Positions 1 to 54,170 of a stretch of 54,170 bases of DNA are shown piece by piece; position 1 is the stretch's first letter; the number at the start of each line of letters is the position of its first letter. Source of the DNA: Gammaproteobacteria bacterium. Its GTDB lineage: Bacteria > Pseudomonadota > Gammaproteobacteria > SZUA-152. Location of the stretch: the NCBI GenBank assembly GCA_021647505.1, contig JAKIUN010000020.1, positions 1 through 54,170 on the forward strand, given 5' to 3'. Under the pieces are notes generated by a model. It was not told the origin of the DNA and ran no database searches. It saw only the letters and a list, made by a program, of their open reading frames with translations. Both the position numbers and the translations under genes were made by a program.

Positions 1-571
1 CTAGATAGTCGGCTTCGAGCTTGGCCGCCGTCTTGATGTCTTCTTTGTCCTTGTCGGTCAATGCGGGTGCGGACAGGCCACCGCCCTGGCGATTGATGCC
101 CTTGCTGTTGGATAGTTTGCCTCCCACTTTTACCTTGCAGTGAATCTCGCTACCCTTGACCTCGTCAACCCACAGCTCGATACGGCCGTCATCCAGCAAC
201 AGCAGATCGGCGCGCTTGACGTCATTGGGCAGATCCTTGTAGGTCAGCCCCACGCGCTCGACGGTACCGGCATCGGCGGGCCAGCCGGCGTCGAGGATAA
301 ACGTCGTGCCGTCCTCCAGCATCACCTCACCATCCTTGAAGCGGTCGATGCGGATTTTCGGCCCCTGCAGGTCGGCCAGCACGCCTATCTGGCGGCCGAA
401 GGCGCGTGCACGGTTGCGGACATTTTCCGCTCGCGTGATGTGATCCTCGGCGGTGCCGTGCGAGAAATTGAGGCGAACCACGTCCACCCCGGCTTCGATT
501 AGCTTGTCCAACACCTTCGGGTCGTCGGTGGCCGGCCCCAGGGTGGCAACAATTTTTGTTCTGCGTTCCAA
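1..571 (-). CDS. pyk: Pyruvate kinase, N-terminal part (cut by window edge)
   Basis: Converts phosphoenolpyruvate and ADP to pyruvate and ATP in the last step of glycolysis. Reading the minus strand gives about 190 residues of an A domain followed by the start of the B domain. The motifs RLNFSHG, ADLQGPKIR and DDGRIEL are typical of pyruvate kinase. The C-terminal 60% lies beyond the left edge. The start is a TTG at 571 giving MERRTKIVATLG; a GGAG sits eight bases upstream and there is no in-frame ATG nearby. It follows pgk by 26 bp, so the two are probably co-transcribed. The identification is secure; the TTG start is an inference from the ribosome site and the N-terminal match. Confidence 0.93.
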   Translation of the reverse strand, partial: MERRTKIVATLGPATDDPKVLDKLIEAGVDVVRLNFSHGTAEDHITRAENVRNRARAFGRQIGVLADLQGPKIRIDRFKDGEVMLEDGTTFILDAGWPADAGTVERVGLTYKDLPNDVKRADLLLLDDGRIELWVDEVKGSEIHCKVKVGGKLSNSKGINRQGGGLSAPALTDKDKEDIKTAAKLEADYL

Positions 572-597
572 ATGATCTACTCCAGTTTTCGCCGCGT

Positions 598-1779
598 TCA
601 ATTCTTGGCCCGCTGTTCCAGGATTTCCACCGCCGGTAGTTTTTTACCTTCGAGGAATTCGAGGAACGCGCCACCACCGGTAGAAATATAGGACACCTTG
701 TCGGCAATACCATATTGGTCGACCGCCGCCAGGGTGTCGCCACCACCGGCGATGGAGAAGGCATCGCTTTCTGCGATAGCCCGGGCGATGGCCTCGGTGC
801 CTTCACCGAACTGATCAAATTCGAATACGCCCACGGGGCCGTTCCAGACGATGGTGCCGGCGGTCTTGAGGATCTCGGCCAGTTGCCGGGAAGATTCCGG
901 GCCGATGTCGAAGATCATGTCGTCATCTTCCACCTCGTCGGCCTTCTTCAGGGTCGCCTCGGCAGTCTCGGAGAACTCTTTGCCGCACACCACATCCACC
1001 GGCACGGGGATGTCACCATCTCTGGCCTGGGCATCGGCGGTGAGTTTTTTACAGGTATCGATCAGATCCGCTTCGTACAGCGACTTGCCGACATTGTGCC
1101 CGGCGGCGGCGATGAAGGTGTTGGCGATGCCGCCACCGACGATCAGCTGATCGACGATCTTGGACAGGGAATCCAGCACCGTCAGTTTGGTGGACACCTT
1201 GGATCCTCCTACGATGGCCACCATCGGCCGTGCCGGGTTGTCCAGCGCCTTGCCCAGGGCATCCAGTTCACCGGCCAGCAGAGGGCCGGCGCAGGCCGCG
1301 GGGGCATATTTAGCCACGCCGTGGGTCGAGGCCTGGGCGCGGTGTGCAGTGCCGAAGGCGTCCATGACAAAGATGTCGCAGAGAGCGGCGTATTGTTTCG
1401 CCAGCGCGTCGTCGTTTTTCTTTTCACCCGCGTTGAAGCGGACGTTCTCCAGAATCATCACCCCACCTTCGGCGACTTCCGGAACCTGCTCCAGATAGTC
1501 CTTGACCAGGGGTACATCCTTGCCCAGCAGGCCGGAAAGATGCTCGGCAACGGGAGCCAGGGAGAACTCCTCGGTACTCTCGCCTTCAGTAGGACGGCCG
1601 AGGTGGGACATCAGCATCACCTTGGCGCCGGCCTTGAGGCAATGTTCAATGGTGGGCAGGGAGGCGCGGATACGCTTGTCGCTGGTGACCTTGCCATCCT
1701 TGATCGGCACGTTGAGATCCTGACGAATCAGTACCCGCTTGCCGGCCAGATCCAGGTCGGTCATCTTGATGATTGACAT
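598..1779 (-). CDS. pgk: Phosphoglycerate kinase
   Basis: Cytoplasmic enzyme that transfers phosphate between 1,3-bisphosphoglycerate and ADP; it serves glycolysis, gluconeogenesis and, where present, the Calvin cycle. The 393-residue length is normal for bacterial Pgk. Visible signatures are RQDLNVP near residue 20, SHLGRP near 60, the hinge region, and the nucleotide-binding GGGIANTF and [11 protein letters not shown] segments, ending with GGGDTLAA. It sits between gap and pyk on the same strand. The 148-bp gap to gap holds two strong hairpins, so its transcription may be partly uncoupled from gap. No unusual residues were seen. Confidence 0.97.
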
Positions 1780-1825
1780 GTTCTACTCCTTAATTTCCAC
1801 AAGGTTTCTTATTTTTACAAGAATT

Positions 1826-1872
1826 AAGAACCATTAGCCAAACGTGTAGGGCCTGCTTGGCTAATGGTTCTT
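1826..1872 (-). repeat. Perfect 16-bp hairpin between gap and pgk
   Basis: AAGAACCATTAGCCAA (1826-1841) and its exact reverse complement (1857-1872) enclose a 15-nt loop. In the minus-strand transcript the hairpin lies downstream of gap and about 46 nt before the pgk start. The sequence after the stem is A/T-rich (AATTCTTGT) but is not a clean U-tract. It could be an attenuator, a processing or stabilising stem, or a repeat element. A 16-bp perfect stem is very unlikely by chance; its role is inferred only. Confidence 0.75.
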
Positions 1873-1884
1873 GCACGCCACAGG

Positions 1885-1910
1885 GCAGGGTGGGCGGGCA
1901 CCCACCCTGC
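1885..1910. repeat. GGGTGGGC-type small palindrome
   Basis: GCAGGGTGGG and CCCACCCTGC form a perfect 10-bp stem around CGGGCA, just past the gap stop codon. Closely related palindromes occur at 38785-38809 and 41601-41621, so it is probably one copy of a dispersed intergenic repeat. It could also help end the gap transcript. Confidence 0.7.
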
Positions 1911-1927
1911 GTACCCGGTGCGGTAGT

Positions 1928-2947
<1,020 letters not shown>

Positions 2948-2968
2948 TTAACAAAATAAGAATCTTTT

Positions 2969-3035
2969 GCCACAGAGGACACCGAGTTCCTGGCGTGTAT
3001 TTTTCAATACCTTCAGTACTCTGTGCCTCTGCGGC
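2969..3035. repeat. Imperfect palindrome of the CCACAGAGG family
   Basis: Arms GCCACAGAGGACACCGAGT (2969-2987) and ACTCTGTGCCTCTGCGGC (3018-3035) are near-complementary across a 30-bp spacer in the tkt-gap gap. Similar paired arms occur at 11154-11230 and, more degenerate, at 26367-26437, which suggests a dispersed intergenic repeat family. Only a few bases separate it from the 3' end of tkt, so it may also act as a transcript-end structure. Confidence 0.6.
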
Positions 3036-3044
3036 TAATTATTT

Positions 3045-5033
3045 TCAAAGCACGTCTTCGACGGCGGAAACCACGTTCTCCACAGTGAAGCCAAACTCCT
3101 TGAACAGGTCGCTGGCGGGGGCGGACTCACCGAAGCGGTCAATACCCACAACCTTGCTGGCGTACTTGTACCAGGAGGCGGTGACACCGGCTTCGACGGC
3201 GACCACGGCCATCACGCTGCTGGGCAGCACGGACTCGCGGTACTCGGCATCCTGGGCCTCGAACACATCCACTGCCGGCATGGAGACCACACGGATCTTC
3301 TTGCCCTTGGCGGTCAGTGCTTCGGCGGCACCCATGGCCAGGCCGATCTCGGAACCGGTAGCAATAATGATGGCATCGGGCTCGTCGCAACCGCAGTCTT
3401 TCAGCACATAAGCGCCCTTGCGGATATTGGCGATCTGCTCGTCGCTGCGAACCTGATGCGGTAGGCCCTGGCGGGAGAAGATCAGACAGCTGGGGCCATC
3501 ATCCTTCTCGATCGCGGCACGCCAGGCAACGGCGGTTTCCACCGCATCACAGGGACGCCACAGGGTCATGTTGGGGATCAGGCGCAGGGTGGCGATCTGC
3601 TCCACTGGTTGATGCGTCGGCCCGTCTTCGCCCAGACCGATGGAGTCGTGGGTGTAGACGAACAGGGTGCGTTGCTTCATCAGCGCCGCCATGCGCAGGG
3701 CATTGCGGGCGTATTCGGAGAACATCAGGAAGGTGCCGCCGAAGGGAATGAAGCCACCGTGCAGGGTCAGGCCATTCATGACATGGGACATGCCGAATTC
3801 ACGTACGCCGTAGGACATGTAGTTGCCGTCGGTGACGGTGTTGGTGATGCTCACGGCGCCCGGCCAGTTGGTCAGGTTGGACGGCGTCAGGTCGGCGGAG
3901 CCACCCAGAAACTCGGGCAGGCTTGGTGCATAACCGGTGATGGCATTCTGCGAGGCCTTGCGAGATGCGATGCTCTCGGCCTTGTCGTTGACCTGCTTGA
4001 TGAAGTCATCGGCGACCTGTGTCCAGTTGGCGGGCAGTTCACCCTTCATGCGACGCTCGAATTCGGCGGCCAATTCGGGATGGGCGGCCTTATAGGCCCC
4101 AAACTTGGTGTTCCACGCAGCTTCGGCGCTGTCACCCTTGGACTTGGCGTCCCAGTCGGCATAGATGTCTGCGGGGATCTCGAACGGGCCATACTTCCAG
4201 CCCAGATTCTCGCGGGTGGCCTTGATCTCGTCGTCGCCCAGTGGTGAGCCGTGGCAATCGTGGCTGCCGCACAGGTTGGGCGAGCCGTAACCGATGACGG
4301 TCTTGCAACAGACCAGGGTGGGCTTGTCGTTGACCGACTTGGCCTCGCGGATGGCGCGGTCGACGGCCTCGGCGTCATGACCGTCGACGTCACGGATCAC
4401 ATGCCAGCCATAGGCCTCGAAGCGCTTCGGGGTATCATCCTTGAACCAGCCATCGGTGTGGCCGTCGATGGAGATGCCGTTGTCGTCCCAGAAGGCGACC
4501 AGCTTGCCCAGACCCCAGGTGCCGGCAATGGCGGCGGCCTCGTGGGAGATGCCTTCCATCATGCAGCCGTCACCGAGGAACACATAGGTGTAGTGATCAA
4601 CGACGTGGTGGCCGTCACGGTTGAACTGGCCGGCCAGGGTGCGTTCGGCCAGGGCCATGCCCACGCCGTTGGTGATGCCCTGACCGAGTGGGCCGGTGGT
4701 GGTCTCAATGCCCGGTGCATAGCCGTATTCAGGGTGCCCCGGGGTTTTGGAGTGCAGTTGACGGAAGCTTTTCAGATCGTCGATGCTGAGGTCGTAGCCG
4801 GTCAGGTGCAGCAGGGAGTAAACCAGCATGGAGCCGTGACCGTTGGACAGGACAAAACGGTCGCGGTCGTACCATTTGGGGTTGTTGGGATTGTGCTTCA
4901 TGTGGCTGTTCCACAGCACTTCGGCGATATCGGCCATGCCCATGGGGGCACCGGGGTGACCGGAATTGGCTTTTTGTACGGCATCCATGCTCAGGGCGCG
5001 GATGGCGTTGGCAAGCTCTTTACGAGATGGCAT
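3045..5033 (-). CDS. tkt: Transketolase
   Basis: Thiamine-diphosphate enzyme that moves two-carbon units between sugar phosphates in the pentose phosphate pathway and Calvin cycle. At 662 residues it has the usual length. The TPP/metal motif begins [14 protein letters not shown] and ends with a WDDNG segment, as expected for the GDG-NN pattern. The N-terminal [12 protein letters not shown], the central [12 protein letters not shown] and the C-terminal pyrimidine domain are all present. The ATG at 5033 follows an AGGAGAG ribosome site. It is first of the tkt-gap-pgk-pyk series and has a long upstream leader with several hairpins. The identification is secure. Confidence 0.97.
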
Positions 5034-5336
5034 GTGACTCTCCTATTCTTCTCTCAGGTAAATTCGGTTATAAAGTTATTCAGTTAAATGGAAATCCGGA
5101 CAGCCAGCCTTTTACATTACGGCTAACAGAAACCACTGACGCTGCCGTGGCAGCCCCGTATCCGATGTCAATCGGTGAAGCTTGCGCCTGGTGTAGGGGG
5201 GGCAGGATGCAGCCATCCCCCTGGACACGGACAGGCACCTTTGCGCCTACTCTCCCCGCTCGGTTGTCGCGACTCTCGTGGGTGCGCCATACCTTTGATT
5301 ATTCGGTTTTGCTCGCCGGCCAGTCGTTGATTCATG
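5034..5336 (-). other. Hairpin-rich tkt leader / intergenic region
   Basis: About 300 bp upstream of tkt carry no convincing gene. Visible stems include GCTGCC/GGCAGC (5141-5154), CCGAT/ATCGG (5162-5175), a GGGGGATGG stem-loop pairing with CATCCTGCCCCC (about 5196-5224), and GGCGC/GTGCC around AAAG (about 5235-5249). The concentration of stems suggests a structured 5' leader for tkt, but no known riboswitch consensus could be matched. A tkt promoter must lie here or upstream; I could not assign one confidently. Confidence 0.35.
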
Positions 5337-5369
5337 ATTAAAACAGGCGAAGAACCGCCGATTCTCGCC
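5337..5369 (-). terminator. Rho-independent terminator of the thioredoxin-like gene
   Basis: On the minus strand GGCGAGAA and TTCTTCGCC pair with one bulged base around TCGGCGG, followed by TGTTTTAAT. It lies about 40 bp after the stop codon of the 5411-5971 gene and separates it from tkt. Confidence 0.7.
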
Positions 5370-5410
5370 GATCCGGGCGGGCAGAGCAATAGTGGCGCCC
5401 CATACAAGAC

Positions 5411-5971
5411 TCAAGTGGGATCCGCTTTCCACTTGATGGAACAGCCCATGCTGGGAATCTGTTGCCCGGGGCCATGGCCCGTTTCCGCCACTTTTTTCAT
5501 GGCCTCGAACAGGTCACGGCGGGCGTCCGGCACCAGCTCTTTGCGGCTCGCGTCCAGCCGGCCACGATACTGTAGTTGCAGGTCGGCGTTGTAGCCGAAG
5601 AAGTCCGGGGTGCAGACCGCGCCGTAGGCCTGTGCCACCTGCTGGGTCTCGTCAATGAGATACGGGAAGGGGAAGTCGAATTCCTCGGCCACGCGGCGCA
5701 TGTTGTCGAAGGAATCTTCCGGGTATTCGTCGGGGTCGTTGGCCATGATGGCCACACTGTTAATGCCGAGCGCCTGCAGCTCGCGGGTATCGCGCACCAG
5801 GCGTTCGTGAATGGATTTGACGTAGGGGCAGTGGTTACAGATGAACATCACCAGGAGGCCCTTTTCTCCCCGGCAATCGGCCAATGTCCAGGTCTTGCCA
5901 TCGGTGCCAGGCAGGGCGAAGTCTTGTGCGGGTGTGCCGAAATCACAGACCGGGGTTTCCATCCTTACCAT
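5411..5971 (-). CDS. Thioredoxin-fold (AhpC/TSA-like) protein with CNHC motif
   Basis: A 186-residue protein of the redoxin superfamily. FGTPAQDFALPGTDG near the N-terminus matches the start of AhpC/TSA and ResA-like proteins, and VMFICNHCPYV puts a CxxC-type pair at C45 and C48 after the first core strand. No signal peptide is visible, so it is probably cytoplasmic. Family members are usually annotated only as thioredoxin-family proteins; the substrate is unknown. The ATG at 5971 is supported by GAGG eight bases upstream. It follows gmk by 85 bp on the same strand and ends at a terminator. A redox or peroxide-related role is an inference. Confidence 0.85.
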   Translation of the reverse strand: MVRMETPVCDFGTPAQDFALPGTDGKTWTLADCRGEKGLLVMFICNHCPYVKSIHERLVRDTRELQALGINSVAIMANDPDEYPEDSFDNMRRVAEEFDFPFPYLIDETQQVAQAYGAVCTPDFFGYNADLQLQYRGRLDASRKELVPDARRDLFEAMKKVAETGHGPGQQIPSMGCSIKWKADPT

Positions 5972-6056
5972 ATGTTATTCCTCATCATCCGATGTTTAAT
6001 TCACGACTGAAAAACAGCCCACATCATACACCAGTCCCCGGCAAACTGAAGCTTGC

Positions 6057-7554
<1,498 letters not shown>

Positions 7555-7681
7555 GGCAAAACCCTTGCACGCCCAATAAGCGAGATTCGGAAAAGTGGAG
7601 ACGAATTCTAACTGCTATCCCCGCAGGTATCCATGTGACACCGCATCGCCGGAATAGCCAGCAGGGGCCACAGCCACGGGT

Positions 7682-8638
7682 ATGCCTTTCCTGAGCAAGA
7701 CCAAACACGCCCCCGGCAATGCCCTGCCCAAGGGCGCCCGCCTGGAACATTACCGGGTGCACCAGGCCCTCAATGCCGGTGGCTTCGGTATCGTCTACCT
7801 GTGCCATGACGAACAAAACGACCAGCAGGTAATCATCAAGGAATACATGCCCAACAAGCTGGCCCGGCGCAGCGACGACGGCACCATCGGCCCCATCAGC
7901 GACGCCCATGCGGAAAACTTCGGCGAAGGCCGTAAACTGTTCCTGCAGGAGGCCACCGCCCTGGCCCGCCTCGATCACCCCAACATCGTACGCGTGCTCA
8001 ACTTTTTCAGCGCCAATGACACCGTCTATATGGTGATGGAATACCGCCCGGGCAAAAACCTGCAGAGTTACATTCGTTCACACAGCGGTGGTCTTAGTGA
8101 AACCCTGCTACGCACCGTTTTTCCGCCCCTGCTCAACGGCTTGCGGCTGGTGCACAATACCGGCCTGCTGCACCTCGACATCAAACCCGGCAACATCCAC
8201 CTGTGCCCTGGCGGCATACCTCTGTTGCTGGACTTTGGCGCCGTATTTCCGCGCTGCACCTCGCGCAAGTTGCAGGTGGCGCAGGTGGTCACGCCCGGAT
8301 TCTCGCCAGTGGAGCAATATGATCCCAGCGGTTATGTCGGCCCCTGGACCGACATCTATGCCATCGGCGCCACCCTGCGCACCTGCATCGAAGGCAGTTC
8401 GCCACCCCCCTCCAACCAGCGCAAGGAAAAGGACAAACTGCGCCCCGCCGCCAACGTCTTCCGCCGGCGATACTCCGCCAACCTGCTGGAGGCGCTGGAC
8501 TGGGCCATGGAGATCGACCCTCTGCTGCGACCGCAGAGCGTCGACGAATTCATCCAGGCTCTCGACAGATCCGACCACCAGGAGCCCGATGATCTGCTCG
8601 AACGCATGGCCAATCCCTTTTCCTGGTTCCGCGAATGA
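7682..8638 (+). CDS. Hanks-type serine/threonine protein kinase
   Basis: A 318-residue soluble kinase with no transmembrane segment or sensor domain. Visible elements are the glycine loop NAGGFGIVYL (31-40), the ATP lysine K53 in VIIKEYMP, the alpha-C glutamate E90, the catalytic loop HLDIKPGN (H164, D166, N171), DFG at 184-186, and the GFSPVEQY activation/APE-like region. All catalytic residues are present, so it should be active. It uses HLD rather than HRD, so activation-loop control may differ from the RD class. Its stop overlaps the start of a PP2C phosphatase by 4 bp, giving a coupled kinase/phosphatase pair. Substrates are unknown. Confidence 0.92.
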   Translation: MPFLSKTKHAPGNALPKGARLEHYRVHQALNAGGFGIVYLCHDEQNDQQVIIKEYMPNKLARRSDDGTIGPISDAHAENFGEGRKLFLQEATALARLDHPNIVRVLNFFSANDTVYMVMEYRPGKNLQSYIRSHSGGLSETLLRTVFPPLLNGLRLVHNTGLLHLDIKPGNIHLCPGGIPLLLDFGAVFPRCTSRKLQVAQVVTPGFSPVEQYDPSGYVGPWTDIYAIGATLRTCIEGSSPPPSNQRKEKDKLRPAANVFRRRYSANLLEALDWAMEIDPLLRPQSVDEFIQALDRSDHQEPDDLLERMANPFSWFRE

Positions 8639-9462
8639 ACTACCAGCACACCAAGACCAGTCGTCTCGGTAATCGTATGTCTAACGAAGACCGTATCGGT
8701 ATCGCCGAGGTAGACGGCCGTGTACTGCTGGTGCTGGCCGATGGCATGGGTGGCTATCGTGGCGGCCAGTTGGCCTCCACCGCCCTGGTCAATAGTATGC
8801 TGCGCCAGTTCCAGCAGCACCGCCAGACCATTGCTGAGCCGTCCGCCTTCCTCAAGGTGCTGATCGCTGACGCCCATCGGGCGGTCATTCGCAAGGGTGT
8901 CGAACAATATCCGCCGGTGGAGCCGCGCACCACCTGCGTGGTGTGCCTGATTCAACACGGTCATGCCTGGTGGGCGCATGTTGGCGACAGCCGCCTGTAC
9001 CTGTTCCGTGATGGCAGTGTACTGAGCCGCACACGTGATCATTCAAAAATTGAAAGTCTGCTGGCAGCCGGAAAAATCAGCGAAAGAGAACTCAAAAATC
9101 ATCCCCAGCGTAATCTCGTTACCCGTTGTGTGGGCGACCGTAAACGCCCCCCTATTTCTACCTTCAGTGAAAAGACCACGCTCGAAAAAAAGGACATCTT
9201 CCTGCTCTGCTCCGATGGTCTGTGGGATGCCCTCGATGACGACTATATGGCGGAAACACTGCAACAGACCACCCTTAACAAGGCCGTTGACCGCCTCGCC
9301 TACCAGGCTGAATTTCGCAGCTATCCTGAGGCTGACAACATTAGTGTGATCGCCCTGCGTTGGATTTCGGACGAAAGCGACAAGCCGCAGGAAGATGAGA
9401 CCGAAGAAGACGAACTGACTCAGACGCTGAAGGCGCTGAATGCCGCACTTGAAAGAAAATAG
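8635..9462 (+). CDS. PP2C-family serine/threonine phosphatase
   Basis: A 275-residue metal-dependent phosphatase. Motifs in order are SNEDR (16-20), ADGMGG (35-40), HVGDSRLY (115-122), TRDHS, NLVTRCVG (160-167), CSDGLWD (192-198) and the metal-binding DN at 234-235. All the aspartates needed for the two-metal site are present. An acidic tail (EDETEEDE) follows the catalytic core. It overlaps the upstream kinase by 4 bp (ATGA), so the two should be made together and most likely act on the same substrates or on the kinase itself. It resembles PrpC/Stp proteins. Confidence 0.92.
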   Translation: MNYQHTKTSRLGNRMSNEDRIGIAEVDGRVLLVLADGMGGYRGGQLASTALVNSMLRQFQQHRQTIAEPSAFLKVLIADAHRAVIRKGVEQYPPVEPRTTCVVCLIQHGHAWWAHVGDSRLYLFRDGSVLSRTRDHSKIESLLAAGKISERELKNHPQRNLVTRCVGDRKRPPISTFSEKTTLEKKDIFLLCSDGLWDALDDDYMAETLQQTTLNKAVDRLAYQAEFRSYPEADNISVIALRWISDESDKPQEDETEEDELTQTLKALNAALERK

Positions 9463-9529
9463 CGCCGCGCGCAAGGCCGTGACAGAAAAAAGCAGGCCAT
9501 TTTGAATGAGTGCCCGGCAAGCCGACTAT

Positions 9530-9973
9530 TCACACGTCATTAACGTCGATCGACAAAAACGCCTGCCACACTTTATTTGGCCGCCAGTCTTTATAGATGA
9601 TTGGCCGTGCTTCCTCTGTTGAAAGTCCATGCATCCATTTTTGGTGGTGGAACATAAACGCAGATACCCGATAGTTTTTTGCGCAATGCACCCACACCCG
9701 TTTGCCCTCCAGCGCCGCCATCAACTTAAGAAAGACAGCAAGATGCTCTTTTTCCGGCGCATCAAACGGCACAGGAATATGAAAATATGACAGCCCATGC
9801 GACGTCACAATCGCGCCCTCATTGTCCATGGCCCCGGTGGAATCTGGCATAGCCAGATTAATCACCGCCCTATATCCATGCTGTGCGATATCGCCAAACT
9901 GTTCTTCCGTCAGCTGACCTGAAGTTGCGATCTTCTCGGTGAGCTGGACGTAGTTGGTGATTGCTTTAATCAT
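9530..9973 (-). CDS. Small tyrosine-phosphatase-like protein with C-X4-R loop
   Basis: A 147-residue protein with a dual-specificity-phosphatase-like layout: SGQLTEEQF near residue 17, a strand AVINLAMPD, and the loop WVHCAKNYRVSAF around residues 93-105. The signature cysteine and arginine are separated by four residues (C-AKNY-R) rather than the five of the classical CX5R loop. To my recollection this is shared by a group of small proteobacterial proteins annotated as protein tyrosine phosphatase family. Activity is therefore uncertain. It faces the PP2C gene tail-to-tail with a 67-bp gap and is followed upstream by a 226-bp gap to lipB. It has lower GC than the flanking genes. Confidence 0.75.
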   Translation of the reverse strand: MIKAITNYVQLTEKIATSGQLTEEQFGDIAQHGYRAVINLAMPDSTGAMDNEGAIVTSHGLSYFHIPVPFDAPEKEHLAVFLKLMAALEGKRVWVHCAKNYRVSAFMFHHQKWMHGLSTEEARPIIYKDWRPNKVWQAFLSIDVNDV

Positions 9974-10199
9974 AGCCTGTTGTTTTTTTACTGGGTTTTT
10001 GTCTTTTTGGGCTGAGTAGTTACGCTTTTCTTATGCTCCCGCCCCACCCACTTCCCTGCTACCAACCGGAGAAATGCATCATTTTGATTCATATTATACT
10101 TGCCTTCAAAATACAGCCAGACTGCTGTGTATTACAACAGCTTAAAGAAAGGCTTAACTCACAGTCTCTTCAAAACCCTGAGACCACAACAGGGGGGGC

Positions 10200-10814
10200 T
10201 CAGGTGACAGGAAAGTGTTTCTGCAGTTGTTGCAGCAGAATTGTGGCGACGCTATCTGGGTCGATGCCGGGGAGCAGCTCTCGCAGCTGGGTGCTCTCCA
10301 GTCCCTCATAGCCACAGGGATTAATACGCGAGAAGGGCTCCAGATCCATGTCCACATTGAGGCTGAGACCGTGGTAACTGCAAGCGCGGCGTACACGCAG
10401 ACCAAGGGCGGCGACTTTTTTGCCGTCGAGGTAGATGCCGGGCGCTCCCGGGTGGCGTTGGCCGTCGATGCCGTGGTCAGCGAGCAGATCAATCAGCACC
10501 TGCTCCATACGCCACACCATTGTTTTTACACCCAGCCTGCGGCGTTTCAGATCCAATAATAAATAGGCGATGAGTTGGCCGGGGCCGTGATAGGTCACTT
10601 GGCCGCCACGATCACACTTTACAACCGGGATGTCACCGGGGCTGAGCAGGTGTTCACGCTTGCCATTGAGACCAAGGGTGAAGACGGGCGGGTGTTCGAG
10701 CAGCCAGATTTCGTCCGCAGTATCGGCGCTGCGATTGCTGGTGAAGTCCTGCATCTCGTGCCACACGCTTTCATAGTCGCGCAGGCCGAGGTGGCGGATG
10801 AGGGGTGGGTTCAT
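10200..10814 (-). CDS. lipB: Octanoyl-[ACP]:protein N-octanoyltransferase
   Basis: Transfers octanoate from acyl carrier protein to lipoyl domains, the first step of lipoate synthesis. The 204-residue protein contains [13 protein letters not shown] (69-81), the catalytic lysine in GKKVAALG (131-138) and the catalytic cysteine C167 in [10 protein letters not shown]. It ends the ybeD-lipB pair (7-bp gap). lipA, the sulfur-insertion partner that normally follows, is not next to it here; a phosphatase-like gene on the same strand follows after 226 bp. The identification is secure. Confidence 0.95.
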
Positions 10815-10821
10815 CGGCCGG

Positions 10822-11100
10822 CTACAGGGCCATCAGTATCTGTTCACAGGTGCTGAGATCCATATAGATGGCATCCAGCTGTGCCTGGCTGGTGGCTCGT
10901 ACGGTAACGGTCACGGAGAGGTATTTTCCGTTACTGCTGGGGCGGGTCTTGAGTGCCGTACCTTCGGTGTCAGGGGCGTGCTTGCAGATGATCTCCATCA
11001 CCGTGGCATGCAGGGTCTCGGAGGCCAGGCCCATAGCCTTGACGGGAAAATCGCAGGGGAATTCGATGGTGCTGTCCCCGGAGTTTGTGGGTGTGTTCAT
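10822..11100 (-). CDS. ybeD: YbeD/DUF493 family protein
   Basis: A 92-residue protein of the YbeD family, an ACT-like alpha/beta fold of unknown biochemical function found next to lipB. Typical features are [11 protein letters not shown] near the N-terminus, the central [22 protein letters not shown] and the terminal MAL. It lies 7 bp before lipB, so they are probably co-expressed. A regulatory ligand-binding role is suggested by the fold but unproven. Confidence 0.9.
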
Positions 11101-11153
11101 GGCGGGTACCTGGGATTTTCAGGGGTCTTTGTTCGGTGTGTGTGGCTGATTCA

Positions 11154-11230
11154 CCACGGAGGCACCGAGGGGCATGGAGAAATTATTTAAATGCCTTTGT
11201 TGTTCTCTGTGGCCCTCTGTGCCTCCGTGG
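11154..11230. repeat. Long imperfect palindrome of the CCACGGAGG family
   Basis: 28-nt arms at 11154-11181 and 11203-11230 pair closely (CCACGGAGGCACCGAGGG against CCCTCTGTGCCTCCGTGG, then further matches inward). The element fills the dat-ybeD gap. The arms resemble those at 2969-3035 and 26367-26437. It could form a strong hairpin in the dat-ybeD transcript or a cruciform. Confidence 0.7.
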
Positions 11231-11261
11231 CAAACGAATTAAATATGCTGAATCTGTTGGA

Positions 11262-12149
11262 TCAATTGTCGCCGCTGTCATGGAGTCCGGTTTTATACGC
11301 CTGGTACAATTCGTGTATGCGGAGAAACAGGGGGCCAGGCTTGCCGTTGCCCACGGGTTTGTCGTCAAGCGTGGTCACCGGCAGGACTTCCTTGGTGGAG
11401 CTAGTGACCCAGATCTCACTGGCGCGGGCGAGGTCTTCGCGGCGAATATCGCTTTCGCGGTGGGCGATGCCATGGGCCCCGGCCAACTCCAGGATGACAT
11501 CGCGGGTGATCCCCGGCAGTAGGTGCGGCCCCTTGGGCGGTGTGACCAGTATGCCGCCGGGCTTTTCGTCAAACACCGCGAACAGATTGCTGGCGGCGCC
11601 CTCGGTGGCGTAGCCGTCGCGGATCAGGATGGCCTCGGCGGCACCTGCGTCCAGTGCCGTTTGCCGCAGCAGGATGTTGGGCAGCAGGCTGATGGCCTTG
11701 ATGTGGCAGCGTGTCCAGCGGATGTCGTCGAGACTGATGGCCTTGATGCCCTGTGCGAGGATCTCGGCCGCCGCTGGATGCAGCGGGTTGCTCATGGCGA
11801 ATACTGTGGGTGTGGGATTTTCCGGCAGGGCGTGGTCGCGTGCCGCTGGGCCGCGGGTGACCTGTAGGTACACGGATTGGTCTCCGCCACCGTTTTCATC
11901 GACCAGCCTCTGGATCAGCGCCGCCCACTCCGCGCGCGCGTGTGGGTTGGGGATGCGTACTTCACCGAGGCTGTTTTCCAGCCGTCGCAGGTGTTCGCTC
12001 AGGCGAAAGGGGTGGCCGCCAAATACCGGGATCACCTCGTAGACGCCGTCACCAAAGATAAATCCACGATCAAGCACGGGCACGCAGGCATCTCCTGCGG
12101 GCAGGTTTTGGCCGTTCAGGTGGACGATGGGCATAGGGGTGGTGTCCAC
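11262..12149 (-). CDS. dat: D-amino-acid aminotransferase (class IV PLP)
   Basis: A 295-residue fold-type IV aminotransferase. It has DRGFIFGDGVYEVIPVFGG near residue 30, the PLP lysine in CHIKAISLLPNILL, the turn RDGYATEGAASNLF and the C-terminal EIWVTSSTKEVLPV. The position between dacA and ybeD-lipB is typical for the D-alanine transaminase that supplies D-glutamate or D-alanine for the wall, but branched-chain transaminases share the fold. The start is a GTG; an ATG five codons on is an alternative, and neither has a clear ribosome site. It is 4 bp from the dacA stop, so probably coupled. Confidence 0.88.
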   Translation of the reverse strand: MDTTPMPIVHLNGQNLPAGDACVPVLDRGFIFGDGVYEVIPVFGGHPFRLSEHLRRLENSLGEVRIPNPHARAEWAALIQRLVDENGGGDQSVYLQVTRGPAARDHALPENPTPTVFAMSNPLHPAAAEILAQGIKAISLDDIRWTRCHIKAISLLPNILLRQTALDAGAAEAILIRDGYATEGAASNLFAVFDEKPGGILVTPPKGPHLLPGITRDVILELAGAHGIAHRESDIRREDLARASEIWVTSSTKEVLPVTTLDDKPVGNGKPGPLFLRIHELYQAYKTGLHDSGDN

Positions 12150-12153
12150 CGCG

Positions 12154-13293
12154 TTATTCGAATATCAGCCGGACTTCGTCCACCAGGTTGCCGAACAGAC
12201 CGCCTTTGGCGACAGTGGTGAGAGATACCAGGTCACGCTGGGCGTATTGGGTGTCGGCAAGGTTGATGTTGACGGTGCCGAAGGCTTGGCCCTGCTGTGC
12301 CGGGGCGGTGATGCGATTGTCGATGCTCATGTTGGCCTGGAGTTTTTTGTATTGGCCCTTGGGGATGGTGATGTAGAGGTCTTCGGCCAGCCCCAGCGGC
12401 AGTTCTTCCTGCTCACCTTTCCAGATGCGCGCGGTGGTCAGCGGTTCGTTGGCGGTGTACAGGCGATGGGTCTCGAAGAAGCGGAAACCGTAGGTGAGCA
12501 GCTTTTGGCTCTCTTCGGTACGGATCTCTTCGCTGCGGGCGCCGAGGATGACGGAGATAAGGCGCATGTCATCGCGCAGCATGGAGGCGACCAGGCAATA
12601 GCCGGCGGCCTCGGTGTGGCCGGTCTTGATGCCGTCGACGTACTTGTTGCGCCACAGCAGCTTGTTGCGGTTGTACTGTTTGATATTGTTGAAGGTGAAT
12701 TCTTTTTGCGCGTACAGCTCGTAGTTCCCGGGGTAATCGCGGATCAGGGCCTGCGCCAGCTTGGCCAGGTCGCGCGGGGTGGTGTAATGATCCTTGTGTG
12801 GCAGGCCGGTGGCGTTGACGAAGTGGCTGTTTTCCATGCCCAGCTTGGTGGCGTGCTGATTCATCAGTGAGGCGAAGGCCTCTTCGCTGCCGGCCACGTG
12901 TTCGGCTAAGGCCACTGTGGCGTCGTTGCCGGACTGGATGATTATGCCGATGAGCAGGTCTTCGACGCTGACCTTTTTGCCCACCTCTACGAACATGCGT
13001 GAGCCGGGCATGCGCCAGGCCTTTTCGCTGATGATGACTTCATCGCTGAGGCTGATATTGCCCTCGGCCAACTCGTAGTCAATGACATAGGCGCTGAGCA
13101 TTTTGGTCAGGCTGGCGGGCTCCAGGCGTTTGTCGGCATCCTTTTCTGCCAGTACCTGGCCGCTGTGAAAATCGATCAGCAGATAGCCCTTGGCCTTGAT
13201 CTTGGGTACTGCGGGAATCAGCGTGGCGCTGTGAGCGGTGGCGGCGAGGGACACGAGAAACAGGCAGATAACGAGGAGTACGAGACGGCGCAT
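12154..13293 (-). CDS. dacA: D-alanyl-D-alanine carboxypeptidase (PBP5/6 type)
   Basis: Periplasmic enzyme that trims the terminal D-alanine from peptidoglycan stems. The start at 13293 gives 379 residues and a signal peptide (MRRLVLLVICLFLVSLAATAHS). The three active-site motifs are ASLTK (SxxK), SGND (SxN) and KTGHTEAAG (KTG). The C-terminal PBP5 beta domain ends in an amphipathic helix-like GNLVDEVRLIFE, expected to anchor it to the inner-membrane face. An upstream in-frame extension would add 31 non-signal residues and is unlikely. It lies between rlpA and dat in the elongasome cluster. Confidence 0.95.
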   Translation of the reverse strand: MRRLVLLVICLFLVSLAATAHSATLIPAVPKIKAKGYLLIDFHSGQVLAEKDADKRLEPASLTKMLSAYVIDYELAEGNISLSDEVIISEKAWRMPGSRMFVEVGKKVSVEDLLIGIIIQSGNDATVALAEHVAGSEEAFASLMNQHATKLGMENSHFVNATGLPHKDHYTTPRDLAKLAQALIRDYPGNYELYAQKEFTFNNIKQYNRNKLLWRNKYVDGIKTGHTEAAGYCLVASMLRDDMRLISVILGARSEEIRTEESQKLLTYGFRFFETHRLYTANEPLTTARIWKGEQEELPLGLAEDLYITIPKGQYKKLQANMSIDNRITAPAQQGQAFGTVNINLADTQYAQRDLVSLTTVAKGGLFGNLVDEVRLIFE

Positions 13294-13402
13294 GGTAGTG
13301 GTGATCTTCACGGTTGTTAATGACGTTGTTGAATAACATTGCGGGACAGGAAAATGGCCGTCAGAATAGCCGTTTTCGGCCTGCATGACTAGCAGTGAGC
13401 AA

Positions 13403-14191
13403 CTATTCTCCCCGGATTACGTGGGCATCATTGATACCGTGCGGTGAGAGGCGAGAGGCGAGCTGCCGGGCGGCCTGTTCCGAGCCCAGCGGGCCGATGT
13501 GCACGCGGTAGACCTGCTGCTGGCTGTTGATGAGCACGTTCTCGCCGGTCAGACTGATCAGGCGCGAGAGCATGAGTTCGGCGTTGGCGCGCTCGCCGAA
13601 GGCGCCTACCTGCAGGTAGACCTGATCATCGCCTGTCCTGCCGGTGGCGGCAGGCGGGTTTGTTGCTGGCCGCGTTGTCGTGGATTTTCGAAGATCAATG
13701 GCGCGCACATTCACGCGGGCGGTGCCAGCGGTGTACACCCCCAGTTTTTTCGCCGCCACGTAGGAGAGATCGATGATGCGGCCAGCGATGAAGGGGCCGC
13801 GATCATTGACGCGCAGGATGGCCTTGCGGCCGTTTTCCAGGTTGGTGACCTCCACATAGGAGGGAATAGGCAGGGTCTTGTGCGCGGCGGTCATGGCGTA
13901 CATGTCGTAGGGCTCACCGCTGGAGGTGCGCCGGCCATGGAACTTGGTGCCGTACCACGAGGCTTGGCCCTGCTGTTGATAGCCCCTGTGATCGTCGAGT
14001 ACGTAATAGGTCTTGCCGGCCACCTGATAGGAGCGTGGATTACCGTACTTGCTGTAAGGTTCGATCCTCGGCACGGCGTCGGCAGTACCGCTGGCGTCGA
14101 CGTGGCGATCAGGCGCACCATCTTGTATTTCCCGGGAGCCGCAGGCACTGAGCAGCAGTGCGATGACAAAACCGAGCAGCAGGCGGGGCAT
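13403..14191 (-). CDS. rlpA: RlpA family septal-ring lytic transglycosylase, lipoprotein
   Basis: The start at 14191 gives 262 residues with a lipoprotein signal (MPRLLLGFVIALLLSACGS, lipobox LSAC). A double-psi beta-barrel domain follows: QASWYGTKFHGRRTSSGE, YVEVTNLENGRKAILRVNDR and GRIIDLSYVAAKKLG. The C-terminal 75 residues form a SPOR domain (YLQVGAFGERANAELM, YRVHIGPL), which binds denuded septal glycan. In Pseudomonas, RlpA is a lytic transglycosylase acting on such strands. The conserved catalytic-region aspartate in VNDRGPF is present. A longer in-frame ATG upstream lacks a signal sequence and is rejected. A 98-bp gap separates it from mltB. Confidence 0.93.
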   Translation of the reverse strand: MPRLLLGFVIALLLSACGSREIQDGAPDRHVDASGTADAVPRIEPYSKYGNPRSYQVAGKTYYVLDDHRGYQQQGQASWYGTKFHGRRTSSGEPYDMYAMTAAHKTLPIPSYVEVTNLENGRKAILRVNDRGPFIAGRIIDLSYVAAKKLGVYTAGTARVNVRAIDLRKSTTTRPATNPPAATGRTGDDQVYLQVGAFGERANAELMLSRLISLTGENVLINSQQQVYRVHIGPLGSEQAARQLASRLSPHGINDAHVIRGE

Positions 14192-14289
14192 TTGTCGCCC
14201 CCAGGTTACGGTGGGCCAGCGTTGGTGCGCACAACTGCAATCGCGGCCTGAGGGGCCGTTGCTACGGTGGGCTAGGCACATGTTGGCCA

Positions 14290-15297
14290 TTAGCCATCAC
14301 GCTCCGCGCTGATGGCCTGTCCCAGCTGATACACCGCCATGGCATACAGCGGGCTGTGGTTATAGCGGGTGATGGTGTAGAAATTATTCAGTCCCAGCCA
14401 GTAGTCGAATTGACCACCCTTCTTTTCGAAGGCAATGAGCGCGGCGGAGGCCTCAGGAGGTAGCGGGGTCAGTGCGGTGACGCCCTGCTGGCGAAATTCC
14501 TTCACCGTGGTGTGCGGTTTGATACCCGCTTCGAGCAGGGGCGCAATGCGCTCACTGCTGGCCATGGCGTAGCTGCCCACGGGTTTGCCCGGTTGCCATT
14601 TGTGGCGTTTGAGGTAGTTGGCCACGCTGCCGATGGCATCCGTGGTGTTGTTCCACAGGTCACGCTTGCCGTCGCCATCGAAATCCACGGCGTAGTGGCG
14701 GTAGCTGCTGGAGATGAACTGCGCCTTGCCCATGGCGCCGGCGTAGGAGCCCTTGATGGTGAGTGGGTCGAGGGATTCCTCGCGAGCCAGCAGCAGGTAT
14801 TGCTCTAATTCGCTGCGGAAGAATTTGGCGCGTTTAGGATAGGCGAAGGCCAGGGTGCTGAGGGAATCCATCACCCGCCAGCTGCCTTTGTGGCGGCCAT
14901 AGCGGGTTTCCACGCCGATGATGGCGACGATGATCTCCGGGGGGATGCCGTAGGCCTGTTCGGCGCGTTTCAGGTCGGCCTCATTTTCGTTCCAGAATTT
15001 CACGCCCTCGCTGATGCGCGTCTTGGTGACGAAGATGGGACGGTACTCATGCCAGGGCTTACCTTCCGCCGGGCGGGTGATGGCGTCGATGATCTTCTGC
15101 TTCATGCGCACCTGTTCGAAGAGGGTGCTCAGCTCGTCACCGTCGAAACCGTGCTTGCTGGTCATTTCGTCGATGAATACCTGTACTTCAGGCCGCTGGG
15201 TGGGGATTTCCTTGTCCAGTTCACCAGCAAAGACGGCATTGCCGGCTAACAGGCTGGCGGCCAGCAGGATGGTTGAGCGTAGTGGCTGTTTTTGCAT
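14290..15297 (-). CDS. mltB: Membrane-bound lytic murein transglycosylase B
   Basis: Cleaves the glycan backbone of peptidoglycan to 1,6-anhydro products. With the start at 15297 it has 335 residues and a signal peptide ending at AVFAGE. The catalytic glutamate lies in IIGVETRYGRHKG, with the family blocks YAGAMGKAQFISSSYRHYAVDFDGDGKRD (in part) and NFYTITRYNHSPLYAMAV. No lipobox cysteine is obvious, so the soluble-periplasmic form is more likely than a lipoprotein. An ATG 13 codons upstream is an alternative start. It lies between an AT-rich islet and rlpA. Confidence 0.93.
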   Translation of the reverse strand: MQKQPLRSTILLAASLLAGNAVFAGELDKEIPTQRPEVQVFIDEMTSKHGFDGDELSTLFEQVRMKQKIIDAITRPAEGKPWHEYRPIFVTKTRISEGVKFWNENEADLKRAEQAYGIPPEIIVAIIGVETRYGRHKGSWRVMDSLSTLAFAYPKRAKFFRSELEQYLLLAREESLDPLTIKGSYAGAMGKAQFISSSYRHYAVDFDGDGKRDLWNNTTDAIGSVANYLKRHKWQPGKPVGSYAMASSERIAPLLEAGIKPHTTVKEFRQQGVTALTPLPPEASAALIAFEKKGGQFDYWLGLNNFYTITRYNHSPLYAMAVYQLGQAISAERDG

Positions 15298-15558
15298 AGG
15301 GTTCTGTTTAGCATATAGCTCTCGTTTTGATGTCATTTCGGGTGCCGGTCGATATTTGGTACACCCTGAAATCGATGAGAATGTCTATTTGCTGTTTGCC
15401 TCTTGTCAGATTGATGATTCGATAGCGTCCGTAGAGCAGGATTTTTATTCTCCCTTTCGGGAGCGAGTGGTGTAGGTAGCCGATTTTTGGGAAGTCCAGT
15501 AATGCCTGAGATTTTTCATGGATGTTTTTGGCCGCCGCAGTGGTAGGTCAGTAAAATG

Positions 15559-15897
15559 TTATTTTATATGCGACGCCCCTGACATGTAAAAATCTGTTCT
15601 CATAGAGGCTGCGTTAACTTTCATGCAGATAATGTAGTGATTGCCTTCATTGCTTTTGAGCTTACGCAAGACAAATTGACGGACTTGTTTTTGCCCCCAC
15701 TTTACCACAGAACCTCCTCCAAACGGTCTTGGCACTAAATCCATCATACGGTCACACGCTTTTGTTTTATTGATGAGGGTTTCTAACACCTTAAAAGTAT
15801 CGATTGATATGCGCCAGTTCTTGGTTTGAGAGCCATAAAATTTTGACAAAATATCCCGCATATCGCTCTTTTCTTGCTCGGTTATTGGCTGTGTCAT
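15559..15897 (-). CDS. Hypothetical protein of AT-rich islet
   Basis: A 112-residue protein I do not recognise. It begins MTQPITEQEKSDMRDILSKF, is charged and probably alpha/beta, and contains LVPRPFGGGSVVKWGQKQV followed by a predicted strand (NEGNHYIICMKV). There is no signal peptide or membrane segment. Base composition is clearly more AT-rich than the surrounding cell-wall genes. It lies 12 bp after a lipoprotein gene of similar composition, and the pair splits the usual rodA-mltB adjacency, suggesting horizontal insertion. An immunity or accessory role is possible but not shown. Confidence 0.6.
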   Translation of the reverse strand: MTQPITEQEKSDMRDILSKFYGSQTKNWRISIDTFKVLETLINKTKACDRMMDLVPRPFGGGSVVKWGQKQVRQFVLRKLKSNEGNHYIICMKVNAASMRTDFYMSGASHIK

Positions 15898-15909
15898 GTT
15901 CCACCCTGC

Positions 15910-16551
15910 TTATAGTGCGTAGCTATGTAATGTTGAAATGAATCGGTGAAAACGTTCTTCTGTGAAATCATATAGATCAATCATTGTCGCAGTATCGGGG
16001 TTGCGGTTATCCAGAACGATGATTTGATATTGGTTTTTTATGTTAGAAACATGCGTTTTTTCTGTAAGGTAATAGAAAACAGTTAAATGGTCGCGTTTAA
16101 AATAAGCGGGAGTTGCCAAATCAAACGATGACAGCTTAAAGCCCCTCACGCTGTGTAAAATAACATCACTAGGTTTTGTTGTTTCAAGGGTTTTGAAGTC
16201 CTTCAGAAATACCAAATCCATAAAATCATGTATGTTAATGCTGGTATCTTCCAGGCCAATATCGGCAACTGATAATGTGGTTGTCCCCAGCTTCCATCCA
16301 TTGTTTGATAAAAGGAGAAGAATATTATCCTGTTGAGAGATTCTAAATAGCGCATTATCAACGGTAAATTCTAAGGCTGGACTCGCAGTTATTGCTATCC
16401 CTTCTGCTTCCTGATAACGGTTTTCTATGGGGGTTGCGGTTATATTACACGCAGGAATGTGACAAGTGGTTATATATGGGGATGTTGTTGGCGAAGAGGC
16501 ACATCCCCCCAGCGTGACCAGGCTTATCAGTAGAAAAACAGGGTTTCTCAT
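15910..16551 (-). CDS. Hypothetical lipoprotein of AT-rich islet
   Basis: 213 residues with a lipoprotein signal (MRNPVFLLISLVTLGGCAS, lipobox LGGC). The mature part starts with a Thr/Ser/Cys-rich stretch (SPYITTCHIPACNITATP), then looks like a beta-rich domain with no family I recognise. The serine after the cysteine (Ala-Ser) does not block outer-membrane sorting by the +2 rule. It shares the low GC of its 12-bp neighbour, and the two are likely one operon. They sit between rodA and mltB where nothing is usually found. Confidence 0.7.
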   Translation of the reverse strand: MRNPVFLLISLVTLGGCASSPTTSPYITTCHIPACNITATPIENRYQEAEGIAITASPALEFTVDNALFRISQQDNILLLLSNNGWKLGTTTLSVADIGLEDTSINIHDFMDLVFLKDFKTLETTKPSDVILHSVRGFKLSSFDLATPAYFKRDHLTVFYYLTEKTHVSNIKNQYQIIVLDNRNPDTATMIDLYDFTEERFHRFISTLHSYAL

Positions 16552-16725
16552 TGTTTTACCATGTCCGTTGTTAACGAGCTGATTATATAGGCATTACAGG
16601 TGTTTTGCCGCATTTATGGGTTCGTGAAGCGTGTGCACAACATGGATTTTCTGTGTAGGGATGCGATAAAAGATGAAATTTGTTTCCACGTTTTCCGCCG
16701 TTGGTGCTCAAGCCGTATGATTTTT

Positions 16726-17853
16726 CTACCGCGGCAACAGCTTGCGATGGGTATGAATCGACATAAGGATACCGAAAGCCGCCATCAGGGTCACCATCGA
16801 GGTACCGCCGTAGCTGACCAGCGGCAGGGGTAGGCCGACCACTGGTAGCAGGCCGGTGACCATGCCGATATTGACGAAGATATAGATGAAGAAGGTCATC
16901 ACCAGGCTGCCGGCCAGCAGACGGGTGAAGGTGTCCTGTGCCTGCACGGCGATCAGCAGGCCTCGCATGATAATGAACAGATAGATGGCCAGTAGCACGA
17001 GGATGCCGAGCAGACCGAATTCCTCGGCGTAGGCGGCGAAGATGAAGTCGGTGGAGCGCTCGGGCAGGAAGTTGAGCTGCGATTGGGTGCCGTTGAGCCA
17101 GCCCTTGCCGTAGAGGCCGCCGGAGCCGATGGCGATCTTCGACTGGATAATGTGGTAGCCGGCGCCCAGTGGATCCTGTTCCGGGTTGAGAAAGGTAAGC
17201 ACACGCTGGCGCTGATAGTCGTGCATGAAGTACCACAGCACTGGTGCGAGGGCGGCGCCGAGGGCGGCGAAACCGGCCACCACGCGCCACCGAATGCCGG
17301 CGAACAACAGTACGAAGATACCGGCGCTGGCTACTAACAGGGCGGTGCCCAGGTCAGGCTGTTTGGCGATTAGCAAGGTTGGCACGAGAATGATCAGGCT
17401 GGCGATGGCGAGGCGTTTCGCCGTCGGCGGCAGTGGGTGGTCGCTGAGATACCAGGCCACCATCATCGGCATGGCCAGCTTCATCACCTCCGAGGGCTGA
17501 AAACGGAAAACGCCCAGACCCAGCCAGCGCTGCGCGCCCTTGCCGATCTCGCCGGCCACCAGTACCGCTACCAGCAGGCCGAGGCCGATGGCGAAGACCC
17601 ACGGCGCCCAGCGTTTCAGCGGTGCCGGATTGAGCTGGGCGATGGCGAACATCACTGTGAAGCCCAGCCCCAGGCGCACCACCTGCCGCCACACCAGATC
17701 AATGTTCTGCCCGCTGGCGCTGTACAGTATGAACAAACTGATGCCTGACAGCAGCAGCAGGCCGAGCAGCAGCGGCGGGTCGATGTGCAGACTCTGCGCC
17801 AGACTGCGGCGGCGCTGGCCGAGGTCGTGGACAGGCGTGTCGAGCAGGCTCAT
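16726..17853 (-). CDS. rodA: Peptidoglycan glycosyltransferase RodA
   Basis: SEDS-family polymerase of lipid II in the elongation complex. The 375-residue protein has about ten hydrophobic segments. Family motifs include RVLTFLNPEQDPLGAGYHI (in part), QSKIAIGSGGLYGKGW and the C-terminal VGLPLPLVSYGGTS. It overlaps mrdA by 4 bp, so RodA and its partner PBP2 are made together. The position at the end of the mre-mrd series is classical, except that a foreign-looking islet follows instead of mltB. Confidence 0.96.
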   Translation of the reverse strand: MSLLDTPVHDLGQRRRSLAQSLHIDPPLLLGLLLLSGISLFILYSASGQNIDLVWRQVVRLGLGFTVMFAIAQLNPAPLKRWAPWVFAIGLGLLVAVLVAGEIGKGAQRWLGLGVFRFQPSEVMKLAMPMMVAWYLSDHPLPPTAKRLAIASLIILVPTLLIAKQPDLGTALLVASAGIFVLLFAGIRWRVVAGFAALGAALAPVLWYFMHDYQRQRVLTFLNPEQDPLGAGYHIIQSKIAIGSGGLYGKGWLNGTQSQLNFLPERSTDFIFAAYAEEFGLLGILVLLAIYLFIIMRGLLIAVQAQDTFTRLLAGSLVMTFFIYIFVNIGMVTGLLPVVGLPLPLVSYGGTSMVTLMAAFGILMSIHTHRKLLPR

Positions 17854-19736
17854 GGGGTCATCTCTCCAGTATTCGAGGTGTCGTGAAGGTGCCCTTTGTC
17901 CAGTAGCCAGGCATCCATCACTTTGCGCGCGATGGGTGCCGCCACGGCGCCACCGCTGCCACCATTCTCGACGATCACGGCGACGGCGATTTTCGGCTCA
18001 TGCGCCGGTGCAAAGGCGATGAACAGAGCGTGGTCGCGCAGGCGCTTCTGGATATCCTCTTCCACATATTCTTCATCCTGCTTAATGCCAAAGACCTGCG
18101 CGGTGCCGGTTTTGCCGGCAATCTTGTAGGGGGCGTCGAGGCCGATACGCTGCGCAGTGCCTCGTGGGCTGTGGACTACGTCGGTCATGGCCTTGATGAT
18201 GTAGTGCCAGTTGGCGTGGTCTTCCACCGGTACGGCGATGTTGAGAACCACCGGGAAGTCCACCACATCGCCCGTGTCCGGATCTTCCGTGGCGGCGACG
18301 ATGCGCGGCCGCAGGTGTTGGCCATAAGTGGAGAGGGTGGCGGTGGCGGAGGCCAGGGCCAGCGGTGTGACCAGGTTGAAGCCCTGGCCGATACCGGTGA
18401 TCAGGGTCTCACCGGGATACCAGGGCTCGCGCTTGGCGTGGCGTTTCCACTCCCGTGAGGGCACTAGTCCGGCCAGTTCACCGCTGATGTCGATGCCAGT
18501 GAGATCGTTGAAACCGAAGGGTTCGAGGAAGCTGGAGATACGGTCGATGCCGAGGGCCAGTGCCAGATCGTAGTAATACACATCGCAGGATTCCACCAGC
18601 GAACGGTTTAGGGCCACCGGGCCGTGGCCGCTCTTTTTCCAGTCACGGTACCTGTGGTCGTGGCCGTCCAGCTTGTACCAGCCAGGGCAGTAGATGCTGG
18701 CATTGGGCTCCACCACACCGTATTCCAGCCCGGCCAGGCCGATGAAGGACTTGAGGGTGGAGCCGGGCGGGTAACGGCCGCGTAGCACGCGGTTGAACAG
18801 CGGTTGGTCGGGAGAGTCGCGCAGGGCGTGGTAGCTCTTGCTGTCGATGCCGCCGACGAACAAATTAGGGTTGAATCCGGGCATGCTGGCCAATACCAGC
18901 ACGCTGCCGTCGCGGGGGTCGATGGCCACCACTGCGCCGCGTTCTTCACCCAAGGCCTGCTCGGCGATGCGCTGCATGTCGGCATCGAGGGTCAGGTGCA
19001 GGTTGAGGCCGGGTTCCGGTGGGGTCTGTTCCAGCACGCGTAGGGTACGGCCCTGGGCGTTGGTTTCTACCTGCTGTACGCCCACCTCGCCGTGCAGGAT
19101 GTCCTCGTAAAATTTCTCCACACCCGTTTTGCCGATGAAGTCGGTGCCTTCATAGTTGCTGGTGTCGATAGTTTGCAGTTCACGCTCGTTGATGCGGCCG
19201 ACATAGCCGAGGGCGTGTACCGCGAGGTTGCCCTGTGGATAGTGGCGGTAGAGGCGTGCGGTGATGTCGACGCCGGGGAAACGATGGCGGTTGACGGCGA
19301 AGCGCGCCACCTCTTCGTCAGACAGGCGTGTGCGCAGGGTGATGGGTTTGAAGCGGCGACTGCTTTGGTAGCGCTTGCGGAAACGTTGTTCGTCGTCCCC
19401 GGTGATGGTAATGAGTTGGCGCAGCTGTTCGATGGTGACATCGACGTCATCCACTTGCTCAGGGACGATTTGTAGGCTGTAACTGGGCAGGTTCTGCGCC
19501 AGTAGTACGCCATTGCGATCGAAGATCAGGCCACGGGTGGGCGGCAGGGCAGCAATGTGTACGCGATTATTTTCTGACTGCACGGCGTAGCTGTCATGCT
19601 CGATGACCTGCAGGTTTACCAGCCGTGTCATCAGCATCAGCATCAGTACGACGGTGAAGGCCAGTGCGGTGATGGTTCGGTGGGTAAACAGCCGGGTTTC
19701 GCGGAAGTGATCTTTGAGGGTGGTGGGTTTAGCCAT
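17850..19736 (-). CDS. mrdA: Penicillin-binding protein 2 (elongasome transpeptidase)
   Basis: Cross-links peptidoglycan during lateral wall growth. The 628-residue protein has an N-terminal membrane helix (about residues 20-45), a dimerisation/pedestal region and a transpeptidase domain with STLK (326-329; S326 catalytic), SCD (383-385) and KTGT (542-545). The sequence PPGSTLKS differs slightly from the common PPGSTFKP. It is the first gene of a mrdA-rodA pair. The 479-bp gap to mreD upstream contains a large nested palindrome, so mrdA may need its own promoter. Confidence 0.96.
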   Translation of the reverse strand: MAKPTTLKDHFRETRLFTHRTITALAFTVVLMLMLMTRLVNLQVIEHDSYAVQSENNRVHIAALPPTRGLIFDRNGVLLAQNLPSYSLQIVPEQVDDVDVTIEQLRQLITITGDDEQRFRKRYQSSRRFKPITLRTRLSDEEVARFAVNRHRFPGVDITARLYRHYPQGNLAVHALGYVGRINERELQTIDTSNYEGTDFIGKTGVEKFYEDILHGEVGVQQVETNAQGRTLRVLEQTPPEPGLNLHLTLDADMQRIAEQALGEERGAVVAIDPRDGSVLVLASMPGFNPNLFVGGIDSKSYHALRDSPDQPLFNRVLRGRYPPGSTLKSFIGLAGLEYGVVEPNASIYCPGWYKLDGHDHRYRDWKKSGHGPVALNRSLVESCDVYYYDLALALGIDRISSFLEPFGFNDLTGIDISGELAGLVPSREWKRHAKREPWYPGETLITGIGQGFNLVTPLALASATATLSTYGQHLRPRIVAATEDPDTGDVVDFPVVLNIAVPVEDHANWHYIIKAMTDVVHSPRGTAQRIGLDAPYKIAGKTGTAQVFGIKQDEEYVEEDIQKRLRDHALFIAFAPAHEPKIAVAVIVENGGSGGAVAAPIARKVMDAWLLDKGHLHDTSNTGEMTP

Positions 19737-19858
19737 GGCTCGCTCGCGTCACTTATTACTGCGAAGGCTAGTGTAGCGTCTCATACTAAGTGACGGCGGC
19801 TGCGCGGTATTGTTGTCGCATGCTTCACTCAGCGGGCGAGCAGGGTAGTTGTGGATAA

Positions 19859-20142
19859 TATTAACCCGGCAATAATATAGATTATGTTCAGCCGTCGTGT
19901 GCCGATGCGCAGCAATGCATCGAAGCGCCGTTGTAGTGGGCCTACTGCAAGCTTCGATAACGCAGTCTGCGCATCGGCACACGACGGCCTTTCTTTTTGA
20001 AAACAATCGGCTGGGACGCCAGGCATACGCCAGTCCGGCGTTGCCACGCTTGCCAATGGAACTACCATTGGCTGCGCGTGCCGCCTTGGTCTGGTGTACG
20101 CCTGGCGTCCTGAACATGATCTATATTGTTGCCGGGTTAATA
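19859..20142. mobile_element. 284-bp nested palindromic element (MITE-like) between mreD and mrdA
   Basis: Outer inverted repeats of 33 bp (19859-19891 and 20110-20142, beginning TATTAACCCGGCAA) match at all but two positions. Inside are two large hairpins. The first has perfect 21-bp arms at 19892-19912 and 19967-19987, with a further CGAAGC/GCTTCG stem inside. The second pairs about 20020-20038 with 20091-20109 with two mismatches and holds an inner perfect GCCAATGG/CCATTGGC stem. No open frame inside looks like a real protein. The rest of the 19737-20215 gap shows no gene. Confidence 0.75.
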
Positions 20143-20215
20143 GCTTGCATAACAGTCACTGAGTCTCGGTATAGCGCGGTCAGCTGATTTAATCCAGGAT
20201 GATGCGTTCGTGCGT

Positions 20216-20704
20216 TCAACGAACTTGGTATGCGCGCCGCAGCTGGCGCAGGGTGAGATACACCAGTGGCCAGGCCAGCAGGCTGCTTGGGGCCGACAGC
20301 CAGTAGGCCCAGGTCTCTATAGACTGGCCAAGGATGCCCTTGATCCATAGCACCAGCATCAGGTGCAGGGTGACCAGCAGCATCACACTGACCGACTGCT
20401 GCCAGAGGGGAAACACGCGGATGCGTTGGTGCAGGCGCAGGGCGAGATAGGCGACAATGGCCAGGATCAGAGCGTTCTGGCCCAGCAGTGCACCACTGGC
20501 TACGTCTAGCAGCAGGCCGGCCAGCCAGCCGGTGACCACGCCGACGCGCTCGGGGATGGCGATGCACCAGTATACCAGCACCAGCACCAGCCAGTCCGGA
20601 CGCAGGGGCTCGGCCCAGTCCGGCAGGGGCAGCATGTGCAGGGCCAGGGCAATGATGAAGCTGAGGACGATAACGCTGCCACCCTGATGCTGGCCGATAC
20701 TCAT
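20216..20704 (-). CDS. mreD: Rod shape-determining protein MreD
   Basis: A 162-residue inner-membrane protein with five to six hydrophobic segments and the typical start (a short cytoplasmic piece, then VIVLSFIIALALHMLPLP). MreD helps assemble the elongation complex with MreC, RodA and PBP2. The start overlaps the mreC stop by 4 bp, so translation is coupled. Sequence conservation in the family is low, but context and topology make the call firm. Downstream the transcript runs into the nested palindrome. Confidence 0.92.
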   Translation of the reverse strand: MSIGQHQGGSVIVLSFIIALALHMLPLPDWAEPLRPDWLVLVLVYWCIAIPERVGVVTGWLAGLLLDVASGALLGQNALILAIVAYLALRLHQRIRVFPLWQQSVSVMLLVTLHLMLVLWIKGILGQSIETWAYWLSAPSSLLAWPLVYLTLRQLRRAYQVR

Positions 20705-21585
20705 GGCGCCGTGGTGTCCTGTACCGGTGCTGGAGTTTTATCGGCCTCATCGTCTTGCCGCAGGCGTCCCGTGGGCCATACCAGTAATACCTCGCGTGAG
20801 CGTTCCAGCTTGGCGGTGGGCACGACGTGGATTATCGCATAGGGCTGGGTCGGGTTCTTTTCGACCTTGCTGACCACCGCCACCGGGTAGTCCGGCGGGA
20901 AGCGTCCGCCGAGGCCGGAGCTGACCAGCAGGTCACCCTCAACGATATCGGCGCTGATCGGCAGGTAGGGGATAGTGAGCCGGTCTGGCGCGCCAGTGCC
21001 CACGGCGATGGCGCGCAGGCCGTTGCGATTGACCTGCACCGGGGTGGCGTGGTTGGCATCGGTGATCAGCATGGCGGTAGATGATAGCGGGCCGAGATGT
21101 ACGATCTGCCCCATCACGCCGTCGGCCCCGATCAGCGGCTGGCCTAGATAGACGCCATCGCGGCTGCCTTTGTTGATTACGATCTGGCGTGTGAAAGGCT
21201 CCAGATCCACCGCCAGCAATTCACCGATGAGCACCTGTTCGCCGACTTTCTTTGAGGATTGCAGCAATTCGCGCAGACGCAGGTTCTCGGCCTTGATGGC
21301 GTTGAGTTTTAGTAGCTTGGCCCTGAAAAGGGTGTGCTGCATCTTCAGGCGGCTGTTCTCCTCCAGCAGGGTTTCGCGTGAGGACAGGTTCTCACCGATC
21401 CAGCTGGAGGCCGACACCGGCAGGTTGACCAGGTACTGTAGGGGATAGACCAATACGGAGAGACCGCCGCGCACGCCTTCGAGATAGTTTTGCCGGTGAT
21501 CTATCGCCATCAGCGCCGTGGAGATGAACACCAGTATCACCAGCCGGGCGGTGATGGAGGGGCCCTGGATAAATAGCGGTTTTAT
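20701..21585 (-). CDS. mreC: Rod shape-determining protein MreC, apparent AUA start
   Basis: Bitopic inner-membrane protein that activates PBP2/RodA. The body shows one membrane helix (VILVFISTALMAID), a coiled coil (about 60-100, ENLRLRELLQSS) and the beta domains with IGADGVMGQIVHLG and VSSGLGGRFP. The first usual start codon in frame is a GTG at 21540, with no ribosome site. Upstream in frame the sequence reads IKPLFIQGPSITARL, aligning with the MKPxFxxGPS start of MreC proteins. The codon at the methionine position is ATA (21583-21585), nine bases after GGGAG. I therefore place the start there, giving 294 residues. If AUA does not work, the 279-residue form applies. Confidence 0.85.
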   Translation of the reverse strand: MKPLFIQGPSITARLVILVFISTALMAIDHRQNYLEGVRGGLSVLVYPLQYLVNLPVSASSWIGENLSSRETLLEENSRLKMQHTLFRAKLLKLNAIKAENLRLRELLQSSKKVGEQVLIGELLAVDLEPFTRQIVINKGSRDGVYLGQPLIGADGVMGQIVHLGPLSSTAMLITDANHATPVQVNRNGLRAIAVGTGAPDRLTIPYLPISADIVEGDLLVSSGLGGRFPPDYPVAVVSKVEKNPTQPYAIIHVVPTAKLERSREVLLVWPTGRLRQDDEADKTPAPVQDTTAP

Positions 21586-21599
21586 GTTACTGCTCTCCC
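21583..21599 (-). promoter_or_regulatory. mreC ribosome site and ATA initiation codon
   Basis: GGGAG (21595-21599, minus strand) is followed after nine bases by ATA (21583-21585) in frame with mreC. No ATG, GTG or TTG lies between the upstream in-frame stop and this site. The frame downstream encodes the conserved MreC N-terminus. Confidence 0.65.
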
Positions 21600-21622
21600 G
21601 GCTCGGGACACGGCCTTATCCC

Positions 21623-22864
<1,242 letters not shown>

Positions 22865-22866
22865 TT

Positions 22867-23154
22867 ATGTCGCTGCAAAAGGAAGATGTTGTAAAGATTG
22901 CCCACCTGGCTCGCCTGGCCATCGATGAGGCGGACATCCCGGGTTATGCGCGCAATCTATCCTCCATTCTCAGGCTGATCGAAGAAATGGATGTTGTCGA
23001 TACCGAGGCGGTGACGCCCATGGCCCACCCGCTGGATATGGTACAGCGTCTGCGCGATGATGTGGTCAGCGAGGAGAACCGGCGCGAGTGTTTCCAGAAG
23101 ATCGCGCCGCAGGTGGAAAACGGTCTGTATCTGGTGCCCCAGGTTATTGAGTAA
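22867..23154 (+). CDS. gatC: Asp/Glu-tRNA(Asn/Gln) amidotransferase subunit C
   Basis: A 95-residue stabilising subunit of the GatCAB transamidation complex, which converts Glu-tRNA(Gln) and/or Asp-tRNA(Asn) to the amide forms. It starts MSLQKEDVVKIAHLARLAID and has the conserved VTPMAHPLDMVQRLRDDVV block and the terminal FQKIAPQVENGLYLVPQVIE (in part). An in-frame extension upstream lacks family similarity. gatA follows after 123 bp and gatB after that. The presence of GatCAB together with tRNA-Gln in this window fits indirect aminoacylation. Confidence 0.94.
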   Translation: MSLQKEDVVKIAHLARLAIDEADIPGYARNLSSILRLIEEMDVVDTEAVTPMAHPLDMVQRLRDDVVSEENRRECFQKIAPQVENGLYLVPQVIE

Positions 23155-23277
23155 TACCTTGATTTTGTTAGGCAAAATTTTATTGAATCACATTTTGTTG
23201 AGTCACACCGATCAGTAACGCCCGTGCAGCCGGCAGCGTTCATTTTTTGAACTGTCCCCATCAACACCCATTCGATA

Positions 23278-24747
23278 ATGTCACCGCCCATGTATCATCA
23301 TAAAACGATTGCCGAACTGTCTCGGGGCCTGGCCGCCGGTGAGTACACCAGCGAACAGCTGACCCGCCATTTTCTTCAGCGCATCGAAGTGCACGGTACT
23401 GCGCTGAACTGTTTTATCACCGTCACCGCCGACGAGGCCTTGACGCAAGCGCGAGAGGCCGACCAGCGCCGTGCGCGCGGCGAGGCTGGCCCGCTCACTG
23501 GCATCCCCATGGTGCACAAGGATATCTTTTGTACCGATGGGGTGAAGACGTCTTGCGGCTCGAAGATGCTGGACAATTTTATTGCGCCCTATGATGCCAC
23601 CGTGGTGCGCAAGCTGAAGGAAGCCGGCATGCCCCTGCTGGGCAAGGCCAACATGGACGAGTTCGCCATGGGATCAAGCAACGAAACCTCTTTCTATGGG
23701 CCGGTGAAGAACCCGTGGAACACAGGTACCGTGCCCGGCGGCTCCTCCGGCGGTTCTGCGGCGATAGTGGCCGCACGTCTGGCGCCCCTCGCTACCGGTA
23801 CCGACACGGGTGGCTCGATTCGCCAGCCAGCAGCGCTATGTGGCGTCACCGGCCTTAAACCCACCTACGGCCGGGTATCGCGTTACGGCATGATCGCCTT
23901 TGCTTCCAGTCTTGACCAGGGCGGCCCCATGACGGGCAATGCCGAAGACGCCGCGTGGGTACTGAATGTTATGGCCGGTTTCGATGTGCGTGATTCCACC
24001 AGCGTGGAACGTGAGGTGCCGGATTACCGCAGCGGTCTTGAACGGCCGTTGGACGGCTTGCGCATCGGCCTGCCCCAGGAGTATTTTGGCGAGGGCCTGA
24101 ATATTGAGGTGGCGAAGGTCATTGAGGTTGCTATTGAGCAATATAAGCAGCTAGGCGCCGAAGTGATCGAGATCAGCCTGCCTAACTCAAAACGGTCGGT
24201 TCCCACCTATTATGTTGTCGCGCCGGCGGAGTGTTCTTCCAATCTGTCGCGCTTTGATGGTGTGCGTTTCGGCTACCGCTGCGAAGAGCCGAAAGACCTC
24301 GAAGACCTGTACAAGCGCTCGCGCGGTGAGGGTTTTGGTTCTGAGGTCAAGCGCCGCATCATGATTGGTACCTACGCCCTGTCCGCTGGTTATTACGACG
24401 CCTATTATCTGAAGGCACAGAAGATGCGTCATCTCATCAGTGACGATTTCAAACAAGCCTTCGAAAGCGTGGACGTGATCATGGGCCCCACCGCCCCCGA
24501 CGTGGCCTTCGAGTTGGGTGCCAAGAGCGATGATCCGGTGAGCATGTACCTGTCGGACATCTATACTATCGCCGCCAATCTTGCCGGTTTGCCGGGTATG
24601 TCCATCCCCGCTGGTTTCGTCAACGATCTGCCGGTGGGCTTGCAGATCATCGGCAACTATTTCGATGAGGCGCGCCTGCTCAACGTGGCGCATCAGTACC
24701 AACAGACAACCGACTGGCATACACGAACGCCTGACGCGTTTATGTAG
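23278..24747 (+). CDS. gatA: Asp/Glu-tRNA(Asn/Gln) amidotransferase subunit A
   Basis: Amidase subunit that releases ammonia from glutamine for the transamidation. The 489-residue protein has the amidase signature with its Ser-cisSer-Lys triad: the lysine in MVHKDIF near residue 80, and serines in [10 protein letters not shown] and [11 protein letters not shown]. The C-terminus ends with a [15 protein letters not shown]-like segment (seen here as [18 protein letters not shown]). A second ATG four codons on (23290, [10 protein letters not shown]) matches family starts equally well; neither has a clear ribosome site. It lies in gatC-gatA-gatB order. Confidence 0.95.
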
Positions 24748-24766
24748 TGCCTTGACGCTTACGCGT

Positions 24767-24851
24767 AGTGTTGAGTGTTGGGTGAAAAGCACTAAACACT
24801 AAACACTAAACACTAAACACTAAACACTAAACACTAAACACTAAACACTAA
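24767..24851 (+). repeat. ACTAAAC heptamer tandem array before gatB
   Basis: Eight perfect tandem copies of ACTAAAC (24791-24846) plus a partial ninth (24847-24851) occupy the gatA-gatB gap. The array is preceded by AGTGTTGAGTGTTGGGTG (24767-24784), which is nearly complementary to the repeats and could fold back on them. A related hairpin with the same AGTGTTTAG/CTAAACACT words lies upstream of prs (39160-39235). Copy number is likely to vary between strains by slippage. Confidence 0.9.
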
Positions 24852-24865
24852 TATCCGAAGGATAT
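24851..24865 (+). promoter_or_regulatory. Hairpin enclosing the gatB ribosome site
   Basis: ATATCC and GGATAT form a perfect 6-bp stem around GAA, immediately after the heptamer array. The AAGGA Shine-Dalgarno of gatB, seven bases before its ATG, is part of this stem and would be partly masked when it folds. Confidence 0.5.
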
Positions 24866-24869
24866 TCAT

Positions 24870-26306
24870 ATGCAATGGGAAGTCGTCATCGGGCTGGAGA
24901 TCCACGCCCAGCTTGCCACCAGAAGCAAGATTTTTTCTGCGGCCGCCACCGCCTACGGCACGGCGCCCAACACCCAGGCCTGCGCTGTGGATCTGGGTTT
25001 GCCGGGTGTGCTGCCGGTGCTAAATAAAGAAGTCGTGCGTATGGCAGCCAAGTTCGGCCTGGCCATCGGCGCGCGGGTGGCGCCACGCTCGGTGTTTGCG
25101 CGCAAGAATTATTTTTATCCTGACCTGCCAAAGGGCTATCAGATCAGTCAATTCGAACTGCCCATCGTCGAAGGTGGCCACATTGATATCGATCTGGAAG
25201 ACGGCGGCAGCAAGCGCATCGATGTGACCCGCGCGCACCTGGAAGAGGACGCCGGAAAATCCCTGCACGAGGACTTCCACGGTATGACCGGCATCGATCT
25301 GAATCGTGCCGGTACACCGTTGCTGGAGATCGTCTCCGAGCCGGACATGCGTTCCGCCAAAGAGGCGGTGGCCTACATGCGCAAGATTCATTCATTGGTA
25401 CGCTATCTGGAAATCTGTGACGGCAACATGCAGGAAGGCAGCTTTCGCTGTGACGCCAATGTCTCTGTGCGCCCCATGGGGCAGGAAGAACTGGGTACCC
25501 GCAGCGAACTGAAAAACATCAATTCCTTCCGTTTTGTCGAAAAGGCCATCAACTTCGAGATAGAGCGGCAGATCGACGTGCTTGAGGCCGGTGGGAAAAT
25601 CATTCAGGAAACACGCCTGTATGACGCCGATAAGGACATCACCCGCGCCATGCGCAGCAAGGAAGAGGCCAACGATTATCGCTATTTCCCTGATCCAGAT
25701 CTGTTGCCGGTGGTGATTGAGCCTGCCTTTCTTGACATGGTCAAGGCGACTCTGCCGGAGTTGCCGGATGAAAAGCGACAACGCTTTGTCGATGAATTCG
25801 GGCTCGGTGCTTACGATGCCGGCGTCCTTACCGCTTCCCGCGAGATCGCTGAATACTTCGAGGCCGTGGTGGTAACCGTCGATGGCGCCGCCAAGTTGTC
25901 CGCCAACTGGGTGATGGGCGAGCTGACGGCTGCGCTGAACAAAGGTGGCCAGGATATTGCTGATAGTCCCGTCAGTGCACAAATGCTCGGTGGCATGATC
26001 CTGCGCATCAGCGACAACACCATTTCCGGCAAGATCGCCAAGGAAGTGTTCGAGGCCATGTGGGCCGGCGAGGGCGATGCCGATACGGTGATCGAGGCCA
26101 AAGGCCTGAAACAGATCACCGATGCTGGCGCCATCGAGCCTGTTATTGACGAAATCATTGCCGCAAATCCCGGCCAGGTGGAACAGTACCGCAGCGGTAA
26201 GGACAAGCTGTTTGGTTTTTTCGTCGGCCAGGTAATGAAGGCCACCCAGGGCAAGGCTAATCCCCAACAGGTTAACGAACTGCTCAAAACCAAGCTCAAC
26301 GGTTAA
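24870..26306 (+). CDS. gatB: Asp/Glu-tRNA(Asn/Gln) amidotransferase subunit B
   Basis: Kinase/transamidase subunit that phosphorylates the tRNA-bound glutamate or aspartate and accepts ammonia from GatA. The 478-residue protein shows the GatB signature [39 protein letters not shown] and the [13 protein letters not shown] (in part) blocks, plus a C-terminal YqeY-like tail domain that binds the tRNA. The ATG has an AAGGA ribosome site that lies inside a small hairpin. The transcript ends near a REP-like palindrome at 26317. The identification is secure. Confidence 0.96.
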
Positions 26307-26316
26307 CCTCTGTGCG

Positions 26317-26489
26317 GTAGGAGCGGGCCATGCCCGCGATGGATTTTTTCTGGATACGGAAATGAAACGCAGAGACCGTAGAGGACGCAAAGAAAATCTA
26401 TTCAATAATCTTCTCCGCGCCTCTGTGACCTCCGCGTCAATTGTTGCTGTGGAGAAAAGTATCTCGCCGGCATGGCCCGCCCCTACTAC
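26317..26489. repeat. REP-like inverted pair with inner palindrome between gatB and the cyclase gene
   Basis: GGAGCGGGCCATGCCCGCGA (within 26317-26342) holds a perfect GCGGGC/GCCCGC stem. A copy in the opposite orientation, CTCGCCGGCATGGCCCGCCC, lies at 26463-26489 and overlaps the end of the cyclase gene by a few bases. Between them, arms at 26367-26394 and 26411-26437 form a degenerate CCGCAGAGG-type palindrome. The layout recalls BIME/REPIN pairs. It may serve as the bidirectional end of the two convergent transcripts. Confidence 0.65.
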
Positions 26490-28042
26490 AGTGTCGTTTC
26501 TTCTATCTCGCTGAAGGCGACAACCCGGTTACGGCCCAGTGCTTTTGCCCGGTAAAGCGCTTTATCTGTTTGTGACAGCAGGCTTGACAGCGCCTGTTTG
26601 GCCGGGTGGTCAGGATCGGCGCAGCTGACACCGATGCTGGTGGTCATGGGTATGGCAGCCCCCCCTGTTTTGCACTCTTTGATCTCAAATGAGCGGCGTA
26701 TCTTTTCTGCCAGTACCAAGGCGCCTTCGGCGGAGTCGTTAATGCTGAGCATCAGGAATTCCTCGCCGCCAATGCGAAAGATGTAATCACTGGCACGCGA
26801 GAGTTCTCGTAGTAGTTCACCGGCGTGAGCCAGACAACGGTCACCGGCCGGATGTCCGTGCTCATCGTTGATACGTTTGAAATAGTCCAGATCCAGCAGT
26901 AACCCGCACAGCCACTTTTCCTCTCGCTGGGCCTGGGCCAGAAGCTTTGGAAACAGGTCGGTCAGATGACGTCGATTGTAGAGTCCGGTGAGTGCATCGG
27001 TAATAGCGTTCTCTTCCAGTTCTCGGTGCACACGTTCGACTTCCGCCTGCTTGCTGCGCAGCGCCGTGAGCATTTCGGCGAAGCGATTGACCAGGGTGTT
27101 GATTTCGTCAGTCGCGGATGATTTTTGTAGTTTGGGTAGCTCGCCTTCTGTGACAGCCTGGGTGATTTGCATCAGTTGTTGCAGGGGACGATTGAAGTTG
27201 CGAATGATCAGCAGGCCGGTGATCAGTATTGCTGTGCCGCCCACCAGCGCCAGCAACAGAATCAGGCTGCTGTGGCGCGCTAGCTTGTCGAGCAGTTCCT
27301 GTTCGGAAATGGCCAGCCACAGCCGCTCGTTCTCTTCGTCTTTATTGCTGAGGGGGATGGCGCGCACATGGTAGGCTCGCTCGTTGATGGTGATGAGACC
27401 ATTGTCCGGCTGGAACCGCTGGCCTTCTGCGTCGGGCAGGTTACTGAGTGAGATGCGACCGTTATCGTCGACCAGTAGATAGTAGCCGCCAAAGAAGTGA
27501 TGACGTTCCAGCCAGGTTCGGTCGAGCGGGTGGGTAAGGGCGACGATACCTCGTGGGGCGTCCTGGAAATAAATGCGCGCCCAGGTCACCCGTTCAAAAT
27601 CCTCTTTACCCTGAAAATAGAAGGCGCCCTCCCTAGCCATACCTGTTCGGTTGTTGACGGCCTGTATCAGGTCACGGTGTTCTTCGCCGACAATGGCCTT
27701 ACCGTCGTTGGCGATGAATGCGGTGCGCTGGATCGGCAGCCAGCCGAAGTTACGCCGATACAGGCTCCACAGCGCCTCTTTCTCGCCACTGATTTCGGTG
27801 GTGATAAACATGTATTCCTGAATAATGAGATCATCGCGCACCACTTCGGTGTAGTGCTGCAGTTTCTCCTCCTCCATTTCGATATTGCTGCGCAGTAGAT
27901 TGGAGAGATTGAGGCTATAGATTTCCGCTTCTTCGATGATCACGTTGTGTGAATAGATGTAGGTGTAGCCGAGGATGCTGACGAGAAATATCATCAGTAG
28001 GGCATTGTAGAAGATAAGGCGGGCGCGATAGGTGTGGATCAT
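26486..28042 (-). CDS. Membrane diguanylate cyclase with HAMP and GGDEF domains
   Basis: 518 residues. A membrane helix at about 9-30, a large periplasmic sensor region (31-258, probably a Cache-like fold), a second helix (259-280), a HAMP linker (281-333) and a GGDEF domain (345-515) can be seen. The active site is GGEEF at 425-429, which is catalytically competent. An RxxD inhibitory site (RASD, 416-419) lies five residues upstream, so c-di-GMP feedback is expected. It shares one base (TAATG) with the upstream periplasmic binding protein gene, pointing to a ligand-binding partner and coupled synthesis. Confidence 0.93.
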   Translation of the reverse strand: MIHTYRARLIFYNALLMIFLVSILGYTYIYSHNVIIEEAEIYSLNLSNLLRSNIEMEEEKLQHYTEVVRDDLIIQEYMFITTEISGEKEALWSLYRRNFGWLPIQRTAFIANDGKAIVGEEHRDLIQAVNNRTGMAREGAFYFQGKEDFERVTWARIYFQDAPRGIVALTHPLDRTWLERHHFFGGYYLLVDDNGRISLSNLPDAEGQRFQPDNGLITINERAYHVRAIPLSNKDEENERLWLAISEQELLDKLARHSSLILLLALVGGTAILITGLLIIRNFNRPLQQLMQITQAVTEGELPKLQKSSATDEINTLVNRFAEMLTALRSKQAEVERVHRELEENAITDALTGLYNRRHLTDLFPKLLAQAQREEKWLCGLLLDLDYFKRINDEHGHPAGDRCLAHAGELLRELSRASDYIFRIGGEEFLMLSINDSAEGALVLAEKIRRSFEIKECKTGGAAIPMTTSIGVSCADPDHPAKQALSSLLSQTDKALYRAKALGRNRVVAFSEIEETTL

Positions 28043-28914
28043 TACTGCACCTGTGGCCCCAGTGGCAGCAGTTCATATTTTTGGGCGACACGCCGGAAGG
28101 CCGGGCCGTGCTGAGCCTCGCGAATCAGTTTGAGTATGTCCGCTGACGGTGTGCGATTGGTGATTGCCGACAACTGGCGGAAAAAGGGGTAGGTGGCGTT
28201 GGCAAGATTGGCCGCAGTGGGTTTGAGGCCGTTGATGCTGAGCGCCTTGACGCGGTCACCCGGCGCAAAGACCCAGGTGGAGCCGGTGTGCCCAATGGCG
28301 CCGCTGAAGTCGTTGATACGTTGGATCATGGTGGCGGCGCTGTTGACGTTGAGGCGTGTTTTGCGGAAGTCCTTGGGTGAGGGGAGGATCGTCTTCCAAT
28401 GACCGGGGCGGTTTTCGCAGTGCAGGCGTGTGACCAGTACGATGGGTTTGTCGGCGCCCCCCACTTCCTGCCAGTTGTTGATTTCACCGCGGAAGATGGC
28501 GCGCACTTGTGCGTTGCTGAGGTTGTCGACGGGATTGTCCTCACGTACCAGAATCAGGATCGGCTCCAAAGCCAGAGGGTGGACGATCAGTCCCTCGCGC
28601 TCCACTTCCTCCGCGCTCAGCGGACAGCAGACGAAGCCGAAGGTCTCACGGTTTTCAGTCGCCTGTCTGGCCAGTTTGATGGCCGCGTTGCAGCCTGCGC
28701 CGAGCATGGAGTTTTTGCCGTAAAGGCTGATCTTGCGGCCGGTCTTCGCCTCAAGGTCGGCCTCGATGGCATCGAAGACGATCCACGCAAAGTGTGCGCC
28801 GACCCCGAGCAGCACGTTATCGGCGCCACCTTCATCGGCGCCGGCTGGCGCGCACGCCAGGCACAATATGAGCAGGGCGGCGGCGAGTAGTCTAGTCGAC
28901 AACAAGATCCACAT
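28042..28914 (-). CDS. PstS/PBP-like periplasmic substrate-binding protein
   Basis: 290 residues with an N-terminal signal (LLAAALLILCLACAPAGADE); the LACA stretch may be a lipobox. The mature part has the type-2 periplasmic-binding fold of phosphate-binding-like proteins: VREDNPVDNLSNAQVRAIF and GEINNWQEVGGADKPIVLV correspond to the PstS-type hinge and sulfate/phosphate-binding blocks. No transporter permease or ATPase genes are adjacent. Instead the gene overlaps a diguanylate cyclase by one base, so it is more likely the input of a signalling pair than a transporter part. Its start overlaps the JAMM gene by 23 bp. Ligand unknown. Confidence 0.8.
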   Translation of the reverse strand: MWILLSTRLLAAALLILCLACAPAGADEGGADNVLLGVGAHFAWIVFDAIEADLEAKTGRKISLYGKNSMLGAGCNAAIKLARQATENRETFGFVCCPLSAEEVEREGLIVHPLALEPILILVREDNPVDNLSNAQVRAIFRGEINNWQEVGGADKPIVLVTRLHCENRPGHWKTILPSPKDFRKTRLNVNSAATMIQRINDFSGAIGHTGSTWVFAPGDRVKALSINGLKPTAANLANATYPFFRQLSAITNRTPSADILKLIREAQHGPAFRRVAQKYELLPLGPQVQ

Positions 28915-29299
28915 CCTCGATATTGCCGCTTTTTAGACGGAAACCACGCATCTCCAGAGTGCCCTCGGTGGCCAGGGAAATAATGATGTAGAGGGTGTCG
29001 GGATAGGTTGCCTCGCGCAGATCCGTGGCCGAGGGTTGGGCGGGCGTATGCGGGTGGGAATGGTAGATAGCAAAGAGTTCTTCTCCCTGCTCGCGTATCT
29101 GACGCATGGCCTCGATTTGCTGTTGTGGGTGCATGCGGAAACGATGTGCGGGTTTTTCGGCGGCGTTGGCCACCGGGTAGCAGTGCACGGGCTGCCCGCC
29201 TCGGGCGGAAACAAGCCCGCAGACTTCACTGTCTTCGGCCTGCTGCGCCTGCTGCAGGATCTGGTTGATGAGGGGGCGGGGAAAGTGAATATGGCTCAT
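28892..29299 (-). CDS. M67 family (JAMM/MPN+) metallopeptidase
   Basis: A 135-residue JAMM-fold protein. The complete zinc motif is visible: E25 in SEVCGLV, H80 and H82 in IYHSHPHTPAQPS, and S90/D93 in the HxHx7SxxD pattern. Prokaryotic members such as Mec+ and RadC-like enzymes act on C-terminal bonds of ubiquitin-like sulfur carriers. Here the gene is 26 bp downstream of a MoeB-like E1 gene, the usual partner. No small beta-grasp carrier gene is visible nearby, so the substrate is unclear. The protein should be cytoplasmic and active. Confidence 0.9.
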   Translation of the reverse strand: MSHIHFPRPLINQILQQAQQAEDSEVCGLVSARGGQPVHCYPVANAAEKPAHRFRMHPQQQIEAMRQIREQGEELFAIYHSHPHTPAQPSATDLREATYPDTLYIIISLATEGTLEMRGFRLKSGNIEDVDLVVD

Positions 29300-29325
29300 G
29301 TCATCCTGGACTCAGGCAGTGATGG

Positions 29326-30087
29326 CTACGCGGCTGTGGCGCAAACGGGACAATGGGCATCCCTGTGGTAACGCATCTCCCGCCATTCCAGGTGGGCGGC
29401 ATCAAGGATCAGCAGTCGGCCAGTCAGAGGCTTGCCGATACCGGCCAGTAGCTTGATTGCCTCCAGCGCCTGCATGCTGCCGATCACGCCCACCAGCGGC
29501 GCCAGTACACCGCTGGCGCTGCAATTGGCCCAGCTGCCCTCTGTACCGTTATCGGGCGTATCGTCATAGAGGCAGCGGTAGCAAGGGCTGTCGGCGTCAT
29601 TGCTGAAGACGGTGACCTGTCCATCCAGGCCCACGGCAGCGCCGGATATCAGTGGTGTCTTTTCGGCCACGCAGGCGGCGTTGATGGCGAAGCGGGTGGT
29701 GAAGTTATCGCTGGCGTCGAGCACGATATCGGCGGCGCGTACCGCTTGCTGTAAGACCTCGCCTTCCAGGCGTTGTGGCAGGGTATCGACCTGTGTGTCG
29801 GGATTCAGCGCACGCAGACTATCGGCTGCGGATTCTACCTTGAGGCGGCCGATATCATCGTTCCCGTGGACGATCTGGCGTTGCAGGTTGGATAAATCCA
29901 CCGTATCGAAGTCCGCCAGGGTCAGATGACCCACGCCGGCGGCCGCCAGATACATGGCCACCGGTGAGCCCAGTCCGCCGAGGCCGATGATCAGGGCATG
30001 GCCGTCCAGCAGGCGCTGTTGCCCCTCAAAGTCCATGGAAGGCAGCATGATCTGCCGACTGTAGCGCAGGAGTTGTTCATCGTTCAT
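29326..30087 (-). CDS. moeB: MoeB/ThiF/HesA-family E1-like adenylyltransferase
   Basis: Adenylates the C-terminal glycine of a beta-grasp sulfur carrier (MoaD or ThiS type). With the start at 30087 it has 253 residues beginning MNDEQLLRYSRQIMLP. It shows the nucleotide loop GLGGLGSPVAMYLAAAGVG, DFDTVDLSNLQRQI, two zinc pairs (CYRC and CPVC) and the cysteine-containing NCSASGVLAPLVGVIG. All match MoeB-type proteins; ThiF cannot be excluded. A longer start adds 16 residues. It is followed by the JAMM peptidase and the PBP-cyclase pair on the same strand; the four genes are packed closely enough to be one operon. Confidence 0.9.
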   Translation of the reverse strand: MNDEQLLRYSRQIMLPSMDFEGQQRLLDGHALIIGLGGLGSPVAMYLAAAGVGHLTLADFDTVDLSNLQRQIVHGNDDIGRLKVESAADSLRALNPDTQVDTLPQRLEGEVLQQAVRAADIVLDASDNFTTRFAINAACVAEKTPLISGAAVGLDGQVTVFSNDADSPCYRCLYDDTPDNGTEGSWANCSASGVLAPLVGVIGSMQALEAIKLLAGIGKPLTGRLLILDAAHLEWREMRYHRDAHCPVCATAA

Positions 30088-30300
30088 GGGGGTCATTATA
30101 AGCTGATCATGGTATGCGTGTGTGCGGTTGAGCACGGGAATTTGGGGGGTAAAAGTGTGAAATATTACCGCTTTTTTTCATCGGTCTCCCGGGTTTTGCC
30201 ATGTCATCTATGTGGGTTTATACACAGTAGTGCCGATGTGGGCTCGGGATATCCGGGCATTTAGGGATATTGGCGGCTCCCTGGGAGCGGAAGTTATTTT

Positions 30301-30596
30301 ATGCCCCATTCGGTCACACAAAACACCGTGATTGGTAGCGGCCTCGTCTGCACGGTGATTCTCGCCGGCGTCAACAGTATTCCTGCTGACCCTCAGCAAC
30401 TGCAGCATGAGTTTGCCTCAACTGACGAGCCTTTTTCGAATCAGGAAATTTTACGGGCGCCGAGTTGCTGGATCCCAAGGTACGGGCGGTGACGAGCCGC
30501 TGGGAGCGTTTGTCTAATCTCACCCTGCCAGCCACCGCCTCCCACAAGGACGGCCACTACTTTGTACTCGGTATAAATCAAAGTATTCAGGAATGA
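30301..30596 (+). pseudogene. Truncated, frameshifted type I secretion ATPase N-terminal (C39-like) fragment
   Basis: Frame 1 from the ATG at 30301 (GGAG upstream) encodes SGLVCTVILAGVNSIPADPQ and HEFASTDEPFSNQEILRA. A different frame from about 30460 continues with AELLDPKVRAVTSRWERLSN, LPATASHKDGHYFVLG and a stop at 30596. Joined, these match in order the N-terminal peptidase-C39-like domain of HlyB/LapB-type ABC exporters (LARFHGIPADPEQL..., ILRAAK..., RLPLPAI...KDGxFFVL). The catalytic domains that should follow are missing. It is a relic of a transferred secretion locus. Confidence 0.7.
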
Positions 30597-31003
30597 TTAC
30601 GCAGGTGCTTGGGGTGGGGGTCACGGCAGTCGTGACGGCGCTGTTGGTAGCTGTTGATGAAAATATCAAGGGTGGCGTTGGTCTTGTTGTGGCTGCGCCC
30701 CATGTTGACCAGCTCGGTTTCTTCGCAGTAATAGATGAGGGCGCGTCTCATGCGGCACAGCAGGCTGTTGTCCAGGTGGTAGCCGAGTTCGGCGAGGGAT
30801 TCCTCGATGATCTGCAGGTTGATCTGGCAGAGCCTGTAGTGGATGTGGAGGTTGTCGCGGGTGAGGGCTTGAACCGTCTCGACGCCCGGTGCGTTGAGCA
30901 ACAGTTGGGCGGCGTCACGCGCCGGTTCGGCGGAGGGGTCGAGGGTGCAGAAGCGAATTTCGCGTTGCTTGATTTCTTCGCTGAGTGGCCATGAATCCGT
31001 CAT
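30587..31003 (-). CDS. HMA-like fold protein, function unknown
   Basis: 138 residues. The first two-thirds (EIRFCTLDPSAEPARDAAQL ... ESLAELGYHLD) has the beta-alpha-beta-beta-alpha-beta order of heavy-metal-associated domains, with PGVETVQALT as the expected second strand, but the metal-binding CxxC is absent. The C-terminal third holds RALIYYCEETELVN and a basic RRHDCRDPHPKHLR tail. Similar conserved proteins occur in other Proteobacteria as far as I recall. Function unknown; a metal role is doubtful without the cysteines. It lies downstream of the toxin gene with a 165-bp gap and overlaps the end of the secretion relic on the opposite strand. Confidence 0.7.
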   Translation of the reverse strand: MTDSWPLSEEIKQREIRFCTLDPSAEPARDAAQLLLNAPGVETVQALTRDNLHIHYRLCQINLQIIEESLAELGYHLDNSLLCRMRRALIYYCEETELVNMGRSHNKTNATLDIFINSYQQRRHDCRDPHPKHLRNHS

Positions 31004-31168
31004 ACCTTGAGCCTAGTCGGGCTGGTGCTGATTTCAAGTCGATCCGCGCGTTTCGCCCTCACGAGAGAGAAGGGGGTGATGCACTCCAGATGGCATGGTT
31101 TCGCAGGCGTTTACAGATTCTTGTTTCTCTTTCGCCAGACTGCTGAAATAAAACTTTTTAATAGCCTG

Positions 31169-31456
31169 TTAGAGAAATACGTCCGGCCATTTTCTTGAGG
31201 AATGGTAAACGGTGAGGATTTGGATCTGATGTCCTTTGATCCGATAAGGTACGACATAGGGGAGCCCCGCAATCATTAGCTCAAATGTACCGTGTACTCG
31301 CCCTGTGCGCCCAAGCTTTGGGTTATCAGGGAGTCGCGTTACCGCATTCCGGATTTTCTGTGCCACGTCCCATGCAGCCTGTGGATTATTCCTGGCTATG
31401 TAGTCTTGAATGCTTTCCAATGCAGCAGCGGCTGGTTCCGTCCAGATAACATTCAC
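31169..31456 (-). CDS. RelE/ParE-family toxin
   Basis: A 95-residue protein with the RelE/ParE fold: IWTEPAAAALESIQDYIARN at the N-terminus, LPDNPKLGRTGRV in the middle and the terminal strand ILTVYHSSRKWPD. Family members cleave mRNA on the ribosome (RelE) or poison gyrase (ParE); the sequence does not decide which. Its start overlaps the stop of the RHH antitoxin by 4 bp, the classical antitoxin-first layout. The pair sits directly behind prmC. Confidence 0.88.
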   Translation of the reverse strand: MNVIWTEPAAAALESIQDYIARNNPQAAWDVAQKIRNAVTRLPDNPKLGRTGRVHGTFELMIAGLPYVVPYRIKGHQIQILTVYHSSRKWPDVFL

Positions 31457-31698
31457 CGCGCATTATCTTTGTATTTGTTGAAAATGCGTGCCATTTCGGC
31501 ATCGTCGGCAAATCTGTCTTCGTCAGCCGCCTTGATGCCCTCCTCGATGCGCTCGACTTGCCATGCCTGCATTTCAAGCATCTGTTCGATCGCCTGGTTA
31601 ACCAGGTAATTTCTGGACCTGTCCTGCTGTTTTGCCAGCTTGTCGAGTTGCTTCACCTTTTTGCTGTCTGTGCGGACGGTAAATGCTTCGGTACCCAT
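31453..31698 (-). CDS. Ribbon-helix-helix (CopG-type) antitoxin
   Basis: 81 residues starting MGTEAFTVRTDSKKVKQLDKLA, the strand-helix pattern of RHH DNA-binding antitoxins, with RSRNYLVNQAIEQML as the second helix. The acidic C-terminal part (EEGIKAADEDRFADDAE) is the likely toxin-neutralising arm. It overlaps the RelE-like toxin gene by 4 bp and begins 24 bp after prmC, so it could be read from the prmC transcript as well as from its own autoregulated promoter. Confidence 0.88.
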   Translation of the reverse strand: MGTEAFTVRTDSKKVKQLDKLAKQQDRSRNYLVNQAIEQMLEMQAWQVERIEEGIKAADEDRFADDAEMARIFNKYKDNAR

Positions 31699-31722
31699 CA
31701 GCTTATTAATACCTCGAAGGAT

Positions 31723-32628
31723 TCATGGTGGTTCACTTGTGATCATAGCACAACCGGAGGTGTCGGCAGAGGAGGTGTGAGGGGCTGTGCGCCCCTGGCT
31801 GGTTCGGTCGTGGCCACCCAGATCAGAGTGAGTGGCCACCTCGCAGTAGCCCTGGGCGGCGAGGATAGCGCGCACTGCGGATCCCTGATCGTAGCCGTGC
31901 TCCAGCAGCAACCATCCGCCAGATAGCAGATGTCCACGGGCCTCGCGGGTGATCTCGCGGATGTCGTGCAGGCCGTCGGGGGCGGAACCGAGGGCGGCGG
32001 CGGGTTCGAAGCGCAGGTCTCCGCAGCAGAGGTGGGGGTCGTCCGGATGTATATAGGGCGGGTTGCTGGCGATCAGCGCCAGGCGTTCACCGGCCAGCGG
32101 TGCCAGCCAGGGGCCAAGGCGGAATTCGATGTTGCGGATCCCCAGTTTTTTGGCATTGCTGCGGGCCACCTGTAGGGCGGCTGCCGAGACATCCGTGGCG
32201 ATGAGGTGGCAACGGGGCCGTTCGCGCGCCAGGGCCAGGGCAATGGCGCCACTGCCGGTGCCCAGGTCGGCGATGCGCCAGTCGGCCGCCTGCGGGATGT
32301 GTTCCAATGCCAGCTCCACCAGTCGTTCGGTCTCCGGGCGCGGGATCAGGGTGTCCGGGGTGACGCGCAGGGTCATGTCCCAAAAATCGCGTTCGCCAGT
32401 GATATAGGCGATAGGTTCGCCGGCGGTGCGGCGCATCAGCAGATGATCGAAGGTATCCTGTTGATCAGGGCTCGGGATATGTTCCGGCCAGGTGCGCAGC
32501 CAGCTGCGGTTTTTGCCGAGGGTGAAGGCGAGGAGGATTTCTGCCTCCAGGCGGGCGGATTCCGTGTTGTCTGTGAGTTTTGTGCGGGCCTGTTGCAGCA
32601 GGTCTTCGATGTCGTGGCGGGGAGGCAT
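31723..32628 (-). CDS. prmC: Release factor glutamine methyltransferase (HemK)
   Basis: Methylates the glutamine of the GGQ motif in release factors. With the start at 32628 (MPPRHDIEDLLQQA) it has 301 residues. The catalytic NPPY (SNPPYIHPDD) and SAM-binding DLGTGSGAIALALA are intact. The last 20 or so residues, after DLGGHDR where family members usually end, read as low-similarity tail sequence, probably because the original stop was lost near the toxin-antitoxin insertion. A further upstream in-frame extension is rejected. It follows prfA by 83 bp, as expected for the functional pair. Confidence 0.93.
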   Translation of the reverse strand: MPPRHDIEDLLQQARTKLTDNTESARLEAEILLAFTLGKNRSWLRTWPEHIPSPDQQDTFDHLLMRRTAGEPIAYITGERDFWDMTLRVTPDTLIPRPETERLVELALEHIPQAADWRIADLGTGSGAIALALARERPRCHLIATDVSAAALQVARSNAKKLGIRNIEFRLGPWLAPLAGERLALIASNPPYIHPDDPHLCCGDLRFEPAAALGSAPDGLHDIREITREARGHLLSGGWLLLEHGYDQGSAVRAILAAQGYCEVATHSDLGGHDRTSQGRTAPHTSSADTSGCAMITSEPP

Positions 32629-32711
32629 GGCGAATCCGGTGGTAACGGGGGGCGGTATTATCTCTCTAAAGCCGACCCATGAAAAACCAGTAGCTGAGTG
32701 AGTGTGGTGGG

Positions 32712-33797
<1,086 letters not shown>

Positions 33798-33874
33798 CTG
33801 TACTTCTTATTTGTGGTGGTGTAGGAGGGAGATTTGCCCGCAGGGCGGGCGGCAGTTCGAGCGGATCCGGATCG

Positions 33875-35137
33875 CTAAAGGCCGTCGTCGTCGAGCTCAA
33901 ATAGCTCGCGGGCGGCCGCGAAGACCTCGCGACGGTCGTCGTAGCCAGCGTGCTTGAGTTGTACGCTGGGGGTGTGGATCAGCTTGTTGGTGAGGCGCAG
34001 AGCCAGTTCACTCATGACTTGTTCGGGATCCTTGCCGGCGTGCAGCAGGCGCAGGGCGCGTTCCAGTTCCTCGTCCTTCTGCTCGCAGGCCTTGTTGCGC
34101 AGGGCGCGGATGGTGGATACGGCGTTCAGCGACTGCAGCCAGTGCATGAAGTGGGAGACCTGGGCGTCGATAATCTCCTCGGCCTGCTGGGCGGCTTCCT
34201 GGCGTGAGCGCAGGCCTTCCTGGATGATGTCCTGCAGGTCGTCTACGGTGTACAGGTAGACGTCGTCGAGATTGCTGACCTCGGGCTCGATATCGCGTGG
34301 TACGGCGATATCCACCAGTAGCATGGGTTTGTGTTTACGCGCCTTGAGGGCGGTCTCCACGCTGCCTTTACCGAGGATGGGCACTGGGGCGGCGGTGGAG
34401 GAAATAACGATGTCAGCTTCGGCCAGATGGTTGTTGATTTCCGGCAGGGCGATGGCGTAGGCATTGAATTCCTGTGCCAGGGCGTGGGCGTTTTCCACGG
34501 TGCGATTGGCGATGATCATGCGCCCGATGCCGCTTTGATGCAGGTGGCGGGCCGTCAGCTCGATGGTCTCGCCGGCACCGATGAGCAGCGCCGTGTGATC
34601 CTCGAAATTGCTGAAAATCTGTTTTGACAGGCTTACGGCGGCGAAGGCTACGGATACGGCACTGGCGCCGATGGCGGTGTCGGTGCGCACTCGCTTGGCG
34701 ACGGAGAAGGTATGCTGGAACAGGCGGTCGAGATGCCCGCCCAGGGTTCCGGCCTCGCTGGCGGTGGCGTAGGCGTCCTTGATCTGGCCGAGGATCTGCG
34801 GCTCGCCGAGTACCAGTGAGTCCAGTCCGCTGGCTACGCGCAGCATGTGGCGCACAGCCTCGTCGCCGGGGTGCAGGTAGATGTAGGGGTCGATATCTCG
34901 CTTGTCGAGCTTGTGATATTCTCGAAACCAGTCGACGATGGTTCGCCCGTCGTTGGACTGTAGGCCACAGTACAGCTCGGTGCGATTACAGGTGGAGACG
35001 ATGGCCGCCTCTTGGATCTGCGGACGCGAGACCAGATCTTTGAGGGCATCCATCAGCTGCCCGGGGGCAAACGCCACCCGTTCCCGGATATCCACCGGAG
35101 CTGTTTTATGGTTAATGCCGAAGGCTAGAAGAGACAT
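33875..35137 (-). CDS. hemA: Glutamyl-tRNA reductase
   Basis: Reduces glutamyl-tRNA to glutamate semialdehyde, the first committed step of tetrapyrrole synthesis by the C5 pathway. The 420-residue protein has the catalytic cysteine C50 in VSTCNRTELYCG, a Rossmann segment with LLIGAGETIELTARHL, and RTVENAHALAQEF. It is divergent from the TPR lipoprotein gene across 182 bp. In the family, abundance is controlled by haem-dependent proteolysis of the N-terminus; no sign of that is visible here beyond a standard N-terminal sequence. Confidence 0.96.
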   Translation of the reverse strand: MSLLAFGINHKTAPVDIRERVAFAPGQLMDALKDLVSRPQIQEAAIVSTCNRTELYCGLQSNDGRTIVDWFREYHKLDKRDIDPYIYLHPGDEAVRHMLRVASGLDSLVLGEPQILGQIKDAYATASEAGTLGGHLDRLFQHTFSVAKRVRTDTAIGASAVSVAFAAVSLSKQIFSNFEDHTALLIGAGETIELTARHLHQSGIGRMIIANRTVENAHALAQEFNAYAIALPEINNHLAEADIVISSTAAPVPILGKGSVETALKARKHKPMLLVDIAVPRDIEPEVSNLDDVYLYTVDDLQDIIQEGLRSRQEAAQQAEEIIDAQVSHFMHWLQSLNAVSTIRALRNKACEQKDEELERALRLLHAGKDPEQVMSELALRLTNKLIHTPSVQLKHAGYDDRREVFAAARELFELDDDGL

Positions 35138-35319
35138 GCAGCAGTAGTGGTCAGCGTCCGATTAATGTATATAAGATTCTGCGTGATAAGTCGAAGTAAT
35201 ACAAGTTAACCTGGATATTTCATGAATTTTCATGGTGGGTTGTCGGGACGAATAAACCGCACCCAACGTGGTCGAAGCAAGAGTGTTGGCCCATCTACGG
35301 GGCCATTATGGAGTTATCG

Positions 35320-37050
35320 ATGAAGCCATTGATGTTTGTCTCGCTGGCCGTGCTGGCCGTGACAGGTTGTGCCGTCAGTCCGGTGGATACCACACCCTCG
35401 AAGGTGCCGGACTCAGATGCCGTAACCGCGCCGGCGCTACCGGGCACCCCTGTTATACAGAGGGATATTCCGCCGGAAGTCATGTATCAGCTGTTGATTG
35501 CGGATATCGCCTCGCAGCGCGGCCAGCTGGGTGTTGCCATCGGCAACTATCTGGCGGCTGCGAAGACGGTTCGCGCGCCCCGCCTTGCGGAGCGTGCTGC
35601 CCGTGTGGCGTTATTCGCCAAGGCACTGAAACCGGCATTGGAGGCGGCAACGCTGTGGGCCGAGCTGGCGCCGGAAAATCCTGATGCGCACCGTATGTTG
35701 GGGGCATTGCTGCTGACCTTTGGTCGTGCGCCGGAAGCGGAGGCGCAGTTTGATGCTTATCTCCACCTGTCTGCGGATCTGCCCAATCGGGGTTTTCAGC
35801 AGGTCGCCAATCAGTTGGCGCGTGAACAAAACCGCGTTGCCGCGATGACGGTGATGGAGAATCTGCTTGCCACTCGCGAGGACGATCCCCACGCTTGGCT
35901 GGCCCATGCCTGGTTGTCCATGCGTCAGGGCAAGCTCGATCAGGCGCTGGCATCGGTGGACAGGGCCGAGGCACTGAAGCCTGGCTGGCGGCAGGCCGTA
36001 GTGCTGCGGGCGCGGGTGATGGGTCAGCAAGGGCATAATCAGGAGGCAGTGGATTACCTGGCCGCCCAACTCGATGGCGAGCTGTCTGAGGATCCCGATG
36101 TGCGCATGACCTATGCACGCCTGCTGACCGAGGTCAATCAGCTGGAGCCGGCATTGAAGGAGTTCAATGCGCTGGCCGAGGCTTACCCGAACAATGTCGA
36201 GGTACGCTATGCCGCCGGTGTGCTGTCATTGCAGCTGCAAAAACTGGAAGTGGCCAAGACCCATCTTAAAGCCGTGCTGATGTTGAGGCAGCGTATGCTG
36301 GAGGCCAATTTCTATCTGGGGCGGATTTACGAGCTGGAGGGCGACAAAGAGCAGGCGTTGGCGCATTACCTGGCGGTGCGTCACGGTGGGTACTACATCA
36401 GTGCCAATGCCCGTGCAGCCGGCCTGATGGTGGGCGCCGGCAGGCTGGAAGAGGCCCGCAAGTTACTACAGTCCCTGCGTGCTCACAGTGACGAAGACCG
36501 TCAGCGCCTCACCCTGATTGAGGGTGAACTGCTGCGACAGGCCGGTGAGTATCAGGCAGCATTCGATTTTTTCAGCGAAAAACTGCAGGCCCTGCCGGAT
36601 GACACCACCCTGCGTTATGCTCGCGCCCTGCTCGCGGAACGCCTGGACAAGCTGGATCTGGCGGAACAGGATCTGCGCGCCATTATCGAACGTGAGCCCG
36701 GCAACGCCCAGGCTCTCAATGCGCTGGGTTACACCCTGGCGGATCGCACGGATCGTTACGATGAGGCGCTGGACTATATTCAGCGTGCCCTGACCGTTGA
36801 GCCTGAAGACGCGGCAATCATCGACAGCATGGGCTGGGTACACTACCGGATGGGCAATCTGGAAAAGGCCCGCAACTACCTGCGCAAGGCGCTGAATCTG
36901 GTCTCAGACCCGGAAATTGCCGCCCACCTTGGCGAGGTGCTGTGGATGCTGGGTGACAGATCGGCCGCCAGTGAGGTCTGGGAGACGCACATGAAACAGT
37001 TTCCCGAGCACGAGGGTTTACGCAAGGTGATGAAGCGATTTGGCCTGTGA
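35320..37050 (+). CDS. Tetratricopeptide-repeat lipoprotein
   Basis: 576 residues with a lipoprotein signal (MKPLMFVSLAVLAVTGCAVS, lipobox VTGC) and some 10-12 TPR-type helix pairs across the whole mature region (for example ALASVDRAEALKPGWRQA, ALDYIQRALTVEPEDAAI). A start at 35320 is preferred: GGAG lies six bases upstream and the signal peptide begins there; an ATG four codons earlier would add residues before the signal. The gene overlaps lolB by 4 bp, and such TPR proteins are commonly found upstream of lolB. It is probably an outer-membrane-associated scaffold. Confidence 0.9.
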   Translation: MKPLMFVSLAVLAVTGCAVSPVDTTPSKVPDSDAVTAPALPGTPVIQRDIPPEVMYQLLIADIASQRGQLGVAIGNYLAAAKTVRAPRLAERAARVALFAKALKPALEAATLWAELAPENPDAHRMLGALLLTFGRAPEAEAQFDAYLHLSADLPNRGFQQVANQLAREQNRVAAMTVMENLLATREDDPHAWLAHAWLSMRQGKLDQALASVDRAEALKPGWRQAVVLRARVMGQQGHNQEAVDYLAAQLDGELSEDPDVRMTYARLLTEVNQLEPALKEFNALAEAYPNNVEVRYAAGVLSLQLQKLEVAKTHLKAVLMLRQRMLEANFYLGRIYELEGDKEQALAHYLAVRHGGYYISANARAAGLMVGAGRLEEARKLLQSLRAHSDEDRQRLTLIEGELLRQAGEYQAAFDFFSEKLQALPDDTTLRYARALLAERLDKLDLAEQDLRAIIEREPGNAQALNALGYTLADRTDRYDEALDYIQRALTVEPEDAAIIDSMGWVHYRMGNLEKARNYLRKALNLVSDPEIAAHLGEVLWMLGDRSAASEVWETHMKQFPEHEGLRKVMKRFGL

Positions 37051-37655
37051 GGGTGCGAGTCTTTGCCGCCCTCACAATCACCCTGCTGCTGACCGGTTGC
37101 GCCAGCCAACCCGGCCCGCCGGCACTGACACCGCACGAAGAGGCCCAGGCGTGGCGGATACACCAGGCCTTGGTGTCGGGATTGGGTGAATGGGCTTTGT
37201 CCGGCCGGATTTCGGTGCGTACAGAAGATGACAGCTGGAGTGGAAAACTACGTTGGCGGCAGGGAGGTGAACAGTTCCATATTGCCTTTGATGCGCCGAT
37301 GGGTATGGGCGCCGCTCGGCTGCGTAGTGACAATGCCGGTGTGCACATGGAGGTGGCTGATGGCAAAGAGTTCAGCGCCCCGGATGCCGAAAGCCTGCTG
37401 TATCAGTTTTTTGGTATGCGCCTGCCAGTGGCCGGTTTGCGCTACTGGGTGACTGGTTTGCCGCAGCCGGGTATGTCGTCGAGCCTCGAATATGATGGCG
37501 CCGGTCGCCTGGCGCGCATGCAGCAGGCCAGTTGGGATATCCGTTACCGGGGTTACCTGCAGGTGCAGAATGTCGATTTACCGAAGAAGGTCTTTATCGA
37601 AAACAACCACTTGAATGTACGTCTGGTGATCGAACGCTGGGATGTGCAGACTTAG
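37047..37655 (+). CDS. lolB: Outer-membrane lipoprotein insertion factor LolB
   Basis: Receives lipoproteins from LolA and places them in the outer membrane. 202 residues from a GTG start, with the lipobox LLTGC and the LolB core LSGRISVRTEDDSWSGKLRW and GMRLPVAGLRYWVTGLP. The start overlaps the TPR gene stop (GTGA), so the pair is coupled; ispE follows after 165 bp containing a MITE-like palindrome. The call rests on both motif match and conserved TPR-lolB-ispE-tRNA-prs order. Confidence 0.93.
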   Translation: MRVRVFAALTITLLLTGCASQPGPPALTPHEEAQAWRIHQALVSGLGEWALSGRISVRTEDDSWSGKLRWRQGGEQFHIAFDAPMGMGAARLRSDNAGVHMEVADGKEFSAPDAESLLYQFFGMRLPVAGLRYWVTGLPQPGMSSSLEYDGAGRLARMQQASWDIRYRGYLQVQNVDLPKKVFIENNHLNVRLVIERWDVQT

Positions 37656-37712
37656 GGGTGTTAACGATTATTTTGACAGCCCTGCCGAAATGATTGTCAA
37701 CACCCCCCCAGT

Positions 37713-37787
37713 TCTACTTTGTCACATTTAACGCATTGTTTTTAAGCATAGCCATGATTTTATTGAAATCTAATATGACAAAGTAGA
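37713..37787. repeat. 75-bp terminal inverted repeat between lolB and ispE
   Basis: TCTACTTTGTCACATT (37713-37728) and AATATGACAAAGTAGA (37772-37787) are inverted copies with one mismatch. Just upstream a second palindrome, GGGGTGTT/AACACCCC (37655-37662 and 37699-37706), lies at the lolB stop and may end its transcript. The AT-rich interior has no gene. The 75-bp unit looks like a decayed miniature element. Confidence 0.65.
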
Positions 37788-37820
37788 GCGAGGCCCGCCG
37801 CTACAGTACACTCGATTTTC

Positions 37821-38669
37821 ATGAAAGACCCTGCTTCCATGTCATGGCCGGCTCCGGCCAAACTTAACCTGTTTTTGCATATCACCGGTCGCCGCATGGA
37901 TGGCTATCACGAGTTGCAGACCCTGTTTCAGTTCATCGACTTTGGCGACGAGTTGCGTTTTCGTGTCGATAGCAGTGGCGTGGTGCGGCGTCGCGAGGCG
38001 CTTGCCGGCGTGGCGGAAGAGGCAGACCTGACGGTGCGGGCAGCACGCCTTCTGCAGGCGGAAACCGGCTGTGCGCAGGGGGTGGAGATTCATATCGACA
38101 AGCGCCTGCCCATGGGTGGCGGTCTGGGTGGCGGCAGTTCCGATGCAGCCACTACCTTGGTGGTGCTCAACCGGCTGTGGGGCTTGGGGCTGTCGGAAGA
38201 CCGGCTTGCCGCGCTGGGGCTGCAACTGGGTGCCGATGTGCCCGTATTTGTGCACGGCCGTGCTGCCTGGGCCGAAGGGGTGGGTGAACGGTTGCAGTTC
38301 GTCGATTTACCGGAGCCTTGGTTTGTCATTTTGCAGCCCGATGCTCATGTCGCCACAGCAGAATTGTTCGTTAATCCGCAATTGACACGCGACCTTCAAC
38401 CTATCAAAATGCGCGATTACCTCGCCGGGGGTGGGCGGAATGTGTTCGAACCCCTGGTTCGGGCGGCTTATCCTGACGTCGATGCGGCGCTGGTGTGGTT
38501 GAATGCGCGCGCGGCGGGTCGCATGACAGGCACTGGCGCTTGTGTGTTTGCTACCTTTGAGCGCGAAGCGCAGGCGCGGGACGTGGCTGAGCAGGCCGAA
38601 GGCCGCTGGCGCGCAATTGTCGCGCGGGGTTGCAATCGTTCGCCGTTGTTGACGGCTTGCAGGGGCTAA
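37821..38669 (+). CDS. ispE: 4-diphosphocytidyl-2-C-methyl-D-erythritol kinase
   Basis: GHMP-family kinase of the MEP isoprenoid pathway. The 282-residue protein has APAKLNLFLHITGRR, the phosphate loop PMGGGLGGGSSDAA, and GADVPVFVHGRAAWAEGVGE, with MTGTGACVFATF near the C-terminus. It begins with MKDPASMSWPAPAK; a start at the second methionine is also possible. It lies in the conserved lolB-ispE-tRNA-Gln-prs order. The identification is secure. Confidence 0.96.
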   Translation: MKDPASMSWPAPAKLNLFLHITGRRMDGYHELQTLFQFIDFGDELRFRVDSSGVVRRREALAGVAEEADLTVRAARLLQAETGCAQGVEIHIDKRLPMGGGLGGGSSDAATTLVVLNRLWGLGLSEDRLAALGLQLGADVPVFVHGRAAWAEGVGERLQFVDLPEPWFVILQPDAHVATAELFVNPQLTRDLQPIKMRDYLAGGGRNVFEPLVRAAYPDVDAALVWLNARAAGRMTGTGACVFATFEREAQARDVAEQAEGRWRAIVARGCNRSPLLTACRG

Positions 38670-38784
38670 GCAGGTTTTTTAATCTCTGGGGGTTTAATTC
38701 CCCGCAGCTCGCCTCAAGCGCCTACTTTTGGTGCTGCGAATGTTACTCCAGCCTGGCTGCTGACACTGCTGAAGGAATAATTTT

Positions 38785-38809
38785 GTAGGGTGGGCATTGC
38801 CCACCCTAC
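38785..38809. repeat. Perfect 11-bp GTAGGGTGGGC palindrome after ispE
   Basis: GTAGGGTGGGC, ATT and GCCCACCCTAC form a perfect stem-loop. The same core is seen at 41601-41621, and a looser version at 1885-1910 and 48813-48827. A second 8-bp palindrome (TACCCCGC/GCGGGGTA) lies at 38863-38902. The rest of the 38670-38908 stretch has no convincing gene. Confidence 0.75.
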
Positions 38810-38908
38810 GAACGGCGTCGGTTTTTTGTTCGAGCGCCTAAGTGTTTGAACTGGCCGTGTAATACCCCGCTTTCGCGTAGCGAGATAGCTTGCTGCGGGG
38901 TAGTTTAT

Positions 38909-39049
38909 TGGGCCGTCGCCAAGCGGTAAGGCACTGGGTTTTGATCTCAGCATGCGCAGGTTCGACAAATTCGTCGGGAACGAATTTGGACGGCCGCAGG
39001 CCGGCCCCGAAGGGGTGAGGCGCAGGACGCGCCGAACAATCCTGCCGGG
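38909..39049 (+). pseudogene. tRNA-Gln copy interrupted in the T loop by a hairpin-rich insertion
   Basis: 38909-38965 is identical to the first 57 nt of the intact tRNA-Gln 170 bp downstream, up to TTCGA of the T loop. It is then broken by 73 nt (38966-39038), after which ATCCTGCCGG, the expected next bases of the tRNA, resume (39039-39048) and soon diverge so that the acceptor 3' strand and CCA are missing. It cannot form a functional tRNA. Confidence 0.8.
38966..39038. repeat. 73-nt palindromic insertion in the tRNA-Gln copy
   Basis: Four stem-loops follow one another: CAAATTCGT/ACGAATTTG, CGGCC/GGCCG, CCCC/GGGG around GAA, and GGCGC/GCGCC around AGGAC. A fifth perfect stem, AATCCTGCC/GGCAGGATT (39038-39046 and 39053-39061), starts at the resumed tRNA sequence. 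The unit has no coding capacity of its own. Confidence 0.75.
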
Positions 39050-39078
39050 GAAGGCAGGATTCGTTGCACAAAGTTTAA

Positions 39079-39153
39079 TGGGCCGTCGCCAAGCGGTAAG
39101 GCACTGGGTTTTGATCTCAGCATGCGCAGGTTCGAATCCTGCCGGCCCAGCCA
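39079..39153 (+). tRNA. tRNA-Gln (anticodon TTG)
   Basis: A 75-nt tRNA with acceptor TGGGCC/GGCCCA, anticodon stem CTGGG/CTCAG around TTTTGAT (TTG reads CAA/CAG glutamine codons), T arm GCAGGTTCGAATCCTGC and an encoded GCCA 3' end. It lies 105 bp before prs. The presence of GatCAB in the window is consistent with Glu-to-Gln conversion on this tRNA, although a GlnRS elsewhere cannot be ruled out. Confidence 0.96.
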
Positions 39154-39159
39154 TAATTC

Positions 39160-39235
39160 AGTGTTTAGTTTTTAGTGTGTGAGTGCTTAGTTGTTCGCGC
39201 TATCACTAAACATTGAGCACTCAACACTAAACACT
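39160..39235 (+). repeat. Hairpin related to the ACTAAAC array, upstream of prs
   Basis: AGTGTTTAG (39160-39168) pairs with CTAAACACT (39227-39235), and TGAGTGCT (39180-39187) with AGCACTCA (39216-39223). The words ACACTAAACACT and CACTAAAC are shared with the heptamer array before gatB. It sits between the tRNA-Gln 3' end and the prs ribosome site. Confidence 0.75.
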
Positions 39236-39257
39236 ATTATTTCTCCAGGGGTTTCGC

Positions 39258-40211
39258 GTGACTGACGGCAGCATGATGGTGTTCACCGGGAACGCCAATC
39301 CACAGCTCGCACGATCGGTGGTGAACTACCTTAGTCTGCCCATAGGGCGAGCCAATGTAGGTAAGTTCAGCGACGGTGAGGTCGCGGTGGAAATTATGGA
39401 AAATGTCCGTGGTCGGGATATTTTCGTGATGCAGCCCACTTGTTCGCCCACCAATGACAATCTGATGGAGCTGCTGGTAATGATCGATGCCTTGCGTCGT
39501 GCCTCGGCCTATCGTATTACCGCTGTCATTCCCTATTTCGGCTATTCGCGCCAGGATCGCCGCCCGCGCTCGGCGCGCGTGCCGCTGACCGCGCGGTTGG
39601 TGGCGGATATGATTACCACCGCCGGCGCCGACCGCGTGCTGACCGTGGATCTGCACGCCGATCAGGTACAGGGTTTCTTCGCCAGGCCGGTGGACAATAT
39701 TTACGCCTCGCCGATCTTGCTGGGCGACATCTGGCGCCAGGAATACCAGGAGCTGATGGTGGTGTCGCCGGACGTGGGCGGCGTGGTGCGCGCCCGTGCC
39801 CTGGCCAAGCGTCTCGACGATGCCGATCTGGCCATTATCGACAAGCGTCGCCCGCGTGCCAACGAGGCCAAGGTGATGAACATCATCGGTGATGTGGAAG
39901 GCCGCACCTGCGTGCTGGTGGACGACCTGGTCGATACCGCCGGCACCCTGTGCAAGGCCGCGCAAGCATTGAAAGATAGCGGCGCAGCGGGGGTGGTGGC
40001 CTACTGTACCCACCCCGTGCTGTCCGGCCCGGCGGTGGAAAACATCGAGGCTTCCGTGCTCGACGCGTTGGTGGTCACCGATACCATCCCGCTGAATGAA
40101 GAGGCCGCAGCCTGCGCACGTATCCGCCAACTCTCTATCGCTGAGCTGCTGGCCGAAACCATGCGCCGGGTCAGCAACGAGGAATCGGTCAGCTCGTTGT
40201 TCATGGATTAA
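39258..40211 (+). CDS. prs: Ribose-phosphate pyrophosphokinase
   Basis: Makes PRPP from ribose 5-phosphate and ATP. The 317-residue protein has the class I signatures: [15 protein letters not shown] near the start, [12 protein letters not shown], the metal-binding [12 protein letters not shown] and the PRPP loop [12 protein letters not shown]. The GTG start has AGGGG eight bases upstream; an ATG five codons on is an alternative. It is followed by a terminator and then rplY, and lies in the ispE-tRNA-prs-rplY-pth order. Confidence 0.96.
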
Positions 40212-40248
40212 CTGAATTATTCGCAGGGCTGGATAGCCCTGTAGTAAT

Positions 40249-40281
40249 CCGCGTCCCTGGTCGCAAGGGGCGCGGTTTTTT
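40249..40281 (+). terminator. Rho-independent terminator after prs
   Basis: CCGCGTCCCT pairs with AGGGGCGCGG (one G-U) around GGTCGCA, followed by six T. It lies 37 bp past the prs stop and 24 bp before rplY, so it ends or attenuates readthrough into rplY. Confidence 0.85.
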
Positions 40282-40305
40282 GTCACTACTGATTGGAGCA
40301 AGACA

Positions 40306-40944
40306 ATGAAAGTCGATTTTACACTGACTGCTGAACGCCGGACGGACGTAGGGAAAGGTGCGAGCCGCCGCCTGCGTCGTGCCGGCAAAATCCCTGCCGT
40401 GATATATGGTGCGAGCGAAGATCCGATTTCTCTGACCCTGGATCACGATAGCTTCATGCACCGCCTGGAGCACGAAGCCTTCTATTCTCACATCCTCACC
40501 CTCAGCGTCGATGACAAGACTTACAAGGCCGTGCTGAAAGACCTTCAGCGCCACCCGGCCAAGAGCCGTATGCTGCATGCTGACTTTCTGCGTGTGGGCG
40601 AGGACGATGTCATCCACATGTCCGTGCCACTGCATTTTATCGGTGAAGATGTCGCCCCGGGTGTCAAGACCGGTGGTCTGGTTTCGCACCTGATGTCATC
40701 GGTGGAGATCATCTGCAAGGCCGGTGAGCTGCCCGAGTACCTCGAAGTGGATCTGTCCAACCTCGAGGCCGGTGATTCCCTGCACCTGAGCGACATCAAG
40801 CTGCCTGCAGGGGCTGTCGTCGCTGCTCTTCAGCATGGCGAAGATCACGATCTGCCGGTGGCCAGCATCCACATGCCGCGCGGCACCAGCAGTGATGATG
40901 AGGCCGAAGAAAACGAAGCGAGCGAGGAAGAGTCCGCCGAATAA
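40306..40944 (+). CDS. rplY: 50S ribosomal protein L25 (general stress protein Ctc type)
   Basis: Binds 5S rRNA in the large subunit. The 212-residue protein is of the long TL5/Ctc type: an N-terminal L25 domain (GKGASRRLRRAGKIPAVIYG) and a C-terminal beta domain, ending in an acidic tail (SSDDEAEENEASEEESAE). The tail is longer and more acidic than in E. coli L25, which has only the first domain. It has its own region after the prs terminator and is followed by pth after 33 bp. Confidence 0.95.
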   Translation: MKVDFTLTAERRTDVGKGASRRLRRAGKIPAVIYGASEDPISLTLDHDSFMHRLEHEAFYSHILTLSVDDKTYKAVLKDLQRHPAKSRMLHADFLRVGEDDVIHMSVPLHFIGEDVAPGVKTGGLVSHLMSSVEIICKAGELPEYLEVDLSNLEAGDSLHLSDIKLPAGAVVAALQHGEDHDLPVASIHMPRGTSSDDEAEENEASEEESAE

Positions 40945-40977
40945 GGGCGCCTTTTCTCGATCTACGGAAAGCCGACG

Positions 40978-41559
40978 TTGTCTGACTCTGTGCAACTCAT
41001 CGTTGGCCTGGGGAATCCCGGGCCGAAATATGCGCAGACGCGGCACAACGTCGGCTTTTTGTTGGTCGACGAACTGGCGCGCAGTAAGGGCGCCACGTTC
41101 CGGCCTGAGGCCAAATTTCATGGCGAGGTTTGTAAGCTGCACCTGGATGGCCGCGAGCTGTGGCTGCTCAAGCCAAACACCTTCATGAACCGCAGCGGAC
41201 AGGCCGTGGCTGCGCTAACGCGGTTTTACAAGATTCCGTCCGAGGCTGTTCTGGTGGTGCATGACGAACTGGACATCCCGGCCGGTCAGCTGCGCCTGAA
41301 GAAGGGTGGCGGGCATGGTGGACACAATGGCCTGCGTGACATCATCAGCCAGTTGGGCAGTCGCGAGTTTCTGCGCCTGCGCATCGGCATTGACCACCCC
41401 GGCGTGGCCCGCGAAGTGAGCAACTATGTGCTGAGCAAGGCCAGCCCCGACGATCGCATTAGCATCGAGGCGGCCGTCAACGAGGCCCAGCGCACCTTGC
41501 CGCTGATCATCGCTGGCGACCTGCAAGCGGCCATGAATCGGCTGCATAGCCGTAAATAA
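40978..41559 (+). CDS. pth: Peptidyl-tRNA hydrolase
   Basis: Recycles peptidyl-tRNAs that drop off the ribosome. 193 residues from a TTG start ([15 protein letters not shown]), with a GGA ribosome-like site nine bases upstream. The catalytic asparagine and histidine lie in [16 protein letters not shown] and the aspartate in [23 protein letters not shown] is present. It follows rplY by 33 bp and precedes ychF. The TTG start is the only choice that keeps the conserved VGLGNPG N-terminus with a short leader. Confidence 0.95.
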
Positions 41560-41600
41560 AGGACTTAGGACTAAGCTCCCAGGACTGGGCACCCGAGCCT

Positions 41601-41621
41601 GTAGGGTGGGCACTGCCCACC
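41601..41621. repeat. GGTGGGC palindrome between pth and ychF
   Basis: GTAGGGTGGGCACTGCCCACC contains a perfect GGTGGGC/GCCCACC stem with an ACT loop. It shares the GTAGGGTGGGCA core with 38785-38809. It lies in the 133-bp gap between two same-strand genes. Confidence 0.7.
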
Positions 41622-41692
41622 ATTTCAGCGTGATTGGCGTCCACTCGCGGATCACACAAACCTCCACAAAGCCGGATCAAAGAGACACAGAC

Positions 41693-42784
41693 ATGGGATT
41701 CAAATGCGGCATCGTCGGCCTGCCCAACGTAGGTAAATCGACCCTTTTCAATGCACTCACCAAGGCCGGCATCCAGGCCGCCAACTACCCCTTCTGCACC
41801 ATCGAGCCCAACGTCGGCGTGGTGCCGGTGCCGGATCCGCGCCTCGATGCGCTGGCGGCGATCGTCAAGCCCCAGCGGGTGCTGCCCACCACTATCGAAT
41901 TCGTTGACATTGCCGGCCTGGTGGCCGGCGCTTCCAAGGGTGAGGGTTTGGGCAATCAGTTCCTCGCCAACATCCGCGAGACCGATGCCATCGCCCATGT
42001 GGTGCGCTGCTTCGAGGACGACGACGTGGTGCATGTGGCCGGCAAGGTCAGCCCGCTGGACGACGTCGAGGTGATCAATACCGAGCTGGGTCTAGCCGAT
42101 CTCGAATCGGTGGAGAAGGCCATTACTCGCCAAACCAAGGTGGCCAAGTCTGGCGACAAGCACGCCAAGGCGTGCCTTGCCGTGTTCGAGCCCTTGCGCG
42201 CCCACCTGGATGAAGGAAAGCCGGCGCGTACCTTGACGCTGGACGCCGATCAGCGTGAGTTGCTGTACGACCTGCACCTGTTGACCATCAAACCCACCCT
42301 GTACATCGCTAACGTCGCCGAAGACGGCTTCGACGACAACCCGCAGCTGAAGCAGGTACGCGAGCTGGCTGCCAGCGAAGGTGCACAGGTGGTGCCTGTG
42401 TGCGCCGCCATCGAGGCGGAGTTATCCGAACTGGAGGACGAAGACCGCGCGGAATTCCTGCAGGAGCTGGGTATCGAGGAGCCGGGCCTCAACCGCGTCA
42501 TCCGTGCCGGTTATGACCTGCTGCATCTGCACACCTACTTTACCGCTGGCGAGAAAGAGGTGCGTGCCTGGACTGTGCACGTCGGTGCCACCGGGCCACA
42601 GGCTGCCGGCGTCATCCACACCGATTTCGAAAAGGGTTTCATCCGTGCCGAAGTCATCGCCTATGATGACTTTATCGTCGGTAATGGCGAGCAGGGCGCC
42701 AAGGAGGCCGGTAAGTGGCGCCTGGAAGGCAAGGACTACGTGGTGCAGGACGGCGACGTGATGCACTTCCGTTTCAACGTCTGA
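41693..42784 (+). CDS. ychF: Redox-regulated ATPase/GTPase YchF (OLA1 family)
   Basis: 363 residues starting [20 protein letters not shown], with the P-loop GLPNVGKS (9-16), [20 protein letters not shown] and the NVAE motif that replaces the G4 motif and gives ATP preference. A coiled-coil insert and a C-terminal TGS domain ([20 protein letters not shown]) follow. YchF binds ribosomes and is linked to stress responses in bacteria. An upstream 29-residue extension is rejected. A strong terminator follows. Confidence 0.96.
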
Positions 42785-42814
42785 AGTGACGACAAGGCCC
42801 ATTCCGGGCTGGAC

Positions 42815-42852
42815 AAGGAGGGCGGGAAAACGTAAAATTCCGCCTCCTTTTT
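42815..42852 (+). terminator. Rho-independent terminator after ychF
   Basis: AAGGAGGGCGGGAA pairs with TTCCGCCTCCTT with small bulges around AACGTAAAA, followed by five T. It lies 30 bp after the ychF stop and before tRNA-Met. Confidence 0.8.
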
Positions 42853-42879
42853 GATCCCGCATGGGGTCGCGCAGCAAAC

Positions 42880-42956
42880 GGCTATGTAGCTCAGCTGGTT
42901 AGAGCACATCACTCATAATGATGGGGTCCCCTGTTCGAATCAGGGCATAGCCACCA
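42880..42956 (+). tRNA. Elongator tRNA-Met (anticodon CAT)
   Basis: 77 nt with acceptor GGCTATG/CATAGCC, D arm AGCTCAGCTGGTTAGAGC, anticodon stem CATCA/TGATG around CTCATAA, and an encoded CCA end. Similarity to E. coli metT and a paired first acceptor base identify the elongator rather than initiator form; lysidine-modified tRNA-Ile2 is less likely. The 3' CACCA is part of a 12-bp direct repeat that flanks the element downstream. Confidence 0.94.
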
Positions 42957-43117
42957 TATTCCAATGCCATTAAGTTAAGCCTGAAATCCTGCTTGTTGTA
43001 GGTTGGTGGTGAGCCTGCGAACCCCAACGAAGCCAACAATGTTGGGGTTCCTTTGTCACCGCCAACCTACAAAACAGTCGTGATTTTGTTAACTTAATGA
43101 CATTGCACCATATTCCA
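42952..43117. mobile_element. 142-bp palindromic MITE-like element at the tRNA-Met 3' end
   Basis: A perfect 12-bp direct repeat, CACCATATTCCA, lies at 42952-42963 (including the tRNA CACCA) and at 43106-43117. Between them, terminal arms CAATGCCATTAAGTTAA and TTAACTTAATGACATTG (42962-42978, 43089-43105) match with one mismatch. Inside are nested stems TGTAGGTTGG/CCAACCTACA and GAACCCCAAC/GTTGGGGTTC. There is no coding frame of its own. The rest of the 42957-43204 gap is empty. Confidence 0.8.
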
Positions 43118-43204
43118 TTTTCACGATTTTTCCGGGGTGTCCAAAAACAGCCTGGAAACTTCCCGAGACCATATTTAAAAAATTTTGAAAAGTGTACTAA
43201 CAAT

Positions 43205-43978
43205 TTATTGCGGTAGATAGATCGGCCCACGCGGGCCGTCAAGTTCGATTACGGGATGGCTATAAAGGCGTTCGATATTTTTTGCCCTCAACACTCTGCT
43301 CAGCGGGCCATACAGGCTCTCTCCTTCGCCGAACAACAGCAGGGCGTGGTCGCAGAAGCGGCTGGCTAAATTGACATCATGCAGAATCATCAGCAGTCCC
43401 CGCGTTTCTTCTTGTACCTGCGAGGTGAGCTGCTCCAGCAGAGTGATCTGCTGATGAGGGTCAAGGTGGTTGGTGGGTTCGTCGAGTAGAAACAACCGGG
43501 GATCTTGGGTTAGCAGGGTGGCCACTGACAGCCGCCGCCGTTCACCACCGGACAGGGTGTTGATCTGGCGTGTTTCCAGCCCGGCCAGCCCTACCTGCGC
43601 CAGTGCCTGTTCGGCCAGGGCAATGTCGGCGGCCGATTCCCATTGCCAGCGTCCCAGGTGCGGATGGCGGCCGCTCAGTGCCGTTTCCAACACGGTGCCC
43701 GGGAAGGCATCACCCTCTTCCTGCAGCAGCAGGCCCATTTGCCGGGCGACCTGCCGGCGCGGCAGTGTGTCGATGGCCAGGCCATTCAGCAGAATCTGGC
43801 CGGCCGTCGGTGTGCGCAGTCCGGCGAGGGTGTGCAGCAAGGTGGTCTTGCCGATGCCGTTGGTGCCGAGAAGAGCCCAGCACTGGCCGGCGTGGATATC
43901 GAGATTGAGATCACTGCAGACCTGTTTGCCGCCGATCTCCACCGTCAGGCCGCAGGCTGTGAGCAGGGGCGTGCTCAT
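43205..43978 (-). CDS. ABC transporter ATP-binding protein (BtuD/FhuC type)
   Basis: 257 residues from the ATG at 43978, chosen for its GAGG eight bases upstream. Walker A (LGTNGIGKTTLL), signature (NTLSGGERRRLSVA), Walker B (LFLLDEPTNHLD) and the H-loop (ILHDVNLASRFCD) are intact. The sequence is closest to the iron-siderophore, haem and vitamin B12 uptake ATPases. The permease gene lies 157 bp upstream on the same strand with a REP-like pair between. No binding protein or TonB receptor gene is nearby, so the substrate is not defined. Confidence 0.9.
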   Translation of the reverse strand: MSTPLLTACGLTVEIGGKQVCSDLNLDIHAGQCWALLGTNGIGKTTLLHTLAGLRTPTAGQILLNGLAIDTLPRRQVARQMGLLLQEEGDAFPGTVLETALSGRHPHLGRWQWESAADIALAEQALAQVGLAGLETRQINTLSGGERRRLSVATLLTQDPRLFLLDEPTNHLDPHQQITLLEQLTSQVQEETRGLLMILHDVNLASRFCDHALLLFGEGESLYGPLSRVLRAKNIERLYSHPVIELDGPRGPIYLPQ

Positions 43979-44030
43979 GCCGGTTTCCTCTGCCATTTAC
44001 CGACAAGCAACCTGGTGTAGGACATTGCAT

Positions 44031-44116
44031 TAGGAGTGGGCCATGTTCGCGATGGTCTCTGTGGGGTGAGGGCTGTGGTGTGTAAAGATCCTCGCGGGCA
44101 TGGCCCGCCCCGACGG
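44031..44116. repeat. REP-like inverted pair in the ABC permease-ATPase gap
   Basis: TAGGAGTGGGCCATGTTCGC (44031-44050) resembles the GGAGCGGGCCATGCCCGCGA unit at 26317. A copy in the opposite orientation, CTCGCGGGCATGGCCCGCCC, lies at 44091-44110. The spacing (about 35 bp between units) differs from the first pair. It interrupts what would otherwise be a tight two-gene operon. Confidence 0.65.
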
Positions 44117-44135
44117 TGATGTGCGGTCGGCGGAT

Positions 44136-45101
44136 TCACAGGCGGATCCCTCGCCGGTTGAGCAGATACAGGAATAACGGCACGCCAAGCAGGGCGGTGA
44201 TCACGCCTACCGGCAACTGTTGCGGGGCGACTACAGTGCGTGCCAGGGTGTCGGCCAGCATCAGTAAACTGCCGCCGGCGAGCACGCAGCCGGGTAACAG
44301 GTGGCGGTGGTCATGCAGGCCAAGCAGACGCAGCAGGTGGGGGATTACCAGCCCCACGAAGCCGATGCTGCCGGCGATGGTCACGGCGCCGGCGGTGAGT
44401 AGGGAGGCGATGAAATACAGCAGCAGGCGCAGGCGCGGTACGGCTACGCCGAGGGCGCTGGCGGCCAGTTCGCCGCGTGCCAGTACGTTGAGATCACGCG
44501 CCAGAGGTAGGCACAGGAGCAGGCCGAGGCCGCAGGCTAGCAGGCCCCACAGGGGTGGCGGTGTGTGACTCAGGTCACCCATCAGCCAGAATAACATGCC
44601 GTGCAGACCGCGTTCCGGGGCGAGGGCGAGGATCAGGCCAATTAGTGCCCCCCAGCCGGCAGCCACGATCACGCCCGTCAATATCAGACGGGTGGCGGTC
44701 CAAGTACCACGGCCGTGGGCGAGACCAAACACCAGTAACATGGAGGCAAGGGCGCCGATAAAGGCATTGCCGGCCAGCAGCAGACCGCTTAAACCGGCCA
44801 GTAGTGACAGCAGTGCGGCCACCGCCGCACCGCCGGAGATGCCTAATATATAGGGGTCGGCGAGCGGGTTGCGCAGTAGCACTTGCATCAGCGCCCCGGC
44901 CAGGGCCAGCATGCCGCCGACGGCGAAGGCGGCGAGGGCGCGCGGCAGGCGCAGCTCGAAAACCACGGTCTGTGCCAGCGGTTCGGCGCTGTGGCTCAGC
45001 AGTGCCCACAGGTCGATGTCGATGCTGCCGCTGACCAGCGCCAGTAGCAGGCTGGCCGGCGCCAGCAGCAAGAGCAGGCCGAGCGTGATGCGGGGCGTCA
45101 T
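44136..45101 (-). CDS. FecCD/BtuC-family ABC permease
   Basis: A 321-residue integral membrane protein with eight to ten hydrophobic segments. Family features are ELRLPRALAAFAVGGMLALA, RNPLADPYILGISGGAAV and the C-terminal GSIGFVGLVIPHLLRL. Members transport iron-siderophores, haem or cobalamin. It starts 12 bp after the patatin gene stop and is followed by the ATPase after 157 bp. Substrate choice cannot be told from the sequence; the lack of a neighbouring binding protein makes this an incomplete locus. Confidence 0.9.
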   Translation of the reverse strand: MTPRITLGLLLLLAPASLLLALVSGSIDIDLWALLSHSAEPLAQTVVFELRLPRALAAFAVGGMLALAGALMQVLLRNPLADPYILGISGGAAVAALLSLLAGLSGLLLAGNAFIGALASMLLVFGLAHGRGTWTATRLILTGVIVAAGWGALIGLILALAPERGLHGMLFWLMGDLSHTPPPLWGLLACGLGLLLCLPLARDLNVLARGELAASALGVAVPRLRLLLYFIASLLTAGAVTIAGSIGFVGLVIPHLLRLLGLHDHRHLLPGCVLAGGSLLMLADTLARTVVAPQQLPVGVITALLGVPLFLYLLNRRGIRL

Positions 45102-45113
45102 ATGGGTGCGCCT

Positions 45114-47339
45114 TTAAAAAACACGACCAAGAAACAGGTAAGAGGATTGCCGCCCTTCGTTGTTGAATCCGTAGGCGATATAGATCGGCCCGATGTAAGT
45201 GTCTGCGCCAATAAAGACGCTGCCGGCATGGATCAGCGAATCGAAACCGATTTGGGCGCGAGTCTGCCAGGCGTTACCGGCCTCGATGGAGGCGCCGATA
45301 TACAGCGGTATTTCTGCGGATTTGATGAAGTAGTGGTTCAGGGTGCGATAATAGGCCAGCGTCGCCAGTGCCGTGTAGGCGCCGCCGAGTTCATCCTGCG
45401 CATAGCCCGAGAGATTCAGGAAGCCGCCCAACTGAAACAAGTTGGACAGGCTTGATCGATTGTTGATGGTGTCCGAATAGCTGAATTTGCCTAACAGGAT
45501 ATTGTTGCCCCAACGGCCGGCCTTGTAGAGCGAGAGGCTGCCGAGATCGACATTGGCGTCGGCGCCCAGTTCGCTCTTCGATGAGGAAAGGGACAGCAGG
45601 CCATAGCTGCCCCGGTGTGGGAAATTCGGGTTGTCCAGGGTGTCGTAGGTGAAGCGCAGGCGATAGGCGCCGTCTTCACTGTTGGTGGTGGGCTGCGGCG
45701 GGCCGGTGGTGATGTCGGCTTTGCTCGATGAGCGTGCGATACCCACGCGCAGTTCCGCGCGGTTACCGAATTGACGGCCGGCATCCACCGCCACTTGTCT
45801 TTCCCGCAGGCGGGCGGTGAGCAGGGTGTTGCCGTTCCGGTAGCGGTTTACGCTGCGCTGCTGGGCGCTGATGGTGGCAGCGACAAAGTAGTTCGAGGCG
45901 GCACTGATGGGTTGGAAGAATTCACTGACAATGCCTGAACGCTCACCAAAACTCAGCTCGGTATTCCATTCGGCACCCAGTGCGTTGACTTCCGTGGCGA
46001 GCAGGCCGATGGCGAGACTGATCTTGTTGGAGCCGCTGAAGTCGCCGCTCATGGCAACCCCAGCACGCAGGTAGTTCGGCCCCCAATCTTTTTTACGAAC
46101 GTCGATCAGCAGGCTGGTTTGGCCATCGTCCGTGTCTTTGTCCAGTTGATAGCTAATGTGGGAAAAATAACCAAGGCCATAGAGATAGTTGATATCTTCT
46201 TCCAGTTTTGCACGGTCGAAATGATCACCCGGCCGGAGGTGAATGTAGTTTGCAAGGCGTGCCTGCGACAGGCGGGAATTGGTACTGATGACAACGGCAT
46301 CAATGATCGGGGTGAGGGGAGGCTGGTGGCTGATATTGTTACGGTAGTCGCGGTAGTGTCCAGCGTCGATGCGATAGCGGCTCAATTTGTCAAGACTGTT
46401 GCGAGCGGCCTTTTCACCGATAGCGATGATCTCGGCGGCCCGATCAAAATCTGCGGCAGAATAGTCCTCCAGGTTGGGGGTGATGAGGGTGTCGTCGGTG
46501 CCTAGGTGTTTTATCTCTTGGGTGACGGTGTTTTGGGTCAGCAGTGATGAGACCTGTTCGGCAATGGAGAATACCGAGGTGAGTTCGTCCGCCGCCAGCA
46601 GGGGGGTGCTGATGTCGATGGCGATGATGAGTTTGGCCCCCATATCGCGCACCGCCTTGATTGGCAGGTTGCTGGAGAGACCACCGTCGACCAGCAGTTT
46701 TCCATCGATCTCGACCGGGGCATAAACCCCGGGAATGGCCATGCTGGCATGCATGGCGCGCGCGATGTCACCCCCGGCAATGACAACACGGTCACCGCTT
46801 TCGATATCGGTGGCAATGGCGCGGAAGGGGATCGGCAGTTGGTCGAAATCGTGTATCTGTTCGGCGCCGGTGGTGATTCTTTTCAGCAGCAGTTCCAGTC
46901 GTTGGCCCTGTAGCAGGCCCTTGGGGAGACGCACGCCATCGATGTCCAGGCCGGCCTGCAAGGTGGTGAGGATATCCAGGTCGTCCTGTTTGCGCCGGAA
47001 GGCGCGGTAGCTGCGTTCGGAGGTATCGCTGAAGCCTTCGTTCCAGTCGATGCCGAGGATGATTTTTTCGATGTCAGTTGCGGGCAGGCCCATGGCATAG
47101 AGACCGGCGATGATGGAACCGGCGCTGGTGCCGGCGATGACATCGACCGGAATGTGGTTTTCCTCCAGTACTTTGAGCACGCCGACGTGTGCGAGGCCTC
47201 GCGCACCGCCGCCACTGAGAACCAGACCGATACGGGGCCGCTCACCGGCGGTCTTTTCTACCGGGGCGGCAACGCTTGCTATGGGCAGCAGGGATAGCAA
47301 CAGGCCCAGTACCAGGACGATGCCGCGTTGCGGCATCAA
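45114..47339 (-). CDS. Patatin-like phospholipase with BamA-type barrel (PlpD-like, type Vd)
   Basis: 741 residues with a signal peptide (about 1-25, LGLLLSLLPIASVAAP). The patatin domain has the oxyanion loop GGGARGLAHVG (43-53), nucleophile S72 in GTSAGS and D218 in DGG, the full Ser-Asp dyad. A POTRA-like region near 330-420 (LRPGDHFDRAKLEEDINYLY) and a C-terminal 16-strand-like barrel follow, ending in FLGRVF with the terminal phenylalanine of outer-membrane proteins. This is the PlpD arrangement (type Vd autotransporter lipase). It overlaps the HAD phosphatase by 4 bp. Confidence 0.92.
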   Translation of the reverse strand: MMPQRGIVLVLGLLLSLLPIASVAAPVEKTAGERPRIGLVLSGGGARGLAHVGVLKVLEENHIPVDVIAGTSAGSIIAGLYAMGLPATDIEKIILGIDWNEGFSDTSERSYRAFRRKQDDLDILTTLQAGLDIDGVRLPKGLLQGQRLELLLKRITTGAEQIHDFDQLPIPFRAIATDIESGDRVVIAGGDIARAMHASMAIPGVYAPVEIDGKLLVDGGLSSNLPIKAVRDMGAKLIIAIDISTPLLAADELTSVFSIAEQVSSLLTQNTVTQEIKHLGTDDTLITPNLEDYSAADFDRAAEIIAIGEKAARNSLDKLSRYRIDAGHYRDYRNNISHQPPLTPIIDAVVISTNSRLSQARLANYIHLRPGDHFDRAKLEEDINYLYGLGYFSHISYQLDKDTDDGQTSLLIDVRKKDWGPNYLRAGVAMSGDFSGSNKISLAIGLLATEVNALGAEWNTELSFGERSGIVSEFFQPISAASNYFVAATISAQQRSVNRYRNGNTLLTARLRERQVAVDAGRQFGNRAELRVGIARSSSKADITTGPPQPTTNSEDGAYRLRFTYDTLDNPNFPHRGSYGLLSLSSSKSELGADANVDLGSLSLYKAGRWGNNILLGKFSYSDTINNRSSLSNLFQLGGFLNLSGYAQDELGGAYTALATLAYYRTLNHYFIKSAEIPLYIGASIEAGNAWQTRAQIGFDSLIHAGSVFIGADTYIGPIYIAYGFNNEGRQSSYLFLGRVF

Positions 47340-48001
47340 CTTGTGCGGTCTCTCAGGCTGATGATAGGCCAGCCCCGGCTTTCGGCGCGCTCGCGCAAAG
47401 TATCGTCCGGGTCAACGGCTACTGGATATTGCACCATTTCCAGTAGTGGCAGGTCATTGTGCGAGTCGCTGTAGAACCCACTGCCGGCGAGGTTTTCGCC
47501 CTGTTTTTGTAGCCATTCTGTCAGGCGTGTGACCTTGCCTTCACGGAAGCTGGGGGTACCGGAAACGCGACCGGTGTAGCGACCGCCGACTTGTTCCGGT
47601 TCGGTGGCGACCAGATGTTCGATGCCCAGGTTATTGGCGATGGGACGGGTGACGAAGCTGTTGGTGGCGGTGATAATGAGCAGGGTATCGCCGGCTTTGC
47701 GGTGTTTATCGAGCAGCGCCAAGGCCTTGGGCAGAATGATGGGCTGGATTTTTTCTGCCATAAACTGCTTGTGCAGCTCGGCCAGCCGCTCGGGCGCCAT
47801 TGCGGCCAGCGGCTTGAGGCTGAATTCGAGAAATTCGAGGATATCCAGCGTGCCGGCCTCGTATTCGTGCAGGAAGCGCCGATTTTCGCGGTCGTAAAAT
47901 TCGCCATCGACGAGATTTTGCTCAACCAGAAAGCGGCCCCATAGATAGTCGCTGTCCCCGCTCAGCAGGGTGTTGTCGAGGTCGAAGATTGCCAGGCTCA
48001 C
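47336..48001 (-). CDS. HAD-IB family phosphatase
   Basis: 221 residues with the HAD motifs FDLDNTL (D7, D9), a conserved threonine in LIITATNS and GFYSDSHNDLPLL near the C-terminus. The helical cap is of the SerB/phosphoserine type (subclass IB). Similar proteins act on phosphoserine or small phosphate esters; the substrate here is open. The stop overlaps the patatin start by 4 bp (ATGA), so they are co-translated. It is divergent from rppH across 250 bp. Confidence 0.88.
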   Translation of the reverse strand: MSLAIFDLDNTLLSGDSDYLWGRFLVEQNLVDGEFYDRENRRFLHEYEAGTLDILEFLEFSLKPLAAMAPERLAELHKQFMAEKIQPIILPKALALLDKHRKAGDTLLIITATNSFVTRPIANNLGIEHLVATEPEQVGGRYTGRVSGTPSFREGKVTRLTEWLQKQGENLAGSGFYSDSHNDLPLLEMVQYPVAVDPDDTLRERAESRGWPIISLRDRTS

Positions 48002-48251
48002 AGTGTTCTCTCAGCATGAATAAAGTACGGCTATGATAACGAAACCGTGGCAGGCCAGGAACAGTGCTTCGTCCAGATGATAATATCGGCTTCAGCGTCA
48101 CAGGGAAGTTGTTCCGCAAGGCGCGCTTTTGAAGGCAGACAGATACGCTGATCCCGGCATTATCGCCTGGGCGGCGTACTCGCATGCTTGCGTGAGTCAC
48201 GGCAGATGTGGAACAATCGCCAGTCGTGGAAGTAAGTTGTTGATTTGGCCG

Positions 48252-48752
48252 ATGATTGACGTCGACGGATATAGAGCGAATGTAGGTATCATCCTGAGTA
48301 ACACGGATGGCCGTGTGCTGTGGGCGCGCCGTATTGGTCAACAGGGGTGGCAGTTTCCGCAGGGCGGTATCAAGGCTGACGAAGATCCGTTGCAGGCACT
48401 CTACCGCGAACTGCACGAGGAGGTCGGTTTGCAGGCGGATCAGGTGGAAGTGGTCGGCAATACCCGTGGCTGGCTTCGCTATCGGTTGCCGAAACGCTTT
48501 TTGCGCCATGATTGCTCGCCCATGTGTATCGGTCAAAAGCAAATATGGTACCTGCTGCGTTTACAGGTATCAGACCTGGATGTGTGTCTGGATCTGGGCG
48601 ACATGCCAGAGTTCGATGGTTGGCGCTGGGTGGATTACTGGCAGCCTTTGCAAGAGGTGATTGCCTTCAAGCGCGATGTCTATCGCTTGGCGCTGGAGGA
48701 GCTGTCGCCCCTGCTGCCGGGAGTGCCGCAACGGCCTCCCCGTTCTACCTGA
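48252..48752 (+). CDS. rppH: RNA pyrophosphohydrolase
   Basis: Removes pyrophosphate from the 5' end of mRNA and starts RNase E-dependent decay. With the start at 48252 it has 166 residues beginning [15 protein letters not shown]. The Nudix box is complete (G38, E44, REL, EE and G59 in [10 protein letters not shown]). A longer frame upstream gives 41 residues without family support and no ribosome site. It precedes ptsP by 166 bp, the conserved rppH-ptsP order of gammaproteobacteria. A weak GGGTGGAC palindrome follows at 48813. Confidence 0.95.
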
Positions 48753-48918
48753 TCTTGATGAATTGCCGGGCGCGGCTTTTTCGACCTCTGCGTTTCGGCT
48801 GCCTGTCGTGTAGGGTGGACATCACCCGCTGAGTGTCTCTGCTGATTTATTCTGGAGGGCAGTGTTCATCTTACTGTGGCTGAACCCGGCAATATCACAC
48901 TTGAAAGGGTACTAATGC

Positions 48919-51195
48919 ATGCTGGATACGCTGCGGCGCATCGTTCAGGAAGTGACCAATGCCGAGAACCTGGATCAGGCGCTGGAGATCATTGTCGCCC
49001 GCGTAAAGTTGGCGATGGAAGTGGACGTCTGCTCGGTCTATCTCAAAGACAAACAGCGGGGTGAGAATATCCTCATGGCCAGTGATGGCCTGAACCCCGA
49101 GTCCGTTGGGATGGTGCGTCTGCATGCCTCGCAAGGCTTGACGGGCCTAGTCGGCGAGCGTGAAGAGCCACTCAACCTGGCGGACGCCCCATCCCACCCG
49201 CGCTTCGAATATTTTCCTGAGACCGGCGAGGAGCGCTTTCATGCCTTCCTCGGTGTGCCCATTATTCATCATCGCCAACTGCTGGGGGTGTTGGTGGTGC
49301 AGCGTCTTGCCGCAGTCCCCTTTGGCGAGGACAGCGTTGCCTTTCTGGTCACCATTGCCGCGCAGTTGGCCGGGGCCATTGCCCATGCCGAGGTCAGTGG
49401 TGGTCTCAGTGGTTTGGATTCGCGCAAGGGGCGCCGCTCCCGCAGTGCCGAACCCCTGCAGGGGCAGCCGGGCGCGGCAGGGGTTGCCATGGGCACCGTC
49501 GTCGTGTGCTATCACGATGCGGGCCTCGATACCGTGCCGGATCGTGAGGTGCAGGATACCCGCAGCGAGGTGAAAAAATTCAGGCGCGCCGTGGAGGCTG
49601 TGAGTACCGAGATTCAGGCCATGTTGGAACGCATGGAATCAGTACTGCCAGCGGAGGATCGGGCCCTCTTCGATGCCTATCTGATGATGCTCGACGGCGA
49701 TAGTCTGGTGGGCGATGCCATCGGGCGTATTCGTAAGGGCAACTGGGCGCAAGGTGCGTTGCGTGACACCATCAACGGATATCTGCGCACCTTCGATGCC
49801 ATGGAAGACGTCTACTTGCGCGAACGTGCCGAGGACGTGCGCGATCTGGGTCGGCGCATTCTCTCCAAATTGATCTCCGAAGGGCCAGTCGAGCCACGCA
49901 AGTTTCCAACCCGCACCATCCTCGTCGGTGAGGAAATCACGGCCTCGATGTTGGCCGAGGTGCCGATCAAACGTCTTGCCGGTGTGGTGTCGGTGCGCGG
50001 CTCCAGTACTTCCCATGTAGCGATCCTGGCGCGCGCCATGGGGGTGGCGGCGGTGATGGGGGTCAGTGACTTGCCGGTAGGTCGGGTGGATGGCCGCAAG
50101 ATCATCGCCGACGGCTATACGGGGCGTGTCTATATTGACCCACCTCGCCGGGTGCGGGATGAATTCCGCCACCTGCTGCGAGAGGAGCAGGAGCTGTCGA
50201 AGGAACTGAGTGATCTACGCGACCTGCCCGCCATCACGCCGGACAAAGTGGGCATCCCGTTGTACGTCAACTCTGGCCTGCTGGCCGATGTCACTCCCTC
50301 ACGCAAGAGCGGTGCCGAAGGTATCGGGCTGTACCGCACTGAATTTCCCTTCATGATCCGTGACAGCTTCCCCGGCGAGGAAGAACAGTGCCAGATCTAT
50401 CGCCAGGTGCTGGAGGCCTTCTCACCGGCACCCGTGGTGATGCGCACCCTGGATGTGGGCGGTGACAAGGCCCTACCCTATTTTCCCATCGAGGAAGACA
50501 ACCCTTTCCTCGGCTGGCGAGGTATCCGTATCAGCCTGGATCACCCGGAGATATTTCTCGTCCAGCTACGCGCCATGCTGCGTGCCAGCGCCGGCCTCAA
50601 CAACATGGATCTGCTGTTTCCTATGATCAGCAGCGTGGCCGAGGTGGACGACGCCATGCGTCTGTTGCGCCGTGCGCACCATGAGCTGATCGATTCCGGT
50701 GTGAGTATCAGCATGCCGCGCGTGGGGGTGATGATTGAGGTACCTGCGGCGGTGTATCAGGTGCGCGAATTGGCGCGACGGGTGAATTTTCTTTCTGTGG
50801 GCACCAACGACCTCATTCAGTATTTGCTGGCCGTGGATCGTAACAACGCCCAGGTGGCGGAACTCTACGACGGCCTGCACCCGGCGGTGATTCGTGCCTT
50901 ACAGCAGATCGTCGATGGTGCTCACGAGGAAAAGACGTCGGTGAGTGTGTGCGGTGAACTGGCCGGCGATCCAGCCGCCGTCATTTTATTGTTAGGCATG
51001 GGTGTTGACAGTCTCAGCATGAGCGCTGCCAACTTGCCACGTATCAAGTGGGTGATCCGCAGTTTTACCCAGCGTCGTGCACGCAAGCTGCTGGCAGAGG
51101 CGCTGACCTTCGAATATGCCCACGCGGTACGCAACTATCTTAACTCTGCGCTGGAAGACGCTGGCTTGGGTGGGTTGGTGCGGGCGGGGCGTTGA
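48919..51195 (+). CDS. ptsP: Phosphoenolpyruvate-protein phosphotransferase PtsP (EI-Ntr)
   Basis: First enzyme of the nitrogen-related phosphotransfer chain (EINtr-NPr-EIIANtr), a regulatory route rather than sugar uptake. 758 residues: an N-terminal GAF domain (about 1-160), a linker, the EI domain with the phosphorylated histidine H366 in GSSTSHVAIL, and the PEP-binding barrel with GADIGLYRTEFPFM-like (here GAEGIGLYRTEFPFM) and the active-site cysteine in VCGELAGDPAA. The GAF domain may sense nitrogen state. It follows rppH; partner genes ptsN/ptsO are not in this window. Confidence 0.96.
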   Translation: MLDTLRRIVQEVTNAENLDQALEIIVARVKLAMEVDVCSVYLKDKQRGENILMASDGLNPESVGMVRLHASQGLTGLVGEREEPLNLADAPSHPRFEYFPETGEERFHAFLGVPIIHHRQLLGVLVVQRLAAVPFGEDSVAFLVTIAAQLAGAIAHAEVSGGLSGLDSRKGRRSRSAEPLQGQPGAAGVAMGTVVVCYHDAGLDTVPDREVQDTRSEVKKFRRAVEAVSTEIQAMLERMESVLPAEDRALFDAYLMMLDGDSLVGDAIGRIRKGNWAQGALRDTINGYLRTFDAMEDVYLRERAEDVRDLGRRILSKLISEGPVEPRKFPTRTILVGEEITASMLAEVPIKRLAGVVSVRGSSTSHVAILARAMGVAAVMGVSDLPVGRVDGRKIIADGYTGRVYIDPPRRVRDEFRHLLREEQELSKELSDLRDLPAITPDKVGIPLYVNSGLLADVTPSRKSGAEGIGLYRTEFPFMIRDSFPGEEEQCQIYRQVLEAFSPAPVVMRTLDVGGDKALPYFPIEEDNPFLGWRGIRISLDHPEIFLVQLRAMLRASAGLNNMDLLFPMISSVAEVDDAMRLLRRAHHELIDSGVSISMPRVGVMIEVPAAVYQVRELARRVNFLSVGTNDLIQYLLAVDRNNAQVAELYDGLHPAVIRALQQIVDGAHEEKTSVSVCGELAGDPAAVILLLGMGVDSLSMSAANLPRIKWVIRSFTQRRARKLLAEALTFEYAHAVRNYLNSALEDAGLGGLVRAGR

Positions 51196-51281
51196 CCTGG
51201 GTCGCTGTTCACTGGCCGTGGACTCGAAGGTATTATTTTGGCATAAATAATTTTTGGCTGTACTGAAAACGAGAAAATTTT

Positions 51282-51878
51282 ATGGAAATCTCCACGATTG
51301 TTACGTTGATTGTTGTTATTGTCGTAGTGCTCTACATCATCGCAATATTCAATCAGCTGGTCAGTCTCAAAAACCGCTTTGAAAATGCCTTTGCCCAGAT
51401 AGAGGTACAGCTCAAGCGTCGTTATGATTTGATCCCGAATCTGGTGGAAACCGCCAAGGGGTATATGCAGCACGAGCGTGAAACACTGGATGCCGTTATC
51501 AGTGCCCGGAATGCGGCATCAAACGGCCTCAAGCAGGCCCACGATAATCCTGGACAAGCGGATGCAATGCAGACCCTGGGAGTAGCCGAGGGAGGTTTGG
51601 CCGGTGCATTGGGCCGCTTCAATGTCGTCATGGAGGATTATCCAGATCTCAAAGCCAACCAGAATATGATGCAATTGACCGAGGAGTTGACCAGCACTGA
51701 AAACAAGGTCGCCTTCGCCCGTCAAGCCTTCAATGATGCCGTCATGGAATACAATACTTACAAGCAGTCCTTTCCTCAACGCATGTTTACAGGCATGTTC
51801 GGGCACAGAACCGATGCGGTCAATCTGAAATTTGAAGATAGCGCCGCCATTCAAGAGGCGCCCAAAGTCTCTTTTTGA
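51282..51878 (+). CDS. lemA: LemA family protein
   Basis: 198 residues with one N-terminal membrane helix (TIVTLIVVIVVVLYIIAIFN) and the LemA helical body: FENAFAQIEVQLKRRYDLIP, NLVETAKGYM and VAFARQAFNDAVMEYN. LemA proteins are membrane-anchored and often paired with M48 proteases; the biochemical role is unclear. The M48 gene follows after 11 bp, so they form an operon. The start is supported by a GAG element eight bases upstream. Confidence 0.92.
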   Translation: MEISTIVTLIVVIVVVLYIIAIFNQLVSLKNRFENAFAQIEVQLKRRYDLIPNLVETAKGYMQHERETLDAVISARNAASNGLKQAHDNPGQADAMQTLGVAEGGLAGALGRFNVVMEDYPDLKANQNMMQLTEELTSTENKVAFARQAFNDAVMEYNTYKQSFPQRMFTGMFGHRTDAVNLKFEDSAAIQEAPKVSF

Positions 51879-51889
51879 CCTAACCCCCG

Positions 51890-53815
51890 GTGAATTTCTT
51901 TCAGGCACAGAGCAAAGCCCGTCGGTCGACCTGGATATTGGTCGTCCTGTTTGTCTGCGCCATTCTCGGTATTATCGCCCTCACGAATCTTTTGCTGATG
52001 AGCGTTATTGTATTCAGGGAAACGGGGCAGTTGTTTAGCTCATGGGCGGAAGTGAAACAGTATTTTGATTGGAAAATGTTCTGGACAACGGGGCTGATTG
52101 TGGGGGCGGTGATTGCCGGCGGCTCGCTGTTTAAATTCATTCAGTTGTCGGCAGGCGGCCGGGCGGTTGTCGAATCCCTGGGAGGAAAAATTATTCCCCA
52201 AGACAGTGCCGATCCCGACAGGCGCAAGGTGCTGAACGTTGTTGAGGAAATGGCGATTGCCTCAGGCATGGCCGTTCCCCCCGTATATTTGATCCAAGGC
52301 AACGGTATTAATGCCTTTGCTGCCGGTTATTCATCCAATGACGCAGTCATCGGTATTACCCATGGGGCCATGCATCACCTTAGCCGTGATGAACTCCAGG
52401 GGGTGATCGCCCATGAGTTCAGTCACATATTTAATGGTGACATGCGCCTGAACATCCGTTTGACGGGTATTCTTCACGGCGTTCTTCTCCTCGGCATGAT
52501 TGGCTATTATCTATTACGCGCCATGCGGCATGTCAGGCATCGGGGTAAGGATACAGGGGGCGCTATTCTCGCCATACTGGTGCTGGCATTGGGGTTGATG
52601 GCGGTTGGTTTTGTGGGCACGACGGTCGGGCAGTTGATCAAAGCCATGGTCAGTCGGCAGCGGGAATATTTAGCCGATGCCTCTGCGGTAAGGTACACCC
52701 GTAACCGGGATGGGATTGCCGGGGCGTTGAAGAAAATAGGCGGGCTCAGCTCGGGTGGTTTGCTGGGCTCTCCCGCCGCCGCAGAATACAGCCATGCCTA
52801 TTTTGCGGAAGGCGCCAGTTCTTTTTTCAATGCCCTTCTTTCAACGCATCCCCCCCTTAAAAAACGCATAAGAAAAATTGACCCGGGTTGGGACGGGCGG
52901 TTCGTCATGCCGGTCATTGAACCGTCCAGGCCCGCGCCGAAAACGGCGCCGGCTCGAAAAACGCGACAGCAGAAACTGGATGTAACGGCGGGTATTGTTG
53001 ACGCCATGTTGGCCATTGAATTAATGGGCCGTCCTGGGGAAGCCCACATTGAGCATGCTCACACTCTCATTGATCAATTGCCTGAAGAGGTGAGGGAGGA
53101 GGCCAAAAACCCGATAGGGGCACAGGGCATCATTCTGGCCATGCTGGCCGACAGGGATCCAGTCATCCGAAAAGCGCAATGGGCAGCTCAAGTCGATGCC
53201 GGGAACCCCGTGGTGTTGGCAAAGGCACGGTCATTGCTGGACAGCATAGCCGGGTTGCCGAAAGCACTCCGTTTGCCCCTCGTCGATATGGCTATGCCTT
53301 CGTTACGGGTGTTGTCACTGCCGCAATATAAGAAATTTCGTACGCTGGTCACTGGTTTTATCAAGGCCGATAAGCGGATTGCCCTCTCCGAATGGATTAT
53401 TGAACAGTTGGTTCTGCATCAGTTAGACATCGTCTATGGCTTGCGCAAGCGGGATAAAGAGAAATATTCCTACCTTGGTGCAGTGAAGGCACCTGCTGAA
53501 CTGTTGCTCTCCATGCTGGCCCATGCCGAGCACGCTAGTGAAAGCGAAGCCCAGCAGGCTTTTGCCGCAGGTATTAAATCAATCGGAGCGATGGCGCTTA
53601 ATTTTCAGCCACGCTCAGAAATGACGCCAGGTACCTTGACGGTCGCGCTGGATGAGTTGGCCAAAATGAAGCCACTGGTCAAGAAACGTTTCTTGACGGC
53701 ATGCCTGGCATGCGTGAGCAAGGATGAGCGTGTTACTATTGCCGGCATCGAAACCTTAAGGACAATTGCTGCGGGTCTTGATTGTCCGCTTCCACCCGTG
53801 TTGCATGCGGGTTAA
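51890..53815 (+). CDS. M48 family membrane metallopeptidase (HtpX-like) with long C-terminal region
   Basis: 641 residues from a GTG start. Two membrane helices (about 14-41 and 67-87), then the zinc motif HEFSH (175-179) with E259 in REYLADASA as the third ligand, then further hydrophobic segments (about 195-210, 222-250). The C-terminal half beyond the protease (about 370-641) is helix-rich and not part of minimal HtpX. LemA-linked M48 proteins of this size are known; a membrane quality-control role is inferred. The gene ends at 53815 with no clear terminator. Confidence 0.9.
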   Translation: MNFFQAQSKARRSTWILVVLFVCAILGIIALTNLLLMSVIVFRETGQLFSSWAEVKQYFDWKMFWTTGLIVGAVIAGGSLFKFIQLSAGGRAVVESLGGKIIPQDSADPDRRKVLNVVEEMAIASGMAVPPVYLIQGNGINAFAAGYSSNDAVIGITHGAMHHLSRDELQGVIAHEFSHIFNGDMRLNIRLTGILHGVLLLGMIGYYLLRAMRHVRHRGKDTGGAILAILVLALGLMAVGFVGTTVGQLIKAMVSRQREYLADASAVRYTRNRDGIAGALKKIGGLSSGGLLGSPAAAEYSHAYFAEGASSFFNALLSTHPPLKKRIRKIDPGWDGRFVMPVIEPSRPAPKTAPARKTRQQKLDVTAGIVDAMLAIELMGRPGEAHIEHAHTLIDQLPEEVREEAKNPIGAQGIILAMLADRDPVIRKAQWAAQVDAGNPVVLAKARSLLDSIAGLPKALRLPLVDMAMPSLRVLSLPQYKKFRTLVTGFIKADKRIALSEWIIEQLVLHQLDIVYGLRKRDKEKYSYLGAVKAPAELLLSMLAHAEHASESEAQQAFAAGIKSIGAMALNFQPRSEMTPGTLTVALDELAKMKPLVKKRFLTACLACVSKDERVTIAGIETLRTIAAGLDCPLPPVLHAG

Positions 53816-54170
53816 TAATCCTGGAATCCGCAGTTGACCGCGCCGCCTCTGCCCAAATCTTATTTCAGTATTACCCGCCTTTGATCTATTTCTATTCATA
53901 TATTAGCGTCCTTGTTATATTAGTGAATTTCATTTTTCTGGGGAACTGTTTTTTTATGCAGTAGTATGGAGTTCGTAATTATGCAATATACAGATTCTGT
54001 ATATTTAACTGTTAGATAGTGCCCGCCCGAAAACTATCCAACCTCATGATTTAATATAAAAAACCACTCCATTCCTGGCGCGAAGAAAGCTATAATAAAG
54101 CAGGCCTTCCACTGAAAACCTGCAAAAAACCGCTTTTTTTCAGTTTTCTTCATAAAACTTCGAGGATTTA
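53816..54170. other. Terminal non-coding stretch with a 9-bp inverted repeat
   Basis: No convincing gene is visible; it is AT-rich and holds a perfect operator-like palindrome AATATACAG-ATT-CTGTATATT at 53985-54005. A short open frame at 53782-53964 overlaps the protease gene end and lacks family features, so it is not called. The stretch probably carries the promoter of a gene beyond the right edge. Confidence 0.4.

Follow-up and report, generated by a model that had tools for sequence, protein, structure and literature searches.

A TLR-related hairpin array in mirror arrangement between a partial and an intact tRNA-Gln in a gammaproteobacterial genome

The tRNA-Gln locus and its hairpin array

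The window analyzed here is a stretch of 54,170 nucleotides from a gammaproteobacterium of the SZUA-152 lineage (contig JAKIUN010000020.1, assembly GCA_021647505.1), in which an ORF at 37821-38669 that we take to be ispE is followed by a split copy of tRNA-Gln, a hairpin array, an intact tRNA-Gln(TTG), and an ORF at 39258-40211 that is presumably prs, all on the forward strand. Both ORFs were placed by the ORF list and synteny. The intact gene (39079-39153) was the sole tRNA called by ARAGORN at this locus, with an Rfam tRNA score of 61.4 bits. Its nt 1-58 region was found again at 38909-38965, where the split copy agreed with the intact gene at 57 of 57 positions and ended after TTCGA, that is, at A58 of the T loop, with hairpins following. 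Seven nucleotides common to the upstream sides of both tRNA sequences (AGTTTATT / AGTTTAAT; 38902-38908) belong to the same direct repeat, which comprised 64 nt (38902-38965 against 39072-39135) with 98% identity and a spacing of 170 bp. The original prediction had described a perfect copy of the initial 57 nt of tRNA-Gln, 170 bp 5′ of the intact gene and breaking into stem-loops after TTCGA, and both points were confirmed.

The array itself measured ~70 nt (38966 to ~39036), close to the 73 nt first proposed for the unit. Folded as RNA, 38966-39070 gave five hairpins with a free energy of -51.9 kcal/mol (z = -4.1), and no shuffled sequence was equally stable. H1 (38966-38988) has the loop CGGGA with GGA at 38977-38979, and its helix covaries across 142 distinct sequences; H2 (38991-39003), drawn from the fold, varies in length among relatives. 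H3 (39004-39016; CCCCGAAGGGG) has a GAA loop without GGA, while H4 (39019-39033) has the loop AGGAC with GGA at 39025-39027, both being supported by fold, covariation and loop counts. GGA is also present in the loop of H5 (39035-39065). We built a covariance model, R1, from 13 arrays, with no E. coli array among them. In an alignment of the 142 distinct sequences, 96.8% of cells were paired and compensatory changes occurred at all 19 of 19 modelled pairs; the covariation score was 0.565, compared with 0.154 after shuffling and below 0.09 when partners were slid, although the alignment was fitted to R1 and thus favours the modelled structure.

The split copy was also expected to resume the tRNA after the unit, and this did not hold. 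Only the 11 nt AATCCTGCCGG (39038-39048) match the tRNA 3′ part, as seen from the repeat search and the junction analysis, and they form H5 by pairing with GGCAGGATTC (39053-39062), an inverted copy of themselves; the rest of the acceptor strand and CCA are absent. We rejected the idea that the split copy is spliced into a tRNA, as it lacks CCA and most of its acceptor 3′ strand. A group I intron had been excluded at the outset, correctly: the break lies in the T loop rather than the anticodon loop, the array is ~70 nt long, and there was no Rfam group I match. Across the study region and 20 further loci, tRNA was the sole named Rfam family that reached its gathering score.

Other repeats surround the locus. 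A 60-bp repeat at 38850-38909 (AATACCCCGC...GCGGGGTAGTTTATT) adjoins the split copy on its 5′ side and has 18 other BLAST matches of varying length in the same genome, a longer form having ~15 additional bases. A near-perfect palindrome with a one-base loop lies at 38782-38812 (TTTGTAGGGTGGGCA/TGCCCACCCTACGAA), and the interval between tRNA-Gln and prs contains AT-rich imperfect inverted and direct repeats at 39157-39236 (AGTGTTTAGT...ACTAAACACT). A promoter and terminator scan of 38640-39270 returned no promoter-like site 5′ of the split copy and one promoter-like match, at 39213-39240, between tRNA-Gln and prs.

Relatives of the array and their junctions with tRNAs

R1 matched the RtT repeats of E. 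coli tyrT (E 1.5e-6 to 6.7e-5) and the tRNA-linked repeat (TLR) of E. coli rrnB, RrB (51 bits, E 5.5e-14). Since the model of the array matches both, the array is related to TLRs, and we regard it as very probably homologous to TLR arrays. In the reverse direction, the Rfam RtT model (RF00391) matched the array loci G038:C52, G045:C47, and G052:C27, while in 38650-39300 of the window it gave no match up to E=5 and did not reach its gathering score. The proposal that the insertion is of a new kind is accordingly not supported; the E. coli TLRs carry a homologous array, and those of tyrT have the same T-loop junction (PMC8144298).

A 170-nt query found its array part in many gammaproteobacterial genomes, and R1 matches were obtained in 185 of 370 gammaproteobacterial genomes at E<=1e-3 and in 47 of 150 genomes of a phylum sample. 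The original prediction had called for a search of this genome and its relatives, and would have been weakened by a lack of other genomic copies; this objection falls away because the genome has two more copies (L157, L158), each at a distance from any detected tRNA. T-loop copies beside tRNAs are found in many genomes. In other genomes, the array also occurs in tandem, with at least 5 copies of a 77-78 bp unit and no detected tRNA (G010, L062 318-682), inside a repeat bounded by terminal inverted repeats (CTAGGAGCCTGTCGGAC), possibly a MITE that carries the array (G014; L063, L064, L065), and in a sequence context common to two genera, away from detected tRNAs (L082, L087, L167; G133, G144).

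For 134 array matches, the two flanks were joined without the intervening array and compared to a nearby tRNA on the same strand. They rejoined the neighboring tRNA in 64 cases, 52 of them exactly after A58, which is 18 nt from the tRNA 3′ end. Junctions in the D loop (L165, L096, L059, L058) and in the anticodon loop (L099) were also observed, all of them after CGA or TGA. Among named genomes, which include Microbulbifer, Dyella, Rhodanobacter, Gilliamella, Kangiella, Alteromonadaceae and others, 57 of 92 pattern matches rejoined a tRNA, all 57 at 18 nt from the 3′ end; as R1 (through its GGTTCGA flank) and the search pattern both include GTTCGA, these figures overstate the preference for T loops among all arrays.

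The tRNA-linked units fell into two geometries. Type A, with the unit 3′ of the tRNA, accounted for 49/64 of the rejoined array matches and 49/57 of those in named genomes; its 3′ flank usually reaches the CCA end (18-19 nt) and its 5′ flank usually matches just 6-14 nt. E. coli TLRs have the same geometry, four such units being present at tyrT, and Dyella and Rhodanobacter also carry this type. Type B, with the unit 5′ of the tRNA, accounted for 15/64 and 8/57, and in its best-kept cases the 5′ flank matches the tRNA from nt 1 while the 3′ flank matches just ~9-14 nt. The study locus is of type B, and this mirror arrangement recurs at tRNAs for Arg (L081, L194), Ser (L083, L091, L214), Gln (L135), Lys (L179), and Tyr (L238); some other matches are partial, as at Val (L178). 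Full matches of the 5′ part were found over Gln, Arg, Ser, Lys, and Tyr (57/57, 59/59, 73/73, 71/71, 58/58, 68/68).

Both geometries occur between ispE and prs. Type B was found at the study locus, G337, L185, L191, G031 (contig covering the prs side only), and G020 (contig covering the ispE side only), in decayed form in G002, and type A in G012, G038, and G045. A unit at this orthologous locus recurs in families f1, f9, and f141 as well as at L185 and L191.

GGA loops and csrA

In the tRNA-linked set, GGA was present in 70 of 75 H1 loops and 70 of 74 H4 loops, far above its frequency in shuffled loops, and in 5 of 72 H3 loops, although these counts are inflated because R1 itself favors GGA. 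The motif was equally conserved in dispersed array copies, and is therefore not specific to tRNA leaders. Judged from the sequences, its conservation in H1 and H4 fits CsrA binding. csrA was found in the study genome, and GGA in hairpin loops, as in RrB, is present in its array in the three hairpins given above.

A plain-loop subtype exists too, represented by the E. coli tyrT TLRs and most RtT-model matches in csrA-positive genomes. The csrA-negative genome G470 (L289-L318) had 52 array matches (E<=0.01) with mostly plain H1 loops and few GGA, and the csrA-positive G410 kept its GGA loops. Plain loops like those of G470 were seen in G254, G271, G367, and G518. However, the loops of csrA-positive sisters sampled in like manner (G213, G178 with a diverged csrA, G103, G419, and G444) were largely plain as well; the comparison thus failed its control, and we do not use it as support. 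Over 370 genomes, 172 had both array and csrA, 13 the array only, 152 csrA only, and 33 neither (Fisher p 0.0025, with genomes counted without phylogenetic correction).

RrB binds CsrA in vitro, and when three GGA motifs were changed the shift was gone in the tested range; deletion of RrA/B/F in E. coli had modest effects only (PMC8144298). Reasoning from its homology to RrB, we tentatively suggest that the leader at the study locus could bind CsrA, a step we hold with less than even confidence.

Origin of the arrangement and comparison with known repeats

The most likely origin is a tandem duplication whose junction carries the array. The duplication would have started just 5′ of tRNA-Gln and ended at T-loop nt 58, with the four-hairpin module placed at the junction, so that one tRNA-Gln would remain intact and the front unit would keep the tRNA 5′ part only. 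Split and intact tRNA-Gln bodies were identical (57/57) within each of three genomes from three families, whereas between those genomes the bodies agreed at 49-52/57 positions, the 5-8 differences being carried in step by split and intact copies. In G031, 39 nt of the sequence upstream of the tRNA are repeated too. This within-genome identity and the repeated upstream sequence argue for a tandem duplication with later recombination between the repeats, and the identity of the split 5′ body is probably due to such recombination rather than to a function of its own.

In the main rival to tandem duplication, the array would be a mobile hairpin element with a preference for inserting in tRNA loops, after CGA and before A, with duplication of the adjacent tRNA half so that one tRNA stays intact. 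The CGA or TGA junctions in three different tRNA loops, most of them exactly at A58, would suit such an element, as would the dispersed copies in many genomes, two of them in the study genome, and the CGA that precedes 10 of 29 dispersed copies; on the other hand, the GGTTCGA flank in R1 favored T-loop copies in sampling, and no linked transposase or integrase was met in an inspection that was not systematic. Inverted repeats around the dispersed copies were weak at best, the longest flanking inverted match averaging 5.21 nt compared with 4.91 nt in shuffled sequence, and 14 of 300 shuffles reached the observed mean. General insertion of the dispersed copies into hairpin loops was thus not convincing. 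We consider a mobile element of this kind unlikely, at roughly one chance in four. A palindromic element in the T loop had also been the original prediction, and of this the recurrence of the unit in T-loop copies beside tRNAs stands, but active targeting of the T loop was not borne out, because junctions in D and anticodon loops occur and the dispersed copies show no clear placement in hairpin loops; nor is it needed, because tandem duplication accounts for the geometry.

Equally doubtful is a neutral relic, in which the tRNA 5′ part was duplicated in tandem and a dispersed repeat came to lie at the junction, the whole being functionless. G002, a member of the same genus, has a decayed unit, with parts of H1-H3 lost and a diverged body, next to an intact tRNA-Gln, and several relatives of the same family lack the unit between ispE and prs, as would suit a relic. 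Against it, compensatory changes have occurred across relatives at every modelled pair, the same orthologous locus is occupied in f1, f9, f141, L185, and L191, and GGA is conserved in the loops far over the shuffled expectation. The T loop is a known class of crossover site for tyrosine integrases, and the junction in it is precise, but an attachment-site scar of an integrative element using tRNA-Gln is very improbable, given that the copies, spaced 170 bp apart, enclose neither an integrase nor an island, that the array recurs at many tRNA isotypes and at D-loop and anticodon-loop junctions, and that its structure is conserved and RNA-like.

Returning to tandem duplication, the product of the locus is likely a pre-tRNA leader RNA with CsrA-type GGA loops. 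The array would be transcribed within the 5′ leader of the pre-tRNA, a cut by RNase P at the intact tRNA would free the array-bearing leader, and its GGA-loop hairpins, of the RrB type, could hold CsrA; the supply of leader would then follow tRNA-Gln transcription. Taken together, a TLR-related mirror array at a tandem-duplication junction, acting as a leader RNA that would hold CsrA, is the explanation we favor with somewhat better than even confidence, the duplication, leader and CsrA steps being its conjectural part. A broader model, which we consider unlikely, is that the module has repeatedly lodged in tRNA loops (mostly T, also D and anticodon) across Gammaproteobacteria, with one tRNA half duplicated on either side while the tRNA survives, leaders and trailers thereby becoming CsrA-binding RNAs. 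If true, it would tie the global regulator CsrA to tRNA synthesis.

These data place the array in about half of the gammaproteobacterial genomes sampled and also elsewhere in the phylum, and they show a near-fixed A58 junction, a mirror class in which the tRNA 5′ part is repeated, and within-genome homogenization of that part. The many natural variants, including some in culturable genera, offer material for asking whether tRNA-linked RNAs act on CsrA. For annotation, split tRNA copies of the mirror type should not be mistaken for intron-containing tRNAs.

In a literature search that covered few subscription texts, the closest reports on T-loop insertions or tRNA pseudogene repeats were PMC8144298 and PMC4986893. 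TLRs have been known since 1978, mainly from E. coli, and RtT also from Pasteurellaceae, their function being unsettled (PMC8144298, PMC4986893); E. coli has 22 TLRs at ten loci, for which no function had been recognized before PMC8144298. In Actinobacillus pleuropneumoniae, RtT relatives lie 5′ of tRNAs (PMC4986893), and these may include the mirror type.

Among less close systems, AaHKsRNA22 (RF02902) of Aggregatibacter has the same hairpin layout, although its match (19.4 bits, E 0.35) was below the gathering score. REP and REPIN sequences, a class defined by mobilization through the TnpA-REP (RAYT) transposase, are likewise short, hairpin-forming and dispersed; the study array differs in that it consists of four distinct hairpins with conserved order and loops, and its tRNA-linked copies have tRNA-matched flanks. 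With TLR/RtT (RF00391) the array shares its homologous hairpins, a T-loop break directly after GGTTCGA, linkage to a tRNA on the same strand, here 36 bp 5′ of tRNA-Gln and putatively within a tRNA operon, a tRNA 3′ segment in inverted copy, and a frequent tandem occurrence. Classical TLRs, however, follow a tRNA and close with the last 18-19 nt of that tRNA, CCA included, whereas the study unit has an intact tRNA on its 3′ side and none immediately 5′, and carries nt 1-58 plus the 11 nt of the 3′ part. As it departs from the strict TLR definition in this way and has no RtT-model match, we term it a mirror-image relative of TLRs, which is not itself a strict TLR. Its GGA loops also set it apart from the plain loops of the E. 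coli tyrT arrays. Of RrA/RrB/RrF, the TLR family members of E. coli rRNA operons, RrB has GGA in its H1 and H4 loops (CCGGGAG, CAGGACG), and its H4 loop CAGGACG recurs unchanged in the study unit; RrB, however, follows 5S rRNA, with a terminator on either side, and carries the 5S 3′ end, while the study unit would be part of a tRNA leader.
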